Source: Hahella sp. (lineage in GTDB: Bacteria > Pseudomonadota > Gammaproteobacteria > Pseudomonadales > Oleiphilaceae). Taken from it: a stretch of 60,187 nucleotides of DNA. Of the stretch, positions 1 through 60,187 are shown piece by piece (positions within the stretch are counted from its first letter, which is position 1; each line of letters opens with the position of its first letter). The notes below the pieces were generated by a model. That model was not told the DNA's origin. It worked only from the letters and a program-made list of their open reading frames with translations, and did not search any database. The DNA is taken from assembly GCA_028280065.1 (NCBI GenBank), contig JANQMN010000148.1, forward strand, positions 1 through 60,187, given 5' to 3'. The position numbers and the translations under genes were made by a program.

Positions 1-518
1 GAACTGCGCCGGAAAAGCGGGAAACCATCATGAAGAACACGGAAGCGGCGTTGTTTGATGCGTATCCCAATCGTGTGCTCAGTAACTTCCGAACGCTTGA
101 AGAGCGCATCGAAGCCACCTATCGCCGCGACCATGCCATGGTGAAAATCCTGGCGACGGTGATTGCGATTCTCAGCCTGATAACCCTGATGGGCTCAGTC
201 GGATTGACGGTTTTCTGGGTTAACCAAAGGCGTAAGCAAATTGGCATCCGGCGGGCTTTGGGGGCAACGAAATCCGCGATTGTACGTTATTTTCTGGTGG
301 AAAATCTGCTGGTCACCGGCATCGGCATTCTACTGGGCAGCGGTCTGGGGTTGGGATTTAATGTCCTGCTTGTGCATCACTATGAGCAGCAGGCCCTACA
401 ATTGAGCTATTTAATCTGGTGCGGCACTGTTTTCCTTTTGTTAGGATTGCTGGCTGCACTTTTGCCGGCTCTGCGGGCGGCAGATTTCCCTCCGGCGTTG
501 GCAACAAGAAGCGTTTGA
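1..518 (+). CDS. ABC transporter permease, FtsX/MacB family (C-terminal part)
   Basis: This is the end of an inner-membrane ABC permease of the FtsX/MacB type; the reading frame is open to the left edge, so the N-terminus and periplasmic domain are missing. What is visible is a short soluble stretch followed by three hydrophobic helices: one around IAILSLITLMGSVGLTVFW, one around LLVTGIGILLGSGLGLGF and one around TVFLLLGLLAALLPALRAA. Between the first two lies RKQIGIRRALGATKSAI, the conserved cytoplasmic RRALGA loop of FtsX-domain permeases. Family members work with a cytoplasmic ATPase in export of peptides, antibiotics or lipoproteins, or in mechanotransmission. The substrate cannot be told. 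The response regulator starts 20 bp after the stop, so the permease probably shares an operon with the two-component pair, which may control it. Confidence 0.85.
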   Translation, partial: TAPEKRETIMKNTEAALFDAYPNRVLSNFRTLEERIEATYRRDHAMVKILATVIAILSLITLMGSVGLTVFWVNQRRKQIGIRRALGATKSAIVRYFLVENLLVTGIGILLGSGLGLGFNVLLVHHYEQQALQLSYLIWCGTVFLLLGLLAALLPALRAADFPPALATRSV

Positions 519-538
519 TCCAAACGGCTAAGGTTTAC

Positions 539-1876
539 ATGGAAAAAATACTGATCATTGATGATAACCCGGGTGTGACCGCCGCCCTGGAGATACTGTG
601 CGAAGTGCACGGTATCCGGACAGTCACGGCAATGACGCCGCAGTCCGGGTTACAGCAACTGGAACAGGATGACGATATCCGCCTGGTTATCCAGGATATG
701 AATTTTACCGCTGATACCACTTCCGGCGAGGAAGGACGTGAGTTGTTCTTCGCCATTCGACAACGTTATCACGACCTCCCGGTAATTCTGCTGACCGCCT
801 GGACCCAGCTTGAAATGGCCGTGGAACTGGTGAAAGCCGGCGCCGCCGACTATATCGGCAAACCCTGGGACGATACCAAGCTGGTGGCGACGATGCGGAA
901 CCTGTTGGAGTTAAGGGAACTGCAACAGGCAAATCTCCGCAATGCGCATCGCCAAAAGCAGGCGCAACAGGCCTTGGCCGGTGACTATAACCTTTGCGGC
1001 ATTATCTATCGCAGCGAAGTGATGCAACGCTTGCTGGAGACGGCAGTGAAGGTCGCTAGGGCAGATGTCCCGGTATTGATTACCGGGCCGAACGGTTCAG
1101 GCAAGGAAAAAATCGCGGAAATTATTCAGGCCAATTCAGCAGTGCGGGATCAACCGTTCATCAAGGTCAACGCGGGAGCGCTTCCGAAAGACCTTCTGGA
1201 AGCGGAATTGTTCGGTGCCGAAGCTGGGGCTTATACCGGCGCTAACAAACGGCGTATAGGCCGGTTCGAGGCTGCTGACGGAGGAACTTTGTTTCTGGAT
1301 GAAATAGGGACGTTACCTTTGGAAGGCCAGATCAAACTCTTGCGGGTCATCCAGTCAGGGGAGTTTGAGCGGCTTGGAAGTACCGAGGCCCACGCCATAA
1401 AGGTGCGTCTTATTACCGCGACCAACGCCGATTTGGAGGCTGCTATCGCCAATGGCGAATTTCGGGAGGACCTGTATTACCGGTTGAATGTCATTGAACT
1501 CAGACTGCCGCCGCTCGCAGAGCGCCCGGAAGATGTGTTGCCGCTGGCAAATCACTTTCTTGGTCCGGATAGGCGGCTCTCGCCGGAAACCATCCGGCGG
1601 CTGGAGCGCTATGATTGGCCGGGTAACGTGCGGCAACTGCAGAATATGATGCGCCGGGCGGCCCTGCTCAGTTCTGGAAATGAGGTCACTCCGGAGGACC
1701 TGGAACTACCCTCGGTTTGCTCAGTGCCTCGCAAACCGGCTTTTGAACCCGACCGTGACATGGTGGAACGCGCCCTTGCGGATTGTCATGGCGTGGTTGC
1801 CCAGGCCGCGCGCCAACTCGGTTTGAGCCGCCAGGCGCTGTATCGCCGTATGGCCAAATATGGAATCGCAGATTGA
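539..1876 (+). CDS. NtrC-family sigma-54-dependent response regulator
   Basis: The 445-residue protein is an enhancer-binding activator of sigma-54 RNA polymerase. Domains in order: receiver (1-120, phosphoacceptor Asp53 in LVIQDMNF and switch Lys108 in GKPW), AAA+ core (about 150-385, Walker A GPNGSGKE at 183-190, sigma-54 contact loop GAYTGA at 230-235, Walker B TLFLDE ending at 255) and a C-terminal Fis-type helix-turn-helix (AARQLGLSRQALYRRM). GAYTGA differs from the common GAFTGA only by Phe to Tyr. Walker A has PN where ES is usual. The start at 539 was preferred to an upstream in-frame start because it begins exactly at the receiver (MEKILIIDD) and lies just after the permease stop. 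Its stop overlaps the kinase start, so the pair is coupled. Targets are unknown; the permease genes upstream are the obvious candidates. Confidence 0.92.
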   Translation: MEKILIIDDNPGVTAALEILCEVHGIRTVTAMTPQSGLQQLEQDDDIRLVIQDMNFTADTTSGEEGRELFFAIRQRYHDLPVILLTAWTQLEMAVELVKAGAADYIGKPWDDTKLVATMRNLLELRELQQANLRNAHRQKQAQQALAGDYNLCGIIYRSEVMQRLLETAVKVARADVPVLITGPNGSGKEKIAEIIQANSAVRDQPFIKVNAGALPKDLLEAELFGAEAGAYTGANKRRIGRFEAADGGTLFLDEIGTLPLEGQIKLLRVIQSGEFERLGSTEAHAIKVRLITATNADLEAAIANGEFREDLYYRLNVIELRLPPLAERPEDVLPLANHFLGPDRRLSPETIRRLERYDWPGNVRQLQNMMRRAALLSSGNEVTPEDLELPSVCSVPRKPAFEPDRDMVERALADCHGVVAQAARQLGLSRQALYRRMAKYGIAD

Positions 1877-3222
1877 AGGTTTTTTCCCTTGAAGGCAGGC
1901 TGATCTTTAGCTGGTTCCTGGCATTTTTTCTTGGCATGGCAATTTTTTCGGGGATTGCAATGCTGGATTGGCCGCTGCTGTTGAATCTGACGGTCAGCCT
2001 GACGTTATCATTGCCTATCGGTATATGGTTATTGCGTCGCGAAACCCGGCGAATCAATAAAACGCTGACCGCCCTTGAAAGCGGGCTGCTCAACTTCAAG
2101 GACAACGATTTCTCCATTTCCCTCGCCATCGAGCAACCCCGGGAGCTGGCCGACCTGGCAAGACTCTACAATGAGGTCGGCGAGACCATGCGCCAGGAGC
2201 GTCAACACATTTACCAGCGGGAGTTACTGTTGGATACGGTATTGCAAAACTCCCCCCTGGCAATGCTTCTGGTAGACGGGCAACGAAGGATAGAATACGC
2301 CAATCATTTCAGCCGTCACTTATTGAACGAAGGGAGACCGGTTCGCGGAATGCTTCTGGAGGACGCACTCGGTGCGGCCCACCCGGCCATTAAAGAAGCG
2401 TTTGGCAGCGGCAGGGACAGCCTCTTCACTCTGGAAGTCGACGGCGAAAACCAAACCTACCACCTCAGCCGCGGCTACTTTACCTTGAATACCCAGAGCC
2501 ACGATCTGTTTCTGCTAAAGCAGATGACCCGGGAAATGAACCGGCGGGAAGTGGAAATTTGGAAAAAAGTTATCCGGCTGATCAGTCATGAGCTGAATAA
2601 CTCGCTGGCCCCAATCACCTCGCTTGCTCATTCGGGCAAGATTTTGTCTGCGCGGGTGGCGGGTCCGGACCCGGCGGCAACTACCGGCAAGGAACGCCTG
2701 AATAATGTGTTTGACACCATTGCTGAACGCGCCCAGCATCTTGCGGATTTTATCTCCGGGTATGCGCGTTTTGCCCGTTTGCCGCTTCCCAATCCTTCAC
2801 GGATAGAATGGGTTGCGCTGGTGAACAGTCTGCAACTCCAGGCCGCCTTCGAGTTGGCAGGAGAATACCCTGCATCGCCGGGATGGGCGGACCAGGCGCA
2901 ACTGGAACAGGTACTGATAAATCTGCTTAAGAATGCAAAGGAAGCCGGTAGTCCGGAACAGGACATCCGGTTCTCCATTCGCGAAGTTAAGGGCGGGCAT
3001 CAACTGATCGTGGAGGACAGGGGCAGCGGCATGCCCGACGCCGTATTAAGCCAGGCGATGCTGCCGTTTTATTCCACCAAAGCCCAAGGCACGGGCTTGG
3101 GACTTGCGCTCTGCCATGAAATTATCGATGCTCACGAAGGGCGGATAGGGTTGCGCAATCGTCCGGAAGGCGGTTTGCAGGTTTCGATTTTTTTGCCTGA
3201 TCAGGCGACCGCCGGAGATTAG
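1873..3222 (+). CDS. NtrY-like sensor histidine kinase
   Basis: About 449 residues. Two hydrophobic segments near the N-terminus (LIFSWFLAFFLGMAIFSGIA, then LLLNLTVSLTLSLPIGIWLL) place it in the inner membrane with almost no periplasmic loop. They are followed by a HAMP-like linker, a PAS-like region (LLDTVLQNSPLAMLLVDGQR), the H-box ISHELNNSLAPITSLAHSG with the phosphorylated His, and a HATPase domain with N box LINLLKNAKEAG, G1 box VEDRGSGMP and G2 box GTGLGLALCHEI. No ATG lies between the upstream gene's end and the first helix; the TTG at 1873 overlaps the regulator's stop as TTGA, which points to translational coupling and was chosen as start. It most likely phosphorylates the sigma-54 regulator. 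The short periplasmic part suggests it senses a membrane or cytoplasmic signal. Confidence 0.88.
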   Translation: MKVFSLEGRLIFSWFLAFFLGMAIFSGIAMLDWPLLLNLTVSLTLSLPIGIWLLRRETRRINKTLTALESGLLNFKDNDFSISLAIEQPRELADLARLYNEVGETMRQERQHIYQRELLLDTVLQNSPLAMLLVDGQRRIEYANHFSRHLLNEGRPVRGMLLEDALGAAHPAIKEAFGSGRDSLFTLEVDGENQTYHLSRGYFTLNTQSHDLFLLKQMTREMNRREVEIWKKVIRLISHELNNSLAPITSLAHSGKILSARVAGPDPAATTGKERLNNVFDTIAERAQHLADFISGYARFARLPLPNPSRIEWVALVNSLQLQAAFELAGEYPASPGWADQAQLEQVLINLLKNAKEAGSPEQDIRFSIREVKGGHQLIVEDRGSGMPDAVLSQAMLPFYSTKAQGTGLGLALCHEIIDAHEGRIGLRNRPEGGLQVSIFLPDQATAGD

Positions 3223-3347
3223 CCGGTTTACCAGCGGTTTATCCATCCCATGATCTGCCTGGAACTTACATTGTCAACGCCGAGTCACCGACTGCCAAAA
3301 CACAGTGGGGCCGATGCGAGATCAATGCCGTTTCTGGATTAAAAGGT

Positions 3348-3370
3348 AACCGACAGACTCAAAGTCGGTT
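3348..3370 (-). terminator. possible intrinsic terminator of the GGDEF gene
   Basis: A perfect 7-bp inverted repeat (AACCGAC / GTCGGTT, 9-nt loop) straddles the stop codon of the leftward diguanylate cyclase gene. In the leftward transcript the stem is followed by ACCTTTTAAT, a short T-rich stretch. The stem is short and the T-run modest, so termination is plausible rather than certain. Confidence 0.4.
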
Positions 3371-4285
3371 GGGTGGCATGTTCGCCGAGCAGACCCGCGC
3401 CCGACCTTCCGCCTTCGCTTTATAAAGCATTTCGTCTGCTGTTTTTAGCAGTTGACTGGGTGTACCGCCGGGAGGATTCATGCTGCATAGCCCTGCGCTA
3501 AAGGTTACCCGATTGCTGACAGTAGAGCCCGAGTGCGCGATGTTCATCTGAGCGACTTTAGCCTCTAACTGCGCCACCATATCCTTGGCTGGAGCGCCGG
3601 CGGTGTTATAGAGCAGAACCACGAATTCTTCCCCGCCGTATCTGGCAATAAAGTCCGAACCGCGCTGGAAGACCTCGGAAAGGCAGTAAGCCATCGACTT
3701 TAAACAACTGTCACCGGCAGGATGTCCATAGATATCGTTGTATTGTTTAAAGCAATCAATATCCATAATGACCAAAGATAACGGCTTGTTTTCGCGGTTC
3801 GCCCGCCGCCATTCGGATTCCAGGCGGTCATCAAAGGCACGCCTGTTGGGAATTTCGGTTAAACCGTCAATTCTGGCAAGTTGGGAAAGCAACGTGGTGC
3901 GCCGGTAAAGTTGAAACTGCAATTTGACTCTTGCCTGTAATACTGCGCAATTAATCGGTTTGTGAATGTAGTCGTTGGCACCCAGGGATAGACCGCGAGC
4001 CTCGTCCTCCGGAGAATCCAGCCCCGTCATGAAAACGATGCTGACATCGCCGTATTCACCTTTATTTCCGAGCACCCGCTTGCAAATGTCAAAACCGTTT
4101 CCATCGGGTAAATTGATATCCAGCAGAATGAGATGGATGTCGTTCTGGGCTAGAAGGTCGAGGGTTTTTTGTTTTGATTTGGCGATTAACAGTTGATATT
4201 CCTGAGCAAGACAACTGGCAATTACCTGAATATTGCTCGGGTCATCTTCCACAATGAGGATGCGGTACTGCGCTTGTTCAACCAT
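3359..4285 (-). CDS. REC-GGDEF response regulator, diguanylate cyclase
   Basis: 308 residues: a receiver domain (1-125, phosphoacceptor Asp56 in LILLDINLP, switch Lys109 in IHKP) fused to a GGDEF domain (about 140-300). The active-site signature is intact as RYGGEEF (GGEEF at 217-221). RGSD at 208-211 lies exactly five residues before it, the spacing of an inhibitory c-di-GMP I-site. The protein should therefore make c-di-GMP from GTP in the cytoplasm, be switched by phosphorylation and be product-inhibited. It has the same architecture as WspR/PleD-type enzymes, with a single receiver. It is convergent to the histidine kinase and stands alone; no partner kinase is adjacent. A PilZ protein that could read c-di-GMP lies at 21023. 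Confidence 0.92.
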   Translation of the reverse strand: MVEQAQYRILIVEDDPSNIQVIASCLAQEYQLLIAKSKQKTLDLLAQNDIHLILLDINLPDGNGFDICKRVLGNKGEYGDVSIVFMTGLDSPEDEARGLSLGANDYIHKPINCAVLQARVKLQFQLYRRTTLLSQLARIDGLTEIPNRRAFDDRLESEWRRANRENKPLSLVIMDIDCFKQYNDIYGHPAGDSCLKSMAYCLSEVFQRGSDFIARYGGEEFVVLLYNTAGAPAKDMVAQLEAKVAQMNIAHSGSTVSNRVTFSAGLCSMNPPGGTPSQLLKTADEMLYKAKAEGRARVCSANMPPNRL

Positions 4286-4404
4286 GCAGGAGCGGTATTG
4301 CCTTTGTTAACTCATCTTTTAGTTTAGGCCGGTTAGCTTCGGTTGCAAGCTGGAGTACATAAATTACTGAATTAAAAGGGTAAAGTCACTATTGAATATC
4401 ACGT

Positions 4405-5781
4405 TTAAATGATTTTCGAAAACTTCTGCTGGCCTACCAGGCGATGCTGGTCAAACACTTTGCAGATGGCTCTGATCAGCAGACGGCCTGCCGGTTTCAC
4501 ACTGATGCGGTTGTTCTCCAGGCTAAGCAAATCGTCTCGGGCCATGCCTTCCAGCCTGGTCAGCTCATCTTGAAAGTGCTCGGTAAAGGAAATGGCAAAA
4601 CGTCTTTCAACGGATTCGAATGCCAGCGTGAAGTTACAAATCAATTGGCCGATGACATAGCGCCGCAACACATCCTCATCATTCAACTGCACACCTCTGA
4701 TGACAGGGAGCTGGTTGGCCTGCAAGACGTCTTCGTATGTTTCCAGGGTATATTGGTTTTGATAATAAACCCGATCCAACATGCTGATACTGGAGACGCC
4801 CATGGCGATCAGGTCGCAGTTCCCATGGGTGGTGTAGCCCTGAAAATTACGATGCAACCTGCCCATTTTCTGGGCTTGAGCGAGGCTGTCTTCCGGTTTG
4901 GCGAAATGGTCCATCCCGATAAACTGGTAACCCGTCGTCACCAGTTGGTCAATGGTGTTGTGCAGAATCGTCAGTTTTTCATCCGGCGCAGGCAAGTCAG
5001 CGTCCGCAATCCGTTTCTGGGGCATGAACCGGGCGGGCAGATGGGCGTAGTTGAATACCGATAGACGATCAGGTGCAAAATCGATTATCTTTTCCACGGT
5101 TTCGCGAAAACTTTGGCTGGTTTGATGTGGAAGGCCGTAGATAAGATCGATGTTGATTGATCGAAAACCCAGCTCTCGAGACTGGCGTAATACCGAGAGC
5201 GTCAGTTCTTCGGATTGGACTCTGTTGACGGCTTTTTGCACTTTGGGGTCGAAATCCTGGACCCCCAGGCTGATGCGGTTGAAGCCGATTTCCCGCAGCG
5301 TCTGTAAAACCTCGGGATTGGCTTCACGGGGATCGATTTCGATGGAGTAGTCCCTTTGGTCATCTGTCCGGAGCCTGAACAGTTTATTTGTTTCCGCCAT
5401 CAAAGCCCGCATTTCCGCGGGTGACAGGAAGGTCGGCGTACCGCCTCCCCAGTGTAACTGTTCCACTATCCGGTCGTTGCCGAACAACTCGGATTGCATG
5501 GCCATTTCCTGGAAAAGTAGATCCAGGTACGGCTGGGCTTTTTCCCGGCGTTTGGTCACGATTTTATTGCAGGCGCAGTAATAGCAAAGCATGGCGCAGA
5601 AGGGGATGTGAAAATACAATGACAATGGCCTGGCCGCTAAGCGGCTTTGCTTTGCGGCTTGTGCTACCAGATCGAGAGAAAACCCGGTATCGAACTCCAT
5701 GGCTGTCGGGTAGCTGGTATACCGGGGACCCTGCAGGTCATACTTGCGAATTAACTGCTCATTCCAATAGATATTGTTCAT
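4405..5781 (-). CDS. hemN: oxygen-independent coproporphyrinogen III oxidase
   Basis: The 458-residue radical-SAM enzyme converts coproporphyrinogen III to protoporphyrinogen IX without oxygen, supplying haem under the conditions in which cbb3 oxidase is made. The 4Fe-4S motif CAMLCYYC (Cys62, Cys66, Cys69) is intact, followed by a second Cys at 71 as in true HemN. LHWGGGTPTFL and the C-terminal HemN domain are also present. MNNIYWNEQLIRKYD matches the usual HemN N-terminus, so the ATG at 5781 was preferred over a start 38 codons upstream. That ATG overlaps the stop of the TauE/SafE-like gene as ATGA, so hemN is the last gene of the leftward cbb3 assembly operon and should follow its low-oxygen control. 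Confidence 0.95.
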   Translation of the reverse strand: MNNIYWNEQLIRKYDLQGPRYTSYPTAMEFDTGFSLDLVAQAAKQSRLAARPLSLYFHIPFCAMLCYYCACNKIVTKRREKAQPYLDLLFQEMAMQSELFGNDRIVEQLHWGGGTPTFLSPAEMRALMAETNKLFRLRTDDQRDYSIEIDPREANPEVLQTLREIGFNRISLGVQDFDPKVQKAVNRVQSEELTLSVLRQSRELGFRSINIDLIYGLPHQTSQSFRETVEKIIDFAPDRLSVFNYAHLPARFMPQKRIADADLPAPDEKLTILHNTIDQLVTTGYQFIGMDHFAKPEDSLAQAQKMGRLHRNFQGYTTHGNCDLIAMGVSSISMLDRVYYQNQYTLETYEDVLQANQLPVIRGVQLNDEDVLRRYVIGQLICNFTLAFESVERRFAISFTEHFQDELTRLEGMARDDLLSLENNRISVKPAGRLLIRAICKVFDQHRLVGQQKFSKII

Positions 5782-6578
5782 ACATTTTCGCTTACGGCGT
5801 CTGCTTGGATGGTTTGAGAGTGGTGATGCGAGTGATTGTGAGCCTGATCCTGCTGGCCGCCGACTAGTTTTGACCAATGTATCGGCAGGCTCCACAGGCC
5901 GAAGATTATCAGCGTGACGGCAAATACCCGGCGTACGCTAAGCATGCTGAACAACCGTCTGAGCTGATACGCGAACAGACCTGCCGCCAGCATGCTGGGC
6001 AAGGTGCCTATGCCGAAACCCAGCATTAGGAGTGCGGCTAAACTGGGATCGGCAGACGACATTGCCCAGGTCAAGGCACTATAAACCAAACCGCATGGCA
6101 GCCAGCCCCATAGCACTCCCAGGGCGAAGTTCGCGGGTAATCCTTGCACGCTACGCAATCGGTCTGCCACCGGAGCCAGCACTTTCCATACATGAGCGCC
6201 GGCTTTTTCAATGCGGGCCAGCCCCATCCACCATTGCCCGATATAAAGCCCCATGAGAATCAGCATCACCCCGGCTACTGAGCGCAATATGACCAACAGT
6301 TGCATGTTCAACGCCAACGCTGCTCCTATAATGCCGGCCAGGAAGCCGATCAGGCTGTAGCTAAGCAGGCGGCCGAAATTGAAGCTGAGTAACTGGGGGA
6401 TCATGGCCGCTCTGGAAGTGGCTTGAATGCTGCCGCTGGTGGCAATCGCGCCTTGGGGCTGGAACGCGCCCTGGCCAAAGGATTGGGCACCGGCAATTCC
6501 GCCACACATTCCGAGACAATGGCTGCTACCCATCAAACCGATAACGATGGCGGTAGAAAAAAGTCCTAGTTCATTCAT
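5778..6578 (-). CDS. TauE/SafE-like membrane protein (COG2836 type) in cbb3 cluster
   Basis: 266 residues with about six hydrophobic helices. The first carries the conserved GLMGSSHCLGMCGGI signature near the N-terminus, typical of the TauE/SafE-related family that commonly sits between ccoS and hemN in gammaproteobacteria. The C-terminal tail is His-rich (HNHSHHHS), which with the SHC-MC motif suggests metal, perhaps copper, binding. The family is loosely annotated as sulfite exporter; the context instead points to a role in cbb3 oxidase assembly or copper supply, which is inference. It starts 21 bp after ccoS and overlaps hemN by 4 bp, so it is an operon member. Confidence 0.85.
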   Translation of the reverse strand: MNELGLFSTAIVIGLMGSSHCLGMCGGIAGAQSFGQGAFQPQGAIATSGSIQATSRAAMIPQLLSFNFGRLLSYSLIGFLAGIIGAALALNMQLLVILRSVAGVMLILMGLYIGQWWMGLARIEKAGAHVWKVLAPVADRLRSVQGLPANFALGVLWGWLPCGLVYSALTWAMSSADPSLAALLMLGFGIGTLPSMLAAGLFAYQLRRLFSMLSVRRVFAVTLIIFGLWSLPIHWSKLVGGQQDQAHNHSHHHSQTIQADAVSENV

Positions 6579-6599
6579 TAGGGTTCTCGCTTTTCCATA

Positions 6600-6821
6600 C
6601 TAGCGGTCTGCGGTGTCGTCTGCTGCCACATGGTCTTTCTCCTTCCGGCGGTCGGACTTCGCATCCTTTGGGATCATGTGTTGATCATCTTCAAACAGAA
6701 TGCTGTGGGCAGGACCTTCCATATCGTCGTACTGGCCGGATTTCACCGCCCAACGAAAGATCATTACCGCTGCGGAGACGAGTACGATAGATAATGGGAT
6801 GAGGGCAAAGAGTATTTCCAT
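6600..6821 (-). CDS. ccoS: cbb3 oxidase assembly protein CcoS
   Basis: A 73-residue protein with one N-terminal membrane helix (LFALIPLSIVLVSAAVMIF) followed by FRWAVKSGQYDDMEGPAH, the CcoS/FixS family signature. CcoS is needed for cofactor insertion into the catalytic subunit of the cbb3 oxidase and works with the copper ATPase CcoI. The tail after residue 50 is charged and poorly conserved. It lies 7 bp after ccoI. Confidence 0.95.
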   Translation of the reverse strand: MEILFALIPLSIVLVSAAVMIFRWAVKSGQYDDMEGPAHSILFEDDQHMIPKDAKSDRRKEKDHVAADDTADR

Positions 6822-6828
6822 AGGGTGA

Positions 6829-9252
6829 CTAGCTGATTATCTCCGTTGCCGGCCTGCGATTGAGTCTAAGAGCGTTGAACACCACCAGGAGTGAACTCGA
6901 AGACATACCGATTGCGGCAGCATAAGGCGGTACCAAGCCGATAGCTGCCAAAGGCAGTGCGATTAAATTATAACCGACCGACCAGCAAATATTCTGCCTG
7001 ATTATTCGCGATGTTCTTTGTGCCTTGTCAAAAGCGTAACTAAGGGTCTTTAAGTTGCCGCTCAATAATAGAGCATCCGCCTGCAATTGAGTGAGATCCG
7101 AGGCATTGTTCATGGCAATGGAGAGATCCGCGCCCGCCATGACCGGGACATCGTTAATGCCGTCTCCCACCATCGCAAGAATGTCTCCTTCGCTTTGAGA
7201 TGCTTTCAAGGTTTCCAGTTTCTGCTGGGGTGACTGGTCTTTTTTGAAACGGCCAATGCACAATTGCCTGGCGACAGTTTCGACTTGCCCTGAACTGTCG
7301 CCTGAAAGAATGCTGCTTTTGACGCCAAGGCCATCGAGCTCTGTTATCAATTCCGGGGCTTCTGTACGAAGGCTGTCCGAAAGTCTGAGTTCGGCAAGAA
7401 GATGGGAGTCACGACTGAGGTAGATAGTGAGGGCGGTATTGCCAGTCGGTTCAGTAACTTCAGGTTGTTCCAGAGCGAACCTTTGCTTGCCTAGACGATA
7501 TTCCCGGCCGTCAATCATGCCACTGACGCCCTGACCCGATAAATGCTCGATATCTTCTGCCGGTCGATTGGCAAAGGGTTTCAGAGTTTGCGCGATCGGA
7601 TGGCGACTGTACCATTCGAGTGCCCCGGCGATGGCCAGAATTTCTTGTTCGGACAGGTTGCTCAGATTATTGATTTCCTCCAGTTGCAAATCACCATGGG
7701 TGAGCGTTCCGGTCTTGTCAAAAACAAAATGGTTGGTTTTGGAAAGCGTTTCCAAGGTATGGCCGCGGGTAATCACAAAACCTGCTTGGCGAAGTGCAGT
7801 CGTGGCCGCTGTTAGGGCAGTGGGGGTCGCCAGAGAAAGGGCGCAGGGACAGGTGACCACCAGTACTGCGAGGGTAATATCAAAGGCTCTCGACGGCTCC
7901 AATTGTGACCAAACCAACGCCACGACAGCGGCGACGATAAGTACACCTGCAACGAAATAGCTCGCCACCCGATCGGCCATTAACGAGATTTTAGGTTTTT
8001 CCTGAACTGCCCGGTCAACCAGTCGATTAATCGTGGCGAGATGTGAATCGTTACCAATCGCGGTGACACGCAATATGACCTTATTGTCGATAATGACACT
8101 GCCACTCAACAACTGTTGGCCGGGGCGGCGTTTTTGAGGAGCGAACTCCCCTGTAATTGCTGCTTCATTCACATCGGTTTCGCCGCTTTCAATAATGCCG
8201 TCCACCGGAATCAGATTGCCTGGCTGTAACTCGATAAGTTGACCCGGCTGCAGATCCTGTACCGGTATCAACTCGCCTTTTTCGCTGTTTTCATCGGCTA
8301 GCAACCTTACAAATGAAGGCGTTTTGGAACGTAGGAGGTTGTTGCTTCGCGCTGAGCTAGCTCTTGCCCTGCTTTCCAAATAGCGGCCGAGAAGCAGGAA
8401 AAACGTGAACATGCAAACCGACTCGAAATAAACTTCCTCGCCTCCTGCCAGCGTGACCCAGGCGCTTGCCAGAAAAGCGCCGCCGATTGCCAGGGAAACA
8501 GGAACATCCATCGTGAGGTGTTTGACTTTAAGGTCGCGCCAAGCCGCCTGAAAAAATGGTTGGGCTGCGTAAAACACCACGGGAAAGGCGACTAAAAGGC
8601 TGATGTAGCGAAACAGGTCGATGAAATTTTGGCTGTCCTCCAGCAAACCGAAATACATAGGCACCGCCAGCATCATATTTTGCATCATGCCGATACCGGC
8701 CACGCCAAGCCGCACCAGCATTTGCCTTTGCTGATCGCGAAGCTGGATTTCTTCCGCGCCGACTTTATAGGGAGTGGCCTTGAAGCCGATGGTTTGGATA
8801 GCTTTGAGTATATCGCTGAGCGGCGTAGCGGTTTGCCGCCAGATAAGTTCGGCACGGTGCGTTGACAGGTTTATCCAGAACTCGACAACTCCGCCGAGCT
8901 TTTTAACATATTGTTCGATCAGCCAGACACAGGCTGCACAGGTAATGCCTTCGATAAGTAATTCAATGCGCCGTGAATCCTGGTTTTTGGTTTCCGCCAG
9001 ATCCGACAACAGGTCACTGCGATTGTAAAGCGCCAGATGTTCTTCGTCTTCCGGTTCCAGTTGGCCCGGAATAGTTAACCGGCTGTCCCGGAATTTATAG
9101 AATTCGTCCAGTCCGCCATTGAGGATCAGGTTGGCAACGGCCTGGCAACCTGAACAGCAAACCGGATGGGTTAGCTCTGCAACCCGGACTTGTAGCTGCA
9201 TGTGTTCAGGAACAGGATTGTTGCAGTGATAACAGAGAGATGCTTCAGCCAT
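6829..9252 (-). CDS. ccoI: copper-translocating P1B-type ATPase for cbb3 assembly (CcoI/FixI)
   Basis: The 807-residue inner-membrane ATPase exports Cu(I) to the periplasm for delivery to the CuB site of CcoN. Visible in order: N-terminal Cys pairs (CYHC at 7-10, CCSGC at 32-36) that mark the CcoI/FixI subfamily, a heavy-metal-associated domain with GITCAACV, membrane helices, the actuator motif ITGE, the ion-binding CPC in VTCPCALSLATPTA, the phosphorylation site DKTGTLTHG and the hinge GDGIND. The ATG at 9252 (MAEASLCYHC) was chosen because it begins just before the first Cys pair and overlaps ccoH by only 8 bp. An in-frame start 19 codons upstream would extend into ccoH. Confidence 0.95.
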   Translation of the reverse strand: MAEASLCYHCNNPVPEHMQLQVRVAELTHPVCCSGCQAVANLILNGGLDEFYKFRDSRLTIPGQLEPEDEEHLALYNRSDLLSDLAETKNQDSRRIELLIEGITCAACVWLIEQYVKKLGGVVEFWINLSTHRAELIWRQTATPLSDILKAIQTIGFKATPYKVGAEEIQLRDQQRQMLVRLGVAGIGMMQNMMLAVPMYFGLLEDSQNFIDLFRYISLLVAFPVVFYAAQPFFQAAWRDLKVKHLTMDVPVSLAIGGAFLASAWVTLAGGEEVYFESVCMFTFFLLLGRYLESRARASSARSNNLLRSKTPSFVRLLADENSEKGELIPVQDLQPGQLIELQPGNLIPVDGIIESGETDVNEAAITGEFAPQKRRPGQQLLSGSVIIDNKVILRVTAIGNDSHLATINRLVDRAVQEKPKISLMADRVASYFVAGVLIVAAVVALVWSQLEPSRAFDITLAVLVVTCPCALSLATPTALTAATTALRQAGFVITRGHTLETLSKTNHFVFDKTGTLTHGDLQLEEINNLSNLSEQEILAIAGALEWYSRHPIAQTLKPFANRPAEDIEHLSGQGVSGMIDGREYRLGKQRFALEQPEVTEPTGNTALTIYLSRDSHLLAELRLSDSLRTEAPELITELDGLGVKSSILSGDSSGQVETVARQLCIGRFKKDQSPQQKLETLKASQSEGDILAMVGDGINDVPVMAGADLSIAMNNASDLTQLQADALLLSGNLKTLSYAFDKAQRTSRIIRQNICWSVGYNLIALPLAAIGLVPPYAAAIGMSSSSLLVVFNALRLNRRPATEIIS

Positions 9253-9757
9253 CGTGCGGAACGGCTGGCTCCAGGCGTATGGCATAAGAAGCGGGGAATC
9301 GTGCCTCACCCTTCAGGCGCCAGGTGCTTTGGTCATCTTGCAGATGGATGTAGCGCCGGCCTTCGACAGGGTGGGGCAGTTGGCCGAAATAATGATCGCC
9401 ATTGCGAACGATCATCAGCTCCGTATCCGAATCCGCCAGGGTAGGGTGAATGAGCAGCAAATTCACCATTGGCGGACTTGCAAAAGACTCGTTAGTAACA
9501 AGGTTCAATAGAATTTCTTGATCCTCTATCTTTAAATCCGCCAGCAAGTGAAGGTCGGCGGCGCGTTGATCCTTTTTCAGTTCCTGGTTAATCATCCGGC
9601 CTTCTTTATAGTAGTCGTCCTTTACCAGGGTATCCCGGCCACTCACGGCCACAGTAACCAATAAAAGTCCCACTACTACCGACGTAGCGGGAATGCCTAT
9701 CATCAGCCAGACCCATTTTTCTTTGTACCAGGGAAGATGTTCAGTGTTCGACTGCAT
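9245..9757 (-). CDS. ccoH: FixH/CcoH family cbb3 assembly protein
   Basis: 170 residues: a single membrane helix near the N-terminus (WLMIGIPATSVVVGLLLVTV) followed by a periplasmic domain beginning DTLVKDDYYKEGRMINQ, the typical FixH sequence. The family stabilises or assembles the cbb3 oxidase; CcoH-type proteins contact CcoN directly. It overlaps ccoI by 8 bp and follows ccoG after 66 bp. Confidence 0.93.
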   Translation of the reverse strand: MQSNTEHLPWYKEKWVWLMIGIPATSVVVGLLLVTVAVSGRDTLVKDDYYKEGRMINQELKKDQRAADLHLLADLKIEDQEILLNLVTNESFASPPMVNLLLIHPTLADSDTELMIVRNGDHYFGQLPHPVEGRRYIHLQDDQSTWRLKGEARFPASYAIRLEPAVPHDG

Positions 9758-9823
9758 AAAATCGTGAATTCTCTATTAGCAAACAATCGGTGCAAGTTGA
9801 TTTTCGCGCCCCGGCAGTGCCGG

Positions 9824-11257
9824 TTAGAAGGCAACCGGCGCCGGACCGAGGAATCGGCTTTCCGTCTCAAACTTCTCTTCCGGAAGATCCACTGCCCAAA
9901 CCCGGAAAAGAATATCATGATTCCGTTCCGTGAGCGATTCCGGTGGCACTTCGACGCTTAGCGGAACCGAAAGCACTTCTGCGGGCGCGGCATCAAACCG
10001 GGATTTGCCGACAATTCGAATTCCGCCCAAGCCGGCGACTTCGATCTGGAATGTACGAGAGTCTTTGGCCATGTTGACAATCTTCAGGGTGTAGGTATTT
10101 TCTATGAAGCCACTGGCGGCGGTTTGGAACAGAGCCCCACGGTCCCGCAGGACTTCAAGATCCACCGGAGCCCGGAAGCTGAGTTTGGCAGAGAACGCGG
10201 CTATCATCACCAGCAGGACAATCCCGTAGCCAATCGTTCTCGGCCGTATAATGCTTGAACGTTTGCCTTCGAGGTTTTGTTCCGTGGTATAGCTGATCAA
10301 TCCTCTCGGATATTCCATCTTGTCCATGATGGAGTCGCAGGCATCGATACACTTTGCGCACCCGATACATTCATATTGCAAACCGTCGCGGATATCGATT
10401 CCCGTCGGACAAACATGTACGCACATCCCGCAATCGATGCAGTCACCCAGGCCCTTGGCGCGGGGATCCTGGGTTTTCTTGCGGCTGCCTCGGGGTTCTC
10501 CACGGTTTGGATTGTAGGAAACGATCATGGTGTTCGGATCGAACATGACAGATTGGAAACGGGCATAGGGGCACATATACAAGCACACCTGTTCCCGCAT
10601 CCAGCCGGCATTGACATAGGTGGCGAAGGTGAAAAACAAAACCCAGAACAGTGCCCAGCCGGAGTCGAGATTGAATGTGAAAAGATCCGGAACCAGTTCT
10701 CGAATCGGATAGAAGTAGCCTACAAAAGTCAGTCCGGTGGCAAAGGCCACCAATAGCCAGGAGGTATGCGTCAGACTCTTCTTGATAAGTTTTTCTCGGC
10801 TAAATTCCGCCTTATCCAATTTGATTCGCTGATTGCGGCTGCCTTCAAAAAGCTCTTCCAGCCAGATAAATATGAAAGTCCATACGGTTTGCGGGCAGGT
10901 ATAGCCACACCAGACACGCCCGAACAGGGCGGTGATAAAGAACAGGCCAAAGGCGCTGATGATCAGGAGCCAGGAAAGTAGTACGAAGTCCTGTGGCCAA
11001 AAGGTTGTGCCGAAGATATGAAATTGCCGGTTCGGCAAATCGAAGTGGACGAGTTGCTGCCCATCAATGCTGATCCAGCAAAACAGAAAATACATGGCCA
11101 TGAGAAACCACAGCGAAAAGGTGCGGGCTTGCTGGAAAATCCCGGTAACCTTCTTCACATAGATTTTTTTGCGCCCCTCGTAAAGATCCACCGCCTGCGG
11201 CTTGTAGACCTCAGCGGCATTAGGGTCGAGGTTTTTGACCGGGATTTTGGAACTCAT
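9824..11257 (-). CDS. ccoG: cbb3 accessory protein CcoG (FixG/RdxA), membrane ferredoxin
   Basis: 477 residues with about five membrane helices, two cytoplasmic 4Fe-4S clusters and a C-terminal immunoglobulin-like FixG domain. The cluster ligands are visible as CIDCGMCVHVCP and CIGCAKCIDAC. GYTCPQTVW in the membrane part supplies the conserved CxxxW copper site of the NapH/CcoG group. Family members reduce Cu(II) to Cu(I) for oxidase assembly. It follows ccoP after a 142-bp gap that holds a stem-loop, so it is probably read from the same promoter with altered stoichiometry. Confidence 0.95.
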   Translation of the reverse strand: MSSKIPVKNLDPNAAEVYKPQAVDLYEGRKKIYVKKVTGIFQQARTFSLWFLMAMYFLFCWISIDGQQLVHFDLPNRQFHIFGTTFWPQDFVLLSWLLIISAFGLFFITALFGRVWCGYTCPQTVWTFIFIWLEELFEGSRNQRIKLDKAEFSREKLIKKSLTHTSWLLVAFATGLTFVGYFYPIRELVPDLFTFNLDSGWALFWVLFFTFATYVNAGWMREQVCLYMCPYARFQSVMFDPNTMIVSYNPNRGEPRGSRKKTQDPRAKGLGDCIDCGMCVHVCPTGIDIRDGLQYECIGCAKCIDACDSIMDKMEYPRGLISYTTEQNLEGKRSSIIRPRTIGYGIVLLVMIAAFSAKLSFRAPVDLEVLRDRGALFQTAASGFIENTYTLKIVNMAKDSRTFQIEVAGLGGIRIVGKSRFDAAPAEVLSVPLSVEVPPESLTERNHDILFRVWAVDLPEEKFETESRFLGPAPVAF

Positions 11258-11345
11258 GATCGACTCGCATTAACAATCATTTTAGGCTTACCCAACAGAT
11301 CCGCGAACTTCATTGCTACTATTGAGCAAATCTAAACTGACTGGT

Positions 11346-11377
11346 AATAGACCGGTGCGAGTTTACACCGATCTATT
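11346..11377. other. stem-loop between ccoP and ccoG
   Basis: A 12-bp imperfect inverted repeat (AATAGACCGGTG / CACCGATCTATT, one mismatch, 8-nt loop). Neither side has a run of T, so it is not a standard intrinsic terminator. It could stabilise the upstream ccoNOQP message or act as a partial terminator that lowers expression of the assembly genes relative to the structural genes. Confidence 0.5.
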
Positions 11378-11399
11378 TTAGAAGTCTCTAATTTATTCC

Positions 11400-12293
11400 T
11401 CAATTATCCTTGGAAAGACTATAAACATAGGCCGAAACCAGGTGCACCCGCTCTTCGCCCAGGGTGTCTTTAAAGGCAGGCATTACACCATTCCGGCCGT
11501 TCCGCAGGGATGCTTCCACCATTGCCTGGGTGCCGCCGTAAAGCCAGACACCGTCTGTCAGATTGGGTGCTCCCAAGGACTGAATGCCTTTGCCGTCGCC
11601 GCCGTGACAGACAGCGCAGTTAGCGGCGTACAAGCTCGAGCCTCGATCGGCCAATGCTTTATCGACGTTTTGCTGGCCGCTCATTGCGCGGACATAGTGA
11701 GCAACTTGGGTAATGCCTTCCGCACCTATTACCGCTTCCCATGCCGGCATGGCGGCGATTCGGCCGATTAGCAGCGTTTCCTTAATCTTGTCCGGAGTGC
11801 CGCCGTACAGCCAATCGTTGTCGGTCAAATCCGGGAAGCCGAAGCTACCACGGGCGGCAGAGCCGTGACAAACTGCGCAGTTATTGGCAAACAAACGCTG
11901 TCCCATGCGGATTGCCCTGGTATCCTGGGCTAAAGCTTCGATCGGTTGCGCGGCTAATTCGGCATAGAGCGGGCCGTATTTGGCTTCCGCGGCCTGCACC
12001 TCGGCTTCCCATTGATTTTCCTGAGTCCAGCCGAACAGGCCCTTAAAGCCGCCCAAGCCTGGATATAGGAGATAATAAACGAGTCCGAAAACAATAGTGG
12101 CCATGAACATATATAACCACCATTTCGGCAAGGGATTGTCATACTCTTCGATCCCGTCATATTCGTGACCCATGGTTTCAGAAGTTTCGCTTTGGAAGGG
12201 TTCACTTTTGCGGGTGACCCAAAGCAGCCAGGTACAGCCAAAAAGAGAACCAAGCGATATTACGGTTATCCAGATGGTCCAAAATGTAGTCAT
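11400..12293 (-). CDS. ccoP: cbb3 oxidase dihaem cytochrome c subunit CcoP
   Basis: 297 residues. Two N-terminal membrane helices (WITVISLGSLFGCTWLLWV and LYMFMATIVFGLVYYLLYPG) anchor two periplasmic cytochrome c domains, with haem sites CAVCHGSAARG and CAVCHGGDGKG and axial Met candidates in AAMPAWEAV and GVMPAFKD. CcoP passes electrons from the bc1 complex or soluble cytochromes to CcoO. The NPLPKWWLYMF stretch before the second helix is a family hallmark. The ATG overlaps the ccoQ stop as ATGA. Confidence 0.97.
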   Translation of the reverse strand: MTTFWTIWITVISLGSLFGCTWLLWVTRKSEPFQSETSETMGHEYDGIEEYDNPLPKWWLYMFMATIVFGLVYYLLYPGLGGFKGLFGWTQENQWEAEVQAAEAKYGPLYAELAAQPIEALAQDTRAIRMGQRLFANNCAVCHGSAARGSFGFPDLTDNDWLYGGTPDKIKETLLIGRIAAMPAWEAVIGAEGITQVAHYVRAMSGQQNVDKALADRGSSLYAANCAVCHGGDGKGIQSLGAPNLTDGVWLYGGTQAMVEASLRNGRNGVMPAFKDTLGEERVHLVSAYVYSLSKDN

Positions 12294-12472
12294 GATTTAT
12301 TTGTCCCCGATTCTTGTATTGATCTGGCGTCCGTTTCGTCGTCCTGGAATGGAAGGTTGGCGGCTTCGTCAAAGTTGCTCTTGCGTTTCGCGCTGTATGC
12401 CCAAAGTACGATGCCGATAAAAGCCACAGTAACGACTATAGTGATGATGCCACGGACTGTGTTGATATCCAT
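12290..12472 (-). CDS. ccoQ: cbb3 oxidase small subunit CcoQ
   Basis: A 60-residue single-helix protein (MDINTVRGIITIVVTVAFIG) with a charged cytoplasmic tail (YSAKRKSNFDEAANLPF), as in CcoQ of other proteobacteria, where it stabilises the oxidase complex. The start at 12472 lies 4 bp after the ccoO stop; an upstream in-frame start would overlap ccoO and add residues unlike the family. Confidence 0.9.
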   Translation of the reverse strand: MDINTVRGIITIVVTVAFIGIVLWAYSAKRKSNFDEAANLPFQDDETDARSIQESGTNKS

Positions 12473-12476
12473 ACGC

Positions 12477-13085
12477 TTACCGTTTGCTACTGATAACGGT
12501 ACCCAGCTGCTGTAGATACGCAACCAGGGCTTCTATCTCATATTTGCCTTCAACCTGCTCGACGGCACCGGCAATGTCGGCATCTGTGTAGGGAACGCCC
12601 ACAAGCCGCAAGGCTTCAAGTTTTTTTGCCGTGTATGCAGTATTGATTTTGGCAGTGAACAGCCAGGGGAAAGCAGGCATGTTGGATTCCGGAACAACGT
12701 CGCGGGGATCATACAAATGTGCACGGTGCCAGGCGTCGCTGTAGCGGCCTCCTACCCGGGCGAGATCAGGACCTGTGCGTTTAGAGCCCCAGAGGAAGGG
12801 ATGTTCGTAAACCGATTCGCCGGCAACGGAATAGTGGCCGTAGCGCTCGGTCTCCGCTCTGAACGGTCTGATCATTTGCGTGTGGCAGACATTACAGCCT
12901 TCGCGGATGTATATGTCCCTGCCTTCGATTTCCAGCGCAGTCAGGGGTTTTAACCCGGTCACCGGGGTCGTGACTTCCTTGGTGAAAAACAACGGGACCA
13001 CTTCCACCAAGAAGCCAAATGAGATCGCCACGATAATCAATGGGATCATCAAGCCAAGGTTCTTTTCAATTAATTCATGCTTCAT
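12477..13085 (-). CDS. ccoO: cbb3 oxidase monohaem cytochrome c subunit CcoO
   Basis: 202 residues: one N-terminal signal-anchor helix ([20 protein letters not shown]) and one cytochrome c domain with haem site CNVCHTQM; the axial Met is likely in [23 protein letters not shown] and [15 protein letters not shown] are typical of CcoO/Fix[10 protein letters not shown] was taken as the start; a longer frame adds 12 residues that run into the ccoN end and lack family similarity. The gap to ccoN is 10 bp. Confidence 0.97.
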
Positions 13086-13095
13086 TGATATTCCC

Positions 13096-14523
13096 CTAAG
13101 CTGTCTGAGCCACGCCGTCAATGGCGACCGCTTCTTTCTGGGTTATTGTTTTGTAGACGTTGTATGCCATCAGGAACATACCCGCCAGGAAGATGAATCC
13201 GCCCAAGGCCCTGACCATGTAGCCCGGGTAACTGGCATTCAATGCTTCCACAAAACTGTAAGTCAGGGTGCCGTCAGCGTTTACAGCGCGCCACATTAAG
13301 CCCTGCATAATTCCATTCACCCACATTGAGGCGATGTAGAGCACCGTGCCGATCGTCGAAAGCCAGAAGTGGATGTTCACCAGGTTGCTGCTATACATGG
13401 CCGTCAAGCCGTATAGCCGTGGGATCAGATGATAGAGCGCGCCGATGGATACCATGGCGACCCAACCCAGAGCACCGGAGTGGACGTGACCGATGGTCCA
13501 GTCGGTGTTGTGAGAGAGTGCATTTACCGTTTTGATCGACATCATCGGACCTTCGAAAGTCGACATGCCGTAGAAGCTCAGGGAAACTACCAGGAACCGC
13601 AAAACCGGGTCGGTTCGCAGTTTGTGCCAAGCCCCGGACAAGGTCATCATCCCGTTGATCATCCCGCCCCATGACGGCGCCAGCAGTACCAGTGACATCA
13701 CCATACCCGCACTTTGCGCCCAGTTAGGCAGCGCGCTGTAATGTAGGTGGTGTGGGCCCGCCCAGATATAAATACTGATCAATGCCCAAAAATGCACGAT
13801 GGAAAGCCGGTAACTGTAGACCGGGCGTTCCGCCTGCTTGGGAACGAAGTAGTACATAATGCCGAGGAATCCGGCGGTCAGGAAAAAGCCCACGGCATTG
13901 TGGCCGTACCACCATTGAATCATTGCGTCTATGGCGCCCGGGTAGATGGAGTAGGATTTCGCGAAGTGTACGGGGACCGCCAGGCTATTGCCGATATGCA
14001 ACACGGCGACGGTGATGATGAATGCGCCGAAGAACCAGTTCGCCACGTAGATGTGTTTCATCTTACGTTTCATGATGGTGCCGAAGAAGACGATCGCATA
14101 GGAAACCCAGACGACAGCGATAAGAATATCGATCGGCCACTCGAGTTCTGCATATTCCTTGGCGGAGGTTATGCCGAGGGGCAGAGTGATCGCGGCCAGT
14201 AGAATGACCAGTTGCCAGCCCCAAAAGGTAAAAGCCGCCAACCCGTCTGAAAATAATCGGGCTTGTGTGGTGCGCTGAACCGCGTAGTAGGAGGTGGCAA
14301 ACAATGCGCTACCGCCAAATGCAAAAATAACCGCGTTGGTGTGGAGCGGTCGTAGTCGACCGAAGTGGAACCAGGGGTATTGTGTATTAAGATCCGGCCA
14401 TACCAGTTGCGCGGCGATTAGCACACCAACTGCCATGCCTACAATACCCCATACAACTGTCATAATGGCGAATTGTCTGACCACCTTATAGTTGTAGGTC
14501 TCGTTAGCACTTGCTGTATTCAT
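13096..14523 (-). CDS. ccoN: cbb3 oxidase catalytic subunit CcoN
   Basis: The 475-residue haem-copper oxidase subunit I reduces O2 to water at the haem b3-CuB site and pumps protons. About twelve membrane helices are visible. Recognisable blocks are HTNAVIF (haem b ligand His), [18 protein letters not shown] (CuB His and following helix), [11 protein letters not shown] (the helix carrying the cbb3-type active-site Tyr), [11 protein letters not shown] (CuB His pair) and HVHSGALGW (haem ligands). The length is usual for CcoN. A Shine-Dalgarno-like TAGGGA precedes the ATG. It is the first gene of the leftward unit ccoNOQP-GHIS-hemN, preceded by an FNR-type promoter. Confidence 0.97.
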
Positions 14524-14734
14524 TGCTGAATTTTCCCTACCCTGTTTTAATTGAATGGCGCTTATTATCGCGGCGAGACGGTGATATCGGTTTTACTATT
14601 TTTTTCGTGTTTTCCGGATGCCCGGTGAAAAACCAATAATCCCAAAAGGAAAGTGTAGGCTAAAAAAAGCGCTAAACGACTATTTTGCAGCCAAAAATCT
14701 CCCAGTTCCAAGCCAGCGGGGCGAAGCATAAGAG

Positions 14735-14754
14735 TTGACAATAAGTAATGTCAA
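14735..14754. promoter_or_regulatory. inverted repeat in predicted ccoN leader
   Basis: A perfect 6-bp inverted repeat, TTGACA and TGTCAA separated by 8 bp, lies just downstream of the predicted cco transcription start. The spacing is too wide for FNR/ANR (5-4-5). It may be an operator for another regulator. No identity can be assigned. Confidence 0.35.
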
Positions 14755-14773
14755 CCGAATATGCCCATGCTAA

Positions 14774-14816
14774 ACATTAGCAAATTCGCACAGCCAATTT
14801 TATTGACCAATATCAA
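14774..14816 (-). promoter_or_regulatory. FNR/ANR-type class II promoter of the cco operon
   Basis: TTGACCAATATCAA at 14803-14816 matches the FNR/ANR consensus TTGAT-N4-ATCAA at 9 of 10 fixed positions. In the leftward direction a -10-like TAATGT lies at 14779-14774, putting the box centre about 42 bp before the deduced start near 14767, the position of an activating class II FNR site. The leader to ccoN would be about 240 nt. The rest of the 395-bp gap between the divergent ccoN and hydrolase genes (14524-14918) shows the inverted repeat at 14735 and no reading frame of note. Confidence 0.7.
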
Positions 14817-14918
14817 GCGGTTTTAGGCAAACCATTAAAATAAAGCCTTTCTTTTCCGATATTTGGACTCGCTAACGATTAGCATATAACTTTAGTCTAT
14901 TCATACTACGGAGGTCGA

Positions 14919-15575
14919 ATGGAGCTATTGACAAGCGGTGACGAACAGGCGTTTGCCCATGTTGTTTTTGCCCACGGAGCCGGCGCGCCGATGGATAGTG
15001 AATTTATGGAAGAGATGAGTGGATTGTTGAATGGGCACGGCTTGCAAGTGTCACGATTTGAATTTCCCTACATGCAAAAACGCCGGGTAGATGGTAAAAG
15101 GCGGCCACCGGATCGCATACCTAAGTTGATAGACTGTTTTTTAGAGGCAATGAAAGGTGTGCAGCCTCAGCAACTAGTGCTAATCGGTGGCAAGTCGATG
15201 GGTGGCAGGGTTGCGAGTTTGGTCGCCGCAGAGTTGTCGATCGGCTCCGCGCAATCAGCCGGAAAAATCGACGGTTGGTTTGCATTGGGGTATCCGTTTC
15301 ATCCACCCGGTAAGCCGGAAAAACTGCGCATTCAGCATTTACCCGAGATTACAGTTCCAGGATTGATTTTGCAGGGAAGCCGGGATCCTTTTGGTAATGA
15401 GAGTGAGGACCTGCGGAAGCATTTGCCGAACTCTACGCAACTAACATGGATTCCGGATGGAAATCACGACCTGGTTCCCCGTAAGCGCAGCGGTATAGAA
15501 AAACTTGATAATTGGCAGATGGCGGCTGAGCAGTTAGCGATGTTAGCCAAGGCTTTTCGCCAACCAGGCAAATAA
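14919..15575 (+). CDS. alpha/beta-family hydrolase (COG3571, KANL3/Tex30 type)
   Basis: 218 residues with the alpha/beta hydrolase layout. FAHGAGAPMDSEFM is the oxyanion strand-loop; GGKSMGGRVAS is the nucleophile elbow (GxSxG, Ser in KSMGG); an acid is likely in GSRDPFG and the catalytic His in DGNHDLVPR. The family is small, cytoplasmic and of unknown substrate. An AACGGAGGTCG Shine-Dalgarno region precedes the ATG. It is divergent from ccoN and 41 bp before tusA, so the two are probably cotranscribed. Confidence 0.88.
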   Translation: MELLTSGDEQAFAHVVFAHGAGAPMDSEFMEEMSGLLNGHGLQVSRFEFPYMQKRRVDGKRRPPDRIPKLIDCFLEAMKGVQPQQLVLIGGKSMGGRVASLVAAELSIGSAQSAGKIDGWFALGYPFHPPGKPEKLRIQHLPEITVPGLILQGSRDPFGNESEDLRKHLPNSTQLTWIPDGNHDLVPRKRSGIEKLDNWQMAAEQLAMLAKAFRQPGK

Positions 15576-15616
15576 TGATAAACTCAGCGGCTTTCATAGG
15601 TTTGTAGTAGGTGGGA

Positions 15617-15850
15617 ATGTCGTACGAAATTAGCCAACAAATGGACGTCAAGGGGTTAATCTGCCCGGAACCGGTCATGATGTTGCATAACAAAATTCGG
15701 GATATCGGCAGCGGCGAGGTTCTGGAGGTTGTCGCGACCGATCCTTCAACTCAACGGGATATCCCGCGTTTTTGTGAGTTTCTCGGTCACGAGTTGCTGA
15801 AGTCCGAAACGCAAGATGACACTTTCGTGTACCACATACGCAAAGCTTAG
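15617..15850 (+). CDS. tusA: TusA-family sulfur carrier
   Basis: A 77-residue cytoplasmic protein with the signature DVKGLICPEPVMMLHNKI, whose Cys carries persulfide sulfur. TusA passes sulfur from IscS towards 2-thiouridine of tRNA wobble positions and into molybdenum-cofactor and Fe-S routes. ATG at 15617 gives the standard N-terminus; the GTG six bases upstream is less likely given an AGGTGG ribosome site. The gene is convergent with dsbD, with only 8 bp between the stops. Confidence 0.93.
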   Translation: MSYEISQQMDVKGLICPEPVMMLHNKIRDIGSGEVLEVVATDPSTQRDIPRFCEFLGHELLKSETQDDTFVYHIRKA

Positions 15851-15858
15851 AAGAGGGA

Positions 15859-17712
15859 TTAATTCACTTGGGGGCTTGATTCCAGCGCTTCCATCACCGT
15901 TGAACTGGTTAAAATTTGTGGCAGCAGTTTTGGGGCTTGCCCCTGCTGATAGACCACATACATGGGAACGCCGTTGCGGCCGAAGGAGGCGAGGTAGTCC
16001 GTGATGTTTGCGTCCGCGTTGGTCCAGTCGCCCTTGATATACTCCACATCATCAGAGTGTAATACCGAATAGACGGGTTCGGTGCTGAGAACGGTTTTTT
16101 CGTTGACAAGACAGCTGACGCACCAATCCGCGGTAATGTTCACAAACACTGTTTTGCCTGAGCTTATCGCCTTTGCCAGGTAATCTTCGCTGAAGGCGGC
16201 GGTATTCGTTTCTTCCGCGCCGGCACTGCCGACTGGTTGCCAGGGTTGCTGAACAATGATTAGTGCGGCCAGAATCCAGCCGGATACCGAGCCGACCAAT
16301 CCAAGGTTGCGCATGGCCGTTCCACGGGTTCTGGAATGGCGTCGCAGCCAAACCGCAAAAGTCATCAACAGTAATCCCAACAGCACCCATGTCATTCCCT
16401 CTACACCGGTTTGCCTGCCAAGGACCCAAAGCAGCCATAGCGCCGACAAAAACATGGGGAATGCAAGAATTTGGCGCATGGTATCCATCCAGGCGCCAGG
16501 TTTTGGCAGCCAACCGGCGACCTTCGGGACGAAACCGATAATTAAAAACGGCACCGCCATTCCGAGCCCTAACGCGACAAAGACCGCGAGGGCTTCAATG
16601 GGCGGTTGGGTGATCGCGTAGCCCAAGGCGGAGCCCATGAATGGCGCGGTACAAGGACTCGCCACAACCACAGCCAAGGCACCGGTAAAGAACGCTCCAC
16701 GATTACCATCCTGTTGGGTGAGACCGTCTCCGATACCCATCAGGCGGGTGCCAAGTTCGAGCCAGCCCAGGAGCGTCAGCCCCAGAGCGAACAACAGATA
16801 CACCATTGCCGCGACAAACCAGGGGGATTGCAATTGGAACCCCCAGCCAATGCTTTCACCTCCTGAGCGCAATACCAGAAGCAAACCGGCGACGGCCACG
16901 AACAGGCTTAATACTCCTGCTGTATACGAAAGAGCCTGAAGTCGATGCTGGCGGCCGTCCATACCGGAGGCTTTGGCTAATTTCAGCGCTTTTAGGGATA
17001 AAACGGGGAATACGCACGGCATCAGGTTGAGAATAATGCCCCCGAAAAATGCAAACAAAACCGCCGCAATAAAGGAGAGGTCGGCATTGGCGGGTTGAGA
17101 AACCATCGCCGAATCCACTGTAGAAACCACTTTGTTTAACCCGGTGTTCTGCGATTCCAGGTTGTTAACGCCGTTAACGCCTACCTGTCCGGATGCACCT
17201 GTACTGCCGCCGATAAATATTGCAGGACGTTTTTGCGGCGGATAACATAATCCGGCCTCCGCGCAGCCCTGATAGACGATGGTGAACTCAGCTTCTCCCT
17301 GTTGCATTGCCTCAATCGGAATTCGCATTTCAACATCGTCGTAAAAAACTTGCACCAGGCCGAAATACTCGTCCTGTTTTTCAACTCCAGGTTTGGAGTA
17401 CACAGGGTCGCCATGCACCGTACCGGGGGTCAGCGACTTTACTTGCATGCGATCCTTGTACAGGTAATAGCCATCGGCGATTTCCCAGTGAATCACCAGT
17501 TGATTTCCGGCAACGGACGAAGAGTAGATGTAGGCTTCATCGACGTGGAGAAAATCCGGTTCTTCAACTGCCCCGGAAAACTGCCCGGCAGCTTGTTTCA
17601 GTAGATTGGATTCGGCGGCAACATGCATACCGGCCAAACTGATGAGTAAAGTAAATATGGTTAACAACAAATGCATGGATAAGCTTCGAATAGACAATTT
17701 AACTTGGTTCAT
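15859..17712 (-). CDS. dsbD: thiol:disulfide interchange protein DsbD
   Basis: About 617 residues. A signal peptide (LLLTIFTLLISLAGMHVAA) leads to the periplasmic alpha domain (Cys pair in YQGCAEAGLCYPPQ), a central block of about eight membrane helices with Cys in LMPCVFPVLSLK and ASPCTAPFMG, and a C-terminal thioredoxin-like gamma domain with active site DWCVSC. DsbD moves electrons from cytoplasmic thioredoxin to periplasmic DsbC/G and cytochrome c maturation factors, which suits the cytochrome-c-rich cbb3 oxidase nearby. ATG at 17712 (MNQVKLS) was chosen; the frame extends 130 codons upstream but overlaps the divergent epmC and lacks family sequence. Confidence 0.95.
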   Translation of the reverse strand: MNQVKLSIRSLSMHLLLTIFTLLISLAGMHVAAESNLLKQAAGQFSGAVEEPDFLHVDEAYIYSSSVAGNQLVIHWEIADGYYLYKDRMQVKSLTPGTVHGDPVYSKPGVEKQDEYFGLVQVFYDDVEMRIPIEAMQQGEAEFTIVYQGCAEAGLCYPPQKRPAIFIGGSTGASGQVGVNGVNNLESQNTGLNKVVSTVDSAMVSQPANADLSFIAAVLFAFFGGIILNLMPCVFPVLSLKALKLAKASGMDGRQHRLQALSYTAGVLSLFVAVAGLLLVLRSGGESIGWGFQLQSPWFVAAMVYLLFALGLTLLGWLELGTRLMGIGDGLTQQDGNRGAFFTGALAVVVASPCTAPFMGSALGYAITQPPIEALAVFVALGLGMAVPFLIIGFVPKVAGWLPKPGAWMDTMRQILAFPMFLSALWLLWVLGRQTGVEGMTWVLLGLLLMTFAVWLRRHSRTRGTAMRNLGLVGSVSGWILAALIIVQQPWQPVGSAGAEETNTAAFSEDYLAKAISSGKTVFVNITADWCVSCLVNEKTVLSTEPVYSVLHSDDVEYIKGDWTNADANITDYLASFGRNGVPMYVVYQQGQAPKLLPQILTSSTVMEALESSPQVN

Positions 17713-17817
17713 GGCATGCAATCTCTGACATAATATCAGGCCGCAAGTTCCAAATATGTATGAAATTTGCTGAATTACAATTGGTAACCTTAATTTAACC
17801 CCGTTCCTAAAGGCAAG

Positions 17818-18378
17818 ATGGAAACAACTGCTCCGAATGCGCATCAGATCATCCAGCTGTTTAATCAATGTTTTGTAACATCGGAAAACACTCGACTGGA
17901 ATACGGTGGGGATGAGCCGGTGTATCTCCCCGCAGGGGCTCCGGATAACGCCGCACAAACACATTCGATACGCTTCGCCCATGGCTACGTCAGCAGCGCA
18001 CTGCACGAAATTTCCCACTGGTGCATTGCCGGGAAACAACGACGCTTGCAGGTGGATTATGGCTACTGGTATGCGCCGGACGGACGCTCGGAAGTACAGC
18101 AAAAGGCGTTTGAACAGGTCGAAGTTCGGCCGCAGGCATTAGAATGGCATCTTGCCAAAGGTTGCGGCGCGGCCTTCAGCGTAAGTTTCGATAATCTGCA
18201 CGGCGCCGGAAGTGTCGATCCGGCGGGATTTAAGTCGGCAGTCGCGCTACAGGCGCGGGCATTTTTACAATCGGGTCTGCCGAAAAGAGCGCAAATTCTG
18301 CTGAATAGCTTCGCCGAAAGCTTCGGAAGCCGGCCTCAATGCTGGCAGAATGCTGATTTTTCTATAGAATTACTCTGA
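17818..18378 (+). CDS. epmC: elongation factor P hydroxylase
   Basis: 186 residues of the EpmC/YfcM family, which hydroxylates the beta-lysyl-lysine side chain of elongation factor P. The central metal-binding motif is HEISHWCIAG, preceded by IRFAHGYVSSAL and followed by DYGYWYAPDGRS, all hallmark blocks. Length fits the family. It is divergent from dsbD and 43 bp before the DEAD-box helicase gene, so both may share a promoter in the 105-bp gap upstream. Confidence 0.93.
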   Translation: METTAPNAHQIIQLFNQCFVTSENTRLEYGGDEPVYLPAGAPDNAAQTHSIRFAHGYVSSALHEISHWCIAGKQRRLQVDYGYWYAPDGRSEVQQKAFEQVEVRPQALEWHLAKGCGAAFSVSFDNLHGAGSVDPAGFKSAVALQARAFLQSGLPKRAQILLNSFAESFGSRPQCWQNADFSIELL

Positions 18379-18421
18379 ATTGAATCTATTTGGTTGCGAT
18401 TTGCCCGTTAGGGTGGCATAA

Positions 18422-19651
18422 ATGGCGCCTAATTTTCCTCCGTTTAATGAGACTAGTTTGAACACTCCCAATTCTGCAATCGCTGAAGACGACCAGCCCA
18501 AGGTCGCATTTGCCGAACTTTCATTACATTCGAACCTGTTGGACGCCGTTGCGGGTCTCGGCTTTACGCATTGCACTCCAATTCAGGCGCAAACCTTACC
18601 CCATACGCTCAAAGGGGCCGATCTGGTCGGACAGGCGCAAACCGGGACAGGAAAGACTGCCGCCTTCCTAATCACAATACTGCAGCGGTTGTTGACGAAG
18701 CCGATTGCTCCCGAAGAGCGATATGCCAGTGAACCGCGGGCTCTTGTTGTCGCGCCGACCAGGGAGCTTGCGCTGCAAATCGAGAAAGATGCGCGAAAGT
18801 TGGCTAGGGGCTCGACGATTAATATTGCCTCCGTGATAGGAGGAACCAACCTCGAACGGATGCGGCAGCAGCTACGCGCTGAGGCCATTGATTTACTGAT
18901 TGCGACGCCGGGCCGGTTATTGGATCATCAGAGCAATAAGGACATCTTTTTGGATGCCGTGGAAATTCTGGTATTGGACGAAGCAGACCGAATGCTGGAT
19001 ATGGGTTTTATCCCGGATGTTAAGCGCATTGTCCGGGCAACGCCGCTTGGCCGTCAGACTTTGCTGTTCAGCGCAACTTTCAACGAAGATATCCTAAATT
19101 TGGCCCGACGCTGGACGGAAGATCCTGTTGAAATCCTCTTGGTCTCAGACGTGAAACCTGCCGAATCCGTCGAGCAACGGGTTTACATGGTTGAACATTC
19201 GCTGAAAAAGAATCTCCTTTGCAACTTGTTGAGAAATAGCGAAGCGCCAAGGGTTATCGTTTTTTGCAACCGACGTGACGAAACCCGGCAACTGTGCGAA
19301 TACCTGAATAAACAGGGCATCAGTTGTGAAATGATTTCCGGTGAATTGCCCCAGCAAAAACGTGTGAAGACGTTGGAACGCTTTCGCAAAGGCGGATTCC
19401 AGGCGATGGTGGCAACCGATGTCGCTGGTCGCGGCATTCATATCGAAGGGGTTTCTCACGTGGTCAACTACAACCTGCCGGAAGATCCCGAAGATTATGT
19501 GCACCGGATAGGCCGAACCGGCAGGGCAGGGGCGACGGGCACCTCCATTAGTTTTGCCTGCGAGGACGATTCTTTCCTGATTCCTGAACTGGAAAAATAC
19601 CTCGGGCATGAGCTTACCCTATTGCACCCGGAGCCGGAGTTACTGCGTTAA
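18422..19651 (+). CDS. rhlB: DEAD-box ATP-dependent RNA helicase, RhlB-like
   Basis: 409 residues with all DEAD-box motifs in order: Q motif (FTHCTPIQAQTLPHTL), motif I AQTGTGKT, Ia PTRELALQI, Ib TPGRL, II VLDEADRML, III SATFN, IV VIVFCNRR, V DVAGRGIHI and VI HRIGRTGRAG. Sequence and length fit RhlB, which unwinds structured RNA for RNase E/PNPase decay. Assignment to RhlB rather than another RhlE/SrmB-group helicase is from overall resemblance. The start is supported by a short non-conserved leader of about 35 residues. Confidence 0.88.
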   Translation: MAPNFPPFNETSLNTPNSAIAEDDQPKVAFAELSLHSNLLDAVAGLGFTHCTPIQAQTLPHTLKGADLVGQAQTGTGKTAAFLITILQRLLTKPIAPEERYASEPRALVVAPTRELALQIEKDARKLARGSTINIASVIGGTNLERMRQQLRAEAIDLLIATPGRLLDHQSNKDIFLDAVEILVLDEADRMLDMGFIPDVKRIVRATPLGRQTLLFSATFNEDILNLARRWTEDPVEILLVSDVKPAESVEQRVYMVEHSLKKNLLCNLLRNSEAPRVIVFCNRRDETRQLCEYLNKQGISCEMISGELPQQKRVKTLERFRKGGFQAMVATDVAGRGIHIEGVSHVVNYNLPEDPEDYVHRIGRTGRAGATGTSISFACEDDSFLIPELEKYLGHELTLLHPEPELLR

Positions 19652-19693
19652 AGCTGGCGATCCGTAGTCCGAAAACTCATAAAGGGACGATCG

Positions 19694-20839
19694 ATGAAAA
19701 TAGTCGCTGACGAGAATATCCCGTTACTCAAGGAGTTTTTTGCCGATATCGGCGAGATAGCGAAGTATCCGGGACGCGCTATCGGCCCTGCGCAAATTGC
19801 CGGCGCTGATATCCTGCTGGTTCGTTCCGTCACCCCGGTAAACGCCGAACTGCTGGAAGGGTCTTCGATCAGGTTTGTCGGCACCGCCACAATCGGATTG
19901 GACCATTTCGATACCCACTACCTGGAAAGCAAAGGAATCGGTTATTGCAGTGCGCCGGGTTGCAATGCCAGAGCGGTATTGGAATACGTTATAGGCGCAC
20001 TATCCGTACTGTCCGAGCAACAGGGATTTAGCTTACCCCAAAAAACCGTCGGAATTGTTGGACGTGGACAAATCGGCAGCCGCTTGGAAAATGCCTTGCG
20101 TAAGTTAGGCGTCACCGTCAAATCCAATGACCCGCCTCTTGAAGAAAACGATGAACAGGATCTGTTTCCACTCGAGGAAGTGCTGAACTGTGACATCGTG
20201 ACCTTGCATGTGCCCCTGACCAGATCCGGCGATCACCCTACTTACAGGTTGTTGAATGCGAAACGAATTCAGGCGTTACGCGACAATCAAATTCTGATTA
20301 ACACCAGCCGTGGAGAAGTTGTGGACGAAGCGGCATTGAAGCAAAGGCTATCCGCGGATCAGCCGCCGACTGTGATATTGGATGTATTTCTCAATGAGCC
20401 GGCTATTGACACCGAGCTTGCCCGGCTCGCGCATTTCGCCACCCCGCATATTGCCGGTTACAGCCTCGACGGCAAAACCAATGGCACCGCCATACTCTAC
20501 AAAAGCCTTTGTAGGTTTTTAGGTCTGCCTATTCGACACAAAGTGGGGCAGTTCATGCCCGATCCGCCTTTGCGCAAGCTGGCTTTTTCCAATGCCACGG
20601 ATCCCGAGTGGGCCTTGCACACCGCCATACGTGCATGTTATGACGTTCGCCATGACGATAGTAACTTGCGTAGAACGTTGTCGCTTGAAGATGATAGCCG
20701 CCGAGCGGCATTTGATCGTTTACGAAAAGAATACCGGGTGAGGCGTGGATTTGATCAGGTGAAAATTCTGTTGAAGAATGGCAAGGCCGACTTGATTAAT
20801 CACTTTACCGCCGTTGGCTTTAATCTCCAGACCAAGTAA
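19694..20839 (+). CDS. pdxB: erythronate-4-phosphate dehydrogenase
   Basis: The 381-residue NAD-dependent D-2-hydroxyacid dehydrogenase of the DXP-dependent pyridoxal phosphate pathway oxidises 4-phosphoerythronate. Seen: MKIVADENIPLLKEFF and ADILLVRSVTPVN at the N-terminus, the NAD-binding GIVGRGQIGSR, catalytic Arg in NTSRGEVVDE, the Glu in FLNEP, the His in TPHIAGYSLDGK and the PdxB-specific C-terminal dimerisation domain (WALHTAIRACYDVR). A ribosome site AAGGGA precedes the ATG. The product PLP would serve the transaminases in this window. A 58-bp palindrome follows the stop by 2 bp. Confidence 0.95.
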   Translation: MKIVADENIPLLKEFFADIGEIAKYPGRAIGPAQIAGADILLVRSVTPVNAELLEGSSIRFVGTATIGLDHFDTHYLESKGIGYCSAPGCNARAVLEYVIGALSVLSEQQGFSLPQKTVGIVGRGQIGSRLENALRKLGVTVKSNDPPLEENDEQDLFPLEEVLNCDIVTLHVPLTRSGDHPTYRLLNAKRIQALRDNQILINTSRGEVVDEAALKQRLSADQPPTVILDVFLNEPAIDTELARLAHFATPHIAGYSLDGKTNGTAILYKSLCRFLGLPIRHKVGQFMPDPPLRKLAFSNATDPEWALHTAIRACYDVRHDDSNLRRTLSLEDDSRRAAFDRLRKEYRVRRGFDQVKILLKNGKADLINHFTAVGFNLQTK

Positions 20840-20841
20840 TA

Positions 20842-20899
20842 CTAGTGTAGTGTCCTATATAGATAGCCCATGGGCTATCTATATAGGACACTACACTAG
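20842..20899. repeat. 58-bp perfect loop-free palindrome after pdxB
   Basis: Two 29-bp arms are exact reverse complements, meeting at CCCA|TGGG between 20870 and 20871 with no spacer. The first arm begins CTAGTGTAGTGTCC and the second ends GGACACTACACTAG, so both ends are CTAG. No T-run follows, so it is not a normal intrinsic terminator, though a 29-bp RNA stem could still stop or protect the pdxB message. It may be a tiny mobile repeat or a junction of two terminal inverted repeats. Confidence 0.9.
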
Positions 20900-21022
20900 G
20901 CTTTGAGCGCGCTTTTCTTTGCCGCATCTTCACCTACACTTAAGTATACCCACCGTAAACTTTGGTGTTCGTCTGCCGTTAGATAATAGGCAGTTTATTT
21001 GCGATATAGGAAGATTCATATT

Positions 21023-21718
21023 TTGGCCGAAGCGCAAACGCTTTCCAAAACCAACGATTTGCAAGTCCCGTTTGAAAAACTTGGTTTGAAAATTGGAGAT
21101 CCGCTTCATTTAGAGGGGCTTGATCATTCCGGACGCTATCAGGTGAAGCTGATTGGATACGCGCCTGGGCAGAGCATAGTTGTCACCGCGCCCATGGTAG
21201 AGAATAAACAGGTCCTGTTGAAAAAAGACCGCCCATTTACCGTGCGTTCATTAGCGCAGAACAATGCCTTTGCTTTTCAAAGCCGGGTATTGGCGGTTCC
21301 CATGCAGCCCTTCCTGCATGTCCACCTGGAATATCCCAAGGAAATGATGACCATACAGGTGCGCAACGCGGCGCGTCTGGTCGTTGAAATGCCGACCAGA
21401 GTGCTTAGTGAGTTCGATACCGGCACCGGGGAATGGCCGAAATCCGGTTTGATATACGATATCAGTAAAACGGGCGCGGGCCTTCGGAGTGAACAGTCGT
21501 TGGGTATCGTCAACGATGAAATCCTGTTGCAGTTTAACTTAACGGTCGCCGGCATCAGCAAGACATTCAAGATATCCGCCATTATCCGCAATAAAACACG
21601 ACTCGCCGGTGAATATTTGCCGTATAAATTTAACTATGGCCTGCAGTTTTGCAATCTTTCAGATGCAGCAAAAATTGTCCTAAGCGGCTTTATTTACGAA
21701 TTGCAATCAACGAAATAG
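21023..21718 (+). CDS. PilZ-domain protein, YcgR-like
   Basis: About 231 residues: an N-terminal YcgR/PilZN-like beta domain (LGLKIGDPLHLEG, GRYQVKLIGYAPGQSIVVTAP) followed by a PilZ domain. The c-di-GMP motifs are present as RNAARL (RxxxR) and YDISKTGAG (DxSxxG). Such proteins bind c-di-GMP and slow the flagellar motor or control surface polysaccharides; this agrees with the flagellin region in the window. No ATG is available. TTG at 21023 has AGGAAG nine bases upstream and was preferred to the TTG at 20999, which would add eight residues. Confidence 0.85.
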   Translation: MAEAQTLSKTNDLQVPFEKLGLKIGDPLHLEGLDHSGRYQVKLIGYAPGQSIVVTAPMVENKQVLLKKDRPFTVRSLAQNNAFAFQSRVLAVPMQPFLHVHLEYPKEMMTIQVRNAARLVVEMPTRVLSEFDTGTGEWPKSGLIYDISKTGAGLRSEQSLGIVNDEILLQFNLTVAGISKTFKISAIIRNKTRLAGEYLPYKFNYGLQFCNLSDAAKIVLSGFIYELQSTK

Positions 21719-21744
21719 CTCGGCCCGTTTCAGGAAACCTCCGG

Positions 21745-22629
21745 TTAAAATGCCTTTCCTTGTAAAGCGGCAATGCGCTCGTCCAAGGGTGGATGGCTTG
21801 CAAACAGGGCTTTGAAACTGTTTTTCTTCCCTTCTGTAATTCCAAAAGCGGTAAGCGTATCCGGCATTTCGGCAGGCGACTCCGATTCCAGTTTTAACCG
21901 GTGAAGTGCGGCGACCATCGCGCCTGTGCCTGCCAGTCTGGCTCCCATCGCATCCGCACGAAATTCCCGGCGGCGGGAAAACCACATGACAATAATCTGC
22001 GCCAAAAATCCCAAGACGATTTCAGCGAAAATGGTCGTCACCCAAAATGCCAGGCCGTGGCCATGTTCATTCTTAAATACGACTCGGTCGACAATATTAC
22101 CGATGATTCGGGCGAAGAACATAACAAAGGTGTTGATAATTCCTTGGATTAGAGCCAGTGTAACCATATCGCCGTTCGCCACATGGCCGATTTCATGGGC
22201 CAGAACCGCTCGCACCTCGTCTTTGCTAAATCTTCCTAAAAGTCCGGCGCTGACGGCGACCAAAGCATTATTCTTATTCCAGCCGGTGGCAAAGGCATTG
22301 GACTGACGAGCCGGAAATATACCCACTTCCGGCATGTTAATACCTGCTTCTCTGGAGAGTTCCGAGACCGTTTCCAGCAGCCAGCGTTCCGTGCCGTTTT
22401 GCGGCTGTTGAATGATCTGGGTGCGGGTGGACCTTTTCGCCAACCATTTGGATAGAAACAGCGAAATCAGCGCGCCGCTAAAACCGAATACGGCGCAGAA
22501 AATCAGTAGTGAAGTGAGATTTAATCCGTTTTGCTGTAAATACGGTTCAACGCCCAGGATGCTGAGCGTAATGCTGGCAATGGCGATGACGGCAATATTA
22601 GTGGCAACGAACAGAAATATTCGAAGCAT
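21745..22629 (-). CDS. htpX: membrane zinc metalloprotease HtpX
   Basis: 294 residues of the M48 family. Two N-terminal helices ([39 protein letters not shown]) and two central ones flank the zinc motif [14 protein letters not shown]; the third ligand is the Glu in RRREFRADA. HtpX degrades misfolded inner-membrane proteins together with FtsH. A good GAGGA ribosome site precedes the ATG. It is convergent with the PilZ gene and lies downstream of alaA on the same strand, but a hairpin separates them. Confidence 0.95.
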
Positions 22630-22654
22630 GGGGTCCTCTTATCGATAACAATAA

Positions 22655-22673
22655 CTCCCAGCAAAATAGGGAG
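22655..22673 (-). terminator. weak hairpin between the alaA pair and htpX
   Basis: A 5-bp stem (CTCCC / GGGAG, 9-nt loop) is followed in the leftward transcript by TTATTGTTATC. A second small palindrome, GGATATTAAATATCC, lies nearby at about 22692-22706. They may end the alaA transcript before htpX; the evidence is modest. Confidence 0.3.
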
Positions 22674-22732
22674 CAAGCGAGGCAAAATCAACAATGCCGG
22701 ATATTAAATATCCTTAAGGTATGGCGAGGCGG

Positions 22733-23182
22733 TTAGTGAGTGAAAAGTATCGACTCCAGCATCTGCGCGAGCTGGGTGGAGGTGGCGTTTTTCAAGAGAA
22801 ATTTCACGAGCTGAATATTGGTAACGGGTTCCACCTTTTGGTGTTGTAGCAGGGGGGCCAGGATCGGGTCGTCCTGCATGATACTGCCGGGAAACTGTGC
22901 CAGCCTGTTCAACTTGACGAAGGTGGTTTGAGTAAGAACTGCCTGGTCTATGGCTTCTTGCCGGATAGTTTCCTCAAACCGCATGAATCCTTCGTCGGCC
23001 AGCCACAGCATGGCGGAAAAACAGGACTGATGACGGGTGCTATGCAAGCCGAACTCGTCCGGTGTATCCGGCCCGCAAATATCTTCCACGTATATCTGCG
23101 ATTTACGTGGAAAATAGTTGTGCAGGTGCAGCAGAATTCGGGCTAGGTCTTTGTAGAACTCTTCAATATGAATATCGGCCAT
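22733..23182 (-). CDS. conserved hypothetical protein (149 residues)
   Basis: Not recognised as a characterised family. The protein is soluble, without signal peptide or membrane helix, and acidic at the N-terminus (MADIHIEEFYKDLARILLHL). The middle part FGLHSTRHQSCFSAMLWLADEGFMRF looks like a winged-helix-type surface (helices then RFEE), and the C-terminus is helical (LVKFLLKNATSTQLAQMLE). It starts 21 bp after the alaA stop on the same strand, so it is very likely cotranscribed with alaA. A regulatory or accessory role is only a guess. Confidence 0.75.
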   Translation of the reverse strand: MADIHIEEFYKDLARILLHLHNYFPRKSQIYVEDICGPDTPDEFGLHSTRHQSCFSAMLWLADEGFMRFEETIRQEAIDQAVLTQTTFVKLNRLAQFPGSIMQDDPILAPLLQHQKVEPVTNIQLVKFLLKNATSTQLAQMLESILFTH

Positions 23183-23203
23183 GGACTGTCAGTCTGCTTT
23201 TCC

Positions 23204-24421
23204 TTACGACGTTTCGTAATGTGTAAGGAAGTGGCCGATACGCTCCATTGCCCATTCCAGTTTGTCGGCCCGAGGCAGAAAGACTATTCGAAAATGCTGG
23301 TGATCTTTCAAATTGAATGCCGAACCTTGCACGATCAAGATGCGTTCTTCTTTCAGTAGATCCAATACCAGCTGCTCGTCATCTTTAATTTTTAGTACCT
23401 TGGGATCTATTTTGGGAAACAGGTACATTGCACCTTTAGGTTTTACGCAGCTTACCCCTGGAATCCGGGTGATAAGGTCGTAAGCGATATTGCGCTGTTC
23501 ATAAAGGCGGCCGCCCGGTTTGACCAGGTCGTTAATACTCTGATAACCGCCCAATGCGGTTTGAATTCCCAATTGGGCGGGCACATTTGAGCACAAACGC
23601 ATGGAGCTCAGCATAGTGAGGCCTTCAATGAAGTCCTCAGCCCTGAGTTTGGCACCGCTGACAATCAACCACCCGGCGCGGTAGCCAGCAGCCCGGTAGT
23701 TTTTAGATAACCCATTGAATGTTAAGCACAATATGTCTTCGGCCAGGGACGCGAGGCAGGTATGGGTCGCACCGTCGTAGAGAATTTTGTCGTATATCTC
23801 GTCGGCCAGCAGAATCAGCTTATGCTTGCGCGCCAATTCCACGATTTGTTGCAACAGGTCCTTCGAATAAACCGCGCCGGTGGGATTGTTCGGATTAATG
23901 ACAACGATTGCCCTGGTGTGTTCGGTGATCTTTTTTTCAATATCCTTTATATCCGGAAACCAGTCGGATTTTTCATCGCATTTATAGTGTACGGCCTTAC
24001 CGCTGGAAAGCGTTACCGCGGCTGTCCAAAGAGGGTAGTCAGGCGCTGGTATCAGTACTTCGTCATTGGTATTGAGCAGCGCCTGCATACTCATGACGAT
24101 AAGTTCGCTCACGCCATTGCCGAGATAGATGTCTTCAATGTCGACATTGGGGATATTGCATTGCTGGCTGTAGTGCATAACAGCTTTGCGGGCGGTGAAT
24201 AGTCCTTTGGAATCAGCATAGCCCTGGGCATGGCTTAGGTTGTAAATAACGTCTTGTTGGATTTCCTCCGGGACATCAAAGCCGAAAGGCGCGGGATTGC
24301 CGATGTTGAGTTTCAGAATCCTGTGACCTTCTTCTTCCAGATGCTTCGCTTCCTGCAATACCCTGCCGCGAATTTCGTAACCTACATTTTGTAGTTTGTT
24401 GGATTTTTTTACTTCAAACAT
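23204..24421 (-). CDS. alaA: alanine transaminase (glutamate-pyruvate aminotransferase) AlaA
   Basis: 405-residue fold-type I PLP enzyme, class I/II aminotransferase. The PLP lysine is in FNGLSKNYRAAGYRAGW; NPNNPTGAVYS and LADEIYDKILYDG are the other conserved PLP blocks. The N-terminus KSNKLQNVGYEIRGRVL and the length match AlaA of E. coli and relatives, which transfers an amino group from glutamate to pyruvate. Its 3' partner is a 149-residue unknown gene. The gap to the divergent msrB (257 bp) shows no distinctive element. Confidence 0.93.
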   Translation of the reverse strand: MFEVKKSNKLQNVGYEIRGRVLQEAKHLEEEGHRILKLNIGNPAPFGFDVPEEIQQDVIYNLSHAQGYADSKGLFTARKAVMHYSQQCNIPNVDIEDIYLGNGVSELIVMSMQALLNTNDEVLIPAPDYPLWTAAVTLSSGKAVHYKCDEKSDWFPDIKDIEKKITEHTRAIVVINPNNPTGAVYSKDLLQQIVELARKHKLILLADEIYDKILYDGATHTCLASLAEDILCLTFNGLSKNYRAAGYRAGWLIVSGAKLRAEDFIEGLTMLSSMRLCSNVPAQLGIQTALGGYQSINDLVKPGGRLYEQRNIAYDLITRIPGVSCVKPKGAMYLFPKIDPKVLKIKDDEQLVLDLLKEERILIVQGSAFNLKDHQHFRIVFLPRADKLEWAMERIGHFLTHYETS

Positions 24422-24678
24422 TGCTTAAGACTTTTCGGGTTCGCCGGCTTTTATTCAAGAAACTGCTTTTCATAGCGCCATTTGGTGGACTACCGTAGGA
24501 ACTCAGCCACCATTGAAATTCTAGTATGAGCTACCAATTTTCATAGTGTATCTTGTCGGTTTTGGCTTTAGTGTAACGTTTTGATTTAAGCGTAACAGTA
24601 AACCATAGCTAAAAAACGCCGTAAATACTAAGCAGTACTCCAAGCGAACTGTTCGAGTTCACCTGTAGTGAGGTAACC

Positions 24679-25089
24679 ATGACAAAAGTTAAAAAATCTG
24701 AATCTGAATGGCGAGAATATCTCACCGATGAGCAGTATCGCGTAACCCGGGAAAAGGGAACGGAAAGACCCTTTACCGGTAAGTTCAACGATCACCATGA
24801 AACCGGTATTTACACTTGCGTGTGCTGTGGGGCAGAGTTGTTTAAGTCCGACAGTAAGTTTGATGCAGGGTGTGGATGGCCCAGTTTCTGGCAAGCGGCT
24901 GAAACCGAAAATGTTTCGGAGCAAAAAGACTTCAGCCACATGATGATTCGCACTGAGATTCTTTGCAGCAATTGCGAGGCGCATTTAGGCCATGTTTTCG
25001 ACGACGGCCCGAAGCCGACCGGTTTACGCTATTGCGTGAACTCCGCTTCCCTGAGTTTTAAAGCGACTGATGAAAAGGATGAAAAATGA
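24679..25089 (+). CDS. msrB: peptide methionine-(R)-sulfoxide reductase MsrB
   Basis: 136 residues. Two zinc CxxC pairs (CVCCG and CSNCEAH), the substrate block GCGWPSFW and the catalytic Cys in RYCVNSASLSF are all present. The enzyme repairs oxidised methionine in cytoplasmic proteins using thioredoxin. A TGAGGT ribosome site lies before the ATG. Its stop overlaps the glutathione peroxidase start by 4 bp (ATGA), making a two-gene oxidative-defence operon. Confidence 0.95.
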   Translation: MTKVKKSESEWREYLTDEQYRVTREKGTERPFTGKFNDHHETGIYTCVCCGAELFKSDSKFDAGCGWPSFWQAAETENVSEQKDFSHMMIRTEILCSNCEAHLGHVFDDGPKPTGLRYCVNSASLSFKATDEKDEK

Positions 25090-25565
25090 GCATATATGAC
25101 ATCGAAGTTGAAGATATCAAGGGCGAGCAACACCGACTGGCCGACTATAAGGGCAAGGTGTTGTTGATCGTCAATACCGCAAGTAAATGCGGTTTCACTC
25201 CTCAGTTCAAAGGGCTGCAAAAACTCTATGAAACCTATCAGGAACAAGGGTTTGAAGTGCTGGGATTTCCCTGTAATCAATTTGGCCATCAAGATCCGGG
25301 AACAAATGGCGAGATACAGGAATTTTGCGAGATAAATTATGGAGTGAGTTTTCCAATGCATGCCAAAGTCGATGTCAATGGCAGCGATGCGCATACCCTT
25401 TTTAAGCATCTCAAATCGGAAGCGAAGGGTCTGATGGGATCAGAGGTTATTAAGTGGAACTTCACCAAGTTTTTGGTCAGCAAGGAAGGAGAAGTGTTGG
25501 AGCGCTTCGCTCCCAATACCGATCCGGAGAAAATTGCCGGAAAAATTGAAAAGCTTCTGAACTAA
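25086..25565 (+). CDS. glutathione peroxidase family protein (BtuE/Gpx-like)
   Basis: 159 residues with a thioredoxin fold. The peroxidatic Cys is in NTASKCGFTPQFKGLQ, the Gln and Trp of the catalytic tetrad are in FPCNQFGHQDPG and KWNFTKFLV. Cys replaces selenocysteine, as in bacterial thioredoxin-dependent Gpx enzymes that reduce H2O2 and lipid hydroperoxides. Another Cys in FPCN is the likely resolving residue. Translationally coupled to msrB. Confidence 0.93.
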   Translation: MSIYDIEVEDIKGEQHRLADYKGKVLLIVNTASKCGFTPQFKGLQKLYETYQEQGFEVLGFPCNQFGHQDPGTNGEIQEFCEINYGVSFPMHAKVDVNGSDAHTLFKHLKSEAKGLMGSEVIKWNFTKFLVSKEGEVLERFAPNTDPEKIAGKIEKLLN

Positions 25566-25840
25566 CGAGCAGGCCTTTTTGTAAGCCTGATTTGCAAACC
25601 GCCTTACTTCTGTAACGCTGGTAATCTTTTATGTCGGGACATATTTCGATTGCCAGCGAGATGCTCTTAGTTACTAAACCCCAACATAACTCCTGCGTAA
25701 AAAATGTGCGCCAGTTCACATTTTGGCTTAGTCTTTTATTAGGCACTGTAGACATTTGGCAGAGGTAATAACCAGAAGTCTTCATAACCTAGAACTAAGG
25801 TTTCGAAAACTAACCAGTGTGCTGCGTGAGGCTATCCGGC

Positions 25841-27283
25841 ATGGAAACAATTCCCGCATCCCGTTCCGGGCATGAAAAGAAAAATTGGATTTCCTATCTG
25901 AGTCAAATTGAACTGCCCGTTCTCGCACAATCCCTCAAGGAGATTACTGCCCTTACCGACAGTTCCACCAGCTCCGTCAGCGAACTCACGGAAGTTGTAC
26001 TTCGCGATGCGGATCTGACTTCACAGGTTATTCGGCTTTCCAACACGGTTTTTTACAACCTTTCCAAACGTAAGGTAAACACGGTCAGCCGGGCAATTAC
26101 CCTGATAGGGTTCGATTCGGTAAAAAGCATCGCGATTTCCTCATTGTTAATCGAAACCTTTATTAATAAATCTCCTCGCGGTCATTTGTTGAAAGCACTG
26201 GCGCGGGCCCTTCATGCAGGCGTGCAAGCCCGTGAACTGCTATTAAGCCCGGAATCCGGCCGCCGGGAAGAAGTGTTTATTGCCGCATTGCTTAGTCATA
26301 TTGGTGAAATGGCATTTTGGTGCAGTCGGGCATCGCAGACTGAGCAGATGAGTGAAGCGCTGACCAGGATGACATCCATTGAAGCTCAAGACCTGGTCTT
26401 GGGAATGCGATTCGAGCAAATAACCCGTGGTTTGGCCGGCAAATGGCATTTGGAGGTGTTACTGAAGGAAGTAGTCTCCGGCCGCAATACCGATAGTGGG
26501 CTCGTGAAGGGAATTCGCATGATCGTCGAGTTGGTGGAAGTGGCCGATGCTGGCTGGGATTCACCGGGAACGCGAAAAAACTTACAGCGACTTGGACAAT
26601 GCCTGGATACACCGGAAGCGGCATTGTTAGAACAACTCCAGGAAAATGCCAAACAAGCCGAAGAACTGGCAACTTATTACGGGATCAATGATTTAGTCCA
26701 GCAGTTTCCGAACGCCGATCCAAAAACGCCGGCGGCAGCTACTGAGATACATGCGAAAAACCCGGAGCTCCAGCTAAATATCTTGCGCGATCTGTCGGCA
26801 ATGCTCCTGGAAAAACCAAACCTCAATGTGGTGCTCCAGACCGTTGTCGAAGGTATCCACCGCGCGGTAGGGCTGCCAAGAGTGGTATTGCTGATGCGCG
26901 CCAGAACCCAGCCCTATATTTTCCGCGCTAAGCTGGCTCTGGGTCCCCAGGCGGAGCAATGGCGTAAAAATTTTGTGCTTGATCTTCAGAACGAGGCGGC
27001 ATTACCCAAAAGCTTCTTGGAAGAGCAGCACAGCCTGACGCATCCAAACCAGTTTCCTAAAAATGCCGACGTCGCTGGCGGACTTGGTGAAATGATCGAT
27101 CAAGCGCAAGGAATGTACTATTGCTTACGCGCGGGAAATCGGACAATTGGCATCATTTACGCAGATTTTGGTGCGAAATCCGCGAATGTGAGTGATCGAT
27201 CCGAGGCGGTATTAGATGAAGTTTACACCGCCTTTTGCCATTTTGGTCAGCAGGCGCAGTTTGCGATTTTCCAGTTGCAGTAG
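25841..27283 (+). CDS. HDOD-domain signalling protein with GAF-like C-terminus
   Basis: About 480 residues. Residues 15-215 form an HDOD domain (LPVLAQSLKEITALTD, VVLRDADLTSQVIRLSNT, VSRAITLIGFDSVKSIAIS), a catalytically inactive relative of HD phosphohydrolases used in signalling. The C-terminal part (NILRDLSAMLLEKPNLNVVL, GIHRAVGLPRVVLLMR, NRTIGIIYADFG) resembles a GAF domain. No output enzyme is present. ATG at 25841 has a GAGG ribosome site; an upstream in-frame start adds eight residues. The gene stands alone; the 275-bp gap upstream shows nothing clear. Confidence 0.82.
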   Translation: METIPASRSGHEKKNWISYLSQIELPVLAQSLKEITALTDSSTSSVSELTEVVLRDADLTSQVIRLSNTVFYNLSKRKVNTVSRAITLIGFDSVKSIAISSLLIETFINKSPRGHLLKALARALHAGVQARELLLSPESGRREEVFIAALLSHIGEMAFWCSRASQTEQMSEALTRMTSIEAQDLVLGMRFEQITRGLAGKWHLEVLLKEVVSGRNTDSGLVKGIRMIVELVEVADAGWDSPGTRKNLQRLGQCLDTPEAALLEQLQENAKQAEELATYYGINDLVQQFPNADPKTPAAATEIHAKNPELQLNILRDLSAMLLEKPNLNVVLQTVVEGIHRAVGLPRVVLLMRARTQPYIFRAKLALGPQAEQWRKNFVLDLQNEAALPKSFLEEQHSLTHPNQFPKNADVAGGLGEMIDQAQGMYYCLRAGNRTIGIIYADFGAKSANVSDRSEAVLDEVYTAFCHFGQQAQFAIFQLQ

Positions 27284-27351
27284 CCTGTTGTTACCGGATT
27301 AGCGCGGCCTGCAAAGCCATTGGATAGCTTAGCTTCTTGTCCGGATTTCCA

Positions 27352-28131
27352 TCATTGGGATTCCAATTTTTCTGCCGTCTGGCTTTGGCTAATCAATTTA
27401 TTTGCAACCTCTCTAAACAGTCGCGCAGAAAATGCCATACCCAAGTGAGGTTCCGGTATTTCGATGTGCTTGACGTTTGGGCTCCAATGATCGATACAGC
27501 AATGCCAATTAACAATGCCATCGTTTTTATTAAAGAAAGCAGTAATCGGTTGCTGAATGGGCCTATCGAATCGTGCAAATATGCCATTTTCAACTTCTAT
27601 TAGGTCCAGACCCTGTTTTTCATAAAGCCGTCCGGCAACGGTGTACTTCGGACCACCCCAGGCAGGAGTGCCAAAAGTGATCACTTGGCTTACCTGCTTG
27701 GGCAGATCGCGTGCGGATTCTCGGGCTAGATAACCGCCCAGACTCCAGCCGACCAGGGCAACTGGCCGCCTTGTCAGGGCCGCAAACGCCTGAATTTTTT
27801 GCGTGACCTGAGGTGCGAGATCTGGCACGTCTCCCAGGTTTCTGCCTAATCCCCAATGCACCGCAGAAAAATTATGCCTTTCCAGGAAAGCCCGTAAAGG
27901 TTCCATTGTGTTTTCCCCAGCCTGAAAGCCGGGTATCAGTATTACCGGCTTTCCCTCGCCGTTTATATCGGGAAATTTTTGACCCCAACGCCAGACGTTG
28001 GAAGCGACCAGAGGCAGGGTGCGAGATTCCCTAAGCCTTGACCGAAGGTTGGGCGGACTCAGATTTAGACCTAGCAATCTTTGGCCACGCTCGGGAGTAT
28101 GGCGTTGGGATTTCAGTTCAGTTAGTGGCAT
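27352..28131 (-). CDS. alpha/beta hydrolase, lipase-like
   Basis: 259 residues. PVILIPGFQAGENTM is the oxyanion-hole strand, VALVGWSLGGYLARE carries the nucleophile Ser in GWSLG, NKNDGIVNW the likely acid and EPHLGMAF the likely His. No signal peptide is evident, so it is probably cytoplasmic. The arrangement resembles esterases and lipases with a Gly-rich elbow; the substrate is unknown. It overlaps the upstream hydrolase gene by 10 bp, so the two are coupled. Confidence 0.83.
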   Translation of the reverse strand: MPLTELKSQRHTPERGQRLLGLNLSPPNLRSRLRESRTLPLVASNVWRWGQKFPDINGEGKPVILIPGFQAGENTMEPLRAFLERHNFSAVHWGLGRNLGDVPDLAPQVTQKIQAFAALTRRPVALVGWSLGGYLARESARDLPKQVSQVITFGTPAWGGPKYTVAGRLYEKQGLDLIEVENGIFARFDRPIQQPITAFFNKNDGIVNWHCCIDHWSPNVKHIEIPEPHLGMAFSARLFREVANKLISQSQTAEKLESQ

Positions 28132-28940
28132 AAAGCGATCTCCATTGCTTTTGCGGACTGTTTAGGAAGTTGCTGGAAACTGAACCATTCCGCGATATCC
28201 TCTGCGACGCGTTGCCAGTTTGATTCTGCTTGGAAGGTATGGCTCATTCCCTCGTAAGTTATTACAGGGGCTGAAATAGACTTTGCCATAGATTCAACCA
28301 GGTGGTAAGGAATCACATGATCGCCGGTAGCGGCGAAAAAATGCACCGGCGAATCTATTCTTAGCAAATCAATATTCTGCTTTGGCAGGACTTCAATAAG
28401 CGCCTTGATAGATTCAGGGGCCAATTGGGCGGTAATTGTTTTCTCAAGTTGTGCATCTACCTGGTCGCTGTAAATTCCTTTGGGCGGCTTGCCTAAGTGT
28501 CGAACGCCCGGTTCCAGCAGTAACCCAAGCCATTTCATCGCATCGACAGGGCTGGCCTTGAGCAGATTCAGGAGAATATCTCCCATACCAGAAATCGGAA
28601 TAGGTGAGAGCAATGCAGCACCGGGTACGCTTCGTTCGCAAAGCAAGCGCAACGTGATAAATGCGCCTAACGAGTGGGCAATGATGAATGGTGTGTCGTC
28701 AAGGTGATCTACAGCACGCCGTAAATCATTTAAATACCATTGCAATCCACAACGAAGCCTGGGTACTCTGGGTCGGCCGTGGCCGCTAAATGTTAGCGTG
28801 TGGACCTGATAACCGCGAAGCCTGAAAAAGTCGACATACCCGGTTTGCCAGATCTTCGCGCTGCAAAAAGATCCCGGCACCATTAATATCGGGTTGGAAT
28901 GAATTAGAATGTCCGGCTTGTGGGTACTAAGTGTAAACAT
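28122..28940 (-). CDS. alpha/beta hydrolase
   Basis: 272 residues of the alpha/beta hydrolase fold. NPILMVPGSFCSAKIW is the oxyanion strand; FIIAHSLGAFITLRLL holds the nucleophile Ser in AHSLG; ATGDHVIP the acid; GMSHTFQAE the His. ATG at 28940 (MFTLSTHK) was preferred to an in-frame ATG eight codons upstream because AGGAAG lies five bases before it. Substrate unknown. Two unlike hydrolases encoded in overlap suggest sequential action on one ester or lipid, which is inference. Confidence 0.82.
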   Translation of the reverse strand: MFTLSTHKPDILIHSNPILMVPGSFCSAKIWQTGYVDFFRLRGYQVHTLTFSGHGRPRVPRLRCGLQWYLNDLRRAVDHLDDTPFIIAHSLGAFITLRLLCERSVPGAALLSPIPISGMGDILLNLLKASPVDAMKWLGLLLEPGVRHLGKPPKGIYSDQVDAQLEKTITAQLAPESIKALIEVLPKQNIDLLRIDSPVHFFAATGDHVIPYHLVESMAKSISAPVITYEGMSHTFQAESNWQRVAEDIAEWFSFQQLPKQSAKAMEIALCH

Positions 28941-29526
28941 GAGAACTTCCTGTTTGGTTTTCACTTAATACTCATGCTTGAGGGTTTTGGATGTGTTCGG
29001 TGCAAACAATTTTTGTTTTGTGAATCGGCGCTGACCCTTTCTTACTTGTCGTTCAATCTAACATTCGCTGCCATGGGACTTTCTGCATTATGCCTGTTAG
29101 TTGTTAGTGTGTAGTTGAGTCTTCCGCATGCTATAGCCATCGAGCAACCGATGGTATCTCTTCGTTTGCTTCGATTAGTACATCATTGCGGTGGTTCGGT
29201 GGGCGAAAGAATTGGTGGCTTGTCAATGATGACTGATGCGCTGTTTGAAGGGGCTTGCTTGAATGAACTTGGAAACTAATCAGATCCTTCCATTAAGGTT
29301 AAATTAACGCGGAGTAGTTACTTTTCCATCAATTTCGTCGTCTGAGGACGGATTTGTTGTACCTGTATGCCGAATCGGCATTGAAATCACGTGCGGTAAC
29401 GCGCATATTAACGCCGGTCGTGGTCAGCAATCCTTCCGATCAGAATATTCGTAGAAAACGATACAGCGTTGAATACCGATTGCGTATGGCGTTGGAAACT
29501 ATTTCCCTCTAGAACAAGGACCTACA
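28941..29526. other. 586-bp gene-free interval before mlaA
   Basis: Divergent promoter region between the hydrolase pair and mlaA. No reading frame with coding character was seen. A 6-bp hairpin (CCATCG / CGATGG, 6-nt loop) occurs at 29137-29154 without a T-run. An AAGGA ribosome site precedes mlaA. No RNA gene was recognised. Confidence 0.5.
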
Positions 29527-30240
29527 ATGCGTTTTAGGATCAAGTCTGCCTCCCTATTTCCACTGCTTATGATTTGCCTGCTGTCGGTAGCCCACGCGGA
29601 ACACCCGGATGATCCCTGGGAGTCGGTAAATCGTGAAATTTTTGCTTTTAATGAAACGATCGATGGCTATGTTCTGAAGCCTGTGGCGAAAGGCTATCGC
29701 GCTGTTACTCCTGGCGTAGTGGATAAGGCGGTGACCAATTTTTTCGGCAATTTGGACGATGTAACCGATCTGGCCAATCACTTGTTGCAGTTAAAGTTTG
29801 AAGACGCCATCCTGAAAGCAGGTCGCATCACTTTTAACACCGTGTTCGGTATTGGCGGTTTGTTTGATGTCAGCACCGGTTTCGGTCTGCCTGATAAAGA
29901 TGAAGACTTTGGTCAAACGCTGAATTATTGGGGAGTTCCGGAAGGAAACTATTTGGTGCTTCCGTTATTGGGCCCGGCGACGGTCACGGATGCCTTCGGC
30001 CGCATTCCCGATACCATGCTGAGTCCGGATGTTTTCGAGTCGCCGGACAAATACTATGCCAAAGGACTGGAACTTGTTGATTTGCGCGCAGACATTATCC
30101 CATCGGAGGGACTGTTGTCGGGAGATAGATACACGGCTATACGCAATGTCTATCTGCAGCGCCGGGATTTCCTGATCAACGATGGCAAGGTTGAATCGGA
30201 TCCTTTTTTGCAGGGCGACGAAGACTTTAGCGACTTCTAA
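29527..30240 (+). CDS. mlaA: MlaA/VacJ family outer-membrane lipid-asymmetry protein
   Basis: 237 residues. MlaA sits in the outer membrane, removes mislocalised phospholipid from the outer leaflet and passes it to MlaC. Family blocks are clear: DPWESVNREIFAFNETIDGYVLKPVAKGYR, given here in part, NFFGNLDDVTDLANHLLQ, FNTVFGIGGLFDVS, DFGQTLNYWGVPEGNYLVLP and LLGPATVTDAFGR. The signal peptide ends ...SVAHA|E. The only Cys in it is in LLMICLL, which is a poor lipobox, so this copy may be a non-lipidated secreted form. The patatin phospholipase gene follows 179 bp later. Confidence 0.92.
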   Translation: MRFRIKSASLFPLLMICLLSVAHAEHPDDPWESVNREIFAFNETIDGYVLKPVAKGYRAVTPGVVDKAVTNFFGNLDDVTDLANHLLQLKFEDAILKAGRITFNTVFGIGGLFDVSTGFGLPDKDEDFGQTLNYWGVPEGNYLVLPLLGPATVTDAFGRIPDTMLSPDVFESPDKYYAKGLELVDLRADIIPSEGLLSGDRYTAIRNVYLQRRDFLINDGKVESDPFLQGDEDFSDF

Positions 30241-30419
30241 TTTTTTCCTCAACTAGTTCTACCGTTTTGGTTGGATAGGCTATAGTTAGTTGTTATCCGG
30301 AAAAGGAGCGTTCCGAGTGAGAGAAACTAAATATCGCATTATTGGGTTTCGATTCCGCGAAACGGTACGGAGGCCTTTTCGGGATGGAAACTGGCAGTAA
30401 AATTCCCGAAAAGTAGTTG

Positions 30420-31925
30420 ATGATGCAGCCTATTCTTGATCGACGCAAAACCTCTCTGCAAAACGCTCTTCAAAACGCGACACATTACCATGGCTGGCGT
30501 GAAGCCGCCCTGGAGCTGGACTATCTGGAAGGCAATATGGAGTGGAAAGATGCCTTCAGATCCCGGCTGTATGCTTATGAACTGGTCTATGATCGCCTGA
30601 ACCTGATTAAATCCGCGCGTGAGAAGGGGCAACATCAGCGTCTGATTCATTGTTTGCGGGAAGGGTTGGATCACGATGTCGGCAACATTATCAATCCCGC
30701 CCTCTACCGGCGTTGTCGCGTCGGCACCAAACACCTTATCGAACAGTATGTCGAACAAGTCTGCTCAGCGCTGGTTTTTTTGAGCGAAACGGAATTTCCC
30801 GACTTTAACCTGCGGGAGAAGTACGATTTTTTCAAAGACCTGTCGCTAAGTTTTGGCCGCCCTTCGTTACTGTTGAGCGGTGGCGCTACTTTGGGATTGT
30901 TTCATATTGGCGTGGTCAAGGCGCTTTGGGAGAGAGGGGTATTGCCCAATGTTATCTCCGGTTCCAGTGCCGGAGCAATTATGGCGGCGATGCTAGGCTC
31001 GTACACCGATGACGAGTTGCCACGGCTGTTCGACCCGACCGGCTATAACCTGAGCGCCTGGCGTTGGATCGGCCTGCTAAGCGGGGTTTCCGGCAACGGA
31101 TTTATGGATATCAACGAGCTGGAATCCTGTCTGCGGGAGAATATTGGCGACTATACTTTTCTTGAATCCTATCAGCGCACCGGGCGAAGTATTAACATTT
31201 CCGTATCGCCGGTGCAGAAACATCAGGACGCACGGCTCCTCAGCGGTTATACCTCTCCTTATTTATTAATTTGGAGCGCAGCGCTGGCGTCATCCGCCGT
31301 GCCGGCCATTTTCCCGCCGGTACAACTGATGAAACGGGATGAAACCGGCAGCACCGTGGCATTCATGCCGAAACTTCGTTGGGTGGACGGTTCGGTGGTA
31401 AGTGATTTACCGATAAAACAGCTAACCCACCTTTACAATGTGAACTTTTCGATTGTCAGTCAAACCAATCCGCATATCGTGCCTTTCTTGCGAGACCCAT
31501 ACAAAATGCCTAGCCGTGGCAAGGTGCGCGATATTCCCTGGCGCGCGTTGAAAAGCGAATTGAAGTTTCACGGTACAGTGTTGTTCGACTATCTCAGGCA
31601 GTCCACCAATGTTGAGCTTTTACGCCAGGGGTTTGGCCAGGCATATAGCATTCTGGCTCAGCGTTATGCCGGCGACATCACAATCGCCCCCCGTTATCGC
31701 CTATGGCATTATTCGAAAATTCTGAAAAATCCGGATAAGCACTTTATCAAACGCATGATTCTGGAAGGTGAACGTGCAACCTGGCCGATGATTTCGGTAA
31801 TCTGCACCCATGCCAAGATTAGCCGAACCTTGCAAAAGGCCACCGCAGCGTTAAAAGACCGAGTAGTTGGAAAACGTCCGAAATTGACCCTGATCGACGG
31901 AGCCCGCACTTCTTTCCCGGACTAA
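30420..31925 (+). CDS. patatin-like phospholipase with DUF3336 N-terminus
   Basis: About 501 residues. An N-terminal DUF3336 helical region (residues 1-145) precedes a patatin domain, the layout of TGL3/4/5-type lipases and bacterial homologues. Seen: oxyanion motif LSGGATLGLFHIGVV, nucleophile SGSSAGAIMAAML (GxSxG) and the Asp of the catalytic dyad in RWVDGSVVSDLPI. Predicted to release fatty acids from phospholipids or neutral lipids. No signal peptide. Start codons TTG-ATG-ATG occur in a row; the first ATG is given. Adjacent to mlaA, so both act on lipids, but they have separate spacing. Confidence 0.88.
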   Translation: MMQPILDRRKTSLQNALQNATHYHGWREAALELDYLEGNMEWKDAFRSRLYAYELVYDRLNLIKSAREKGQHQRLIHCLREGLDHDVGNIINPALYRRCRVGTKHLIEQYVEQVCSALVFLSETEFPDFNLREKYDFFKDLSLSFGRPSLLLSGGATLGLFHIGVVKALWERGVLPNVISGSSAGAIMAAMLGSYTDDELPRLFDPTGYNLSAWRWIGLLSGVSGNGFMDINELESCLRENIGDYTFLESYQRTGRSINISVSPVQKHQDARLLSGYTSPYLLIWSAALASSAVPAIFPPVQLMKRDETGSTVAFMPKLRWVDGSVVSDLPIKQLTHLYNVNFSIVSQTNPHIVPFLRDPYKMPSRGKVRDIPWRALKSELKFHGTVLFDYLRQSTNVELLRQGFGQAYSILAQRYAGDITIAPRYRLWHYSKILKNPDKHFIKRMILEGERATWPMISVICTHAKISRTLQKATAALKDRVVGKRPKLTLIDGARTSFPD

Positions 31926-32066
31926 TCGTCGGCCAATCTAACGAACAAAAAATGTTTCTCGGCTATTTTGCAGGGTAAACTTACCACATTTTGATACACT
32001 ATTGGTCGGTTCGAAAAAACGGGGTCAACCGATGCCCCGGCAAAGGATAATTACCGCTAAAGCTAC

Positions 32067-33890
32067 ATGTACGAATCTTTTTTTGGCTTGCAAGAAAGCC
32101 CTTTTTCCATAGCGCCCGATCCAAAGTACTTATACATGAGCGACCGTCATAAAGAGGCGCTGGCTCATTTACTGTATGGATTGGAGCGTGAAGGAGGCTT
32201 TGTCCTGCTGACTGGAGAAGTGGGTACCGGAAAAACTACGATCTGCCGAAAGTTTTTGCAAAATGTCCCGGAAAGCACGGAAGTGGCGTTTGTCCTTTAC
32301 CCAAAATTGAGCGCCAGGGAGTTGCTGGCGACAATCTGTGACGAAGTGGCGATCGAATACCCGTTGCAGGCGACCATCAAAGTCCTGATCGATCGGATTT
32401 ATCGCCATTTGCTGGAAGCCCATGCCCAGGGCAAGCATACGGCGTTAATCATCGATGAAGCCCAAAATTTGACCAGTGACGTACTGGAACAGCTGCGCCT
32501 GTTGACTAATCTTGAGACTGACCGGAAAAAACTGCTGCAGATTATTTTACTGGGGCAGCCGGAACTCAACGAGCTGTTGAATCGTCCGGAACTTCGCCAG
32601 TTGTCTCAGCGGGTAACAGCAAGATACCATCTCGGCCCCTTAAGTCTGGAAGATATGCAAAACTATATCAGCTTCAGATTGAGCGTAGCCGGGTGTAATC
32701 GTCCGTTGTTTAATAAAGCGGCGATCAAAAAAGTCCACCGCGTGTCAAAGGGAATTCCACGCCTTGCCAACCTCATTTGTGATCGAGCCCTGTTGGGCGC
32801 TTACGCACAAAACCAGGCTGAAATCGATAGCGGGATTGTCGGTGATGCGGCCAGGGAAATCGGAAACCAAGTGGTGCGGCGAGAAAATCAATGGTGGCAA
32901 CACTGGTCGACGAAAGGAATCGCTTCCGGTCTGGTAGCCGCTATCATCGCTATCACAGTGCTTGTTGCATTTGCTCCACCGCGGCAACCGGCTTCGAAAT
33001 TATTGTCGGCAAGTCCGTCAAACGGACAGATAGAAAGACTAGAGACGATAGATCCGTTAACTCCGCAAGAAAGTCTATCGGTAGATCAGCAGACAGAAAA
33101 TACCGATGAAATTCGGGGCATTCCAGCTAGTGAAGCCGTGGTTCCAGAACCTGATGAGTTAACGAAATCTCTTGCAGAAGATAATCGAGTACTGGATTCG
33201 AAACCGAAACCTCAATCGGACTATCAGTATGCAGCTTTCGAAAACTATGAGTTCCAAGCCGACAATATGGGATTGGCTTTCCAGAAGATGTTCGATCTAT
33301 GGTCAGTCGCCAATCCACCCATGAGCCTGAGTGAATCGCGGAATTGCCAATGGGTCCGTGAACATGGTTTAGCCTGCCTGCAACGAAACGGTAATTGGCG
33401 AAGCCTGATGCATCTCAACCGGCCTGCTGTGTTGTCTTTGCTAAGTCCGCAAGGATCGCGGATTGCAATTGCTGTAACTGATATTGACGATGCGCAAATA
33501 GTCACCTTTTATTTGAATGGCGAACAGCATCAAGCACCCATGGACACAATCGACCGCTATTGGCTGGGAGATTATACGCTGATTTGGAGACTGCCGCCCT
33601 ACCGGTCACCGGTAATCAGTCCGGGGACTATCCAGGACAAGGACACTTGGCTAACCCAGCAACTGGATCTATTGGACGTTGCGCTTAACCTGGAAGCCGA
33701 GGCGAACCTCGATAGGCCGCTAAAGGAAAGAGTCAAGGCATTTCAGCGTTCCGTCGGGATTCTGGCGGACGGCATCGCCGGCACCATCACATTGATTATG
33801 CTGAATAGCTGGACCCAACCGGATGTACCCTTGTTGCTTGCTAAAGACAAAAATCCGTTAGCCATAGCCGCAGAAAATCAAAGCACCTGA
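32067..33890 (+). CDS. gspA: general secretion pathway ATPase GspA/ExeA
   Basis: 607 residues: AAA ATPase (1-275; Walker A LLTGEVGTGKTT around 48-57, Walker B ALIIDEAQNL around 126-135), one membrane helix (about 284-303, ASGLVAAIIAITVLVAF), a low-complexity linker, and a periplasmic region ending in a peptidoglycan-binding domain (VKAFQRSVGILADGIAGTIT). MYESFFGLQESPFSIAPDPKY, shown in part, is the family start. With GspB, ExeA remodels peptidoglycan to let the type II secretin assemble. It is followed by gspB after 9 bp. No other type II secretion genes are in this window. Confidence 0.93.
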   Translation: MYESFFGLQESPFSIAPDPKYLYMSDRHKEALAHLLYGLEREGGFVLLTGEVGTGKTTICRKFLQNVPESTEVAFVLYPKLSARELLATICDEVAIEYPLQATIKVLIDRIYRHLLEAHAQGKHTALIIDEAQNLTSDVLEQLRLLTNLETDRKKLLQIILLGQPELNELLNRPELRQLSQRVTARYHLGPLSLEDMQNYISFRLSVAGCNRPLFNKAAIKKVHRVSKGIPRLANLICDRALLGAYAQNQAEIDSGIVGDAAREIGNQVVRRENQWWQHWSTKGIASGLVAAIIAITVLVAFAPPRQPASKLLSASPSNGQIERLETIDPLTPQESLSVDQQTENTDEIRGIPASEAVVPEPDELTKSLAEDNRVLDSKPKPQSDYQYAAFENYEFQADNMGLAFQKMFDLWSVANPPMSLSESRNCQWVREHGLACLQRNGNWRSLMHLNRPAVLSLLSPQGSRIAIAVTDIDDAQIVTFYLNGEQHQAPMDTIDRYWLGDYTLIWRLPPYRSPVISPGTIQDKDTWLTQQLDLLDVALNLEAEANLDRPLKERVKAFQRSVGILADGIAGTITLIMLNSWTQPDVPLLLAKDKNPLAIAAENQST

Positions 33891-33899
33891 GGAACTAGC

Positions 33900-34841
33900 G
33901 TGTCATATATTCTGGACGCCATTAGAAAATCCGAGGCCGAACGCCATCAGGAATCGCTGCCGGAAAATCTGGCCCGGCAGCAGGCACTGCTATTTAAATC
34001 TCAACGCAAATCTTTGGTTTGGCCTCTCGTTATCAGTATGATGCTGTTAATTAACTCTTTGATTCTAGGTTATTTTCTTTGGCAATACTTAGACAATTCC
34101 GAAGCGGCTAACAATCTGCCGGTGGTTACGCCAGGGGAATCGCCGTCAACACCCTCAGTCCCGGCATCGGAACAGCAAGCACCGATTGCAGGGACGAGTG
34201 AAAATGCCGATTCTACTAAGGAAAACGCCGAAGAGCCTGAGACTACACCTGAAGTCCCTTCAAACTTAATGGCTGCACGCACGTCGGTGGCGCAACATCG
34301 AAGCCAATTGCAAAATCAACATTCCGCAGGTGTTGCCGATTCGTCTCTAGCGGAAACTGCAGCGCAGGAGAGCGCACCGCAGCCGCATGCGACCCGACCG
34401 AACGCGGCCCGACCGAACGCGGCTCGACCGAACGCGGCCCGACCTACAAGTCCGGAGATCATTCACCCTAGCGATCCTGCCGTGGCCGGGATACTGCCTT
34501 TTCCCGAACAGGTTGAACCAACGGTGGATAACTCCGCTGAAACGGAGGATTTGGCTGTCGCAATGACGACGGAATCCGCCGGGCAGTATCCCCATATCGA
34601 ATCCCTCGACAAAGCCTTTCTGAGAACACTTCCGAGATTGGTTTTCAATAGCCACATTTTTAGTGATGACCCTAGTGGCCGCCGAATAATGATTAACAGC
34701 AATTACATGCGTGAGGGTCAGTCTTTCTCCGGCATTCGCGTGTTTGAGATTACTGAACAAGGGGTTGTGTTGGAAAAAGCTGCCCGGCGGTTCTGGGTGC
34801 CAGTGGTTCGGGATTGGTCGCCCGAAAGGTCCTCGGAATGA
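33900..34841 (+). CDS. gspB: general secretion pathway protein GspB/ExeB
   Basis: 313 residues. N-terminal MSYILDAIRKSEAERHQ is diagnostic for GspB, followed by one membrane helix (PLVISMMLLINSLILGYFLW), a long Pro/Ala/Ser/Glu-rich periplasmic linker and a conserved C-terminal GspB domain (LVFNSHIFSDDPSGRRIMIN, FEITEQGVVLEKAARRFWVPV). GTG at 33900 is supported by GAGGA upstream. GspB partners GspA in secretin assembly. The linker carries a 15-bp tandem repeat. The stop overlaps the dinG start as ATGA. Confidence 0.92.
   Translation: MSYILDAIRKSEAERHQESLPENLARQQALLFKSQRKSLVWPLVISMMLLINSLILGYFLWQYLDNSEAANNLPVVTPGESPSTPSVPASEQQAPIAGTSENADSTKENAEEPETTPEVPSNLMAARTSVAQHRSQLQNQHSAGVADSSLAETAAQESAPQPHATRPNAARPNAARPNAARPTSPEIIHPSDPAVAGILPFPEQVEPTVDNSAETEDLAVAMTTESAGQYPHIESLDKAFLRTLPRLVFNSHIFSDDPSGRRIMINSNYMREGQSFSGIRVFEITEQGVVLEKAARRFWVPVVRDWSPERSSE
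34395..34439 (+). repeat. 15-bp tandem repeat inside gspB
   Basis: Three head-to-tail copies of CGACCGAACGCGGCC (one with a C-to-T change), with partial copies at both ends, encode ARPNA repeats in the periplasmic linker of GspB. The unit length is a multiple of three, so copy-number change keeps the frame and only alters linker length. Confidence 0.9.
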
Positions 34842-37021
34842 ACAATACCTCCACCGCTGATGGCCAGACCTCCCAGGTAAGTCCGGAAATCCGCAAGTCC
34901 ATTCAGAACGCCTATCGGCAGTATCTCAAAGCCAGGGATATGAAACCGCGTAGCGGTCAACGCCATATGATCGCCGAAATCGCCCGTTACCTTTCAAGTA
35001 TCGCGCTGGACGGCGATTTCAAACGAAGTTCTGACCCTGGGGCATGTGTTATTGAAGCCGGTACCGGGACGGGAAAAACGTTGGCCTATTTGATCAGTAG
35101 CCTGCCTTTTGCTGCCGCGTTACGCAAAAATATTGTGGTCTCGACGGCGACGGTTACCCTGCAGCAGCAGATTATTGAGCGGGAACTGCCGCTAATTCAG
35201 CAGCATACCGGTTTGGATTTCAGTATTGCGCTGGCCAAGGGCCGGGGGCGCTACCTATGCCTGCATAGGTTGGACATGCATCTGCAAGGGGAGCAGCAAG
35301 GCGCATTGGCCTTGGGCGGGACCGGTTTTGAGCTGGAACAGCCCGATGAATATTCCGCGCAGCACTATCAGCAGTTCCTGGATTGGATGGTGGATGCCGG
35401 TTGGGCCGGCGATTTCGACAGTCTTCCGGAACCGGTTGACGAAAGGTTGTGGGGACTTGTAACAACGGATCATCGGCAATGTTTAAACAAACGTTGCGGT
35501 TTTTTATCCCAATGTCCGTACTTTCGGAATAAGGCGCAAGTTGATCAGGCGAGCATTATCGTTGCCAACCATGATTTGGTTTTCGCAGACCTCAATCTTG
35601 GCGGCGGATTTATCTTACCGCCGCCCGAACAAACCATATATATCTTCGATGAAGCCCATCATTTGGCCGATAAGGCAATTAGTCACTTTGCCTTTAGCGC
35701 CGGTTTGAAATCCAGCCAGAAAAATTTACGCGCGTTGTCGAAAGCTATCGCCGACGGGCAGTCTGCCTGGGCCGACGACCGGGAGATACGCGGCCATGTC
35801 GAACCGATTTCCTCGTTGGGAATCGAGTGCAATCAAAGGTTGGAAGAACTTCACAAGTATTTTTGGTCGGCAGTCGAATGGCAGCGCGAACGCGATTCAA
35901 ATATCGCCAGCCATCGCTACCCGATGGGCCAACTGCCGGAGGAGTGTCAGAAACTGGCGGCGGCCACGGCGAAAAAGACCGAGGAGCTGACCTTTGAGCT
36001 TTCCGATCTGCTGAAACGCTTACGGGAGTTGGTGGACCAGGAGCGCCAGGGTGCGCTTGCCAGGCAAATGCTTGAACAAGCATTGATGAATCTTGCTCAA
36101 AGCCTGAGTCAAATGGAAAACCTGGATGCCGTTTGGGGGCAGATGAGCAAGAATCAGCAGGTGGAGTCTATTCCTTCCGCACGCTGGTTGACCTCCATCG
36201 GAGACGACTCGGAAAGCGATATTCTGGTTCATGTCAGCCCCACCAATGTTTCCGATATGCTCCAGCAGCGGCTATGGCAGCGCGCATTCGCGGTCATTAT
36301 GACGTCCGCCACCATGAGCGTTGCCGGAAGCTTTGAACGCTTGAACATGCAGTCCGGAGTTCCCGAAGGGGCATTCTATGCGATCCATCATAGCCCGTTC
36401 GATTTTGCCAACAAATGCACATTGCAATTATGCGATGTCGGGTATGAACCCTCGGACCGCATGGAGTACCTGGAGTCCCTGTCGGAAGCCATTAAAGAGC
36501 TGGTCAATCCGGCGGAAGGAACACTGGTATTGTTCAGTTCCCGGCGTCATATGGAATTTGTCAGCGACTATTTACAGGAAACCTACGCACCGGACTTTTT
36601 ACTGGTCCAAGGCTCTGTCAACAAAAACCAGTTATTGGACAGCCACCGGCAACGTATTGAAAAAGGGCAGGGTAGCCTGCTGTTTGGCCTGGCGAGTTTT
36701 GCCGAAGGCTTGGATTTACCCGGTAAATTTCTAACCCATGTCATTATCGCCAAACTACCATTCAGCGTACCGGATGATCCGGTGGAGTCCACCTATGCCG
36801 AATGGCTGCGCACCAAGGGGCTTAATCCTTTTCAGCAAGTAGTGTTGCCGGATGCGATAACCCGCTTGTTACAAGCCTGTGGCCGATTACTACGCAGCGA
36901 ATATGACGAGGGCGTAATTTCGCTCTGTGACCGCAGATTGTGGACCAAGTCCTATGGCCATACGATTTTACAGGCCTTACCCCCTTATAGCCGCAAGAAA
37001 CTTACTTTCGCCCAGGCATAA
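34838..37021 (+). CDS. dinG: DinG-family ATP-dependent DNA helicase
   Basis: 727 residues, superfamily 2 XPD-like helicase. Walker A EAGTGTGKTLAY (about 73-84), motif II FDEAHHLAD, and four Cys that can hold a 4Fe-4S cluster (one in RGRYLCLHR, three in CLNKRCGFLSQCPYF) lie in the expected order; motif VI is LLQACGRLLRSEYDEG. DinG unwinds forked DNA and R-loops 5' to 3'. ATG at 34838 overlaps the gspB stop by 4 bp; an upstream in-frame GTG would overlap gspB further. Coupling to gspB is unusual functionally and probably reflects operon packing. Confidence 0.93.
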   Translation: MNNTSTADGQTSQVSPEIRKSIQNAYRQYLKARDMKPRSGQRHMIAEIARYLSSIALDGDFKRSSDPGACVIEAGTGTGKTLAYLISSLPFAAALRKNIVVSTATVTLQQQIIERELPLIQQHTGLDFSIALAKGRGRYLCLHRLDMHLQGEQQGALALGGTGFELEQPDEYSAQHYQQFLDWMVDAGWAGDFDSLPEPVDERLWGLVTTDHRQCLNKRCGFLSQCPYFRNKAQVDQASIIVANHDLVFADLNLGGGFILPPPEQTIYIFDEAHHLADKAISHFAFSAGLKSSQKNLRALSKAIADGQSAWADDREIRGHVEPISSLGIECNQRLEELHKYFWSAVEWQRERDSNIASHRYPMGQLPEECQKLAAATAKKTEELTFELSDLLKRLRELVDQERQGALARQMLEQALMNLAQSLSQMENLDAVWGQMSKNQQVESIPSARWLTSIGDDSESDILVHVSPTNVSDMLQQRLWQRAFAVIMTSATMSVAGSFERLNMQSGVPEGAFYAIHHSPFDFANKCTLQLCDVGYEPSDRMEYLESLSEAIKELVNPAEGTLVLFSSRRHMEFVSDYLQETYAPDFLLVQGSVNKNQLLDSHRQRIEKGQGSLLFGLASFAEGLDLPGKFLTHVIIAKLPFSVPDDPVESTYAEWLRTKGLNPFQQVVLPDAITRLLQACGRLLRSEYDEGVISLCDRRLWTKSYGHTILQALPPYSRKKLTFAQA

Positions 37022-37065
37022 GCAGATAAAGGCAAGAATTGATCGTTAATATCCGGGATGCTGAA

Positions 37066-37099
37066 ATAAAAAAAGGCGATGCGCCAATGGAGCATCGCC
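37066..37099 (-). terminator. intrinsic terminator of the MalT-like regulator gene
   Basis: In the leftward transcript GGCGATGC and GCATCGCC form a perfect 8-bp stem with a 9-nt loop, followed by seven T. It lies about 200 bp after the stop of the regulator gene. The intervening stretch 37100-37298 shows no coding frame; an inverted repeat AGGGCGTA/TACGCCCT near 37264-37300 is also present there. Confidence 0.8.
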
Positions 37100-37298
37100 A
37101 GGAGAATAGTTGGGTGTGGCCGGAGACTTACTGTGGATCTCACCAGCAATCAGCAGGTGATGGTTAAGACTGACAACTCCCTTACAGAGAACCCGAAACG
37201 AAAGGCAATAATCATTTCGTGAAACCATGATATTCGTCAGGGGGGCGTAATGTCATCGTCCAAAGGGCGTAAAAAGGGCTTAAAACGAGAAATACGCC

Positions 37299-40031
37299 CT
37301 AGGTTCTGCTTAGTAAACCCAGGTTTCTGGCCTTGGCGAGCGCGTCGGTGCGGCTGCTGGCGCCGAGCTTTGCGTAAATGTTGCGGATGTGGGCTTTAAC
37401 GGTAGTTGGGGCTAAATGCAGTTGTTGAGCGATCTCCTTATTGGCCAGTCCTTGGTGAATAAGCGTCAGCACCTGCAATTCACGGCGACTTAATGCTTCG
37501 ATTTCCATATCCACGGACTGCGGTGGACCTTTGTGATCTTCCGGTTGTGCAGATGCAAGCGCCGGTTCAATCGGTACCCGGCTAGCGGAGCCATGCTGTT
37601 TATCACTATATTCCTGCTGAACCTTGTCGATAAAGGCTTGAGAAATGCCTGCCTTGAGTAGGAGCGGTGTAAAGCTGTTCAAGCTCCCCCATCGTTCTGC
37701 AAACATATGAATGTAATCGTTGGTTTCCGCGAGTTTTGCGGACTGCACCAGGTGTTCTTGCGCCTTAGCTGTTTGTGCCGCCTGAATATGCCAGATGGCT
37801 TTCAGCAGGTTGCCGGTAGCGATTCCCCGCAACGAGCCGACAGTTTTCGCTTCCGTGATCAACCTGTCAAAACAGCTTCCCATACTGTTGCCGACTGAAA
37901 TTTGCTGCAAGCACGAAGCTTCCAACAGCTTTTGTCTGACGAATGGCGAGGTTTCGTTATCCGGTTGATTTTTTAGGGAGGATATTCCTGAGACGCCGGT
38001 TAACTTATGGCCTTTTGCTTGCGCCTGCTCAAACGCGATTACCGGCATTATTTCCAACGGCAACGGGTACAAAGCCAGTTCGCTGTGGTGAGTTTTCAGG
38101 ATTTGGCGTGATTTTTCGTAGCACTCGATCGCCTCTTCGAACTCGCCAAGATAGCGATGGTATTCTGCCTTCACATAGTGAACCAGCATCTTCTGCAGCG
38201 GTTCCGCCTGGTCGACGAATTCCAGCATCGGTGCGAGGAAGCTCTTTGCATATTCAAATTGGCTGCGTTCACAGTGAATAAGGATCAGTGCGCTATTTAG
38301 CCAACAGGAAACGGTGTTGGGGTCGGGATCATTGGCGTGAAAATTCTTAATCCATTGGTCTGTTTCCCGATAAGCATTGAGGCCGCGGATAAACTCGCCC
38401 TTCAATTGCAATATCCAGAGCAACAATCCCAGGCTGGATTTGACCGTGGAAAACCGTTGTTCGAGCTTTCCTTGGGTGATGGCATTGCTTAACGCTTTTT
38501 CCGCTTCGGCATATTGCCCCAGGGAATAATAGTCATTGGCTAGTCCGAAATACGCCAGTGACTTGACAGGCACGTTGGAGGTTTTAAGTTTTTCAAGTAC
38601 CGCTAATGACGTACTCCGGGCTCTTTCCAGGTCTTTACTAAAGCGCGCATGATAGGAGTCCAGAAGGGCAAGTTCCAGTTGCAGGTCGTCGCTCAGGTTT
38701 TGCATTGCCGGGTCGGCGTGGCATTGACGCACGGCATCCGCGAGTTCGGTAAACTGATTGTTATAGAACAAACACCATAAACGGACCAGTTTGAGCTTCG
38801 GTGATTCAAAAGCCAGGTTAGCCGGCGCTTGCTGCAAGGCGTCGATAATATTGAGATGGTAACCCTGCTTTAACAGGTTGTTGCCATATTCCGTCAATGT
38901 ACTTTTTAACAGATCCCACTCTTGAAATTCGCAAATAAGGTTGATCGCTTCTACACAATGATTAGTCTTGAGATATTGCTTGGCTATCTCATGTATCGAT
39001 GTTTTTAAACTGCTTGGATTGCTTTCCTTAAGAAGGTGCAGAGCGCCTTCACGCAGTAAATCATGGAAACGAAACCATTCGCCCTGGTCATCCAGGCGAA
39101 TTAAAAACAGCTTTCGCGCCTCCAATTGGGCGATAAATTCGTGGCCCGTATTGGAGTTAAGAATGGCATTTGCCAGCGAAGCATCGAACTGGTAGGCGGG
39201 GGACAGCATGAGTATGAAGTTCTTTAGATTTTTTGGAAGGTCCTCTAAAACTTCGTAGGCCACATAATCTTCTATGTCTTTCCGAGTTAGCTTCAGGGTT
39301 TGATCAAACGTCGAAGTTTCTTTTTCTTCAGACAATTGCAAGGCGGTTTCCTGGCTTAATAACTGGATTGCCGCAGCCCAGCCGCCTGTGGTTTGAATCA
39401 CCTGCCGGGTTTGCTGGGAGGAAAAATCCAACTGTTGGCTGCGTTGAAAAAATGCCTGGATTTCCTGCTCTTGGAACAGCAAATCTGCGGAGTAGACCAT
39501 TCTTGCCATTCGCTTTACCTTCCAGCGCGCGAATGGAAAGGTAGGCTCGTTTCTGGAGGTGATCAGCAGAGTAAGGTTGGCCGGTGCAAAGTCAATTAAG
39601 TAGGTGATGGCATCTATCAGGGAAGTGGTTTGAATGTGGTGGAAGTCATCCAGTACCAGTTCGACCTGACTTTGATACTGATTCACCAGATTTAATATGA
39701 CACTGGCTAATATTGTGGGTTCATGATCTGCCGGTGCCGTAAAGTATTCTGTGATTGAACTGGTGTCTAATCCTGCGCGGCGCAGGCAATCGATGAAATA
39801 GCGCCAGAAATTAACAGGCTGATTGTCATTCCTGTCTAGCGTCAGCCAGCCAAACTTAATGGTGTGAGTGTCGATCCACTGTCTTGCCAGCGTCGATTTG
39901 CCAAATCCCGCCGGTGCGATGATTCCCAAAAAGCGAAAGCTGCCGGCCGGACCGAGGACATCGAGAAGACGGTTTCGGGGAATAGTATTGGCGTCTAGAG
40001 AAAGCGGTAAGAACTTCGTTGCAAGTAACAT
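37299..40031 (-). CDS. MalT/AlkS-type LuxR-family transcriptional regulator (LAL)
   Basis: 910 residues: N-terminal STAND NTPase (Walker A GIIAPAGFGKSTLARQW about 36-52; Walker B-like LVLDDFHHI), winged-helix and arm segments, a long TPR-like helical region (about 350-800) and a C-terminal LuxR helix-turn-helix (SRRELQVLTLIHQGLANKEI, then TTVKAHIRNIYAKLG). Proteins of this architecture bind ATP and a small inducer and then activate transcription as oligomers (MalT with maltotriose, AlkS with alkanes). The inducer here is unknown. The gene stands alone, oriented away from the flagellin region; its target cannot be read from the neighbours. Confidence 0.92.
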   Translation of the reverse strand: MLLATKFLPLSLDANTIPRNRLLDVLGPAGSFRFLGIIAPAGFGKSTLARQWIDTHTIKFGWLTLDRNDNQPVNFWRYFIDCLRRAGLDTSSITEYFTAPADHEPTILASVILNLVNQYQSQVELVLDDFHHIQTTSLIDAITYLIDFAPANLTLLITSRNEPTFPFARWKVKRMARMVYSADLLFQEQEIQAFFQRSQQLDFSSQQTRQVIQTTGGWAAAIQLLSQETALQLSEEKETSTFDQTLKLTRKDIEDYVAYEVLEDLPKNLKNFILMLSPAYQFDASLANAILNSNTGHEFIAQLEARKLFLIRLDDQGEWFRFHDLLREGALHLLKESNPSSLKTSIHEIAKQYLKTNHCVEAINLICEFQEWDLLKSTLTEYGNNLLKQGYHLNIIDALQQAPANLAFESPKLKLVRLWCLFYNNQFTELADAVRQCHADPAMQNLSDDLQLELALLDSYHARFSKDLERARSTSLAVLEKLKTSNVPVKSLAYFGLANDYYSLGQYAEAEKALSNAITQGKLEQRFSTVKSSLGLLLWILQLKGEFIRGLNAYRETDQWIKNFHANDPDPNTVSCWLNSALILIHCERSQFEYAKSFLAPMLEFVDQAEPLQKMLVHYVKAEYHRYLGEFEEAIECYEKSRQILKTHHSELALYPLPLEIMPVIAFEQAQAKGHKLTGVSGISSLKNQPDNETSPFVRQKLLEASCLQQISVGNSMGSCFDRLITEAKTVGSLRGIATGNLLKAIWHIQAAQTAKAQEHLVQSAKLAETNDYIHMFAERWGSLNSFTPLLLKAGISQAFIDKVQQEYSDKQHGSASRVPIEPALASAQPEDHKGPPQSVDMEIEALSRRELQVLTLIHQGLANKEIAQQLHLAPTTVKAHIRNIYAKLGASSRTDALAKARNLGLLSRT

Positions 40032-40481
40032 TATCGGGTCCTGGAGACTCCCTTAATCCAGGGACTTAGTATATTTCCTTTTTTTAAAGGCAGCATGCAT
40101 CTTGTTTAAAACCTGCTGTATGTCAAGCTCAGAAACCGCCGTCAAAGGGCCGGGGATCAGCAATTTGATGCGCCAATAGAAAACATGTCAGGCCAAACAA
40201 GGCGTTGCATGTAAGTAACTCAGCATTCCGACGGTCGTCGCAATGTTTATATGCCAAAAAATGACAGCCTTCTACTGGCGGGTGCTATTTAATAAACGTT
40301 CCGGATTCGCCCGGTTTCGATCTGGCTGCTTAAGTTAGCTACCTATGCTCGGTCGGATTAAGAACCTTTCGCGAGAACAGGATACAGGGAATATCTTAGG
40401 CAGGTAGTAGCCTAGAAACGCGGATAGAGGGATCGGCCGATTGTCGTATCGGCCGGTACAGTGAATCAAATAATCCTAAGG
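40032..40481. other. 450-bp gene-free interval with a GC-rich hairpin
   Basis: Upstream region of the MalT-like gene and downstream region of the TPR-methyltransferase. A perfect 8-bp stem (CGGCCGAT / ATCGGCCG, 6-nt loop) at 40434-40455 lies 27 bp after the methyltransferase stop. It lacks a T-run on the leftward side, so it may end or protect that transcript without being a classic terminator. No reading frame or operator for the regulator was recognised. Confidence 0.5.
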
Positions 40482-42488
40482 CTACGCTAGTTTAACGAAC
40501 AAAACCAATGATTTAGGGGTTTCAATCGTTAGCGGCGATTCGTTCAGCCAGGCATACAGAGAGTTGGCCTTGTGGACATTACCGGTAAACTTGTCGCATA
40601 TTCCCAATAGCTTGAGATCCGCTTCGTTCAGTAGTTCTTCAACCTGTGGGTGATTTAGCTTTTTATACGCCGGTCCGAACAGGATATCCATGCCCGCGCC
40701 TGTGTGATAGAAGGCCGGATTGCCAAATAGCTGCAGCCAGTCCTGCTTGTTGCTGTCTTCGATAATGGCCCGTCGAACACTTCTCAGCGTCATTATGTTC
40801 GGTTCCAAATGATTGGTTATCGCCAATTGCTTTAGCAGGTTTTCCGTTGAGTTGTCTTGGTTAAGCTCTACCCGCAGCTTGGCAATGCCGGTTTTTGCCA
40901 TAAGCTTTTTAATATAGTCGAGCGTTTCTGCGGGATTGGCGGATCGGTTTAGTGTCGTGGACCAATCAACTATGTCAAACCGTTGATTCAGACAAGTTAA
41001 CTTGTTTTCCGCGCACTGCACCCAGCGGACATTATCGATCTCCAGGTTACGGGCCTGATATTCCGCAAACGCCAGCTTGGCGATACTGGTATCGGCCCCG
41101 ACCAGATTGACATCGTTAAACTGCGCAGCCTGGTGAAGAGCGTTTTTACCGGTCCCGGTACTCGACACCAGAATGTTCAAGGGCCGCTTGCGGTTGGCTT
41201 TCAAAGGCACCGCCGGGCCGAATGTATCGAGCAGAAACTCTGTGGCAGACTGCTCCTGTGTTACCTCAATTTGGGTCCACTTGGGAAAAGGTGCCTGCGG
41301 CTCTCTTTCGAACACCAGCGACGAATGCGAAGGTGAAATCACCTGTTTTAGTTCAATCTCCAGGCTATGTAAGGTTGCCGGTTCATAAAGGCTCGACGCC
41401 ATCAGCGCGCGCATACCCGCAGGCCAGTCGTTAAGCTCAGCTCCTAAAATCTTGTAACTGAAGGGTGCGCTGTAGAGTTCTTCGTACATGGCATAGAGTA
41501 GGACAGCACCGACACTGTTTTCGACAATACGGCTATTGCTTTCCTGGCGAATGGCGTTTGCCAGCTCAGTTAAAATCAGTGTTTCTTGCTCACTGACCGG
41601 CCAGCTAAAGCCATAATAAACCGCGCACTCCGCCAAACCGATTACCCAGGATTGGGCCAATGCGGGTAATTCCCGGCTGTCGCAAATCTGAATCAGCAGG
41701 GTTTCGCGTAACAGACAAACGAGTTGCTCCACTTCCGGTGTCAGGATAAATTTATGATCGATCACTGCCTGCAGCAGCGGGTCGTCAATAAGGGCTGCGA
41801 AATCCAGTTGGCTGTCGGCACGTTCCAAATCGTATTTTTGTATCAGCAATGAGTTGCATACCCTTGCGAAACCAGCGGCCTCCTCGGGTAGGGCACTCAG
41901 GGCCGTGAGCACGGTATTTTGATACTCGTCCGACCAGTAATCGACATCGATAAAGGGTACTACCGCTGCGATGCCGGTTGCCACCGGTTGACTGAATAGA
42001 CCTTTGCTTATCAACGAGTTGTAGTGGAGAAACGCCGCACCCCAGTCTTTCTTCTTTTGCTTGGTAATGGCCATCCCCAGAAATGCGTCCGCATTCGCCG
42101 AGTCTTGTTCCAATACCTTTAAAAAGCCGCTTTCAGCTTTGTTGTAGTGACCTGCCGCCAAATCGATGTGGGCTTTTTCCAGTTGCAACGTAATGCTCGG
42201 TTCGCTTAATTCGAAGGCTTTGGCGATATGTTTCTTGGCGCGGGAAGATTCGCCTAAAAGAGTATGGCTTAACGCCAGAATATGGTGTGCATCTGAATTA
42301 AGGTTGTCAATTGCCAGCACATCTTCCGCATACTTTTTCGCGGTGTTAAGCATGACGACCTTATCATCGGACGGTTGTGTCCCGTCATTGGACTTGAACA
42401 AGGTATCCTGGGCCTGCTCCAGTAACGACTCGATGATTATGGCATTGTCACCCTGTGTATTCCGGCTGATTGCTGACTGAGCTTGCAT
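40482..42488 (-). CDS. TPR-repeat protein with SAM-methyltransferase domain
   Basis: 668 residues. About 45-165 are TPR-like (SDAHHILALSHTLLGESSRA, ITLQLEKAHIDLAAGHYNKA, ANADAFLGMAITKQKKKDWG). A middle helical region follows. About 436-560 look like a class I methyltransferase: motif I ILVSSTGTGKNALHQAA, motif II LVGADTSIAKLAFA, then NVRWVQCAENK and FDIVDWSTTL. APFPKW before it resembles the NPYPRW motif of known TPR-methyltransferases. Lying just after flagellin on the same strand, it is a candidate for modifying flagellin or its glycan; that is inference. It has no signal peptide. A terminator separates it from flagellin, so it has its own promoter or is read through. Confidence 0.75.
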   Translation of the reverse strand: MQAQSAISRNTQGDNAIIIESLLEQAQDTLFKSNDGTQPSDDKVVMLNTAKKYAEDVLAIDNLNSDAHHILALSHTLLGESSRAKKHIAKAFELSEPSITLQLEKAHIDLAAGHYNKAESGFLKVLEQDSANADAFLGMAITKQKKKDWGAAFLHYNSLISKGLFSQPVATGIAAVVPFIDVDYWSDEYQNTVLTALSALPEEAAGFARVCNSLLIQKYDLERADSQLDFAALIDDPLLQAVIDHKFILTPEVEQLVCLLRETLLIQICDSRELPALAQSWVIGLAECAVYYGFSWPVSEQETLILTELANAIRQESNSRIVENSVGAVLLYAMYEELYSAPFSYKILGAELNDWPAGMRALMASSLYEPATLHSLEIELKQVISPSHSSLVFEREPQAPFPKWTQIEVTQEQSATEFLLDTFGPAVPLKANRKRPLNILVSSTGTGKNALHQAAQFNDVNLVGADTSIAKLAFAEYQARNLEIDNVRWVQCAENKLTCLNQRFDIVDWSTTLNRSANPAETLDYIKKLMAKTGIAKLRVELNQDNSTENLLKQLAITNHLEPNIMTLRSVRRAIIEDSNKQDWLQLFGNPAFYHTGAGMDILFGPAYKKLNHPQVEELLNEADLKLLGICDKFTGNVHKANSLYAWLNESPLTIETPKSLVLFVKLA

Positions 42489-42521
42489 CTATATACTCCT
42501 ACGTACAATTGCCTGGAGAGC

Positions 42522-42571
42522 AAAAAAGCCTCACTTGGCGAAATATCTTCTGGATTTAAAGCGAGCCTTTT
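42522..42571 (-). terminator. terminator after flagellin gene
   Basis: In the leftward transcript AAAAGGCTCGCTT pairs with AAGTGAGGCTTTT over 13 positions (one G-G mismatch, one G-U), with a 22-nt loop, and runs into six T. It begins 23 bp after the flagellin stop, so flagellin is probably transcribed alone. Confidence 0.6.
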
Positions 42572-42593
42572 GTGACTAGGGCTACATTGCTAT

Positions 42594-44678
42594 TTATCCT
42601 TGCAGTAGCTGTAGCACCTGCTGCGGCTGTCCGTTTGCCTGTGCCAAGATCGATAAACCTGCCTGCTGCAATACCTGGGATCTAGACAGTTCCGCTGTCT
42701 CGGCGGCAAAGTCCGCATCCTTGATTCGCGAATTCGCGGCGGTGAGGTTTTCTACTGTAATCGCCTGGTTGGCGATGGTGGATTCAAAGCGGTTTTGAAT
42801 CGCACCTAAGTTGGCGCGCTGGAGGTTTATGGTATTCAGGGCATTATCGACGGAATCCAGGGCCAGAATTGCACCGTCCACGGTGCTAATATCAATGTCT
42901 TGAACAAGTTGCCCCCTCTCATTGGAGCCGTAAGTACCAACTTCGAACCCGGTTCTGGAAATCTTGTTAGTAATGGAGCTTAACTCTATTTGTCCAGCGG
43001 ACTGCAGTGTAAGGGTGCTCTGCGTTGGATTTGTTAATACCAAGTTGACCCCTCCACTATCCACTAATCCAATGTTGGCTTGGTTGAAGGTACCGCTGTT
43101 AACGGTCAAATTATCGATGAATATGTTTCGACCGTCGTCAGCCAGTAGTCTAAAAGTATCTCCCAAAGCTTCTGCTCGCACGCCCGTTTGGCCGGCTTTG
43201 TTATTTATTGCAGAAATGATGGTGTTTTGCTTATCTGCGCCGGTATCTGCCGCGCTGTATGCAATGTTGATGGTTACTCCATTTATATCAATACTGCCCG
43301 AACCATCTGCCCCCGTAGTGATTGCGCCACCATTTAGTGCGGTGGCATTAACAATCGCGGTTACGCCGGTTTGTTCTGAAATTAGGTTGATCGCTTCCGC
43401 CTTTGCAATCGCGCTTGAATCTCTTCCTGTGCTTGATGCAGTATCGAATGACGCCAGCGTCGGACCGACAGGAACGCCGTTGATAACGAGATCACCGGTT
43501 AATAGGGCCTCGTTGTTTACCTCTTGTCCTACCGCTCCGCTGTTGTTTCCGCTGAACTCACCTACTGCAAGGCCCGCGTTGGAAATATTGCCGGTTGTTG
43601 TATCCAGGCCTATGGAGGTGCCATCGGTCGAGATAAGCGTAAAGCTTCCCGAGTAGGTCGTCGCTGCCGCTATCCCGGCACCTGCCAAAACTGCTGCACC
43701 GCCTCCGATTGCGATGTTCCTGCCATCATCTGCACTAAGAGCGATACCAGTCGCCACGTTGCCGCTAAAGGACGCTGTAACGCCCGTCTGACCGGACCGT
43801 TCATTTATCACCGTGACGATTGATTCCAAGTTGGATTCGTCGGATACGGTGGCCGAGGCGGCAATATTGATAGTGACGCCATTTAGCGTGATTGCACCGC
43901 TTGCTGCCGCAGCGCTGAAGGTGGTAGTGCCGCTAATGGTAGTATTGTTGACTACGGCTTCGACACCGGTTTGGTCGGATACCTGGTTGATAGCGGCTAC
44001 TTTGGCAATCGCAGATTTTTCCTGTTCAATACTTGAAAAGGCATCATCCACACCGCTGGATGCGCCTACCGCAATGCCGTTAATCACTAAATCGCCAGCA
44101 GCCATTTGGGCAATGGTTTGTGTCGTTCCACCTTGTTGGTCAGAGCTGATGCCATCAGTATTGGCCGCGCCTAGCTGATCGACAGTGGCACCTTCGATGC
44201 CGAAGGTAACGCTTTCTCCTTCATTGGCGCCGATTTGAAAAGTGACATCGGAGAAAGTGCCGTCCAATAACTTCGTCCCGTTAAAGTTGGTTTGGTCGGA
44301 AATACGTTTAATTTCTTCCTTAAGTTGCTGAACCTCCTGATTCAGCGCTTCTCGGTCTATTGCGCTGTTAGTGGCATTTGCAGACTGAAGCGCCAAATCC
44401 CGGATTCGCAAGAGCCCCTCTGTCATTGCACCCAATGCGCCTTCGGCGGTTTGCGCAAGTGAAACGCCGTCACCGGAGTTACGAATTGCGACGTTCAGAC
44501 CTCTCACCTGTGATGTGAACCGCGTAGATATCGCAAGGCCGGCAGCATCGTCTTTGGCGCTGTTAATGCGGAGACCGGAAGACAGTCGCGACAACGCAGT
44601 TTGGTTGGCAGCCTGGGACGAATCCAGGTTGCGTTGTGCGTTAATCGACGCAATGTTGGTATTAATTATTTGAGGCAT
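42594..44678 (-). CDS. fliC: flagellin, large variant with duplicated central domain
   Basis: 694 residues, clearly longer than the 270-500 usual in gammaproteobacteria. The N-terminal D0/D1 (MPQIINTNIASINAQRNL, LSRLSSGLRINSAKDDAAGL) and C-terminal D1/D0 (ANSRIKDADFAAETAELSRS, SILAQANGQPQQVLQLLQG) are fully conserved. The centre contains two copies of a module: GDLVING at 195 and 395, NGVTINIA at 266 and 466, and ADDGRNI at 316 and 513, an almost exact 200-residue period. The modules carry flagellin hook-IN-like sequence and are Ser/Thr-rich, giving many potential O-glycosylation sites for the pse products encoded nearby. Only a single flagellin gene is in the window. A sigma-54-type promoter lies upstream. 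Confidence 0.96.
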   Translation of the reverse strand: MPQIINTNIASINAQRNLDSSQAANQTALSRLSSGLRINSAKDDAAGLAISTRFTSQVRGLNVAIRNSGDGVSLAQTAEGALGAMTEGLLRIRDLALQSANATNSAIDREALNQEVQQLKEEIKRISDQTNFNGTKLLDGTFSDVTFQIGANEGESVTFGIEGATVDQLGAANTDGISSDQQGGTTQTIAQMAAGDLVINGIAVGASSGVDDAFSSIEQEKSAIAKVAAINQVSDQTGVEAVVNNTTISGTTTFSAAAASGAITLNGVTINIAASATVSDESNLESIVTVINERSGQTGVTASFSGNVATGIALSADDGRNIAIGGGAAVLAGAGIAAATTYSGSFTLISTDGTSIGLDTTTGNISNAGLAVGEFSGNNSGAVGQEVNNEALLTGDLVINGVPVGPTLASFDTASSTGRDSSAIAKAEAINLISEQTGVTAIVNATALNGGAITTGADGSGSIDINGVTINIAYSAADTGADKQNTIISAINNKAGQTGVRAEALGDTFRLLADDGRNIFIDNLTVNSGTFNQANIGLVDSGGVNLVLTNPTQSTLTLQSAGQIELSSITNKISRTGFEVGTYGSNERGQLVQDIDISTVDGAILALDSVDNALNTINLQRANLGAIQNRFESTIANQAITVENLTAANSRIKDADFAAETAELSRSQVLQQAGLSILAQANGQPQQVLQLLQG

Positions 44679-44810
44679 AATGTTTCCCCTTTACCTGTCT
44701 TTCCGTCTGGCCAAGCTCCACTGCTGGCACACTTCTAGGAATCTTTGAAGCCTTGCACCTGCAAACCCAAAGCTTACAAACGGCAAAGGCAACTGTACTT
44801 GCAGTGCTTA

Positions 44811-44827
44811 AAGCGAATGTCGTGCCA
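44811..44827 (-). promoter_or_regulatory. sigma-54 promoter of flagellin gene
   Basis: On the leftward strand TGGCACG-ACAT-TCGC matches the -24/-12 consensus TGGCACG-N4-TTGC with one mismatch and exact GG-to-GC spacing. The deduced start, about 12 bp downstream, leaves a leader of roughly 120 nt before the flagellin ATG. Flagellin promoters of polarly flagellated gammaproteobacteria may be sigma-54- or sigma-28-dependent; no good sigma-28 site was seen here. Confidence 0.6.
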
Positions 44828-45117
44828 ATCGTTAGTGTTGGTTTTGGGGAATCTTAAAATTATTAATGAAAACAAATTGATAAAGAAGCATTAATTGGCC
44901 TGGCGAAGCGATGGGTGATCGCTGGATGGAGTCAAATTATCGTTTTGACGCGACGGCAAACCCTTAGCTTGCCGGTTTCAAGGTCAAAAAATTGCCGCTT
45001 TTTGAAGTCCCTTGTATGGCAAAATAAATAGGTTGTTTGACAGATTGATCTCATGCGATTGCAAAAAAGCGCTGTATGTCTCAAAGTTATATTTCCGGAA
45101 AATAAGAACCACTTAAA
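44828..45117. other. divergent upstream region between flagellin and Maf genes
   Basis: With the flagellin leader this makes a 439-bp gene-free interval (44679-45117). Apart from the sigma-54 site at 44811-44827 no element was recognised. The ribosome site before the Maf gene is weak (ATAAGAA). Confidence 0.4.
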
Positions 45118-47301
45118 ATGCAGAAAAATGAGCCACCTCATCCGGCGCAAAAGTATTTGAATGTTCGCGCTAAAAACCTTGCTTTTTTTAAACGAGTCTA
45201 TCCTGGGATTTACGATTACTTCAATGGATATGAGATGCAGCACAGCAAGGTGGATATCCTTCCGGACGCCGGTGAAATTGATATTTTAGTGGATAATTGC
45301 CATGTTTATAGAGGAGCAAGTGGCGACTATGCCAAACGTGAAGTAGCCACTTTTCTTTCGGCTTTTGACTATGGGGTGAAGATCAAATCAATTGGACCGT
45401 TAGAAAAAGATACCTATAAAAATCCACGTTTTTTTGCGCGTTCAATAGCGAGTGTGTATCACGAGTATTACCGCCAGGAACGTGTATTTAGTGGTTATGA
45501 GTTGAGCAACTTTTTCCCTCTCATGGTATTTATGGGGGTAGGCCTTGGTAAGCACATAGATATTGTCCGCCAAATTCGTGATATCCGGCACGCGCTGCTA
45601 TTTGAAACAGATATGGACCGCTTCGCAGCAAGCCTATACGCAGTCGACTGGCAGGAAATTATTCAACCTTTTTTCCAGGATGGAAGAAGGTCGTTCAATT
45701 TCATATTGTTGCCGGGCGGGGTGGATGAAGACCAGATGCAGGCTGGCTTATGGAATCAGTTAATTAAGTACTGTCCAATCTTTCCGGTCACCTGCATGTT
45801 CTATAACCACTCTGGGCATCCGGTATATGATCGTATCATCGACAAAGTAAACTCAGATCTATATGTGCATCTGTTTTCTTTCGGTAATTTTGATGACGAA
45901 CTGAATCAGCTCAATAATGCACTTCATAATTTTAGATCCGATATTAAGCTGTTCTTCCGGCCGCCACAAAATTTGAAAAGTATACCAATCTGTGTCGTGG
46001 GATCTGGTCCCAGTCTTGATAAGCGGATTGAGGAACTGCGTCAGCTTAGCAAACATGCCATCGTCATTTCATGTGGATCTGCGCTTGCCGCACTTCATAA
46101 GCACGGCGTTGTGCCGGATTTGCAGATTGAGCTTGAGTCAGATTACACGACGTACGCTTTGCATTGCCAGTTAGATGACCCGGAATATTTGAAGTCCATA
46201 AAACTCTTGGGGGCCGCGCAACTCAACCCGCTTTTATTTGAAATTTTTGGTGAAAGTAGACTGTTTTTCAAAGATGATGGGCCTCTTGCACATTGGTTCG
46301 CCAATCCCAACGTTTCAATACCCAATGCAACTCCAACCTGCACTAACGCCGCGTTGGCATTGGCTTCGCTGATTGGATCTAAGCAGGTTTACCTGTTTGG
46401 CCTCGATTATGGTTTTCCCGATCTTACGTCGCATCACGCCACTGGAACCGTCTATTACAAAGAAAACCTAAAAAAGCACTCTGAAATCAACGAACAGGAT
46501 GTCATCTATGTACCTGCGGCTGCAGGTGGCACAGTGGCAACCACCACTTTTCTGTATACCGCGAAAAGGAGAACGGAGAACCTGTTACAGGCTATGGCCG
46601 GTGTTCAGGTTTTTAACTGTTCAGACGGAGCCAGTCTGGATAAAACTACGTGGCTGGCTAGTGCCGATGAACAGCAGGCCAGCCTGGATGTTCCTGAGTT
46701 AGCGAAGAAGGAGTTTATTGAAGCGATCTTCGCGGTCACTCATTCTCCATTGCCACGACCAAAAACCGAGTTAATAAAGAAGCAGGTAATCGTTCAGCTA
46801 ACGGCTTTTACTGAAAGTCTAAAGAAACTGGCAAATGAAGCGCCTGCTACACTAGCAGGATATACGGATCTGTGTTCAAGAGTTGGCCAAGCATTGCAGG
46901 TACTGGAGCAGCAGAATAAAGGGCTATACTACTTTACTCGGGGAAGCATCTGGCATTTTCTATTGGCTGGTTACACCCACGTGTTCAGTATGAACTCTAC
47001 CAGTGAACAGGCCGAATACCTTGATTACTGGACGGGGATATTCGTTTCCTTTTTAACCGGTCTCACTGGGAAGACTAAAGGTGTTACAGAAAAGCAGAAA
47101 TCGATATACGATGACGATATGGTATCCCGCCCCATTTTCTGGACCACAGATGCAGATTCTGAAGATATTGCTCAGGTTGAATGGACTTATACCGGTGTAA
47201 GAGTTGAGGAAGGTCGTCTCGTTATGGAACTGAGCGAGTGGCAATTTGAAGGCTATGGATTTGATGGCGAGAAGTACGTTCGATATGAAGACTTGCCTTG
47301 A
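45118..47301 (+). CDS. Maf/DUF115-type flagellin glycosyltransferase
   Basis: 727 residues of the motility-accessory-factor family (DUF115, 6-hydroxymethylpterin pyrophosphokinase MptE-like core). The central DUF115 block is clear: IPICVVGSGPSLDKRIEEL, HAIVISCGSALAALHKHGV, PDLQIELESDYTTY, then TCTNAALALASLIGSKQVYL and FGLDYGFPD. Maf proteins transfer activated pseudaminic or legionaminic acid to Ser/Thr of flagellin in the cytoplasm before export. Its place between flagellin and pseBC fits this exactly. It has no membrane segment. Confidence 0.9.
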   Translation: MQKNEPPHPAQKYLNVRAKNLAFFKRVYPGIYDYFNGYEMQHSKVDILPDAGEIDILVDNCHVYRGASGDYAKREVATFLSAFDYGVKIKSIGPLEKDTYKNPRFFARSIASVYHEYYRQERVFSGYELSNFFPLMVFMGVGLGKHIDIVRQIRDIRHALLFETDMDRFAASLYAVDWQEIIQPFFQDGRRSFNFILLPGGVDEDQMQAGLWNQLIKYCPIFPVTCMFYNHSGHPVYDRIIDKVNSDLYVHLFSFGNFDDELNQLNNALHNFRSDIKLFFRPPQNLKSIPICVVGSGPSLDKRIEELRQLSKHAIVISCGSALAALHKHGVVPDLQIELESDYTTYALHCQLDDPEYLKSIKLLGAAQLNPLLFEIFGESRLFFKDDGPLAHWFANPNVSIPNATPTCTNAALALASLIGSKQVYLFGLDYGFPDLTSHHATGTVYYKENLKKHSEINEQDVIYVPAAAGGTVATTTFLYTAKRRTENLLQAMAGVQVFNCSDGASLDKTTWLASADEQQASLDVPELAKKEFIEAIFAVTHSPLPRPKTELIKKQVIVQLTAFTESLKKLANEAPATLAGYTDLCSRVGQALQVLEQQNKGLYYFTRGSIWHFLLAGYTHVFSMNSTSEQAEYLDYWTGIFVSFLTGLTGKTKGVTEKQKSIYDDDMVSRPIFWTTDADSEDIAQVEWTYTGVRVEEGRLVMELSEWQFEGYGFDGEKYVRYEDLP

Positions 47302-47371
47302 TCAGTGTGTAGTGTTTACTGAAATAAAGTCAGACCGAGCTGTTTGGCCGGCAAGTTAGGGGAGAAAATGT

Positions 47372-48370
47372 TTGTTTGATGGTAAATCAATTTTGGTGAC
47401 CGGCGGTACGGGATCTTTTGGTCGAAAGTTTGTTGATACATTACTTAATAGATTCAATCCTGCGCGTGTGGTTGTCTATTCTCGTGATGAACTCAAGCAG
47501 TATGAAATGGAGCATGATCTTAAAGACAGCAGAATGCGTTTCTTTATTGGTGATGTCCGAGACAAGGAACGACTGATTGTTGCGATGAAAGGAGTGGATT
47601 TAGTAGTACATGCCGCAGCGCTGAAGCAGGTACCCGCCGCAGAATATAATCCAATGGAGTGTATCAAGACCAATATCCTCGGTGGTCAAAATGTTATTGA
47701 GGCCTCGATACAGTGTGAAGTCAGCAAGGTCATTGCGTTGTCTACTGATAAGGCTGCCAACCCGATCAATCTCTATGGCGCTACCAAACTCGCCGCCGAC
47801 AAACTGTTTGTAGCAGGAAACAATCTTGCCGGCGCAAGAGGTACCCGATTTGCAGTAGTCAGATACGGTAATGTCACCGGCTCAAGAGGTTCAGTTCTTG
47901 AGCTTTTTGCCCGGTTGAAAGCTTCTGGAAAGCGTATTTATCCGGTGACGGATAAACGCATGACCCGCTTCTGGATAACCCTAGATCAGGGAGTGGACTT
48001 TGTCCTTAGGAGTTTTTCTCTTATGCAGGGCGGTGAGATTTTTGTACCCAAGATTCCTTCAGTCAAAATCGCCGACATTGTTACCGCCATCGACCCGCAT
48101 GGGGAGGTGGAATTTGTCGGTATCAGACCGGGAGAGAAATTACACGAAGTGATGTGCCCGGAAGAAAGTTCCAGGGACACCATCGCATTTAATGACTATT
48201 TTGTCATCACCCCTTCCATTAAGTTTTTTGATTCTCAAATTGAATATCGCCAAAGCCTGGATGGAGAAAAAGGTGCATTGGTTGATGACGGTTTTGAGTA
48301 TAGTTCCGAGACCAATGATACCTTTCTGACTCCTGAGCAAATCAGGGAATCGAGTCATCTGGTGCTCTAA
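47372..48370 (+). CDS. pseB: UDP-N-acetylglucosamine 4,6-dehydratase (inverting)
   Basis: 332 residues, short-chain dehydrogenase fold. First step of CMP-pseudaminic acid synthesis: UDP-GlcNAc to UDP-2-acetamido-2,6-dideoxy-beta-L-arabino-4-hexulose. NADP site GGTGSFGRKF, catalytic STDKAANPINLYGATK (Asp-Lys and Tyr-x3-Lys) and VRYGNVTGSRGSV are visible. There is no usable ATG: the one at 47368 meets a stop after three codons. TTG at 47372, with AGGGGAG about eight bases upstream, gives the standard start FDGKSILVTGG. The next gene starts directly after its stop. Confidence 0.95.
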   Translation: MFDGKSILVTGGTGSFGRKFVDTLLNRFNPARVVVYSRDELKQYEMEHDLKDSRMRFFIGDVRDKERLIVAMKGVDLVVHAAALKQVPAAEYNPMECIKTNILGGQNVIEASIQCEVSKVIALSTDKAANPINLYGATKLAADKLFVAGNNLAGARGTRFAVVRYGNVTGSRGSVLELFARLKASGKRIYPVTDKRMTRFWITLDQGVDFVLRSFSLMQGGEIFVPKIPSVKIADIVTAIDPHGEVEFVGIRPGEKLHEVMCPEESSRDTIAFNDYFVITPSIKFFDSQIEYRQSLDGEKGALVDDGFEYSSETNDTFLTPEQIRESSHLVL

Positions 48371-49525
48371 ATGATTTATTATGGTCGCCAGAGCATCAAT
48401 CAAGACGATATCGATGCAGTCGTCTCCGTCCTAAAATCGCCAATGATTACCCAAGGCGAAATGACTGCCCGTTTCGAGCAAGCCATTTGTGAGTATGCAG
48501 GTGCGAAATACGCAGTTGCCTGTAGTCATGGAACTGCCGCCTTGCACTTGGCTTGCCTTTCGCTTGGAGTGGGTGAAGGTGATATCGTCTGGACTGTGCC
48601 AAACACCTTCGTTGCCTCCGCCAACTGCGCTTTGTACTGCGGTGCTTCAATAGACTTCGTTGATATCGATGCATCGACCTTCAATATCTCGATCGTATTG
48701 CTGGAGAAAAAGCTTGTTGATGCTGAAAAGCAGGGTCGGTTGCCAAAAGTATTAATTCCCGTGCATTTTGCCGGCAGTCCTTGCGCTATGGACGAGATAG
48801 GCCGTTTGGCACACCAATACGGATTTAGAATTATTGAGGATGCCTCCCATGCACTTGGGGCATCATTTAATGATAGAAAGATTGGAGCCTGTGAATTTTC
48901 CGATGTTGTCACTTTCAGCTTTCATCCGGTAAAAAGTATAACCACAGGTGAAGGAGGTATGCTGGTTGCTAATGATAAATCCATAGCCGATAAAGCAAGG
49001 CTGCTGGCGAATCATGGGATTACCCGTAATCCTGAATTGATGTCCAAAGAAAATCCGGAACCCTGGTATTATGAGCAGATAGCGCTGGGATATAACTACC
49101 GTATGACTGACTTTCAGGCGGCTTTGGGGCTTAGTCAGGTTAAGAGATTGGATGCATTTATAGAGCAAAGGACCGCAATCGCTGAGATGTATCGGCAGCA
49201 GCTTCGGGGTCTCCCGCTAACTTTTCAGCAAGTTCAACTGAGTGTGAAATCTTCCTGGCATTTGTTTGTTGTTTTACTTAACACATATGATCCTGGGAAA
49301 AAGGCTTATTTGTTTGAGCTTGCCAGATCTTCCGGCTTCTCTCTGAATTGCCATTATAGGCCGGTATATCTGCACCAACATTATTGTAGTGATGGCTTTT
49401 CAGCAGGATACTGTCCCAACTCAGAAGGTTATTTCGAACGCGTATTATCTTTGCCAATATTTAGTGAACTTGACTCGGATTTAGTTAACAAGTTATGCGC
49501 TGTCTTTCGGTCAGTATTTGATTAA
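48371..49525 (+). CDS. pseC: UDP-4-amino-4,6-dideoxy-N-acetyl-beta-L-altrosamine transaminase
   Basis: 384 residues, DegT/DnrJ/EryC1/StrS PLP aminotransferase, second step of the pseudaminic acid pathway. The PLP lysine is in FSFHPVKSITTGEGGML; ACSHGTAALHLACLSLGVG and IIEDASHALGA are typical blocks; NYRMTDFQAALGLSQ is the C-terminal family motif. MIYYGRQSINQDDIDAVV is a usual PseC start. It is fused head to tail with pseB (stop TAA then ATG) and is the last rightward gene before the AT-rich cassette. Confidence 0.95.
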   Translation: MIYYGRQSINQDDIDAVVSVLKSPMITQGEMTARFEQAICEYAGAKYAVACSHGTAALHLACLSLGVGEGDIVWTVPNTFVASANCALYCGASIDFVDIDASTFNISIVLLEKKLVDAEKQGRLPKVLIPVHFAGSPCAMDEIGRLAHQYGFRIIEDASHALGASFNDRKIGACEFSDVVTFSFHPVKSITTGEGGMLVANDKSIADKARLLANHGITRNPELMSKENPEPWYYEQIALGYNYRMTDFQAALGLSQVKRLDAFIEQRTAIAEMYRQQLRGLPLTFQQVQLSVKSSWHLFVVLLNTYDPGKKAYLFELARSSGFSLNCHYRPVYLHQHYCSDGFSAGYCPNSEGYFERVLSLPIFSELDSDLVNKLCAVFRSVFD

Positions 49526-49931
49526 ACTTTAGGGTTATTCTGACAATTTCTTTTTTTGGACAACAAGACGTATAGTGTTTAGCTGATGCTTCGTGGCTTT
49601 AGTTTAGGTGTTTTTCTTTGCTAGATGATGCTAATTTGGGGGAAATTGCATTGTCTATCTCTAAATGATCTTTTTCTGTAGGCTTTCTCACCTCCACTAT
49701 ACAATTAGTAGCTACTAGGTTTTTAACGCCTATCAGAGGGTAGTTTTAGTTTAATAGGACATCCTTCATCGGCGAAGGAAAATGCTGGGGATAGAGTATA
49801 GTAAACTTTTAGATATCCAATTGGTTATGTTGATTTTTTGCTAATTAATTATCCTCCCTTTTTAGTTCTGTAAGGTGTGAATATGTTAATTTATACTTGT
49901 AGTTATAGTTAGACAAATTTATATTAAGTAA
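49526..49931. other. 406-bp AT-rich interval at the left edge of the cassette
   Basis: Lies between the convergent pseC and FkbM-like genes. Base composition falls sharply compared with the sequence to the left. A 12-bp palindrome TAGTAGCTACTA occurs around 49706 and a T7 run near 49551. No reading frame, transposase remnant or terminal repeat was recognised. Confidence 0.5.
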
Positions 49932-51287
49932 CTACTCTAAGCTGAATATTTTTACTTGACTATTTTTGTTTTTAACTAGTGTTATCATTTCCTGAGCGTA
50001 AACTTCTGAAGCAATTAGAACTACCTGGTCGTTTGAGAAGGTGTAATCTGAAATTCCTTTAACAGATTTACCTTGCAAATGTAAATCTAAGTTGTCTGCT
50101 TTTTGATCTATTATGTCATCTATAATAAAACTATGTTTTTCTAATTCTAAAAACAAAGTATTTCCTAGTTCACCCGCTCCGTATATTGCTACTTTATCAA
50201 TGTTGTTCCTTAATAATTGAATAATTAGATCTTTTATTTTGTTTAAAATTATTAGAGAATTATTATCTGGACATGCTTTTTGTAAAAACCTTCCTCCTGG
50301 GAAAAACTCTTGGATATTTTCCTCAAAAGATTTGATGTAGCTATTATAATCATATTCGCCATCGGTCACATCCAGAGCAAGTTGATCTAGAGCGAATTGT
50401 GTATCGATCACATTATCGAGTTGTTCTCTGTACAAAAGTAATATCTCTGCCGAATAATCGTGAACGTCGAACAATGAAGCAAGTAATGCTAATTTGATAA
50501 GTTTAATTTCTGGTAGGTTGCTAAATAAATGCATTGTAGTTGGATTGCATACATCTAAAAAATAAACTGCATCGCCCTGATACGGGCATCCTTTTTTTGT
50601 TTGCGCCGGGATATTCACCACAAATTCAGAAGGTAAAGCGGCTCTAGAGTATTTCCTTACACTCAAATCAGATAGTATAAAATTGTTAATTTTCATGAAC
50701 TTATCGGTATTATAAAAAGAGTGTTCTGTATCTTTTCCGGAGCCATAGAAGTTGACTTCTAATTCAAAACATAAGATCTTCAATTCTTCTATTGCATCCT
50801 TAGTAGAAAGGAGTGTGTGGTAGTCATCGCTGTCAATATCAATCTTTATAGTGTCTATCGTATCGAGGTGACTTTCTTTAATTAAGTCGGGTATAACTAA
50901 GGGCTTTCCATTATATATATCTAATTCTGACCATCGATTTGATTTTAATTTGTCATCATCTTGACTATCAAAAATTAGTTTACTGGCCGCTGATACACTG
51001 AGTCTTTCCCAAGGGTTATTTTCTGTGTAAACTGTGATGCTTTCTTTATCGTTGTATAGCCGACCGATTTTTGCCAATAAATATTTTACAGAAGCTCTTT
51101 TTTCTGATCTTATTAGTCTTTGAATTTCGCTTTTAACAATGTCTACGCCTAATGCTTGAATATCCTCGCCTAGAATCTGCCATCTTGGATGCAGGCCATG
51201 GCTGCAACCAATATCAATAAGGCATAACGCATTGGTACTATTTAATAGCTTGCTGCACACATACTTTGCGAACCTATTTTCTGACAT
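49932..51287 (-). CDS. FkbM-like methyltransferase fused to a Rossmann domain
   Basis: 451 residues. The N-terminal part looks like a SAM-dependent methyltransferase: motif I LCLIDIGCSHGLHP (22-35), then an FkbM-type acidic strand TIKIDIDSDDYHTLL (146-160) and LCFELEVNFYG. The C-terminal 90 residues (363-451) form a Rossmann-like unit beginning DKVAIYGAGELGNTLFLEL followed by a short acidic strand (IIDQKAD) and ending in a VVLIAS strand. The middle region (about 255-350) is unrecognised. Coding sequence is AT-rich: one sampled 60-bp line (50041-50100) holds 19 G/C. It is leftward in an otherwise rightward sugar operon. Predicted to O-methylate or otherwise modify a sugar; the assignment is inference from fold. 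Confidence 0.7.
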   Translation of the reverse strand: MSENRFAKYVCSKLLNSTNALCLIDIGCSHGLHPRWQILGEDIQALGVDIVKSEIQRLIRSEKRASVKYLLAKIGRLYNDKESITVYTENNPWERLSVSAASKLIFDSQDDDKLKSNRWSELDIYNGKPLVIPDLIKESHLDTIDTIKIDIDSDDYHTLLSTKDAIEELKILCFELEVNFYGSGKDTEHSFYNTDKFMKINNFILSDLSVRKYSRAALPSEFVVNIPAQTKKGCPYQGDAVYFLDVCNPTTMHLFSNLPEIKLIKLALLASLFDVHDYSAEILLLYREQLDNVIDTQFALDQLALDVTDGEYDYNSYIKSFEENIQEFFPGGRFLQKACPDNNSLIILNKIKDLIIQLLRNNIDKVAIYGAGELGNTLFLELEKHSFIIDDIIDQKADNLDLHLQGKSVKGISDYTFSNDQVVLIASEVYAQEMITLVKNKNSQVKIFSLE

Positions 51288-51410
51288 TTTTATCCTAATA
51301 TATTATAGTTTTTATATGTAAAATTTTTATAAAGTGTAATCGTTCAATAAGATAGGCAAATAATATTTTGACGTTATTATATAAAACAGTCTTGTATTAG
51401 TTAGATTGCT

Positions 51411-52607
51411 CTAATTATTATGATAAAACTCTTTTATAAGAGCTATCTCTGTATTTTTATTTACCAAACTCTTTATGTTATCCCTCATTTCCTCTCCATG
51501 AGAGAAAGAGCATATTACGACTAACGTGGGATTCATTCTAGAAATATTTCTGTAATGTTCGATCGTTATGTTGTCAATCTTTGTGCCTATTTTTTGATTA
51601 TCTCCATCTAAGATTTCTATTACATTTATTCCTAGTTTCTGTAATTCTTTGTAAAGAACAAAGCCAATCCCTTCAATGCCGTAAATAGTGACCCGTTTAG
51701 TTGAGTGCTCGCTAAGACGCTCTAAGAAAAAATTAACAGAATTTTCGATAAATCCAATATTAGTTGCTCTATTACCAATTAAGGAGGAGGGTGTGGTTTT
51801 CCATGGTTTGTACGTAGTACTATTGATATTAGAAAGATAGAAAAGATGGTCTAGGAATTGGCATTCTTCAGGAATATTCATAGCCGAATAGCTAAGTGGA
51901 TAGTTGAGAAGATTGAAAAAACTGCTAAACTTTAAATTATTCATTAGACACCTATTTTTAAACCATTTGATTCCATCTTCCCAGCTGAATTCTACTAGTT
52001 TTTTTTCCTTACTAGTGTTGCTATCACTGCTACTAACTAACCTAAACTTTTTTTTGCTTTCTCCTTGTATAAAAACTATTTCATCCAAATTTGTATTAAG
52101 GTCAATACTAAAAATATTAAAGACTTCGTCGTTTAATTCCAGATAACCATTAAAGTTGGCGTCTTGAACCATAAAGGCTTTTCTTGATTTAAGTTCTACA
52201 ATTGAAACTACATGCGTTAATGAATCTTTAGGGGAGCCAAAATTATAGGTTGTTGAATCTAAACCAAATAGTTTGTATACCTGTGATAGGTATTTGTTTG
52301 TACCACCACAAGTAGTACCAATTATATCCCTATCATACAATTCGGTGCTTAATAAGACATCGTTCAAATGAACTTGCCAAACCGGTAGTTTGAGCTCTTT
52401 TTGTGTTTTAATGTTAGCTATACGTGTAGTTCTATAAACCCACTCCCTGATAAGGTTTAACGTTAACAACTCAGCGCCTGAACTGTAAGCTTTCTCTAGA
52501 CCTGGCTGTTCATGAATAATTCTACTCTTTAACTTGTCCTTTTTTTTATTCCAAGGGTCCACAAAAGGTTGTCTCCAGTTATGGTTTATGGGTGCATAAT
52601 CCAACAT
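51411..52607 (-). CDS. transglutaminase-like protein fused to a Rossmann domain
   Basis: 398 residues. Residues 95-150 fit the transglutaminase-like (papain-fold) triad: Cys100 in GTTCGGTNKYLSQVYKLFGL, His132 in LTHVVSIVEL and Asp149 in FMVQDANFNGYLEL, in the order and spacing of that superfamily. The C-terminal 95 residues (304-398) begin RVTIYGIEGIGFVLYKEL and resemble the Rossmann unit of the neighbouring methyltransferase. There is no signal peptide, so it acts in the cytoplasm. A transferase or amidase role in building the glycan is inference; it could also be a protease-like acyltransferase. AT-rich like its neighbours and leftward. Confidence 0.65.
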   Translation of the reverse strand: MLDYAPINHNWRQPFVDPWNKKKDKLKSRIIHEQPGLEKAYSSGAELLTLNLIREWVYRTTRIANIKTQKELKLPVWQVHLNDVLLSTELYDRDIIGTTCGGTNKYLSQVYKLFGLDSTTYNFGSPKDSLTHVVSIVELKSRKAFMVQDANFNGYLELNDEVFNIFSIDLNTNLDEIVFIQGESKKKFRLVSSSDSNTSKEKKLVEFSWEDGIKWFKNRCLMNNLKFSSFFNLLNYPLSYSAMNIPEECQFLDHLFYLSNINSTTYKPWKTTPSSLIGNRATNIGFIENSVNFFLERLSEHSTKRVTIYGIEGIGFVLYKELQKLGINVIEILDGDNQKIGTKIDNITIEHYRNISRMNPTLVVICSFSHGEEMRDNIKSLVNKNTEIALIKEFYHNN

Positions 52608-52704
52608 TTTTGGTATTCTATTATATTTTTGTTCATATTTGTGCGACGGCGATGGTTAGAAATCATACTATCAGAGTATGAAAGGTTTAACTGCGGGAGG
52701 ATTC

Positions 52705-53163
52705 TCAGACGACTGTTGTAATTGGGCCGTTATTCAAAGAGGAGGAGTCACTTGACGATGGTTCTGTCACAGAAACAATCTTTAAGTCACACTTTACACC
52801 TCTCTGGCCAGTAAGCGGGTAGTTACAGTCAATTAAGACATCATCTTCGCCAATATTTTTTATGGAGCCCCTTCTTATTTTTCCGTTTAGTTTTGTTGAT
52901 AAGATCATCCCTTCCTTTAATGGACTTTCGCTTTTGATCTTGTTCTTTGGTGCTCTGATCAAAAGAGAGTCATCGTAAAATTCTTCCTTAATTTCAAATG
53001 GAAAGCGTGTTCGGTAGCCAACGGATTTGCTAACAATCTTTTCACGTATGGAAAGGGGAACTTGATCAGGAAACCTGGCTAATATTTCAAATTCTCCAAA
53101 TGACATTAGTCGATTAAATAGTCTGATACGATATCTAACTAAATTACCATTGGAGACATTCAT
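52705..53163 (-). CDS. degenerate SlyD/FKBP-like protein
   Basis: 152 residues. The C-terminal half, LKEGMILSTKLNGKIRR, DDVLIDCNYPLTGQRGVKC and DLKIVSVTE, resembles the insert-in-flap and final strand of SlyD/FkpB prolyl isomerases (compare the family pattern VDGNHPLAGQ-L-F). The N-terminal half aligns weakly (LVRYRIRL, GYRTRFPFEIKEEFYDD, LLIRAPKN), but the usual FKBP GxG and active-site aromatic residues are not seen. It may have lost isomerase activity and act as a binding or chaperone domain. It is AT-rich and the first gene of the leftward cassette; the 97-bp gap to the next gene is small enough for an operon. Confidence 0.6.
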   Translation of the reverse strand: MNVSNGNLVRYRIRLFNRLMSFGEFEILARFPDQVPLSIREKIVSKSVGYRTRFPFEIKEEFYDDSLLIRAPKNKIKSESPLKEGMILSTKLNGKIRRGSIKNIGEDDVLIDCNYPLTGQRGVKCDLKIVSVTEPSSSDSSSLNNGPITTVV

Positions 53164-53283
53164 ACACGGGTTTCCTTTTCGATTTTCTAAAATATGAATC
53201 TAGACTTGTATCTTAAATTTAGAACTTTAGCAATTTCGTGCTATCTATAAAGACTGAGGGCCAGTTTCGTGAAAGAGGAATAT

Positions 53284-53979
53284 ATGCCACCACCGTTTAT
53301 ACTTGCAACAATACCCAGATCAGGAACTCATTGGTTATCCAATATGTTGATTTCGCTTGGTTTAAAAGGAGTCTCGAGATCTAAGCCTGATCTTTCGTAT
53401 GATGAATTAGCCAGTCAAACTAAAGATCAATGCCGAAGATTAAAAAGTCGAGAGTTCTATTTTGATCACATAAGGTATAGTTGGGTAGACGAGATTTTAG
53501 AAGAGATTGATATCAAGGTCCTACTCCTTTATCGAGATCCGAGGGATAATATCATTTCGCAATATTATTACTCAAAGAATAGGCTTGAATGTCTTAGTGG
53601 AAGTTTTGAAGACTCATTTGAAACTATCCAAAAAGAGGCGCTAGTTCATTACAATAAAATTGCTTTGCCTTGGCTTTCACACGGTAACTTACTGCGACTA
53701 AAATATGAAGATCTGGTTACTAATACTGGGGAGTGTTTAAGTAAAATAGCTAATTTTTTAGATATTACTCCTTCAGATAAAATGTTAACTAATGCGATTC
53801 AGCAGTACTGTTTTAAGAAGCTCAGCGATGGTCGCCTCCCTGGCCAGGAGGACCGGCATCACCATTATCGAAAAGGAATTGTCGGCGACTGGAGAAACTA
53901 CTTTTCTGAAACTATCACTGCTAGATACAAAGAAGTTTTTGGCAGTGTCCATGAACAATTGGGTTACGATTTCAAGTGA
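53284..53979 (+). CDS. PAPS-dependent sulfotransferase
   Basis: About 231 residues. The 5'-phosphosulfate loop is PRSGTHWLSNML, the 3'-phosphate motif LLLYRDPRDNIISQYYY, and the C-terminal YRKGIVGDWRNYF is the conserved KxG-x2-GDWKN signature of sulfotransferases. It transfers sulfate from PAPS to a hydroxyl or amine of a sugar or small molecule in the cytoplasm. ATG at 53284 has AGAGGA upstream; a GTG at 53269 with GAGGG before it is also possible. It resumes the rightward direction after the cassette, and its stop overlaps pseF (GTGA). Confidence 0.85.
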   Translation: MPPPFILATIPRSGTHWLSNMLISLGLKGVSRSKPDLSYDELASQTKDQCRRLKSREFYFDHIRYSWVDEILEEIDIKVLLLYRDPRDNIISQYYYSKNRLECLSGSFEDSFETIQKEALVHYNKIALPWLSHGNLLRLKYEDLVTNTGECLSKIANFLDITPSDKMLTNAIQQYCFKKLSDGRLPGQEDRHHHYRKGIVGDWRNYFSETITARYKEVFGSVHEQLGYDFK

Positions 53980-54683
53980 CTCAATCAAACATCGCAATAA
54001 TACCAGCACGAGGTGGCAGTAAGCGAATTCCCCGCAAAAATATTAGGCTTTTTTCTGGACAGCCGATTATTGCATATACCATTAAAGCAGCTCTGAGTTG
54101 CGGTTTATTTAATCGAGTGATTGTTTCTACCGATGATGCTGAAGTGGCAGACGTTTGCCGCCAATTTGGTGCTGAGGTTCCATTCATACGCCCGGCAGAA
54201 TTGGCCAATGACCATGCAGTAATTGCGGAAGTTATGAAGCATGCTTGTGACTGGCTTGTTGGAGAACACGATCCATTTACTTCTTTGTGTTGCCTCTATG
54301 CAACAGCACCGATGTTGCAAATCAAAAAACTTTTTGAAGCAGCGGCTCTTATAGAGGCTGATCAAGCGGACTACGTGCTCTCCATCACTTCCTTTACATA
54401 CCCGATACAGCGAGCCTTGCAGCTTGATGAGAATGGGTGCGTTAAAATGATTAAGCCGGAATATGGTACGACTCGATCCCAGGATTTAGAGGAGTGCTAT
54501 CATGATGCAGCCCAGTTTTTTTGGGGATCAAGAGCTGCCATCATGGGAGAAGTTGACAAGGCTAGAACCAGAGGCATAGTAGTCCCTCATTATTCAGTAC
54601 AGGACATTGATACAGATGAAGACTGGCACTATGCTGAGATCAAATTCAAGGCGGCACAGCAAATGGGCTTGATAGCCTCCTGA
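53976..54683 (+). CDS. pseF: pseudaminic acid cytidylyltransferase
   Basis: 235 residues, NTP-transferase fold. Last step of the pathway: activates pseudaminic acid with CTP to CMP-Pse for transfer by Maf. The nucleotide-binding motif IPARGGSKRIPRKNI and the later VSTDDAEVADVC, YATAPML and QDIDTDEDWHYAEIKF are typical of PseF/NeuA. The GTG start overlaps the sulfotransferase stop by 4 bp, so the two are coupled. Confidence 0.93.
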   Translation: MTQSNIAIIPARGGSKRIPRKNIRLFSGQPIIAYTIKAALSCGLFNRVIVSTDDAEVADVCRQFGAEVPFIRPAELANDHAVIAEVMKHACDWLVGEHDPFTSLCCLYATAPMLQIKKLFEAAALIEADQADYVLSITSFTYPIQRALQLDENGCVKMIKPEYGTTRSQDLEECYHDAAQFFWGSRAAIMGEVDKARTRGIVVPHYSVQDIDTDEDWHYAEIKFKAAQQMGLIAS

Positions 54684-54709
54684 ATAACTACTGTTGAGTT
54701 TTTCTGTTT

Positions 54710-55762
54710 ATGGCTAGTGTCAGTATCCGAAATCGCATCATTTCTTCAGAAAATCCACCGTTCATCATTGCCGAGTTTTCCGGTAATCACAATCAGGATT
54801 TGATGACGGCCGAGAAAATGGTGAAGGCGGCTGCTGAGGCAGGTGTTAGTGCCATTAAATTGCAAACCTATCGACCAGATACAATTACGCTTGATAGTGA
54901 CCGAGAAGAGTTTCAGATTCGCGAAGAAGGCAGCCTCTGGCGAGGTGAACGGCTCTATGATTTATACGGAAAAGCTTTTACTCCCTGGGAATGGCATGCT
55001 GAGTTATTTCACCTTGCCCAGCAACAAGAGTTGTTAGCCTTTAGTTCTCCTTTTGACGAAACCAGCGTTGAATACCTCGAAAATCTCGACGTGCCCTGCT
55101 ATAAAATTGCGTCTTTCGAAATCAACCATTTTCCCTTGCTGAAAGCTGTTGCGAACACTGGCAAACCCGTCATTATGTCGACAGGTATGGCTACTTTACC
55201 GGAAATTGAAGAGGCCATAGAGCAACTGTATCGCCACGGTTGTAAGGAACTCGTTTTGCTCAAGTGCACGAGTACCTATCCCGCCAAGATCGGGGATGCT
55301 AATTTGCTGACAATCCCGGATATGAAAGAGCGGTTTGGCGTTCCAGTCGGTTTGTCCGATCATACTAAAGGTACTGGTGTAGCGATTGCCGCTGCTGCCA
55401 TGGGTGCGGATGTAATTGAGCGTCATTTTGTGTTGGATAAGGATTTTTCTTCGGTAGACGCCGCATTTTCTTCTGATCCTGCGGAGTTTCGCACCTTGGT
55501 CAATGAAACAAGGGAGATTCGGCAAGCCCTCGGCACCGTCCATTACGGTCCAACAGTTGCCGAAGAGGCGTCTTTGAAATACAGACGCTCCATTTATGTC
55601 AGTCAGGAACTATCTGCCGGGACGGTATTGTCTGGTGAAATGTTAAAGGTTGTAAGGCCAGCCTTGGGTATGCATCCGAAATACTTCGAGAGCGTAAAAG
55701 GCAGAACTCTACAAGTTGCAAAGCCCGCGAACTCCCCGCTGCAAGAAAGTGATTTGCTCTGA
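54710..55762 (+). CDS. pseI: pseudaminic acid synthase
   Basis: 350 residues. NeuB-type TIM barrel (1 to about 280) that condenses 2,4-diacetamido-2,4,6-trideoxy-L-altrose with phosphoenolpyruvate, followed by a C-terminal SAF/antifreeze-like domain (about 295-350, GRTLQVAKPANSPLQ). Seen: FIIAEFSGNHNQD, AIKLQTYRPDTITLD, CYKIASFEINHFPLL, VGLSDHTKGTGVAIAAAAMG and VIERHFVLD. PseI rather than NeuB/LegI is chosen for the SGNHNQD and TYRPDT blocks and the neighbours. The ribosome site is weak. The stop shares a base with the pseG ATG. Confidence 0.94.
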   Translation: MASVSIRNRIISSENPPFIIAEFSGNHNQDLMTAEKMVKAAAEAGVSAIKLQTYRPDTITLDSDREEFQIREEGSLWRGERLYDLYGKAFTPWEWHAELFHLAQQQELLAFSSPFDETSVEYLENLDVPCYKIASFEINHFPLLKAVANTGKPVIMSTGMATLPEIEEAIEQLYRHGCKELVLLKCTSTYPAKIGDANLLTIPDMKERFGVPVGLSDHTKGTGVAIAAAAMGADVIERHFVLDKDFSSVDAAFSSDPAEFRTLVNETREIRQALGTVHYGPTVAEEASLKYRRSIYVSQELSAGTVLSGEMLKVVRPALGMHPKYFESVKGRTLQVAKPANSPLQESDLL

Positions 55763-56742
55763 TGCCGGAATTTCTATTTCGGACCGATGCTAACGCAGAG
55801 ATGGGGGCAGGGCATCTGGCCCGTTGTACAGGATTAATTGAATGCCTTCGGCAACAAGGTGGCGACTGCGCCATTTACGGTAATGTCAGTAATGAGTTCA
55901 GATTCATGCTGGGACTAAATAGTCCGATGGCAGTTACACCAATCGGTAATCCCGTACCTGATTATAAAGTCCTCGTGGTCGACAACTACAATGAACTAAA
56001 CAATCAATTGGCTGAACTGGCTGTTTGTAATGCTCGCCGCATCGTTCTATTTGAAGACATGGATGATCGTACATCATCTCTGGTTGATGTCGTTATTAAT
56101 CCATTTGGAAATCCGGAAAACTTAAGGCAACGTTTCCCTAAGGCTGCCATCCATACCGGATTGGAATTTTACATCCCCCGGTATCAGGTCTGGCTCCAAA
56201 AAGAGCGTATGTCGAAACGTTTACGATTAAACCCGAATTCCCCGCTAAATTCGAAAGTCCAACCAAAAGCCCAACCAAAAGTGGTCGTATCCCTGGGAGG
56301 CAGTTCCCATCCAGAGTTGGAGCAGAAAATTGTTGAGGTGCTTATAAGCGGATTACCGAATGATGCCCAAATCGAGGTCTTTTCAGCGTATAACGAATCT
56401 AAACAACTAAACAATATTCGTTATAACTCTGGTTTTGCCGGAGACTTTCTGGAAGCCGCTTCTAGTGCTGATTTGGTCGTTTGCGGAGCAGGGCAAACTC
56501 TACTTGAAATGGTGTATTGTCAACGACCGGTCATTGGAGTTTTTATCGCCGATAATCAACGCCGTTGTGCTGAAACGTTAGTTGAATTTGGCGTACCCGT
56601 TATTAATAGAAGCAGTGATTTAACAGAAGAGATTAGCCGGTGTTTGAATCAGTTGCAGCATGGTGAAAGGTTGCAATATCCAGAACACATTGGAAGCGGA
56701 GTGGACCAGTTGGTCAATAATCTGCTGAGTCTGGTCAAATGA
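55762..56742 (+). CDS. pseG: UDP-2,4-diacetamido-2,4,6-trideoxy-beta-L-altropyranose hydrolase
   Basis: 326 residues, GT-B fold nucleotide-sugar hydrolase that removes UDP to release the sugar for PseI. The catalytic His lies in ANAEMGAGHLARCTGLI; VSLGGSSHPELEQKIV and VVCGAGQTLLEMVYCQRPV are the C-terminal UDP-binding motifs. It lies in the TGATG overlap with pseI and overlaps the next gene by 4 bp. Confidence 0.93.
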   Translation: MPEFLFRTDANAEMGAGHLARCTGLIECLRQQGGDCAIYGNVSNEFRFMLGLNSPMAVTPIGNPVPDYKVLVVDNYNELNNQLAELAVCNARRIVLFEDMDDRTSSLVDVVINPFGNPENLRQRFPKAAIHTGLEFYIPRYQVWLQKERMSKRLRLNPNSPLNSKVQPKAQPKVVVSLGGSSHPELEQKIVEVLISGLPNDAQIEVFSAYNESKQLNNIRYNSGFAGDFLEAASSADLVVCGAGQTLLEMVYCQRPVIGVFIADNQRRCAETLVEFGVPVINRSSDLTEEISRCLNQLQHGERLQYPEHIGSGVDQLVNNLLSLVK

Positions 56743-57983
56743 ACATACTACTCACTAGCATTGGTGGAAAAACAAATCTCATCAAGTATTTTCAGCGCGC
56801 GCTTATTAATGAAGGCGGGGGTGAAGTTCATGTAATGGATAGTGATGGGAAGGCAGTCGGACGTTTTTTTGCTGACAAGTTCTACCAGTCTCCCGCGACT
56901 CAGGCCACTCATTTTTATCAGTGGCTATTGAACAAGGTTGAGCAGGAGGGAATAGATCTTATTGTTCCTACCCGTGATGGCGATATGTGCCCTTTATCCA
57001 GTATCCAAACGGAACTGGCAAGTCGTTTTGATTGTCAGGTAATGCTTCCATCAGCGGCTTCTTTGGAAATTTGTATAAACAAGAGGGCGTTTGCCGAGTG
57101 GTGCCGGGAAAATGGTTTTGAATCATTGCCTGAGTTGGATTTAGGAAGTCTTAGCAAGCAAGATTTTCCAGTCTTTATTAAGCCCCGTATAGGGTCAGGT
57201 AGTCAGCGAAGCTTTAAAGTAGAACACTGGGAGCGATGGATGAAGGTCCGGGAAAGTGTGCTGCCATCCGATCTGATTCAACCCTTCTTTGCTTTGCCAG
57301 AATATACTGTCGATATATATATCGATGGCAATGAGCAGGTAGTATCCGTCGTTCCTAGAAAGCGTTTAAAAGTGAGTCATGGTGAGTCAGTGCATGGTGT
57401 CGTGGATTGCGATTCCACGATCATTAGTGAAGTTTCACGTCTTGCAAAAAAGCTTCAATTAGTCGGACACAATACGATTCAGTGCTTCAGAAGTAAAGAC
57501 AGTGTCATTATGATTGAAGTGAATCCTCGGTTTGGAGGTGGATTTACGCTTGGCATCGAAGCTGGTGCAGATACACCCCGCTACCTTGTGCAGGAAAGGC
57601 GAGGGCTTCCCGTGTCTCCTCCAAAAACTTTAGTGGAGGGTCTGCAGATGGTTAGAATCGAAAAAGATATCTTCTTCGGTGGAGACTCATCTGAAAAAGT
57701 CTGGTGTTTTGACCTTGATGGCACTATTTGCACTGAATCATGTGCATATGAAGACGCAAAGCCGGTGGTTCGGGTTGTAAACAGAATTAACGACCTTTAT
57801 CAGAAAGGCCATACCATTATAATCGCAACAGCGAGGGGTGCAGCTAGCGGTAAAGATTGGAGAGAATTGATAGAGTCACAGCTTAAGGTATGGGGAGTAA
57901 TGTATCACCGTCTGGTTACGACAAAACCCTATGCTGATTACTATATTGATAATAAGTCAGTTGATGTCCTGGAATATCTTTAG
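56739..57983 (+). CDS. ATP-grasp / HAD-phosphatase fusion protein
   Basis: 414 residues. About 1-310 is an ATP-grasp enzyme resembling carbamoyl-phosphate synthase-like ligases: FPVFIKPRIGSGSQRSF (ATP-binding) and VIMIEVNPRFGGGFTLG (metal-binding Glu and Asn). About 320-414 is a small HAD phosphatase: CFDLDGTICTES (nucleophile Asp325, acid Asp327), IIIATARGAAS and ADYYIDNKSVDV. ATP-grasp ligases form amides via acyl-phosphates, and the sugar precursor here has free amines, so an N-acyl or amino-acyl decoration of the pseudaminic acid is a reasonable but unproven role. Coupled to pseG by ATGA. Confidence 0.8.
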   Translation: MNILLTSIGGKTNLIKYFQRALINEGGGEVHVMDSDGKAVGRFFADKFYQSPATQATHFYQWLLNKVEQEGIDLIVPTRDGDMCPLSSIQTELASRFDCQVMLPSAASLEICINKRAFAEWCRENGFESLPELDLGSLSKQDFPVFIKPRIGSGSQRSFKVEHWERWMKVRESVLPSDLIQPFFALPEYTVDIYIDGNEQVVSVVPRKRLKVSHGESVHGVVDCDSTIISEVSRLAKKLQLVGHNTIQCFRSKDSVIMIEVNPRFGGGFTLGIEAGADTPRYLVQERRGLPVSPPKTLVEGLQMVRIEKDIFFGGDSSEKVWCFDLDGTICTESCAYEDAKPVVRVVNRINDLYQKGHTIIIATARGAASGKDWRELIESQLKVWGVMYHRLVTTKPYADYYIDNKSVDVLEYL

Positions 57984-57994
57984 TAGGCCGTCGG

Positions 57995-59131
57995 ATGAAT
58001 AAAGAAGTCTCTGGACTTATGGTGGCATATAATGCAGCTACAACTATCGAGCGTGCATTAGAGTCTGCTCTTGAACAGGTTGATCACCTCATTATGGTGG
58101 ACGATGGCTCTCAGGATGGAACAGCGCGTCTTGCCAGAAGATTTTCTGCCCAGTGTATCGAAGTAATTGAACTTAAAGAGAACCGTGGGATCGGGTTTGC
58201 CAGGCAGGTGGCGGTTGACCACCTCTCACGCCCAATTGGTTGCTGGTTGGATGCGGATGATATTTGGCTGCTTGAACGCATTTCAAGATTAAAAGAAGTT
58301 ATTGATAAAGGCGCTGACTATGCTTTTGATGAAGCTGAAGTTTATAACGAAGAGTCACAGACCAAATTGTGTGATGCGCGTTTTCCGGATTTTCTTTTAG
58401 AACAGGATGGTTTGCTTCATCAGTTTGGAAGAAATTACCTGCCAACTCTTGGGCATCCGATGGCCAAAAAAGAAGCTTTGAAAAGAGTAGGCTATAAAGA
58501 AGGCTTCAGACAGGCTGAAGACTACGATCATTTAATAAGAGCATTGCTGAACCAATTTGAAATCAAACTCTTATGCGGGTCTAGTTATCGCGAATACTGC
58601 TCACCTAACTCAGCTTCTCGTGATCTGACCCGTCAGAATGAATATAGTAAAAAATCTCTTGAACAGATTAATTATGAGTGCGTTATTCAAAGACTAAAGC
58701 AAAGTTGTTTGCCCACTAATGTAAAAGATGCTGTATTCATGTTTTTTTTGGTCCGACGAGAGTCTTGGTTAAAACTGAAGACCTACGCGGAAGCCAGGGT
58801 AGTCGAATATTCTGAATCCTCTGATGTTTGGCTGTATTTTTTCTTCTTGGGAGTATCACTCTTTCATGCAAGAGAAGTTGAAAATTCCATGAAGTATTTC
58901 GAACGAGCCTTGAAGTCTTACGTTACTCCAGAAGTGCTAAACAACATTGCAGCTTGCAAGAAGTTCCTTGGGCTGAACTATGAAGTGCAAATAAATGAAG
59001 CATTGGCCTCTAAACCAGACTACCTGGATGCGTTGACTAATAAAAGAACAAGCAAAATAGTTGTTACCAATGTGCCTCTCAGGAATTTTACCCATCGGGG
59101 GCGCTACAGTGAGGGGCGAATAAGTGTTTGA
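57995..59131 (+). CDS. family 2 glycosyltransferase
   Basis: 378 residues. N-terminal GT-A domain with GLMVAYNAATTIERALESAL, LIMVDDGSQDGTARLA, ENRGIGFARQVAVDHL and the metal-binding CWLDADDIW. QAEDYDHLIRALL, the usual C-terminal catalytic ED motif, follows. The last 150 residues are helical and TPR-like (KYFERALKSYVTPEVLNNIA). No membrane segment, so it acts on cytoplasmic acceptors, perhaps extending the flagellin glycan. It lies 11 bp after the ATP-grasp gene. An eight-T run occurs at 58742-58749. Confidence 0.88.
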   Translation: MNKEVSGLMVAYNAATTIERALESALEQVDHLIMVDDGSQDGTARLARRFSAQCIEVIELKENRGIGFARQVAVDHLSRPIGCWLDADDIWLLERISRLKEVIDKGADYAFDEAEVYNEESQTKLCDARFPDFLLEQDGLLHQFGRNYLPTLGHPMAKKEALKRVGYKEGFRQAEDYDHLIRALLNQFEIKLLCGSSYREYCSPNSASRDLTRQNEYSKKSLEQINYECVIQRLKQSCLPTNVKDAVFMFFLVRRESWLKLKTYAEARVVEYSESSDVWLYFFFLGVSLFHAREVENSMKYFERALKSYVTPEVLNNIAACKKFLGLNYEVQINEALASKPDYLDALTNKRTSKIVVTNVPLRNFTHRGRYSEGRISV

Positions 59132-59175
59132 TATATTTCCTGTGTTGATTAATCGCGAGAGCTTGGAAAGTTATT

Positions 59176-60187
59176 ATGGATGATACTCAGGATATTAGTG
59201 ACATCCTATCAACATTAAACGTGCCTGGAGAAGACTGGTTCCGACAGCAATTATACGAGCAGGTGTCTGGCAAAAAGGTTGTTTTTTTTGGTGCTTCTGG
59301 TACAGGAAAGTTAGCACTTCGAAATAAACGATCTGATATCCATGTTGATTGCTTTTCTGATAACGATCCGGATAAGTGGAATACCTCCTTTGAAGGCTAT
59401 AAAGTTATTTCACCTGAGGAGTTGGTATCGGGTATTTCGGAGTACTCTGTTTTTATCACTAGCCATTTTTATGACGATATTAGCGCACAATTAAAACGAA
59501 TGGGGATTGAAGAATCAGATATCTCTATTATTTATCATAATACTGAACGTAATCGCCAATACTTCGACTTCCTTAGCAATCATAAGGATAGTATTAAACG
59601 AGTCTGTAGTTTTTTGAGCGATGATTTATCAAAAAAAACCTTAAAAAATATGATACTTGCAAGACTGGGGCATTACCGTAGAGACACGGTAGCCTCTGCG
59701 TCAATTCAACCCCAGTACTTTTTAAGGGAATTTCATGCCAAAGACTTCCAGGTGTTTATTGATGGTGGAGCATATATAGGTGATACCCTCGAGGAATTTA
59801 TCGGCCTTTATGGAGGTGAATTTCAGAACTATTACGCTTTTGAACCAGTAAAGCATCATCTTATATCCATTGAAGAAATTCTTGCCGGTAAGCCTTATGA
59901 ATTTACCGAAAAAGTGAGAATTATTCCCAAAGCTCTATATTCTGAGGAAACCAAACTTTGCTTTGAGGAATGTAGCGAAGGTGCCTCACATATTAGTGAT
60001 TCAGGTACTAATAGAATAGAAGCAGTCGCCTTGGACAACTTGGAAATTCAACCTCCAACATTCATTAAACTTGACGTGGAAGGCTCGGAGTTGAAGGCCC
60101 TTAACGGTATGTCAAACGTCATTCAAAAGTACAGGCCAGCTCTGGCGGTATGCATTTATCATAAATGGCAGGATATATTTGAGCTTC
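59176..60187 (+). CDS. FkbM-family methyltransferase with N-terminal Rossmann domain (partial)
   Basis: The frame runs from ATG 59176 to the window edge, 337 residues without stop, so the C-terminus is missing. Residues 33-125 are a Rossmann-like unit (KKVVFFGASGTGKLA, then CFSDNDPDKWNTSFEGYKV and SVFITSHFYDD). Residues 193 onward are an FkbM methyltransferase: VFIDGGAYIGDTLEEFIGL, YYAFEPVKHHL, FIKLDVEGSELKALNGM and RPALAVCIYHK. Domain order is the reverse of the protein at 49932. FkbM enzymes O-methylate sugars and related compounds. It lies 44 bp after the glycosyltransferase on the same strand. Confidence 0.85.
   Translation, partial: MDDTQDISDILSTLNVPGEDWFRQQLYEQVSGKKVVFFGASGTGKLALRNKRSDIHVDCFSDNDPDKWNTSFEGYKVISPEELVSGISEYSVFITSHFYDDISAQLKRMGIEESDISIIYHNTERNRQYFDFLSNHKDSIKRVCSFLSDDLSKKTLKNMILARLGHYRRDTVASASIQPQYFLREFHAKDFQVFIDGGAYIGDTLEEFIGLYGGEFQNYYAFEPVKHHLISIEEILAGKPYEFTEKVRIIPKALYSEETKLCFEECSEGASHISDSGTNRIEAVALDNLEIQPPTFIKLDVEGSELKALNGMSNVIQKYRPALAVCIYHKWQDIFEL

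Follow-up and report, generated by a model that had tools for sequence, protein, structure and literature searches.

We identified P0001, a gene in a flagellin/pseudaminic acid locus of Hahella sp., as a probable new branch of a known enzyme superfamily in a glycan setting. The encoded protein is probably a cysteine enzyme, from a branch not yet described, that forms or cleaves amide-type bonds, and is best read as a cytoplasmic protein of two domains. The stretch of DNA analysed, hereafter called the window, is 60,187 nucleotides long (contig JANQMN010000148.1). The P0001 reading frame is complete from ATG to stop (start at 52607, stop at 51411) without internal stops, and encodes 398 residues at the coordinates of the initial annotation; it lies on the minus strand, which that annotation had not given. 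The three residues initially claimed as a transglutaminase-like triad were all found at the positions named, that is, C100 (IIGTTCGGTNK), H132 (KDSLTHVVSIV) and D149 (AFMVQDANFNG). No export signal was detected by eye, and the frame leaves at most 16 extra codons upstream. This fits the cytoplasmic location proposed initially, yet two of the three homologues described below look exported by eye. The gene and its parts are as follows.

51411..52607, minus strand: P0001, a 398-aa ORF with a transglutaminase/NAT-like domain and a C-terminal Rossmann unit
51798..52553, minus strand: N-terminal enzyme-like domain, residues ~19–270 (limits approximate), common to the homologues L105, L137 and L138
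51414..51743, minus strand: C-terminal Rossmann accessory unit, residues ~289–398
52308..52310, minus strand: codon of Cys100, the proposed nucleophile, invariant in 4/4 sequences and first residue of a predicted helix (100–113)
52212..52214, minus strand: codon of His132, the proposed general base, invariant in 4/4 within THV, at the start of a predicted strand (131–139)
52161..52163, minus strand: codon of Asp149, the proposed third triad member, Asp in 3/4, directly after a predicted strand (144–148)

The spacing of the three residues taken alone is weak evidence. A loose pattern (C-x27..60-H-x13..20-D) occurred in 6925 of 20000 shuffles of P0001 residues 1–300, and a tighter triad pattern in 86 of 20000. 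The triad rises above chance only because homologues keep Cys and His in all four sequences and Asp in three.

The surrounding locus encodes, in order, a flagellin-like protein, a PseD/Maf-type protein, PseB, PseC, three proteins on the minus strand, a sulfotransferase, PseF, PseI and PseG, followed by an ATP-grasp/HAD-like protein, a glycosyltransferase-like protein and an FkbM protein. P0001 is the middle of the three minus-strand genes after PseC. PseB, PseC and PseF scored above their NCBIfam cut-offs; the names of the flagellin, PseI, PseG, ATP-grasp and glycosyltransferase genes are our assumption, judged from the translations or taken from below-cut-off matches. Together, the ORF list and the NCBIfam matches bear out the flagellin/pseudaminic acid locus described initially. 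The locus appears to build pseudaminic acid-type sugars and attach them to flagellin, and the neighbours of P0001 look like tailoring genes (FkbM-like, sulfotransferase). Three of the surrounding genes are considered further.

42594–44678: flagellin-like gene, named from its translation or a below-cut-off match
45118–47301: PseD/Maf-type protein, matching NCBIfam PseD far below its cut-off
49932..51287, minus strand: P0002, an FkbM-like protein with a C-terminal Rossmann unit, downstream of P0001 across a 123-bp gap and in the same direction

For P0002 itself, no Pfam family matched up to E 10, and three of its relatives scored above the PF05050 cut-off (two in genome G015, one in L105). The GC content was 0.332 for P0001 and 0.338 for P0002, against 0.45–0.48 for PseB, PseC, PseF, PseI and PseG, and the GC3 values of the two genes were 0.32 and 0.30, respectively. 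From this strong AT-richness relative to the Pse genes we infer the lateral arrival of P0001 and P0002, which seem to travel together; we also counted in its favour that an N-terminal homologue of P0001 was recognised in none of the searched relatives. The AT-rich island extends over ~49400–53900 (GC 0.29–0.38, within a locus of ~0.44–0.48) and spans P0002, P0001, a 152-aa gene and the sulfotransferase. The 152-aa protein (52705–53163, minus strand) matched FKBP-type isomerases weakly, with NCBIfam PRK15095.1 at E 2.5e-5 and well short of the cut-off. In the flagellin locus of G015, a lookalike by eye (L055 2737–3234) adjoins the Maf-type gene.

The G015 locus (G015:C1:3520000-3559999, comprising L054 and L055) is a related flagellin glycosylation locus, and includes an FkbM-like pair, a UDP-glucose dehydrogenase-like protein, a Methyltransf_24 protein and a radical SAM protein, with a second similar one by eye. 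G015 gave no match to P0001, which indicates that P0001 is not essential to such a flagellin pathway. This comparison bears on the proposal that P0001 takes the place of the pseudaminic acid N-acetyltransferase PseH. No PseH-type gene was seen by eye in the ORF lists of the window, and the 19 matches in the genome were weak (best 47.2 bits, against a PseH cut-off of 93.1 bits), as such a replacement would predict. However, the PseH step could still be carried out by the weak GNAT matches, the homologues of P0001 sit where no Pse genes were seen, and the G015 locus, by eye, has PseB, PseC, PseF, PseI and PseG with neither a P0001-like protein nor PseH alongside. Because neither was seen in the G015 locus, we consider the replacement very unlikely. 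An ATP-grasp-like protein with an HAD-like C-terminal part lies beside PseG both in the window (56739–57983, plus strand) and in L055 (8957–10204, by eye), with no evident PseH alongside either, and this protein may stand in for PseH by acylating the amino sugar or ligating to it. In Shewanella oneidensis, the flagellin modification operon sfmABCDE includes one methyltransferase gene and one ATP-grasp gene (PMC3765264).

Searches with P0001 itself recognised no N-terminal homologue in pattern scans of genome contigs and viral contigs, in plasmids and phages, or among the sequences of solved structures, where two matches were found (E 0.5 and 1.1). Against 146 relatives, the single match was P0001 itself. 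At the level of the class, 369 genomes gave five matches, four of them besides its own, and 394 genomes of the order of G490 gave four; those inspected were Rossmann parts or noise. Residues 1–300, searched against 390 genomes of the order at E up to 1, gave 32 matches including its own, the next best at E 0.0186; 11 of the 29 other loci were inspected, and all were noise-like. These genome sets (relatives, class, orders) overlap and were counted separately. In PHROGs, one weak match covered the Rossmann part (E 5.4e-4) and one other stood at E 0.15.

Homologues were reached by way of the neighbouring gene, by scanning relatives of P0002 (31 loci) and then inspecting their surroundings. A P0001-like frame stood beside the P0002 relative at one of the 31 loci, L105 of an Opitutus sp. 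MAG; seven loci of related genomes in the same neighbourhood search contained no convincing match. The L105 frame (7741–8685) matched residues 92–181 of P0001 with an E value of 9e-9 among 2177 frames. The P0002 homologue follows 1.3 kb downstream in the same orientation, after an NAD-dependent epimerase; the gene order is the same in Opitutus, with the enzyme domain upstream of the FkbM homologue. Since this adjacency was found by looking there, it counts as support and not as an unbiased count. The L105 locus also encodes a Methyltransf_24 protein and, by eye, two further FkbM-like frames together with UDP-glucose dehydrogenase-like and glycosyltransferase-like frames. The protein encoded directly upstream of the P0001 homologue (L105 5718–7673) is NAD synthetase-like and includes a carbon-nitrogen hydrolase domain. 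L105 4945–14388 and L054 4700–10454 each encode a Methyltransf_24 protein and an FkbM protein resembling P0002, and by eye are also alike in a dehydrogenase and in a long, unnamed protein containing an NP-rich motif; this gene set is perhaps a tailoring cassette found across phyla.

A two-row profile was then searched against the genomes from which 28 of these loci come (L126 lies on the record of L112, L132 shares an assembly prefix with L111, and L135 was omitted). Matches were found in two of the 28 genomes, one being the known Opitutus; the other, the Chloroflexi MAG of L114, holds two homologues, L137 (E 1.5e-21) and L138 (E 1.4e-15). An HMM of the three homologues scored P0001 at 54.9 bits over residues 19–187, whereas the best of 5000 shuffles reached 5.7 bits. 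The L137 gene is convergent with a gene for a radical SAM protein, similar by eye to the ones in the flagellin locus of G015, and the surroundings of L138 contained no evident glycan genes (by eye). The four-row profile matched only the genome of P0001 among 398 genomes of the phylum. It gave nothing below E 0.34 against PDB sequences, where a single homologue alone gave no match, and nothing against viral contigs. The three homologues used as queries against plasmids, and L137, the sole query tried against phages, gave no match.

The homologues are 20–27% identical to P0001. The four-row alignment has 20 invariant positions, including R54, W56, G97, C100, G101, Y111, T131, H132, V133, Q148 and A150. 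The check on homologues proposed initially came out mostly in favour of the triad. Cys100 and His132 are conserved in 4/4 sequences, but Asp149, which directly follows the invariant Gln148, is Asp in three and Gly in the Opitutus protein. In HvyA, a transglutaminase-like protein of Caulobacter, the D241A allele is non-functional (PMC4241560), so the Opitutus protein may be inactive. The same change raises the possibility that P0001 is a catalytically dead or regulatory member, with the fold serving as a binding platform and the Rossmann unit tethering P0001 to other tailoring enzymes. The retention of all three residues by P0001 and both Chloroflexi copies, and the invariance of Cys and His across sequences this distant, argue against this explanation, which we regard as distinctly improbable.

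In its C-terminal part, P0001 has the Rossmann tail that was described initially, here put at about 100 residues. NCBIfam gave weak matches to Rex models (best E 4.7e-5 at 301–358, far below cut-off) and a weak NeuD/PglD match at residues 306–385, and at E up to 10 the only Pfam matches of P0001 were weak ones to ThiF and CoA_binding, both C-terminal. An HMM of nine Rossmann units from other proteins scored P0001 at 53.8 bits, and one of five units found independently of P0001 at 35.4 bits, compared with 12.7 bits for the best of 5000 shuffles in each case. Searches with P0001 drew in otherwise unrelated proteins having just this part in common. Among these are, with names given by eye, a GT2-like protein with a Rossmann unit at L005, whose neighbours, a sulfotransferase-like protein and a third protein, carry similar ends, and an FkbM-like protein at L006. 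Three proteins of the G015 flagellin locus end in such a unit (L054 6032–7444 and 7525–9174, L055 1163–2431; by eye); within the window, P0002 likewise ends in one and the FkbM protein at 59176 begins with one. Set beside these units and the Rex, NeuD/PglD N-terminal and Methyltransf_14 domains, the P0001 C-terminus groups with the units on FkbM-, sulfotransferase- and glycosyltransferase-like proteins, and its matches to the Rex and NeuD models are weak. The three homologues lack it; the Rossmann HMM reported just one of them, at −1.6 bits. Judged from sequence, therefore, the Rossmann half that made P0001 look unusual is a mobile accessory module travelling among glycan-locus proteins, and its pairing with the enzyme-like domain looks modular, because that half is so common among them. 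The N-terminal domains of NeuD and PglD bind nucleotide-sugar, and by analogy the P0001 unit probably docks a nucleotide-sugar, a cofactor or a partner. P0001 differs from the other Rossmann-unit proteins in that its unit is joined to a transglutaminase-like domain, a pairing met nowhere else in searches that were not targeted at it.

Up to E 10, no Pfam family matched the N-terminal ~270 residues of P0001. At the same threshold no family matched any of the four members, PF01841, BTLCP, NAT and the cysteine-protease families included. P0001 was not reported by an HMM of 31 transglutaminase domains, for which the best of 3000 shuffles scored 7.0 bits; this model was built from 31 of 37 loci, six being dropped because the domain was not found by pattern. 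The same genome has nine PF01841 matches, eight of them over the cut-off. Alignment of the four-member family with the 31 transglutaminase domains by hhalign gave E 0.55 and a score of 10.3, compared with up to 20.5 among the best 8 of 150 column shuffles, and the local alignment placed the family Cys on the transglutaminase Cys. The triad proposed initially thus stands as regards the order of its residues, their conservation in remote homologues and the predicted elements, but not as regards recognition by Pfam, our own HMM or hhalign. Since standard transglutaminase models do not recognise P0001, its membership of the superfamily rests on conservation and a low-confidence fold.

Single-sequence AlphaFold prediction of the whole protein gave a pLDDT of 35. 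A second prediction, from P0001 residues 1–273 and the Opitutus sequence only (the two Chloroflexi homologues were omitted), gave a mean pLDDT of 44 and a pTM of 0.47. In blocks of ten residues, pLDDT was 72–83 at 21–60, 65 and 74 at 101–120, and 55 and 57 at 131–150; Cys100 and His132 fall within stretches below 50 (74–100 and 122–132). The predicted elements are a helix that begins at Cys100, a strand at 117–124, a strand with His132 at its start, a strand ending just before Asp149, and strands at 153–159 and 162–167. A helix bearing the Cys, then strands with His and Asp, is the order expected of a papain-like transglutaminase/NAT core.

In a Foldseek search of the PDB with the two-sequence model, no match reached E 0.001, the first standing at E 0.054 with a TM of 0.21. 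Ranks 1, 3, 4, 5 and 8–12 were NATs (4nv8, 4nv7 twice, 4b55, 1w6f), the geldanamycin amide synthase (8osz, 8btm) or 3isr (two chains), so that such rows make up 9 of the 12 best matches and represent five distinct proteins. Staphopain, a NAT and 3isr again at ranks 21, 25 and 26 bring this to 12 of 26 rows, with TM values to the query of 0.14–0.28. The unrelated entries among the first 12 were pea fructose-bisphosphatase, twice, and a PVC spike protein. The viral structure library contained no match below E 0.03. As a control, the single-sequence whole-protein model yielded none of the NAT, amide synthase or protease entries among the 50 rows listed; this control is rough, since the model differs in length and includes the Rossmann part. 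The structure prediction suggested initially as a check leans towards the triad by its order of elements, but at low confidence, with a mean pLDDT of 44, both Cys100 and His132 below 50, and Foldseek matches above E 0.001.

These models suggest, though weakly, the fold and the arrangement of the triad. A different fold, with Cys, His and Asp kept for some other reason, would account for the lack of any link by profile methods (Pfam, our HMM, hhalign), for the frequency of the loose triad among shuffles and for the low model confidence at key residues, but not for the order of predicted elements, nor for NAT, amide synthase and cysteine protease rows being more frequent than with the control model; we consider it improbable. 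A papain-like transglutaminase/NAT fold is, on the models, quite likely for the N-terminal part of P0001.

We compared P0001 with two kinds of described cysteine enzyme and with the transglutaminase core. P0001 has Cys, His and Asp in the same order as that core (PF01841) and did not reach the profile cut-off. Arylamine N-acetyltransferases use Cys-His-Asp for acyl transfer to an amine. These NATs and the NAT-like amide synthases (GdmF) supplied most of the best-ranked Foldseek rows, none significant; P0001 had no Pfam NAT score, and what we take to be the NAT signature around the Cys is absent from its GTTCGGTNKYL. The BTLCP family, which we take to be PF06035, gave no Pfam match to P0001 either, and the likeness to its member HvyA is one of spacing and locus, not of alignment. 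HvyA is a periplasmic BTLCP transglutaminase-like protein of the Caulobacter capsule export locus that restricts capsulation and, like P0001, is a Cys-His-Asp protein from a surface-polysaccharide locus; its C192-H226-D241 spacing is 34 and 15, compared with 32 and 17 in P0001, and the available part of the report mentions no Rossmann unit in it, whereas P0001 has such a unit and, by eye, no signal (PMC4241560). The initial annotation knew of no described sugar-locus enzyme with the pairing seen in P0001. This stands for the pairing as such, as far as the available text mentions no Rossmann half for HvyA, but not for its parts, given that a transglutaminase-like protein is known from a polysaccharide locus (PMC4241560) and the Rossmann unit is common. 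Our literature search found no transglutaminase-like protein in connection with flagellin and pseudaminic acid, with polysaccharide and FkbM, or with a glycosylation island, and the available part of PMC5109656 does not mention transglutaminase.

A hydrolase of the same superfamily is a close rival of the acyltransferase reading. As an amidase, deacylase or protease, P0001 would then trim the glycan, or cut or deamidate a flagellar or surface protein, as proposed for BTLCP (HvyA). Its triad spacing is near that of HvyA, the gene for which sits in a capsule export locus (PMC4241560). Two of the three homologues look exported by eye, L137 with a lipobox-like N-terminus (LLGSC) and L105 with a Sec-like one, and two lipoprotein-type NCBIfam models each matched one of the four members. 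In addition, 3isr, a putative cysteine protease, had the highest Foldseek probability (0.91) among the matches listed. Against this, none of the four members was matched by a Pfam model up to E 10, the cysteine-protease families included, and P0001 itself shows no signal by eye and shares its Rossmann unit with proteins of glycan loci. We consider a hydrolase somewhat unlikely.

A thiol acyltransferase or amide synthase acting on glycan fits the flagellin locus best, and N-acyltransferase is our leading guess for P0001. As we envisage it, P0001 and FkbM-like P0002 would have come in as an AT-rich cassette between PseC and PseF. His132, held by Asp149, would activate Cys100, and the Cys100 thiolate would be acylated by a donor that may be a thioester, an ester or an amide. 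From there the acyl group would pass to an amino group, either of the flagellin glycan or of the activated precursor of that glycan, forming an amide. Acyl transfer to precursors fits the two exported-looking homologues poorly, because nucleotide-sugars and CoA are not expected at their location. Taken whole, the reading of P0001 as a divergent, unnamed transglutaminase/NAT branch with a Rossmann module, laterally acquired and transferring acyl groups to the flagellin glycan, is tentative, with a chance that we put a little below even. A broader version, in which P0001 represents a new family of thiol acyltransferases or amide synthases decorating flagellin nonulosonic acid or surface glycans, in cytoplasmic (Rossmann-fused) and exported forms and linked to FkbM methyltransferases, seems to us rather unlikely. 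If this is true, modified nonulosonic acids could be made by thiol-based acyl transfer, the chemistry of NATs and transglutaminases, as well as by GNAT, formyltransferase and ATP-grasp enzymes, and a function that can be tested would be assigned to a family that Pfam does not cover.
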